DNA of 15,813 nucleotides from Chloroflexota bacterium (GTDB taxonomy: Bacteria; Chloroflexota; Limnocylindria; Limnocylindrales; CSP1-4): NCBI GenBank assembly GCA_021789355.1, contig JAJYJR010000061.1:1-15813 (forward strand), in the 5' to 3' direction. Below the pieces are notes generated by a model. It ran no database searches, had not been told where the DNA came from, and saw only the letters and a program-made list of their open reading frames with translations. Shown in pieces: positions 1-15,813 of this stretch (its first letter is position 1; each line of letters opens with the position of its first letter). Made by a program: the position numbers and the translations under genes.

Positions 1-169
1 CGTCCAGGTCGGCGTCGTAGAACGGCAGCCGCTCGATCGGGAACGCCTCGATCGCGACCCCCGCGGGGGCGACGTCGCGCGCCGCGCGAAGGAGGGCGCC
101 GTTGAACGACCCGCGCCGCGTGCTGCCAACCAGCGCGACGATGCGGATCGGCTCGGAGGCGTGCGGCAT
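1..169 (-). CDS. NADPH-dependent FMN reductase family protein, N-terminal fragment
   Basis: This is the first 56 codons of a minus-strand gene whose remainder lies beyond the left edge. The translation begins MPHASEPIRIVALVGSTRRG and continues with SFNGALLRAA. That is the first beta-strand and phosphate-binding loop (G-S-x-R-x-x-S-x-N, residues about 15-23) of flavodoxin-like NADPH:FMN, chromate or quinone reductases (SsuE/ChrR type). Such proteins bind FMN and reduce flavins, quinones or metal ions in the cytoplasm. The ATG at 169-167 was chosen because family members start only a few residues before this strand. The frame stays open upstream to another ATG at 283-281, which would add 38 low-complexity residues. 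Neither start has a good Shine-Dalgarno sequence, so leaderless translation is possible. The exact substrate cannot be read from this fragment. Confidence 0.75.
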   Translation of the reverse strand, partial: MPHASEPIRIVALVGSTRRGSFNGALLRAARDVAPAGVAIEAFPIERLPFYDADLD

Positions 170-385
170 CACGGCGCCGCGGGCCGCGTCGGCGGCCGCA
201 TCGACGACCGGGGGCGAGAACGACGAGGTGGCGGAAACCGGGTTCGGGTTCGATGAGGGGAGAGAGTGAGCGGGCACGTTCATTGCATGCACAACTGTTG
301 CACACGCAAGCAAGTTCGTCAAGGGCGCCAGGGAGCGGGGCGCTCGCGGGCCGGCGAGCGGCGTGCCGTGCGCTGTGCCGCGGCC

Positions 386-763
386 TCAGTCCCCTACCTC
401 GACCGGCACGAGGCGGAAGACCGGTCCGGCCCCGATGCGGTCGGCCATGCCCGGGCCATAGCGACCCTTGATCGCGTGCAGCGCGGTCTCCCGGGCGTTC
501 CCCTCGAGCGGTTCGGCGCGGTAGCTGCGCGTTGCCCCGCCGGAGTATGCGCGACAGGACGGCTGGGCCAGGAGGTTGTGCGCCCAGTGCGCGGCGGCGG
601 AGCCGGCTCCCACGCAGAGGGCGCCGCCGGCCTCCTCGAACCCGACCGGGGTCCGGTGGCGCCGGCCGGTGCGTCGGCCGACGGTCTCGATGAGCAGGAA
701 CCGCCCGGACGCGGCCATGCGGGACCCGAACGTCCGATTGAGCGTCTGGAGGAAGGTGTTCAT
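386..763 (-). CDS. Deazaflavin (F420)-dependent nitroreductase-family protein (DUF385-like)
   Basis: This 125-residue protein matches the small split-barrel family of F420H2-dependent quinone reductases and nitroreductases (Ddn/DUF385 type). The core motif is TVGRRTGRRHRTPVG (residues 27-41), equivalent to the family's L-x-T-x-G-R-x-S-G-x-x-R-x-x-P-L. It is followed by HWAHNLLAQP (59-68), equivalent to P-x-W-x-x-N-L-x-x-N-P. These segments bind the F420 phosphate tail and the deazaflavin. Length is typical. The ATG at 763-761 has a GAGG about 3 bases upstream, a weak and rather close ribosome site. It lies upstream of, and in the same direction as, the FMN reductase fragment, so the two may form a redox or detoxification unit. 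It is divergent from the DeoR gene. Substrate is unknown. Family members in actinobacteria and Chloroflexota use F420, which suggests this organism makes that cofactor. Confidence 0.82.
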   Translation of the reverse strand: MNTFLQTLNRTFGSRMAASGRFLLIETVGRRTGRRHRTPVGFEEAGGALCVGAGSAAAHWAHNLLAQPSCRAYSGGATRSYRAEPLEGNARETALHAIKGRYGPGMADRIGAGPVFRLVPVEVGD

Positions 764-1038
764 GCCTCACGTTCGCGCGAGCGCCCGCGGTGAATGCGTC
801 CGGTGCACGCCTCGCGGGCGCCGCCCTCCAAGGACGCAGCCGGGCGACGAGCTCTCTGGCGGAGGCTGCTCGTCCCTCGCCCGGTGTCCACACCCGGAGG
901 CGTATCTTCTTCAGCAACGCATCGCCTGCGGTTTCGGTGCGCGCGGAGCCCACGACCGCACCCATCGAGCGCTGGCCAGCCCTCGACGCATGCCGCCGGG
1001 CTCGACGACAGAGGATCGCTGCCGCATGCTGGGGTGCC
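764..1038. promoter_or_regulatory. Divergent intergenic region between the DUF385-like gene and deoR-type gene
   Basis: These 275 bases must hold promoters for the leftward oxidoreductase gene and the rightward regulator. Overlapping open frames across it encode low-complexity Arg/Ala/Pro-rich peptides and look like GC-driven shadows. No convincing paired -35/-10 boxes were found. TATCTT at 903-908 is the only -10-like hexamer noted and lacks a good partner. The regulator's frame is open back to 790, but homology starts only after 1039. Confidence 0.35.
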
Positions 1039-1935
1039 ATGACGATGTCTGAGACCAATGGCAAGGACGAAACGCACCTCGTTGCCCCGGAAGCCGGGCT
1101 GTCCACCGCGGATCGGCGCGACCGGGTGCTGGAGCTGCTGCGGCGGAGTCGCTTCGCGTCCGTGGCCAACATGGCCACCCAGTTCGGCGTCTCCGAGGTC
1201 ACCATCCGGAACGACCTGGACGTGCTGGCGGAGGAAGGGCGGATCCAGCGCGTGCGCGGGGGTGCCATCCACCGCGCGACCGTGAGCCTCGAGGCGTCCT
1301 TCGAGCAGGCCGAGGAGACACTCGCGGAGGAGAAGCGGGCCATCGCCGCGGCCGCGGCCGCCCTGGTGGAGAGCGGCCAGACCGTGCTCCTGGATTCGGG
1401 AACCACGACGGCGGCCATCGCCCGTGCGCTGGCAGCCAGGACGGACCTGCACGAGGTCACGGTCTTCACGAACGGCCTCCGCGTCGCCATGGAACTGGAG
1501 CCGGCCATCCCCCAGATCACCGTCGTGCTGGCGGGCGGCGTCCTCCGCAAGCAGCAGCATTCCCTCGTCAACCCCTTCGGGCTGACCGTCTGGGACCGCA
1601 TCCATGGCCACATCGCATTCCTGGAGTGCCAGGGGATCGACGCGCAGGCGGGCGTCACCCACTCGAACATCGCCGAGGCCGAGATCAAGCGCGCGATCCT
1701 GAGCTCGGGCCGGTATCGCGTCGTGGTCGCCGACGGGTCGAAGGTGGGGCAGGTGGGCCTGGTCCACGTGTTCGGGATCGACGAGATCAGCCTGCTGCTC
1801 ACGGACAGGACCGCAGATCCCGGGGCCATCGCGGCCCTCCAGGACTGCGACCTAGATGTGCGCGTGGCCGGCGAATCCGCCGCCGATGACGTGCACTCGC
1901 TCCCCCAGTTCCTGGAGCACGGGCGGCACTCCTGA
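1039..1935 (+). CDS. DeoR-family transcriptional regulator of sugar metabolism
   Basis: This 298-residue regulator has an N-terminal DeoR winged helix-turn-helix (about residues 26-80). The recognition region is GVSEVTIRNDLDVLAEEGRI (50-69), followed by RVRGGA. The C-terminal DeoRC sugar-phosphate sensing domain includes LLDSGTTTAAIARAL (117-131), VFTNGL (142-147), LAGGVLR (164-170) and VADGSKVG (230-237). Such proteins are usually repressors released by a phosphorylated sugar. The ATG at 1039 follows GGGG at 1031-1034; a second in-frame ATG at 1045 is equally possible. The frame stays open upstream to 790, but that extension is low-complexity and not homologous. The C-terminus is somewhat longer than the usual 250-260 residues. 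It sits just upstream of, and parallel to, the ABC transporter operon, which is its most likely target. The ligand is unknown. Confidence 0.93.
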   Translation: MTMSETNGKDETHLVAPEAGLSTADRRDRVLELLRRSRFASVANMATQFGVSEVTIRNDLDVLAEEGRIQRVRGGAIHRATVSLEASFEQAEETLAEEKRAIAAAAAALVESGQTVLLDSGTTTAAIARALAARTDLHEVTVFTNGLRVAMELEPAIPQITVVLAGGVLRKQQHSLVNPFGLTVWDRIHGHIAFLECQGIDAQAGVTHSNIAEAEIKRAILSSGRYRVVVADGSKVGQVGLVHVFGIDEISLLLTDRTADPGAIAALQDCDLDVRVAGESAADDVHSLPQFLEHGRHS

Positions 1936-1939
1936 CGGG

Positions 1940-1976
1940 CGCCCGTCGCCCCGGGCCGCGCCTGGGGCGACGGGCG
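1940..1976 (+). terminator. Strong hairpin after the DeoR gene
   Basis: A perfect 13-bp stem begins 5 bases after the stop codon: CGCCCGTCGCCCC (1940-1952) pairs with GGGGCGACGGGCG (1964-1976) across an 11-base loop. No T-tract follows. Instead the heptamer CGACGGG is repeated three times from 1969. U-less GC-rich hairpins of this type are common ends of transcripts in high-GC bacteria. It probably separates deoR transcription from the transporter operon. Termination itself is inferred. Confidence 0.6.
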
Positions 1977-1989
1977 ACGGGCGACGGGC
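1969..1989 (+). repeat. Tandem heptamer CGACGGG, about three copies
   Basis: GACGGGC/CGACGGG repeats back to back three times, beginning inside the right arm of the preceding hairpin. Each extra copy could also pair with the left arm CCCGTCG, giving alternative registers of the same stem. Slipped-strand duplication is the simplest origin. Confidence 0.6.
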
Positions 1990-1998
1990 GAGCACGCT

Positions 1999-2012
1999 GC
2001 GCGCATGCGCGC
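1999..2012. repeat. 14-bp perfect palindrome GCGCGCATGCGCGC
   Basis: A self-complementary alternating purine-pyrimidine block lies between the DeoR hairpin and the transporter promoter region. It could be a second hairpin, a protein-binding site or chance in GC-rich DNA. No function can be assigned from sequence alone. Confidence 0.4.
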
Positions 2013-2097
2013 GACGTCACCGACCCTCGCGGTCCTCCGCCGGCCACCGCGCGTCGAGGATGCCGCGCGGCCCATCCTGGCCCTTGCCTTTTCGCAA

Positions 2098-2141
2098 CAA
2101 GCCCGGGGTTGGCGCCTTGACATCGAAGCGTATCGTAAGGC
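2098..2141 (+). promoter_or_regulatory. Candidate promoter/operator region of the ABC transporter operon
   Basis: This is the AT-richer part of the 248-base gap before the binding-protein gene. It contains a near-palindrome CAAGCCCGGGGTTG (2098-2111), a perfect -35-like TTGACA (2117-2122), the block TATCGTAA (2131-2138) and short inverted arms GCCTT/AAGGC (2114-2118 and 2137-2141). TTGACA has no good -10 at the normal 16-18 base distance. If TATCGT is the -10, TTGGCG at 2109-2114 lies 16 bases upstream as a -35. The neighbouring DeoR protein is the obvious candidate to bind here. The elements are visible; their function is inference. Confidence 0.4.
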
Positions 2142-2173
2142 CCGAGGGTTTCTTGCTTTCCTTCACGAAACAG

Positions 2174-2179
2174 AGGAGG
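2174..2179 (+). promoter_or_regulatory. Strong Shine-Dalgarno site of the binding-protein gene
   Basis: AGGAGG ends 4 bases before the ATG at 2184, within a longer GAGGAGGAGG run. It is one of the strongest ribosome sites in the window. It fixes the start and suits a protein needed in large amounts. Confidence 0.75.
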
Positions 2180-2183
2180 AGGA

Positions 2184-3530
2184 ATGGAGGTACCGGTGGG
2201 CGCGCGACGATGGGCCGCCGTGGCCGTCATCGCCGCGATCACGTTCGGGGCGTGCAGCTCCGGAACGACGTCGACCACATCCGCACCCGCGGGCAGCCAG
2301 GCTGCTGCCGCGAGTGCCGCGGCCGCTTCGACCGCGGCGGACCAGCCCGCGAAGATCGTCTGGTCGACCTGGGGCGACCCGACCGAGCTCGCCCGCTTCA
2401 ACGACTTCGACAAGGCGTTCATGGCGCGCCACCCGAACATCCAGGTGGTGCTCCAGCCCGTCGCTGACTACACGGACTACCACACCAAGCTGCTCGCCGA
2501 GCTGACGTCCGGAACGGCGCCCGACGTCTTCTACGTGGGCGACGACAACATCGGCAAGTTCGTCGACGCCAACGTGCTCATGCCCCTTGACAGTCTCATG
2601 GCGGCGCCCGGCAGCCTGGCGCCCGCCTCCAACTACTTCCCGGGGCTGTTCGGCGCCGCCGTCAAGGACGGCGTCACGTACGCCGTGCCGACCGACGACA
2701 ACCCCGACATGTTCTGGTACGACAAGAAGGCGCTCGCCGCCGCCGGCATCACGCAGGACCCGGCCACCCTGGCCGCGAACAACCAGTGGACGATCGCGAC
2801 GTTCCTCCAGATGGTCGACAAGCTGAAGGCGAAGGGCCTCGACGGCGCGATTTTCTGGAACTACTGGTCGACGCACTACAGCTGGATCAGCGCGAGTGGC
2901 GGCACGAGCTGGGACGCGCAGGGCAACTTCGTCCTGCCCAACGACCCCACGTCGGTGGCGGCGCTCCAGACGCTCGCAAGCCGCTTTCAGGACGGCAAGT
3001 CGTTCATCGTGGCGGACACCGTCCCGGATCCCGGACCCGACACGCTCTTCGTGACCCACAAGGCCGGCTTCTACGTCCAGGGCCGCTACACGATCGGCAC
3101 CGTCAAGTCGGCCGGCGACCCACAGGACTATGACGTCGTCCGCTGGCCGACGGTCGATGGCAAACCGCGCCCGACCGGTGTCGCGGCCGCCTACCTCGCG
3201 ATCAACAAGAACACCAAGAACCAGGCAGCCGCCTGGACCTTCTTCCAGGAGTTCGTCGACGCCCAGGGGCAGATCTTCCGCCTGCAGGGTGGTGGCAACG
3301 CCGTGCCGTCCGTCAAGGGTGCGGACTCGGTGGTGCTCGACGGTTACCCGGCGCACGCCCAGGCCATGCTCGACGCCCGCAACATCGGCTTCGAGGATCC
3401 GCCCGGCGAGCAGCGCCACCCCGGCCTCTCGACCGACATCAGCGACGCCATGCTGCAGCTCTACCAGGGCAAGACGACGGTCGCGCAGACCATCACGAAG
3501 ATGCAGCAGCTCGTCGCCGCGGCCAAGTAG
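2184..3530 (+). CDS. Carbohydrate ABC transporter substrate-binding lipoprotein
   Basis: This 448-residue family-1 extracellular sugar-binding protein (UgpB/MalE-like) would capture a sugar or oligosaccharide outside the membrane and deliver it to the two permeases encoded downstream. Residues 1-23 form a lipoprotein signal peptide (R-R, then a hydrophobic stretch). The lipobox is TFGAC, with the lipidated Cys at 24. A Ser/Ala/Thr-rich linker runs to about residue 55. The mature domain starts KIVWSTWGDPTE and contains ELTSGTAPDVFYVGDD, typical of the first lobe. Later segments such as AAYLAINKNTKNQAAAWTFF match the second lobe of this family. The start is set by a strong ribosome site. It is first in the operon and is followed by a long hairpin that may raise its mRNA level relative to the permeases. 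Ligand cannot be read from sequence. Confidence 0.93.
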   Translation: MEVPVGARRWAAVAVIAAITFGACSSGTTSTTSAPAGSQAAAASAAAASTAADQPAKIVWSTWGDPTELARFNDFDKAFMARHPNIQVVLQPVADYTDYHTKLLAELTSGTAPDVFYVGDDNIGKFVDANVLMPLDSLMAAPGSLAPASNYFPGLFGAAVKDGVTYAVPTDDNPDMFWYDKKALAAAGITQDPATLAANNQWTIATFLQMVDKLKAKGLDGAIFWNYWSTHYSWISASGGTSWDAQGNFVLPNDPTSVAALQTLASRFQDGKSFIVADTVPDPGPDTLFVTHKAGFYVQGRYTIGTVKSAGDPQDYDVVRWPTVDGKPRPTGVAAAYLAINKNTKNQAAAWTFFQEFVDAQGQIFRLQGGGNAVPSVKGADSVVLDGYPAHAQAMLDARNIGFEDPPGEQRHPGLSTDISDAMLQLYQGKTTVAQTITKMQQLVAAAK

Positions 3531-3543
3531 CGGGTCGACTGGG

Positions 3544-3581
3544 CCGACGCCGGCGCGCTCCTCCTCGCGCGCTGGCGTCGG
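3544..3581 (+). terminator. 15-bp intercistronic hairpin (attenuator or mRNA-stabilising) between binding-protein and permease genes
   Basis: CCGACGCCGGCGCGC (3544-3558) pairs with GCGCGCTGGCGTCGG (3567-3581) over 15 bp with one G-U wobble and an 8-base TCCTCCTC loop. It lies wholly in the 66-base gap between the binding-protein stop and the first permease start, with no T-tract after it. In binding-protein-dependent transport operons, stem-loops in this position are known to cause partial termination or protect the upstream mRNA from 3' decay, so binding protein exceeds permease. The fold is seen; the role is inferred. Confidence 0.65.
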
Positions 3582-3596
3582 ATCATTCACGTCGTC

Positions 3597-4532
3597 ATGA
3601 GCGGAGAGCCCCCCGCACGCCACCAGTCGCCCCACCGGCCCGCGGCACACCGCGCGCCGTGGAAGGCCGGTGACCGTCGCTGGGGGCTCGTCCTTGTCGC
3701 GCCGCAGCTCAGCGGGACGCTCGTCTTCGTGATCGTCCCGCTGATCGGGGGGCTGGCGCTCTCGTTCACCGACTGGGACGGGCTCTCCCAGGCGCACCTG
3801 GTCGGGCTGGCGAACTTCGCCACGGAGCTCACCGACCCCCTCTTCCTCCGGGCCGTCCTCAACACGCTGGGGATCGCGGTCATCACCATCCCGGTCGGTC
3901 TCGGCATTGCCGTCGTGCTGGCCGTCGCGCTGCACGAGCTCCGCTTCCGCAGCGTCTACCTGGTCATGATCGTCGCGCCGGTGGTCACCAGCTCGGTCGC
4001 GGTGGCGATGATCTGGCAGCAGCTGCTGCGGGCGGACGGGCCCATCAGCACGATCCTCGCCGACGTGCTCCGCATCGCACCGCCGGAGTGGCTCTCCGAC
4101 CCGAGGCTCGCGCTGGTCGCGGTCTGCGCCGTGATCATCTGGTCGTCCCTCGGACTGAACGTCCTCATCTTCCTGGCCGGGCTGCAGTCGATCGACCCGA
4201 CGGTGCTCGAGGCCGCCCGGGTCGACGGGGCCGGAGCGCTGGCGTCCTTCTTCCGGATCCGCATGCCGCTGCTCTCACCCACCATCTTCTTCTCGGTCGT
4301 GGTGGCCGCCATCAGCTCGCTGCAGACGTTCGACTCCGTCTACATCCTCACCAAGAACGGCGGCCCGGACAACGCCACCAGGACCATCGTGCTCCACGTG
4401 TACGACCTGGGGTTCCACCGGTTCCAGTTCGGCGTCAGCTCCGCGGCCGCCCTGCTGCTCCTGGTGCTGACGCTCGCCGTCACGCTGGCCCAGTTCGGCG
4501 CCCAGCGACGGTTCGTCTACTACGAGAGCTGA
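3597..4532 (+). CDS. Sugar ABC transporter permease (MalF/UgpA-like)
   Basis: This 311-residue inner-membrane protein has six likely membrane segments (about residues 30-56, 87-112, 119-140, 171-195, 228-245 and 280-300). The cytoplasmic EAA loop is EAARVDGAG (205-213) followed by IRMPLLSP, which contacts the ATPase. N-terminal features (VAPQLSGTLVFVIVPL, then LSFTDWDG and LVGLANF) are characteristic of MalF/UgpA/LacF-type subunits. It would form a heterodimeric channel with the next gene product. The ATG at 3597 has no clear Shine-Dalgarno sequence and lies 15 bases after the intercistronic hairpin. The next gene begins 9 bases after its stop. No ATP-binding subunit is encoded nearby, so a shared MsmK/UgpC-type ATPase elsewhere is expected. 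Confidence 0.95.
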   Translation: MSGEPPARHQSPHRPAAHRAPWKAGDRRWGLVLVAPQLSGTLVFVIVPLIGGLALSFTDWDGLSQAHLVGLANFATELTDPLFLRAVLNTLGIAVITIPVGLGIAVVLAVALHELRFRSVYLVMIVAPVVTSSVAVAMIWQQLLRADGPISTILADVLRIAPPEWLSDPRLALVAVCAVIIWSSLGLNVLIFLAGLQSIDPTVLEAARVDGAGALASFFRIRMPLLSPTIFFSVVVAAISSLQTFDSVYILTKNGGPDNATRTIVLHVYDLGFHRFQFGVSSAAALLLLVLTLAVTLAQFGAQRRFVYYES

Positions 4533-4541
4533 GCGCCCACG

Positions 4542-5435
4542 ATGACGGCCCAGGGCAAGGTCCTCGCCGATGTCCGCCCGGTCCCGGGCAGGAGACGCCG
4601 CCGCCCCCTGCTGCGGGGTCGGACGCTGGCGCTGCACGGGAGCCTGAGCGTCTTCGCGTTCCTGATGGTCTTCCCGTTCATCTGGATGCTGCTGACCTCG
4701 TTCAAGTCGCTCGGGCAGATCCTTCGCGACCCCCTGGCCCTGTGGCCGAACCCGTGGGTGGCAGGCAACTACGCCCAGGCATGGAACTCCCTGCCCTTCG
4801 CCGGCGCCTACTGGAACAGCGCGTACATCTGCGCGCTCGTCGTCGCCGGAACCCTGATCACCGCCGGGATGGCGGGCTACGCGTTCGCGCGGCTCGAGTT
4901 CCCCTTCAGCCGCGTCCTGTTCCTCGTGTTCCTGGCCACGCAGATGGTTCCCCCGCAGGTCACAATCGTGCCGCTCTACGTCCTCCTCAGCCGGATGGGC
5001 TGGATCGACACCCACCTCGCGCTCATCGTGCCCGCTGCCCTGTCCAACCCGTTCGCCGTCTTCCTGGTCCGGCAGTTCGTGCGCTCGCTGCCGGTCGACC
5101 TGGAGGAGGCGGCCATGATCGACGGCGCCGGGCGTGGTCGGATCTTCCTCTCGATCGTGCTGCCGAACCTCGGCCCCGGCCTCAGCGCCCTGGGCATCAT
5201 CGTGGCGCTGAACACGTGGAACAGCTTCTTCTACCCGCTGGTGCTGCTGAACTCCACGGACAAGTTCACGCTGCCGCTCCTGCTCGCGCAGTTCCAGGGG
5301 CAGTACGGGGGCATGAACTACGCCCTGGTCATGGCCGCGTCCGTCATCTCCGTGGTGCCCATGCTGATCGTCTTCGTGATCGGGCAGCGGCGGATCATCG
5401 CCAGCATGGCGCAGTCGGGCCTGGGCGGCCGGTGA
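4542..5435 (+). CDS. Sugar ABC transporter permease (MalG/UgpE-like)
   Basis: This 297-residue partner permease has a basic N-terminus (GRRRRRPLLRGR, 16-27) and six predicted membrane segments. The EAA loop is LEEAAMIDGAGRGRIF (187-202) followed by VLPNLGPG. The MVFPFIWMLLTSFK opening and the NTWNSFFYPLVLL segment (224-236) are characteristic of MalG/UgpE/LacG subunits, as is Q-M-V-P-P-Q in the middle. It starts 9 bases after the first permease. Its TGA overlaps the GTG start of the glycosidase gene, so the two are probably translationally coupled. This ties the glycosidase to the imported substrate. Confidence 0.95.
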   Translation: MTAQGKVLADVRPVPGRRRRRPLLRGRTLALHGSLSVFAFLMVFPFIWMLLTSFKSLGQILRDPLALWPNPWVAGNYAQAWNSLPFAGAYWNSAYICALVVAGTLITAGMAGYAFARLEFPFSRVLFLVFLATQMVPPQVTIVPLYVLLSRMGWIDTHLALIVPAALSNPFAVFLVRQFVRSLPVDLEEAAMIDGAGRGRIFLSIVLPNLGPGLSALGIIVALNTWNSFFYPLVLLNSTDKFTLPLLLAQFQGQYGGMNYALVMAASVISVVPMLIVFVIGQRRIIASMAQSGLGGR

Positions 5436-7180
5436 GCGTCCGCCCGGCCGGCGCCCCACGGCGGGGACCGCGCCTGGACCTCGTCGCGCACCCGTTCACG
5501 CAGCCCGACTCGCGACTGGTCCTGCGCCGGCCGGGCGAGTACGGGCCGCTGCAGCTCGGCCTCGCCGAGTACGAGCGGCCGCTCACGTCGTGCCTCGCGC
5601 TGGATGCGCTGGCCGTGGTCGGCGATGGCGGGGGCGAGGTCTCCGACTGGGATGCGACCCCGGACTGCCTCCGCGCGGCGAACGGCGCGTCGATCGTCCC
5701 GGCCGACCCGGCGACCTGGAGCATCACCCTACCGGCCGGCTGCTCCCTTCGCATGGGGCTGGTCGAGCCGCCCGTCCTCGGTCCGGCGGCGGGCGAGGCG
5801 GCGACGGCCGTGGCAGGTCAGCGGGTGGCCTGGCGGGCGGAGGGGGCCGACGTGCGACAGGTCCTCGGTCCCGACGGCCATGCCCTCACCATCACCGCGG
5901 GCCTCCTTGCCGATGCCCGCGTCCTGGTGCAGGTGGGCGACCTGCAGGCCCCGGGATCGCTCCACGGGCGGCCCCACGCCGAACTAGCGGACGCCGCGGC
6001 CGCGGGCTGGGCCGCCTGGTTCGAGCGCCGGCCCGCGGTGCGCCCGGACCTCGCGGGGATGGCCGACCTCGCGTGGTGGGTCCTGGCCGCGAACCGGATC
6101 CGCCTCGGCGGAAACGGGCCGTCGATCATCGCGCCCTCGAAGCTCGGCTACGTCGCGGCGTGGCAGTGGGATTCGTACTTCATCGCGGCCGGCCTGCGGC
6201 ACGGTGATCCCGAGGAGGCATGGCGCCAGGTCGCGTTCTTCCTGGAGCACGCGCTGCCGGACGGGCAGCTCCCCGACGTGGTCTCCGACCGCGGTGCGAT
6301 CTACCGGGTCGGCGATCTGCCGCCGGACGAGATCGGCACCGACCCGCCCGACGTCCCGGTCACCAAGCCGCCCCTGGCCGCGTGGGTCGTGTGGCTCGTC
6401 CACGAGGCGCTCGGGGATCCGGACCGCGTTGCCTGGGCACTGCCCCGCCTGCGCGCCCTCCAGGACTGGTGGGCGACGCGCAGCGACCTCGACGGGGATG
6501 GCCTCTCCGAGTATCTCCACCGCTACTCGTCCGGCCTCGACGACAGCCCCCTGTTCGACCGTGGGGTGCCGGCGGAGACCCCGGACCTGAACGCCTACCT
6601 CGCGGTGGCGGACGACCGCATGGGGCGCATGGCGGTGCTCCTCGGGCAGACGGACGACGCCACGGCCTTCGACGCGAGCGCGCGGCGGCGGGTCGACGCG
6701 CTCGTGTCCCGGCGCTGGGATCCCGCGCGGCGGCGGTTCCGGGCGATGGCCACGGATCGCGAGATGGATGTCCTGACGCCGTTCAACCTCATGCCCCTGC
6801 TCACCGGGCGACTCGCTCCCCCGGTCGTGGCTGCCCTCGTCGAGACGCTCACCGAGCCGGGGCGCCTGTGGACGAGATGGCCACTCGCGACCGTCGCGGC
6901 GGACGAGGCGACCTTCGATCCCGACCGGATGTGGCGCGGACCGGTCTGGCTGAACGTCAACCGCCTCATCGTCGACGGGCTCCGCTCGTCGGGACGCGAG
7001 GATATCGCCCGGGAGCTCGCGGAGCGGAGCCTGGACCTCGTCGTCACCAGCGGCGGACCGTACGAGCACTGGAACCCGCTGACCGGCCGTCCCGCCGCGT
7101 CGGCAACGTCGGCGTTCGCCTGGAGCGCGGCGTGCTTCGTCGACCTCGCGGTGCTCGTCAGCGGCGCGACCGGGCGCTGA
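5432..7180 (+). CDS. GH63/MGH1-like (alpha/alpha)6-barrel glycoside hydrolase
   Basis: This 582-residue protein has a beta-rich N-terminal region (about 1-200) and an (alpha/alpha)6-barrel domain related to GH63, mannosylglycerate hydrolase and trehalase-like enzymes. Landmarks are SKLGYVAAWQWDSYF near the start of the barrel, then KPPLAAWVVWLVHEA and YSSGLDDSP (365-373). MWRGPVWLNVNRLI and PYEHWNPLTG (543-552) follow. By comparison with GH63/GH37, D370 would be the general acid and E545 the base. These are inverting enzymes acting on alpha-glycosides. There is no signal peptide, so it probably cleaves imported oligosaccharides in the cytoplasm. The GTG start overlaps the permease stop in GTGA. 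The frame is open far upstream to 4088, but that part is a shadow of the permeases. The substrate is unknown: alpha-glucoside, alpha-mannoside or another alpha-linked sugar. Confidence 0.85.
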   Translation: MSVRPAGAPRRGPRLDLVAHPFTQPDSRLVLRRPGEYGPLQLGLAEYERPLTSCLALDALAVVGDGGGEVSDWDATPDCLRAANGASIVPADPATWSITLPAGCSLRMGLVEPPVLGPAAGEAATAVAGQRVAWRAEGADVRQVLGPDGHALTITAGLLADARVLVQVGDLQAPGSLHGRPHAELADAAAAGWAAWFERRPAVRPDLAGMADLAWWVLAANRIRLGGNGPSIIAPSKLGYVAAWQWDSYFIAAGLRHGDPEEAWRQVAFFLEHALPDGQLPDVVSDRGAIYRVGDLPPDEIGTDPPDVPVTKPPLAAWVVWLVHEALGDPDRVAWALPRLRALQDWWATRSDLDGDGLSEYLHRYSSGLDDSPLFDRGVPAETPDLNAYLAVADDRMGRMAVLLGQTDDATAFDASARRRVDALVSRRWDPARRRFRAMATDREMDVLTPFNLMPLLTGRLAPPVVAALVETLTEPGRLWTRWPLATVAADEATFDPDRMWRGPVWLNVNRLIVDGLRSSGREDIARELAERSLDLVVTSGGPYEHWNPLTGRPAASATSAFAWSAACFVDLAVLVSGATGR

Positions 7181-7197
7181 GCCGTTCCGGAGCGCCC
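7172..7197. terminator. Bidirectional hairpin between convergent GH63-like and GH42 genes
   Basis: GGGCGCT (7172-7178) pairs with AGCGCCC (7191-7197) across a 12-base loop. The left arm includes the first base of the stop codon of the plus-strand glycosidase. The minus-strand beta-galactosidase ends at 7208, only 11 bases from the right arm. With 27 bases between the two genes, this stem is the only visible candidate to stop transcription from both sides. No T-tract is present. Confidence 0.5.
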
Positions 7198-7207
7198 ACC
7201 GACGTCG

Positions 7208-9232
7208 TCAGCGGCCGCTCCGGGGGCGCTGGAGCACGGCAACGCCCTGCGGCTCCAGGACGAGCCGTCCTTCGACGGGCCGGCCGCTGAGCAGGTCGTG
7301 CGACGGACGGTCTGTGCTCACGGTCGCCGGGCCATCACCGTGGTTGATCAGGAACAGGTACTCGGACGCCGCGTCGAGCCGTACGCGCGCCTCGACGCCG
7401 ACCGGCACGTGCACCGGCGCGGCGACACCGGCCCTGGCCGCCGCCCCCGCGAGCACAGTGGCCATGCCGTCCGGCTGCAGCACCGTCCCCAGGTGCCAGG
7501 CCTCGCCCGCCCCCACCCGGTTCACGGTCACGGCGGGCCCGCCCGCGAGCTCGCCGTCGGCGTAGCGCGCCACGATCTCCGCGGAGGACGGGACCAGGCG
7601 CTCCCGCCAGGTGGTGGCGCCGCAGCGCGTGCCGTCCCCGAACTCGACACCCACGGCCCCGGTCTCGATGGGCCAGTAGTCCTCGACCGTGAGGCCGAGG
7701 AGATCGCGCAGGAGCGCCGGGTGCGCACCCGGCGGCACCTGGTAGCGCGGATCAACGATCCCGCTGAACGGCCCCACGACGAGCACCGCGCCGCCGGTGA
7801 CGGCCGCCCGGACCTGGTCCGCCGTCCGTGCGTCGAGCAGGAACAGGTTGGGCGCGATGATGAGCCGGTACGCCGAGAGGTCGTCGGCCGGGTGCCGCCA
7901 GTCGACCGCGATGTTCGCCTCCCACAGGGGCCGGTACATGGCGAGCGCGAGCGGCCGGAACGCCAGGTCCGCGCTGGGGTGCCCCTCCTGCTCGAGGGCC
8001 CACCAGCTCTCCCAGTCGAGGAGGACCGCCGTCTGCGCGGGAGCCGCGCGCGATCCACGCACTGTGGCGAGCGCCTGCAGGCCCTGCCCGAGGCGCTCGA
8101 TGTCCCGCCATCCCGTCGTGTCGGTCCCCCCGGGCGGGAGCATTGCGCTGTGGAACGCCTCCGGCCCGCCTCGCGATCCGCGCCACTGGAAGAACAGGAC
8201 ACCGTCGGCGCCGTGCGCGACGGCCTGGAGGCTGCGGGCCCGCATGACGCCCGGCCGCTTGGGGATGTTCACCCGCCGCCAGTCGACGGCACCCGCGGCC
8301 TGCTCCATGAGCAGCCACGGACGCCCGTGGCCGAGCGATCGCATCAGGTCCTCGCTGAGGGCCGCCTCCACCGCGCCCCCAGGCTCCTCGGGGTACAGGT
8401 CGCACGACACGACGTCCTCGCGCGGCGCCCAGCGCCAGTGGTCGATCCCCTTGAAGAGGCGCATGAAGTTCGTCGTCACCGGGATCTCCGGGCACAGATC
8501 GAGCAGCAGCCGCCGCTCGCGCTCGAAGCACGCCAGTAGGGCATCCGACGAGAAGCGCCGGTAGTCGAGCTGCAGGGCCGGGTTGATCGGGCCGGGTGCG
8601 AGCCGGGGTGGCATGACCTCGCCCCAGTCGCCGTATCGACCGCTCCAGACGTCCGTGGTCCACGCGTCGTTGAGCGCCTCGAGGGACCCGTGGCGCGTCG
8701 CCAGCCAGTCGCGGAAGTGTGCCGCGGACACGTCGCAGTAGCACGCCTCGACATGGTCGCCGTACTCGTTCCCCACGTGCCAGAGCGCGAGGGCCGGGTG
8801 GCCACGGTAGCGCGCCGCCAGCGCGCGCACGAGGGTCTCGGCGGCGTCGGCGAAGGCCGGCGAGCTGGGGCAGACGTGCTGCCGGCTGCCGATGGCGTAG
8901 CGCCGGCCGTCGAAGGTCTGCGGAAGCGCGTCCGGGTGTGCCAGGGCGAACCACGGCGGTGGCGAGGCGGTGGCCGTGGCGAGATCGACCGCGATGTCGT
9001 TGGCGGCCAGCAGGTCGAGGATCCGGTCGAGCCACGCGAAATCCCAGCGATCGGGGCGCGGCTGGAGCCGTGACCACGCGAAGACGCCGACGGTGACGAG
9101 GTTGACCCCGGCGGCACGCATGAGCCGGACGTCCTCCGCCCAGACGTGCTCGGGCCACTGCTCGGGGTTGTAGTCGCCGCCGTAGGCCAGGCCCGCGGGC
9201 CGCGCGGGCCAGTGCGGACGTGCGGGGCTCAC
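7208..9232 (-). CDS. GH42 beta-galactosidase
   Basis: This 674-residue retaining beta-galactosidase of family GH42 would release terminal beta-galactose from oligosaccharides. The N-terminal TIM barrel starts GLAYGGDYNPEQWPEHVW, the standard GH42 opening, then VNLVTVGVFAWSRLQPRPD. The acid/base Glu is in WHVGNEYGD (E156) and the nucleophile in PWLLMEQA (E310), followed by NIPKRPGVMR. A trimerisation domain (about 390-600) and a small C-terminal beta domain ending near residue 674 follow. Length is normal. The GTG at 9232-9230 overlaps the dehydrogenase stop in GTGA and lies just before the homology. The frame stays open to 9808, but that is a shadow of the dehydrogenase. There is no signal peptide, so it is cytoplasmic. 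It is the last gene of a five-gene operon that starts with P-protein genes. Confidence 0.95.
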   Translation of the reverse strand: MSPARPHWPARPAGLAYGGDYNPEQWPEHVWAEDVRLMRAAGVNLVTVGVFAWSRLQPRPDRWDFAWLDRILDLLAANDIAVDLATATASPPPWFALAHPDALPQTFDGRRYAIGSRQHVCPSSPAFADAAETLVRALAARYRGHPALALWHVGNEYGDHVEACYCDVSAAHFRDWLATRHGSLEALNDAWTTDVWSGRYGDWGEVMPPRLAPGPINPALQLDYRRFSSDALLACFERERRLLLDLCPEIPVTTNFMRLFKGIDHWRWAPREDVVSCDLYPEEPGGAVEAALSEDLMRSLGHGRPWLLMEQAAGAVDWRRVNIPKRPGVMRARSLQAVAHGADGVLFFQWRGSRGGPEAFHSAMLPPGGTDTTGWRDIERLGQGLQALATVRGSRAAPAQTAVLLDWESWWALEQEGHPSADLAFRPLALAMYRPLWEANIAVDWRHPADDLSAYRLIIAPNLFLLDARTADQVRAAVTGGAVLVVGPFSGIVDPRYQVPPGAHPALLRDLLGLTVEDYWPIETGAVGVEFGDGTRCGATTWRERLVPSSAEIVARYADGELAGGPAVTVNRVGAGEAWHLGTVLQPDGMATVLAGAAARAGVAAPVHVPVGVEARVRLDAASEYLFLINHGDGPATVSTDRPSHDLLSGRPVEGRLVLEPQGVAVLQRPRSGR

Positions 9233-9990
9233 GCGATACCGCCGCCATCCACCACGAGCGACGTCCCGGTCACCCACGCGGCGCCGTCCGAGGCGAGGTA
9301 CAGGATCGCCCGGGCGATGTCCTCCGGCGTGCCGAGGCGGGCGAGCGGACGCTCGGCGGACGACGCCAGGAACGTGTCCTCGTCGACGCCGAGCTGGCGC
9401 GCCTCCGCGCGCAGCATCGGCGTGTCGGTGTCGCCGGGGCAGACGGCGTTGACGCGGATGTTCTGGGAGCCGTGATCGATCGCCATCGCACGGGTCAGGT
9501 TGACGACCGCGCCCTTGGACGCGCAGTAGCTGACCGCCTGCGGCCCGCCCTTGAGCCCCCACCCGGACCCGAGATTGACGATCGCCCCGCCGCCGCCCTC
9601 GGCCATCCGCGGAACCGCGTGCTTGGCCATGAGGAAGACCGACTTCAGGTTCACGGCCAGCACGCGGTCCCAGTCCTCCTCGCTGGTCCCGACCACGTCG
9701 GCGCGCCGGATGATGCCCGCGCAGTTCACGAGCACGTCGAGACGACCGAACGCGGCCACGGTCTCCTCGACGCTGCGTCGGCAGTCGGCGCTGGCCGTGA
9801 CGTCGCACCGCAGCGCGAGCACGCGCCCGCCTTCCGCTGCGATCGCCTCGGCGGCACGCCTCGCCCCGTCGAGGTCCACGTCGACCACCGCGACGGCGGC
9901 TCCCTCGGCCGCCAGCAGGATCGCGGTCGCCCTCCCGATGCCGGACGCGCCGCCCGTGACGATCGCCGATCTGCCGTCCAGGGTACCCAT
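9229..9990 (-). CDS. Short-chain dehydrogenase/reductase (SDR), classical type
   Basis: This 253-residue NAD(P)-dependent oxidoreductase of the classical SDR family has the cofactor motif TGGASGIG (12-19). The NCAG motif is at 89-92. The catalytic tetrad is N114, S142, Y155 and K159 (Y-C-A-S-K). PG at 185-186 leads into the substrate loop, and the C-terminus is LVVDGGGIA. An Asp at the end of strand 2 (D37 in VVDVD) points to NAD(H) rather than NADP(H). The ATG at 9990 is preferred over ATG 10005 because GGGAGG lies 5 bases upstream. It starts 19 bases after the kinase stop and overlaps the beta-galactosidase. Sugar or polyol oxidation is likely from context. Many SDRs of this kind are annotated as 3-oxoacyl-ACP reductases or glucose dehydrogenases, and sequence alone does not decide. 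Confidence 0.93.
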   Translation of the reverse strand: MGTLDGRSAIVTGGASGIGRATAILLAAEGAAVAVVDVDLDGARRAAEAIAAEGGRVLALRCDVTASADCRRSVEETVAAFGRLDVLVNCAGIIRRADVVGTSEEDWDRVLAVNLKSVFLMAKHAVPRMAEGGGGAIVNLGSGWGLKGGPQAVSYCASKGAVVNLTRAMAIDHGSQNIRVNAVCPGDTDTPMLRAEARQLGVDEDTFLASSAERPLARLGTPEDIARAILYLASDGAAWVTGTSLVVDGGGIA

Positions 9991-9995
9991 GCGTG

Positions 9996-10001
9996 CCTCC
10001 C
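9996..10001 (-). promoter_or_regulatory. Shine-Dalgarno site deciding the SDR start
   Basis: GGGAGG reads on the minus strand from 10001 to 9996, five bases before ATG 9990-9988. It falls inside the reading frame begun by the upstream ATG at 10005, which has only an AAGG directly abutting it. The spacing therefore favours the downstream ATG. Confidence 0.7.
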
Positions 10002-10009
10002 GCATACCT

Positions 10010-11188
10010 TCAGGCGACGGCCACCGGGACGATGGCCCGCTCGCGATATCCCGTGATCACCGTGATCGTCCCCTGCAGCTGCGCGTCGAGCTCCGCGTCG
10101 CCGGTGTCGACGAGCAGCGGCCGGCCGCCCAGCTCGGCGAGCTTGCGCGGCGTGGCCACCACGATGATGCCGTCCGCCCGGGCCGCGCGAAGGACCGCGG
10201 ACGAGATCGGCTGGTTCCCCCGGCCGAACAGGAACCCCTGCCCTCCGACCGGGGTGACCACGACGTGGGCCGGCCCGTCCCCGATGGCACGCAGCAGCGC
10301 GTGCTCGCCGCCGTCCGCGACCACGACGCGCGGCTGACCGTTCCGCCATTCCACGACGTCGACGCCTACGAGCGTCTTCGCCACGCCCAGGCGCTCGGCG
10401 ACCGCCCGGACGCTCGTGCCGGGCCCGAGCACCCACGGCCTCTCCCTGTCCAGCTCGTCGAGGACGGCGGCGGCGATCCCCGCGAGGGCCGTCACCTCGC
10501 CGGGTGGTGACGGCGCCTTGCGGCTCTGCACCGCCCTGCCCCGCGGCACGCGGAGATAGCCGTGCAGGGCCGGTCGCACCTCGCCGCTTCGGTAGGCATC
10601 CTCGTCCAGGTCCAGCACCTCACGTTCCTCGGTCCGCCGGGACCTCGAGGCGAGCCACTCGGCGGCGACCCGTCCGGCCGCCGCCGGGCCCGTTGCGAAC
10701 ACCGCCGACTGGATCTTCACCCCGGCCGGGATGCCGAGGACCGGGACCGCGTCCCCGACGGCCGCGTGGACGTCGCGCGCGGTCCCGTCACCGCCGGCGA
10801 ACAGGAGCAGGTCGACGGCCTGCTCGGCCATGGCGCGCGCCGCGCGCCGGGTGTCCTCGGCCGTGGTGCGGACCGCCACCGCGTCGGACAGGATCTCCAA
10901 CACGCCGACACCCGCGTCGAGCGCCGGCTCCAGGCCCATCGCGCCGCGGGGGACGGAGAACACGGGCGACGCGAGGCGGGCGGGCCACGCCGCGAGGATC
11001 GCGCGCAGCGCCTCCGCCGCCCGGAAACCAGCCTGCGGCTTCGCGCCCATCGCCAGGGCCCTCCGGGCCGTCCCACGACCGTCGGAGCCCTTGAGCCCCA
11101 CTCGGCCGCCCAGCCCGGCGACGGGGTTGACGATCAGGCCGATCCGGACCGGCGTGGTCGGACCTCGTCCCGCGGCCTCTTCACCCAT
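10010..11188 (-). CDS. AcoX-like ATP-NAD kinase family protein (COG3199)
   Basis: This 392-residue protein belongs to the predicted polyphosphate/ATP-NAD kinase family that includes AcoX. The N-terminus has RIGLIVNPVAGLGGRVGLKG (15-34), the signature that separates COG3199 from ordinary NAD kinases. The diacylglycerol/NAD-kinase nucleotide motif GGDGTARD is at 132-139, and GIPAGVKIQSAVFATGP at 152-168. The C-terminal beta domain contains VTPVGGQGFLFGRGNQPIS and LLVDTGD. The predicted reaction is phosphorylation of NAD to NADP or of a related small molecule. AcoX itself has no firmly assigned role in acetoin operons. The ATG at 11188-11186 overlaps the GcvPB-like stop by 8 bases. The frame is open to 11365, but homology starts after the chosen ATG. 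Placement next to P-protein and SDR genes suggests cofactor supply or a dedicated metabolite kinase. Confidence 0.88.
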   Translation of the reverse strand: MGEEAAGRGPTTPVRIGLIVNPVAGLGGRVGLKGSDGRGTARRALAMGAKPQAGFRAAEALRAILAAWPARLASPVFSVPRGAMGLEPALDAGVGVLEILSDAVAVRTTAEDTRRAARAMAEQAVDLLLFAGGDGTARDVHAAVGDAVPVLGIPAGVKIQSAVFATGPAAAGRVAAEWLASRSRRTEEREVLDLDEDAYRSGEVRPALHGYLRVPRGRAVQSRKAPSPPGEVTALAGIAAAVLDELDRERPWVLGPGTSVRAVAERLGVAKTLVGVDVVEWRNGQPRVVVADGGEHALLRAIGDGPAHVVVTPVGGQGFLFGRGNQPISSAVLRAARADGIIVVATPRKLAELGGRPLLVDTGDAELDAQLQGTITVITGYRERAIVPVAVA

Positions 11189-12863
11189 CGACCGGCGCGC
11201 CGGTGGCGGCCACCGCTTCCGACGATGCCGCTGCCGACGCCGCGTGCTTCCGGCGGTACGCGCGCCAGGTGATCGCCCAGCGACCGGGATCGTCGAACCA
11301 GGACTGGTCCACCCTGTGGATCGTGCTCGCGTGCGGCGCCGTCCGCACCGTCTCGGGCGATTCACAGGCCTCCCGGGCCGCCACGCGGAGCATCGCCGCG
11401 TACTCGTCGAGATCGGCGCGCGAGTACGACTCGGTCGGCTCGAGCGTCATCGGCTCCGGGACGACGAACGGGTGATGGCTCGTCCAATAGTGCGTGCCGA
11501 AGTCGGCCATGCGGTACCCCAGTTCCTCGCTGTGCACGCCGGTGGCCTCCGTCAGCCCCTCCCAGCTGTAGCGCACCTGCTCGATCCGTCGCCGGCCGGC
11601 CGCATACGGCATGCTGACGCCCGGGATCTCCAGCACCCTGGCGAGCAGGTAGTTGTTGTTGAGCACCGCCGTCTCGGCCACCGCGCGCAGGCCGTCCGGC
11701 CCGAGGCTGCGGATCCACGCGTACGCCCGCACGAGGTTCGGCGCGACCCCGTACCAGGGGCGGGTCTTGCCCACGCTCTGGGGACGGTCATGGTCCAGCC
11801 GGAACCGGTCGCCGTCGCGCTCGACGGTGGGAGCCGGCAGGAACGGGGCGAGCTCGGCCGTCACCCCGCAGGCACCCGCGGCCGGGCCGCCCGAGCCGTG
11901 CGGCGTGGAGAAGGTCTTGTGCAGGTTGAAGTGGCACAGGTCGAAGCCAGCATCCCGGGCGCGCGTGATGCCCAGGATCCCGTTGGCGTTGGCCTGGTCG
12001 TAGGCGCAGAGCCCGCCCGCCTCGTGCACCAGGCGCACGAACGCGTCGATCTCCGGGTTGAAGATCCCGGTGTCCTCGGGGTTCGTGATGAGCAGGGCGG
12101 CCGTCCGTTCGGAGACCGCCGCGCGCAGCGCGTCGAGCGAGGGACGGCCCGTCTCGGCGTCCGGGTAGAGCGTGATCACGCGGTAGCCGGCGACCTTCGC
12201 CGCGGCCGCGTTGGACGGGTGGCTGAAGATCGTGGTGATGACCTCGTCGCGCCGGCCGGCATCACCCCGGGCTGCGTGGTAGGCGCGGATCATGGCGACG
12301 TTCGCGTAGATCGCCGACGACCCGGCGCCTGGCTGCAGCGACACGCGGTCCATCCCCGAGATCTCGGCGAGGAACGCCTCCAGGCGCCACATGATCTCGA
12401 GGATCCCCTGCACGGTGGACGGGTCCTGCAGCGGATGCAGCTCGGTGAGCTTCGGGGACCGGACCAGCTGGTCGTTCACCTTCGGCGAGTACTTCATCGT
12501 GCAGGTCCCCTGGCCGACGTCGATGTTGAGGTCGACCCCGAGGTTCTCCTGCGACAGGCGGTCGAAGTGGCGCAGCACGTGCAGCTGGGCGAGCTCGGGG
12601 AGCGCCGGAGGGGTGGCCCGCCTGGCGCTCGCGGGAAGCAGGGCCGCGGGATCGCCCACGGCCTCGCGGATCCCGGGCTCGACCGGCGGGAGGAGGACTC
12701 CGCGGGCACCCGGCGTGCCGAGCTCGAAGATGACCGGCTCGTCCCAGCTGGCCTGGTGGAACCGCCGCGGGAACGGCCTGGGCCCGATGGGCCCGTCCGG
12801 TCCGGCCGCCACCGCGGCGCCGGGGATGTCCGCCACGGTGTCGTGCCCGTCGCGTGCCGTCAC
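11181..12863 (-). CDS. Divergent glycine dehydrogenase (P-protein) subunit 2, GcvPB-like
   Basis: This 560-residue fold-type I PLP enzyme is related to the C-terminal half of glycine dehydrogenase. The PLP lysine is K316 in HFNLHKTFSTPHGSGGPAAG. TCTMKYSPKVND (120-131), EISGMDRVSLQPGAG (167-181) and LEPTES also match GcvPB. Several hallmark segments differ. The usual AHGTNPASA is SHPSNAAAA (214-222), TNPNTLGLF is TNPEDTGIF, and YDGANLNA is YDQANANG. An N-terminal extension of about 40 residues is also unusual. The GTG at 12863-12861 overlaps the GcvPA-like stop in GTGA. The frame is open to 13244 but only as a shadow of GcvPA. With the GcvPA-like protein it should form a heterotetramer that decarboxylates an amino acid. 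Whether glycine and lipoyl-GcvH are the partners is doubtful, and no gcvT, gcvH or lpd is visible. Confidence 0.85.
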   Translation of the reverse strand: MTARDGHDTVADIPGAAVAAGPDGPIGPRPFPRRFHQASWDEPVIFELGTPGARGVLLPPVEPGIREAVGDPAALLPASARRATPPALPELAQLHVLRHFDRLSQENLGVDLNIDVGQGTCTMKYSPKVNDQLVRSPKLTELHPLQDPSTVQGILEIMWRLEAFLAEISGMDRVSLQPGAGSSAIYANVAMIRAYHAARGDAGRRDEVITTIFSHPSNAAAAKVAGYRVITLYPDAETGRPSLDALRAAVSERTAALLITNPEDTGIFNPEIDAFVRLVHEAGGLCAYDQANANGILGITRARDAGFDLCHFNLHKTFSTPHGSGGPAAGACGVTAELAPFLPAPTVERDGDRFRLDHDRPQSVGKTRPWYGVAPNLVRAYAWIRSLGPDGLRAVAETAVLNNNYLLARVLEIPGVSMPYAAGRRRIEQVRYSWEGLTEATGVHSEELGYRMADFGTHYWTSHHPFVVPEPMTLEPTESYSRADLDEYAAMLRVAAREACESPETVRTAPHASTIHRVDQSWFDDPGRWAITWRAYRRKHAASAAASSEAVAATGAPVDG

Positions 12864-14254
12864 GCCAGCACCTCCCCCAGCGCGTCGGCCAACCGGTCGA
12901 TCTCCGCCTGCGTGCGCACCTCCGTGACGGCCACCAGGGCCGCCTGGCCGAGTTCCGGGAACTGGCCGGACAGGTCGGCGCCACCCAGGATCCCCCGGTC
13001 CAGCAGCGCGCGGTTCAGGTCGGCGACCGTGCGCCCCGTCCCGGTGAAGTCGGCGACGAACTCCTGCACGTGGTGGCTGTGCGCGAAGGGGATCCGGACA
13101 CCCGGCAGCGCAGCCAGGCGCCGCATCGCGTACCGCGTCCTGGCCATCTCCGACTCGCCGAGCTCGCGCATTCCCTGCGGCCCCATCAGCGCGAGATAGA
13201 CGCCTGCCGTGATCCCCCACAGGGCGGCCGCCGTGCCCACCCATTCGTTGCCTTCCTCGCGAAGGGCGAACGAGGTCCGCTCGTACGCCACGTCGCCGAA
13301 GCCGTACTCGCCCGGGACCCGCGTCGGGGCGATCCCGAAGAGCCGGGATGGGTACTGCATCACGATCCGCGGGTCGTCGTGCGAGGCGATGAACCCGCCG
13401 TGGCCGCCGCCGAAGTGCTGGTGGATCCCCAGGGGCTGGATGTCCCCGCAGGCGATGTCGGCCCCCGCGGTGGCCGGTGGCGCCAGGACGCCCAGCGTGG
13501 ACGGATCGACCGAGACGACCGCGAGCGCGCCCGCCGCGTGTGCCATCGCGACGACCTGCCCCAGCGCGGTCTCGACCACGCCGAGGAAGTTGGGCTGCTC
13601 CACATAGACGGCCGCGACGTCGTCGGCGAGCAGCGCGGCCAGTGCGGCGCGGTCCGTCTCACCGGTCGCCCCGTCGAACGGGATCCGCTCGATCCGCAGA
13701 TCGGGTCGGCAGTAGTCGGTCATCTTCGAGAGCTTGTCGCTGCCGACCGCGTCCGTCACGAGCAGGCGCGTGCGACCGGTGACCCGTGCTGCCATGCGGA
13801 GTGCCGTCGCGGCGGCTTGGAAACCGTCGTAGACAGGGACGTTTACGACGTCCATCTCGAGCAGCTCGCCCATCATTGAGCAGTACTCGAACAGGGCCTG
13901 GAATCGCCCGTGGTCCTCGTACGGCTCACCGGCGTAGGCCGTCAGGAACTCCGCGCGACCGTTGATCTCGTCGCAGACTGCGGGCACCTGGTGCTCGTAG
14001 CAGCCCGCCCCGAGGAAGCTGACCAGTTCGCGAGTCGAGCGGTTCCGGTCGAGCAGCCCACCGACCTCCCGGACGAGCTCGGATTCCGAGCGCAGTGCCG
14101 GCGCGAGTGCCAGTGGGCGCCCGAGGCGCAGCCGCTCGGGGATCTCCGAGTACAGCTCGTCGATGGTCTCGGCGCCCACGGCCTGCAGCATCCCGGCCCG
14201 GACGTCGGGAACCGAGTTGGGGATGTAGGGGTGGACGGCCCACCGGTACGACAT
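12860..14254 (-). CDS. Divergent glycine dehydrogenase (P-protein) subunit 1, GcvPA-like
   Basis: This 464-residue protein aligns over its length with the N-terminal half of glycine dehydrogenase: HPYIPNSVPDVRAGMLQAVG (8-27), then IDELYSEIPERLRL and LVSFLGAGCYEHQVPAV. Later come VVNVPVYDGFQAAATAL and GDIQPLGIHQHFGGGHGGF. The most conserved canonical motifs are altered. The usual TAYTPYQPEVSQG reads TAYAGEPYEDHGR, and the invariant block REQHIRREKATSNICT reads approximately ERTSFALREEGNEWVGT. It therefore belongs to a distinct subfamily and may act on another amino acid or carrier. ATG 14254 is supported by GGGAGGG 5 bases upstream. It is the first gene of the operon that ends with GH42, and it overlaps the GcvPB-like gene by 4 bases. 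Confidence 0.84.
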   Translation of the reverse strand: MSYRWAVHPYIPNSVPDVRAGMLQAVGAETIDELYSEIPERLRLGRPLALAPALRSESELVREVGGLLDRNRSTRELVSFLGAGCYEHQVPAVCDEINGRAEFLTAYAGEPYEDHGRFQALFEYCSMMGELLEMDVVNVPVYDGFQAAATALRMAARVTGRTRLLVTDAVGSDKLSKMTDYCRPDLRIERIPFDGATGETDRAALAALLADDVAAVYVEQPNFLGVVETALGQVVAMAHAAGALAVVSVDPSTLGVLAPPATAGADIACGDIQPLGIHQHFGGGHGGFIASHDDPRIVMQYPSRLFGIAPTRVPGEYGFGDVAYERTSFALREEGNEWVGTAAALWGITAGVYLALMGPQGMRELGESEMARTRYAMRRLAALPGVRIPFAHSHHVQEFVADFTGTGRTVADLNRALLDRGILGGADLSGQFPELGQAALVAVTEVRTQAEIDRLADALGEVLA

Positions 14255-14259
14255 GCAAG

Positions 14260-14266
14260 CCCTCCC
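14260..14266 (-). promoter_or_regulatory. Shine-Dalgarno site of the GcvPA-like gene
   Basis: GGGAGGG on the minus strand ends five bases before ATG 14254-14252. It is a strong site that fixes the start and marks the beginning of the five-gene minus-strand operon. Confidence 0.75.
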
Positions 14267-14347
14267 TCGTCGGCGCGTCCCTACGTCACGTCGCGGTGCG
14301 GCCTCCTCGATGGCTTTTGATAGCGCAAACGACGAAAGGCCCTCTGA

Positions 14348-14368
14348 TTACGATAATGCTGCCGTCAA
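14348..14368 (-). promoter_or_regulatory. Candidate promoter/operator of the gcvPA-like operon
   Basis: Reading the minus strand, TTGACG (14368-14363) is followed 7 bases later by TATCGTAA (14355-14348), set in ATTATCGTAAT with short inverted arms ATTA/TAAT. This is an AT-rich island in an otherwise GC-rich gap about 94 bases before the GcvPA start. The same TATCGTAA follows TTGACA by 8 bases upstream of the ABC operon. The spacing does not suit a standard sigma-70 promoter. A regulator site or a non-standard promoter is possible. Confidence 0.35.
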
Positions 14369-14398
14369 GCGACCATTGGCCCGCAGCGCTTGCCGATA

Positions 14399-14442
14399 CG
14401 ACGGGCCGGCGCCCGTCGACCTCCGAGGGCCACCGGCCCTCG
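14399..14442 (-). terminator. Two tandem hairpins between the aldolase remnant and the gcvPA-like operon
   Basis: CGACGGGC (14399-14406) pairs with GCCCGTCG (14411-14418) over a 4-base loop. CGAGGGCC (14424-14431) pairs with GGCCCTCG (14435-14442) over a 3-base loop. Both are perfect 8-bp GC-rich stems separated by 5 bases. They lie downstream of the rhamnose genes (minus strand) and before the AT-rich promoter island of the next operon. They are the best candidates for ending the rhamnose transcript. No T-tract is present. Confidence 0.5.
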
Positions 14443-14479
14443 AGCGCGCCCGACCGGCGCTAACACCTCCGACCCGGGC

Positions 14480-15486
14480 TCAGCCCACATGCTCGAGGCG
14501 ATCCCGTTCGGGCCGGATCACGTGGCGGTCGGACGCCATGCCGTGAGCGTTGGCCCCCTGCGGCAGAACGCAGGCAGACCGCCGTGTCCTCGGCGCGCAG
14601 GCACGGCCTGCCGGTCTTGAGCGGGCGGGGCCCCATGCCCGCTCGGTCCGAGCGGATGGACCCTTGGGCATCGCGGCCGACATCCCGAACGTCTCGATCA
14701 CCGCCCGCAGCTCGTCCGGCGAGAGCCCTTCGGCCCCGGCCTCCGGCGACGAGATCCATGTACTCGTAGCGAGCCGCCGTCTCTGCGTACTCGATCGGGT
14801 CCACCCCCCGGGTCACCGAGACCGACGAGCGGGCCATCACCCCGTGCTTCCCCAGATGACCATGCGGTGGGTCCGGAGCCGCTCGACGTTCGCCGCCATG
14901 AGCTGCCCCGATCCCGGCAACATGAACGGCAGGAGCCCGATGCCGGCCGCGAGGTTGATCACCGTTTCTGGTTCCCAGCGCATGAGCCGCTGGTTGAGCC
15001 GGGCCTCGTCGCGGTAGGCGGGGACGTGGCTGAGGTACATGAGGTGGGGCGGCTGGGCGTGCACGATGGCGTGGACGTTCGTGCCCGTCCGCTCGACCAC
15101 GTCGGCGTGCACCGCGAGGTGCGAGTTCCACTCGCTCGTCAGCGTGTCAAAGCGGCGCATCGGCGAACTGAACAGCGTGCCCGTCTCGCCCCCGAGTGGA
15201 TCTCGACCACCCCGAGGGGGAGCGTCGGATCACCGGCGATGTCCCCGCAGGCGTCTCCCCGACCCGGTCACGACCACGTGCGATCCGGCGAACTCGGGCA
15301 CCGGTATCGGCAGCCTGATCTCCTCCACCATCGGAACTGCCGCCGCGGATCGAGGGGCCAAGCCACCCAGATCGAGATGTTCCCGGCTGCGCCTTCACTG
15401 GCGTCGAGCCCGGCGACGCGACGCCCCGCCTCACCGATCGCTGTCAGCAGTTCACCCAGTTGAGGATAGGGTTCCTTGACGGCCAT
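14480..15486 (-). pseudogene. Rhamnulose-1-phosphate-type class II aldolase, broken by five single-base indels
   Basis: The start is clear: ATG 15486 with AAGGAG 5 bases upstream, encoding MAVKEPYPQLGELLTAIGEA and then LDASEGAAGNISIW. Pieces in other frames follow in the correct order for an aldolase of about 275 residues. They are MVEEIRLPIPVPEFAGSHVV, DIAGDPTLPLGVVEIHSG, TSEWNSHLAVHAD, HAIVHAQPPHLMYLSH, KHGVMARSSVSV, EYAETAARYEYMDL and LSPDELRAVIETFGM. The Zn-ligand region (H-A-x-V-H-A-Q) and the later K-H-G are intact. Frame changes fall at about 15333, 15243-15246, 15189-15193, 14850-14853 and 14734-14737. Each is explained by one base lost from or added to a short G/C run. The end is uncertain; the last frame stops at 14480. 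It follows rhamnose isomerase by 31 bases. The cause may be recent decay or sequencing error. An intact protein would split rhamnulose-1-phosphate (or a similar sugar phosphate) into DHAP and lactaldehyde. Confidence 0.85.
14618..14643. repeat. Inverted repeat near the end of the aldolase remnant
   Basis: GAGCGGGC (14618-14625) pairs with GCCCGCTC (14636-14643) over a 10-base interval that itself contains GGGGCCCC. It lies just after the last recognisable aldolase residues (FGM, near 14680). It may be a terminator if the true stop codon has been lost to another indel. No stop is seen before it in any minus frame as the sequence stands. Confidence 0.35.
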
Positions 15487-15491
15487 CAGGA

Positions 15492-15497
15492 CTCCTT
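15492..15497 (-). promoter_or_regulatory. Shine-Dalgarno site of the aldolase gene
   Basis: AAGGAG on the minus strand lies five bases before ATG 15486-15484, in the 31-base gap after the rhamnose isomerase stop. An intact ribosome site in front of a broken gene argues that any inactivation is recent or apparent only. Confidence 0.7.
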
Positions 15498-15517
15498 CGG
15501 TTGGGGACGGTCCCGAC

Positions 15518-15813
15518 TCATCCCCAGCCTGCCGGCGATCCTCCGGCTCGGGCCGCGACCCGAGCCTCGGCCTCGCCGCTCTCGAGGTACGCGCGATACG
15601 GATCCGCCGGCAGCCCGCGTGCCTTGCGCAGCTCGGCGAGGACAGGGCGCACGTCGGTCGCGAAGGCGTCCGTGAGCGCGCTGTTCGCCTCCAGCACGTC
15701 GCCCGCCGCCTGCGCCGCCAGGAGCGCCTCGCGATCCACCAGCAGGGCCTTGGCGAACGCCTCCTGCAGGTTCATGACCGAGCGGATCATGGCCGGGATC
15801 TTCGGCTCGATGT
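15518..15813 (-). CDS. rhaI: L-rhamnose isomerase (RhaI-type), C-terminal fragment
   Basis: The last 98 or so residues of a minus-strand gene whose start lies beyond the right edge. The fragment reads IEPKIPAMIRSVMNLQEAFA, then KALLVDREALLAAQAAGDVL, DAFATDVRPVLAELR and ARGLPADPYRAYLESG. This matches the C-terminus of the RhaI-type (Pseudomonas/Gram-positive style) L-rhamnose isomerase, a metal-dependent TIM-barrel enzyme converting L-rhamnose to L-rhamnulose in the cytoplasm. The Lys in I-P-x-M-I-R-S context is near the end of the barrel. The aldolase gene follows 31 bases later in the same direction. This is the standard order for a rhamnose-use operon, so a rhamnulokinase gene may be found to the right. 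The fragment is too short to exclude another sugar isomerase of the same family. Confidence 0.82.
   Translation of the reverse strand, partial: IEPKIPAMIRSVMNLQEAFAKALLVDREALLAAQAAGDVLEANSALTDAFATDVRPVLAELRKARGLPADPYRAYLESGEAEARVAARAGGSPAGWG

Follow-up and report, generated by a model that had tools for sequence, protein, structure and literature searches.

The conserved core of the operon described here is a pair of P-protein-like subunits, GcvPA-like and GcvPB-like (PA-PB), together with a kinase and usually a dehydrogenase. Judging from sequence and gene neighbourhood, this core is probably a catabolic module in which a P-like PLP enzyme, free of H-protein and lipoate, works with a small-molecule kinase, usually accompanied by the dehydrogenase. 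The operon lies in the window, the whole 15,813-nucleotide stretch of Chloroflexota DNA that was analysed, whose PA-PB pair is probably not a glycine-cleavage enzyme; literature listings, with one search dominated by ACOX matches, yielded no description of a PA-PB-kinase module. The operon and its neighbours are:

12860..14254, minus strand: GcvPA-like subunit, 464 aa; PF02347 (GDC-P), 5.3e-55
11181..12863, minus strand: GcvPB-like subunit, 560 aa; Pfam GcvP2_C and a class-V aminotransferase fold
10010..11188, minus strand: COG3199-type kinase, 392 aa, with a GGDGT motif; Pfam NAD_kinase and NAD_kinase_C
9229..9990, or starting at the in-frame ATG 10005, minus strand: short-chain dehydrogenase/reductase (SDR); adh_short_C2, PF13561, 1.8e-69
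7208..9232, minus strand: GH42 beta-galactosidase-type glycoside hydrolase, 674 aa; PF02449, 6.8e-140, with PF08532 and PF08533
5432..7180, plus strand: MGH1/GH63-like glycoside hydrolase, convergent with the operon; PF22422, 1.6e-65
4542..5435, plus strand: ABC transporter permease 2; 65-68% to its five best matches, all operon-adjacent in Microbacteriaceae
3597..4532, plus strand: ABC transporter permease 1; 58-64% to its five best matches, all operon-adjacent in Microbacteriaceae
2184..3530, plus strand: sugar-type ABC transporter substrate-binding protein; PF01547, 1.3e-31; same cluster in L132 and L133
1039..1935, plus strand: DeoR-family regulator; PF00455, 2e-44, and PF08220, 2.4e-13

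Gene positions confirm the five-gene arrangement as a predicted operon: all five genes lie on the minus strand where the preliminary description had placed them, with the overlaps of 4, 8 and 4 bases that it gave, and the 19-base gap between kinase and SDR holds for a start at ATG 9990, shrinking to 4 bases if the SDR starts at ATG 10005. Third-position G+C of 0.91-0.94 across the five frames indicates that each of them is coding. Scanning positions 7100-14500 for the sigma-70 consensus gave no promoter, against 0.1 expected from chance; the same interval held one terminator-like match, within the GH42 gene (0.7 expected), both results being little informative at such G+C. Chance adjacency of the genes was rejected, as 12 loci among the 75, the window and 11 others, carry all five in a single same-strand run and PA-PB-kinase recurs in several bacterial phyla.

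The 75 loci comprise the window, 66 found via GcvPB and eight found via the kinase (L024, L027, L028, L042, L050, L052, L053 and L061); L190 is the same stretch as the kinase-found L022, and genes in the compared loci were called with our own codon-usage script and no standard caller. Linkage within 6 kb of GcvPB was counted at 73 of these operon-type loci, L028 and L124 (short contigs) being left out, and at 20 canonical loci from 20 of the 27 GcvH-bearing genomes that also carry an operon-type pair. The kinase was present at 71/73 operon-type and 0/20 canonical loci and an SDR at 57/73 and 0/20, whereas GcvT or GcvH was found at 0/73 operon-type loci and both were found at 20/20 canonical ones. 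Among the GcvPB-found loci, the kinase lies within six genes in 64 of 66, the misses being L174 and L179 (contig edge). The linkage thus extends well beyond the single genome to which its confinement had been named as a refutation, and the pair does occur without gcvT or gcvH beside it, as had been supposed; the expected recurrence with COG3199 and SDR genes held for the kinase and, in most loci, for the SDR, but failed for the glycosidase, with GH42 in the module's run at only 13 of 75 loci.

A tree of 101 GcvPB sequences placed 68 operon-type sequences, including that of the window, on one side of a long branch (SH-aLRT 100) whose stem measures 1.0 change per column. The tree omitted L164, L175, L176, L177, L181, L190 and L195 as presumed near-duplicates, by judgement, as well as GcvPB calls shorter than 430 aa and canonical L200, L213, L214, L216 and L217. 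The earlier view that this is unlike an ordinary glycine cleavage operon is supported.

Both window subunits exceed the NCBIfam equivalog cut-offs, the GcvPA-like protein with 476 bits (cut-off 364) and the GcvPB-like protein with 575 bits (cut-off 441), and the latter matches structure 1wyt_B at 8.6e-98; because the curated models accept these proteins, the case against glycine rests on finer features. The operon-type pair shares its family and subunit split with the two-subunit P-protein of Thermus thermophilus (GcvPA/GcvPB, 1wyt), and operon-type GcvPB keeps the PLP lysine K316 (in NLHKTF) as well as H215 and D289, which we take to be the conserved His/Asp of the PLP site. The canonical HE pair of the Thermus-type enzyme, however, is replaced. 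Across 52 operon-type GcvPB sequences, T120, P216, D264, E428, R431, W460 and H463 are present in 52/52, where 16 canonical sequences carry S, G, T, H, mainly V, P and Y, respectively; relative to the Thermus type, E428, R431, W460 and H463 are newly invariant. The EQHIR motif of GcvPA occurs in 12/12 canonical and 0/49 operon-type sequences: the Gln328 position is Ser in 49/49, the His and Ile equivalent to H371 and I372 are found in 0/49 each, and the Arg and Lys equivalent to R373 and K376 in 4/49 and 6/49. By residue numbers, this stretch corresponds to the modelled H-protein interface of human GLDC in the portion of that study consulted (PMC7259800); the motif is changed in operon-type GcvPA, and the GLDC model suggests its docking role. 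The window's GcvPA-like subunit also lacks the second Tyr of YTPY, and operon-type loci depart further from the Thermus type in having no adjoining GcvT or GcvH and, in 71 of 73 cases, a kinase nearby.

We searched 32 of about 68 matching genomes; the choice favoured large contigs and preceded the GcvH search. GcvH above cut-off was present in 27 of the 32 genomes with an operon-type pair. A second, canonical P-protein occurs in precisely this set of 27, sharing a contig with GcvH in 26 of them; in the remaining five, neither a GcvH above cut-off nor a further P-protein was found. Lipoate machinery was sought in 19 of the 32 genomes, selected after the GcvH search as all five GcvH-less and 14 GcvH-bearing ones. 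A lipoate ligase/octanoyltransferase was found in 0/5 GcvH-less versus 14/14 GcvH-bearing genomes, and lipA (lipoyl synthase) above cut-off in 0/5 versus 5/14, so that lipA absence alone means little. That pair and kinase recur where lipoate machinery was not found probably indicates a different reaction. In one draft genome, G006 (locus L042), GcvH is matched but a second P-protein is missing, so an H-protein may still be the partner in some genomes. Glycine riboswitches were found in canonical L207 and not in canonical L208, the window or operon-type L144, L146, L147 and L148; L207 and L147 belong to one genome, and the pattern offers weak support against ordinary glycine cleavage.

The window kinase, which we take to be of the COG3199 family, carries the GGDGT nucleotide-binding motif and NAD-kinase family domains; its earlier designation as an NAD-kinase relative is sound at the level of Pfam domains, a level that says nothing of its substrate. 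Its sole NCBIfam match is to an NAD-kinase model at 18.7 bits (cut-off 309). For the predicted fold of its N-terminal part, DgkB, NAD kinase and SphK1 are about equally good matches, with unrelated chains nearly as good. JGI annotates many relatives as 'predicted polyphosphate/ATP-dependent NAD kinase'. To our knowledge, neither AcoX nor any COG3199-type kinase has a proven function or substrate. The AcoX/COG3199 kinase of acetoin operons belongs to the same family as the window kinase by label only; AcoX is linked to acetoin dehydrogenase, in contrast to the P-protein-like pair here, and in the section consulted of one study acoX is called a predicted NAD kinase (PMC9676059).

The kinase also lies near canonical P-proteins in archaea and on one Thermoleophilia contig (L008, L011, L012, L059, L070 and L077), so its role is not unique to the operon-type module. 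In the Hadesarchaea glycine cleavage operons L012 and L011, P-protein pair and kinase are adjacent or near, as in the window; unlike operon-type loci, L012 has GcvT and GcvH next door, and the contig of L011 breaks off in a fragment of GcvH. Both have canonical residues and fall outside the operon-type tree group. Operon-type L174, with no kinase within six genes, has neighbours read as acetoin-dehydrogenase, lipoate-ligase and dihydrolipoamide-dehydrogenase genes, and counts against a module free of H-protein and lipoate.

The window SDR shares 74% identity with that of L124 and 60% with those beside the module in L157 and L144; an SDR is missing from the module's run in 21/75 loci. The GH42 protein, with catalytic, trimerisation and C-terminal domains all present (PF02449, PF08532 and PF08533), is beta-galactosidase-type by its domains and predicted to act on beta-galactosides. 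The 13 loci with GH42 in the run are the window and 12 of Microbacteriaceae, whose GH42 proteins are 43-49% identical to that of the window; the gene stands at the 3' end in the window and the 5' end in Microbacteriaceae, and the ABC/MGH1 block is also shifted. An MGH1 homologue accompanies the operon in eight Microbacteriaceae loci (a cluster of nine loci with the window). In the tree, GH42-bearing Microbacteriaceae form one clade, and the window and L124 group with GH42-less L141 and L142 (support 82). In other phyla, the module's neighbours read as amidohydrolases, M20 peptidases, aminotransferases and amino-acid or acid transporters; an AGCS-type transporter (read as alanine/glycine symporter-like) lies near it in 5/75 loci. 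Since GH42 is limited to the window and Microbacteriaceae, breakdown of galactosylated amines would be a possible application of the module without defining it, and the earlier suggestion of a route for a galactosylated metabolite may hold for one lineage and not for the module. Clusters for hydroxyproline-rich glycoprotein oligosaccharides in Bifidobacterium likewise combine ABC import with successive glycosidases, whereas the consulted part of their description mentions no P-protein-like pair or kinase (PMC7263609).

In the mechanism we propose, PA-PB would be a PLP enzyme of two-subunit P-protein build working without H-protein and lipoate, the kinase a small-molecule kinase of the NAD-kinase/diacylglycerol-kinase superfamily, and a dehydrogenase, in the window the SDR, would usually complete the module. 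In the window's lineage, the ABC transporter may import a conjugate from which MGH1-type and GH42 glycosidases strip the sugars; the SDR would then oxidise the freed hydroxy-amine, the kinase would phosphorylate it, and the P-like PLP complex would break it by decarboxylation or by cleaving a C-C or C-O bond, the lipoyl acceptor being replaced by water or a proton. Kinase and PLP phospho-lyase pairs act on hydroxylysine and phosphoethanolamine, a precedent for this logic. The whole account, a lipoate- and H-protein-independent P-protein branch acting with a COG3199-type kinase in an undescribed catabolism of hydroxylated amines, unwrapped in this lineage from sugar conjugates by ABC import, MGH1 and GH42, is tentative, with slightly less than an even chance of being correct; the order and kind of the SDR, kinase and PA-PB steps are unlikely to be right as drawn.

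An ordinary glycine cleavage pair, beside sugar genes by accident and served by GcvH and GcvT encoded at other genomic sites, would fit the equivalog scores, the GcvH found in 27 of 32 genomes and the G006 case. We rejected it on the tree separation, the lack of GcvT/GcvH linkage and the five genomes that keep the pair with no GcvH or lipoate machinery above cut-off; with GcvH tracking a second canonical P-protein exactly, and on the same contig in 26 of 27 genomes, the docking motif changed and riboswitches at L207 but not at L147 of one genome, it is the least probable of the alternatives. A plain NAD kinase giving NADP(H) to the SDR, in a pathway of PA-PB and SDR only, would agree with the Pfam domains and with a predicted fold that matches NAD kinases among others, but is distinctly unlikely given that the kinase accompanies the pair more regularly than the SDR does (71/73 versus 57/73), that its NCBIfam match is far below cut-off and that diacylglycerol and sphingosine kinases match about equally well.

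It is somewhat unlikely that PA-PB-kinase-SDR and GH42/MGH1/ABC are two unrelated catabolic units with shared regulation or joint travel and no common substrate. The restriction of GH42 to the window and one Microbacteriaceae clade argues for such a split, as do the amidohydrolases, M20 peptidases, aminotransferases or acid transporters beside the module elsewhere and the tree, in which few events would be needed; yet the window keeps the same parts as Microbacteriaceae in a different order, with GH42 proteins only 43-49% identical, so the combination has survived both reshuffling and divergence. A narrower proposal, that the operon degrades collagen-type glucosyl-alpha-1,2-galactosyl-beta-hydroxylysine or a similar galactosyl hydroxy-amino acid, is very improbable, and equally so its scheme, in which MGH1 would take glucose and GH42 galactose, the kinase would phosphorylate the hydroxyl and the P-like PLP complex would eliminate phosphate. 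The glycosidase order, the known hydroxylysine logic of kinase plus PLP phospho-lyase and the AGCS-type transporters fit; the known hydroxylysine phospho-lyase, however, belongs to a PLP family other than that of the P-protein, and the kinase beside canonical glycine cleavage in archaea is left unexplained.

Since the curated models label these proteins as subunits of glycine decarboxylase, automated reconstructions would assign glycine cleavage to organisms without detectable lipoate machinery, which probably could not run that step. Should the family's chemistry differ, an old scaffold would have gained a new PLP activity, and the nearly constant kinase partner would make the COG3199/AcoX kinase family directly testable; the module reading would also provide the first hint of what these kinases act on. 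The Microbacteriaceae loci suit genetics and biochemistry.

The operon consists of five genes, listed in order of transcription:

12860-14254, minus strand, GcvPA-like
11181-12863, minus strand, GcvPB-like
10010-11188, minus strand, COG3199-type kinase
9229-9990, minus strand, SDR
7208-9232, minus strand, GH42 enzyme (a beta-galactosidase-type glycosidase)

Recomputed coordinates bear out the overlaps of 4, 8 and 4 bases and the 19-base kinase-SDR gap of the preliminary description; counted from an upstream ATG, that gap is 4 bases. The window's plus strand carries a DeoR regulator, a sugar-type ABC transporter and an MGH1/GH63-like glycosidase (Pfam), and upstream of the operon NCBIfam matches point to remnants of a gene for rhamnulose-1-phosphate aldolase and to the end of one for L-rhamnose isomerase. 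The aldolase gene (14460-15460, minus strand) is present only as fragments in differing frames, one of which (14837-15160) has a sub-cut-off match to NCBIfam PRK03634; it is either a decayed gene or the result of sequence errors. The isomerase 3' end (15518-15811) precedes these fragments.

Curated NCBIfam models accept both P-protein subunits of the window. GcvPA-GcvPB pairs of this kind, usually found with a COG3199-type kinase and here called operon-type, are probably not the glycine cleavage enzyme. Genomes with such a pair usually hold a canonical glycine cleavage P-protein as a second copy: among the first ten examined, the H-protein GcvH was present in nine and a canonical P-protein accompanied the operon-type pair in 7 of the 9 bacterial genomes; genome G006 had GcvH with no second P-protein found, and in G005 neither was found. 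In a further sample of 32 genomes with an operon-type pair, chosen from about 68 matching prior to the GcvH search, GcvH scored above cut-off in 27, exactly those with a second, canonical P-protein, which shares a contig with GcvH in 26 of the 27. GcvH above cut-off was not found in the other five (G823, G853, G817, G870 and G822; the G853 match reached 19.8 bits, below the cut-off of 22.2), where the operon-type pair is the sole P-protein and adjoins a kinase in every case (loci L151, L152, L155, L168 and L169). Because G823, G817 and G870, judged by rounded genome size, are each essentially one contig (2,630,170, 1,967,774 and 3,585,187 bases), the absence there is unlikely to be an assembly gap. 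Lipoate searches in 19 of the 32 genomes found a ligase or octanoyltransferase in 0/5 genomes without GcvH versus 14/14 with it, and lipoyl synthase above cut-off in 0/5 versus 5/14 (G822 had a match of 20 bits, below cut-off). As far as these searches see, the operon-type enzyme of those five genomes would have to work without a lipoyl H-protein.

Gene neighbourhoods separate the two kinds of locus. Within 6 kb of GcvPB, the kinase occurred at 71/73 operon-type loci versus 0/20 canonical loci and an SDR at 57/73 versus 0/20, whereas GcvT (the T-protein) and GcvH each occurred at 0/73 versus 20/20; the canonical controls were drawn from 20 of the 27 GcvH-bearing genomes. The association of the pair with kinase and SDR, apart from GcvT and GcvH, recurs, but the complete set with GH42, which the preliminary description treated as one operon, was found only in the window and 12 Microbacteriaceae loci. 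Across 75 operon-type loci (the window, 66 found via GcvPB and 8 via the kinase), GcvPA directly precedes GcvPB in 72, the kinase directly follows GcvPB in 60, the order is kinase-PA-PB in 5, and an SDR lies in the same run in 54; the kinase is within six genes in 64 of the 66 found via GcvPB. At L174 (genome G867) no kinase was found within six genes of the operon-type pair, and its neighbours read from translations as lipoate ligase, dihydrolipoamide dehydrogenase and an acetoin-dehydrogenase-type E1; the kinase family name AcoX derives from acetoin operons. In genome G1213, the canonical gcv locus carries a tandem glycine riboswitch (L207, 12980-13179), and none was found at the operon-type locus (L147).

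In a rapid maximum-likelihood tree of 101 GcvPB proteins, a stem of length 1.0, supported at SH-aLRT 100, separated 68 operon-type proteins from 33 canonical ones, six of them with a kinase near; because branches inside both groups are long, their internal arrangement is unsure. Operon-type GcvPB retains K316, H215 and D289, and all 52 compared carry T120, P216, D264, E428, R431, W460 and H463, where 16 canonical sequences have S, G, T and H at the first four (16/16 each) and mostly V (13), P (15) and Y (13) at the last three. In GcvPA, the second Tyr of YTPY is a gap in 49/49 operon-type sequences and Tyr in 11/12 canonical ones, and the EQHIR motif, present in 12/12 canonical sequences, is absent from the operon-type. 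PMC7259800 lists Y161/Y164 of human GLDC among active-site residues and places I372, R373 and K376 at the H-protein interface of a docking model. Going by residue numbers, with our own mapping by letter and spacing, the EQHIR stretch would contain the equivalents of that interface; a minority of operon-type GcvPA keeps a basic residue (Arg at the R373 equivalent in 4/49, Lys at the K376 equivalent in 6/49). Six loci (L050, L143, L149, L052, L053 and L145) form a second operon-type sub-clade (SH-aLRT 100) with the order kinase-PA-PB, several with class-III aminotransferase, aldehyde dehydrogenase, 3-hydroxyacyl-CoA-dehydrogenase-like and IclR genes; its substrate is probably different. In L053 (Pseudorhodoferax), the GcvPA-like coding region at 11150-12552 consists of two overlapping ORFs instead of one.

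Operon-type GcvPB is frequent in Synergistota and scattered elsewhere among the groups drawn. At E <= 1e-130, and counting each draw's own centre genome, matches occurred in 44/149 genomes of the phylum of G006 (a Fretibacterium), 4/291 of the class of G008 (a Clostridiales genome), 15/398 of the family of G001 and 3/396 of its phylum (69/396 at 1e-100, those beyond the three, at most 46% identical, being provisionally classed canonical by identity); at E <= 1e-120 the phylum of G002 (a Pseudorhodoferax) gave 3/398. The closest GcvPB found to that of the window (85% identity) was in G213, a genome in the draw from the phylum of a Microbacterium and the only one of 27 genomes in its order to match at E <= 1e-130.

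GH42, PA, PB, kinase and SDR form one same-strand run in the window and 11 other loci; the twelfth Microbacteriaceae locus, L134, carries these genes too, with a 421-base gap ahead of the SDR. GH42 comes first in the Microbacteriaceae loci and last in the window, at 43-49% identity; since the gene set is kept despite this rearrangement, a functional link between the sugar genes and the PA-PB-kinase-SDR set is suggested. The five best matches of each window permease are 58-68% identical, and those of its MGH1 39-42%. In the GcvPB tree the 12 Microbacteriaceae loci form a single clade, and the window is placed with L124, whose sequence stops before the place where GH42 could appear, and with L141/L142, which have no GH42, so the pattern would fit one founding event followed by loss as well as two separate gains. 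Outside this sugar set, neighbours within six genes across the 75 loci, named from our own reading of translations, include amidohydrolases of one family (5 loci), aldehyde dehydrogenases (5), class-III aminotransferases (4), NhaC-type transporters of three families (10, 6 and 4), and TRAP components and AGCS transporters (5 each).

The most likely reading is that a PLP complex with P-protein architecture would process an amine or amino acid bearing a hydroxyl group, with no lipoyl acceptor and in series with the kinase and a dehydrogenase; in the window's lineage MGH1 and GH42 would strip sugars beforehand. H-protein independence is well supported; the placing of the kinase step before the PLP step, like the bond broken and the nature of the substrate, is our inference, and a hydroxylysine-glycoside would be a concrete case to test, nothing beyond that. 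The open-licence literature yielded no paper describing the PA-PB-kinase module. Its fold and its parts are known ones, conserved in a combination that probably carries out chemistry other than the known one.

The window kinase has Pfam NAD-kinase domains, and its GGDGT motif is invariant among 33 kinase sequences. A sequence search of solved structures found no convincing relative; the N-terminal part of a confident predicted model (pLDDT 88.8, pTM 0.60) is about equally similar to DgkB, NAD kinases and sphingosine kinase, and the scores of some unrelated chains come close to these. In archaeal loci, those of Hadesarchaea among them, the kinase is found close to genes for canonical glycine cleavage; two Hadesarchaea loci, L012 (3924-11125; GcvT, GcvH, GcvPA and GcvPB) and L011 (a GcvH piece, GcvPA and GcvPB), suggest an older link between kinase and P-proteins. 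L012 also holds genes that we read as formyl-THF-ligase- and FolD-like, and lone kinase genes in gammaproteobacterial loci (L004-L040) adjoin genes that we read as pdxB-like (15 loci) and yfcM-like (23 loci).
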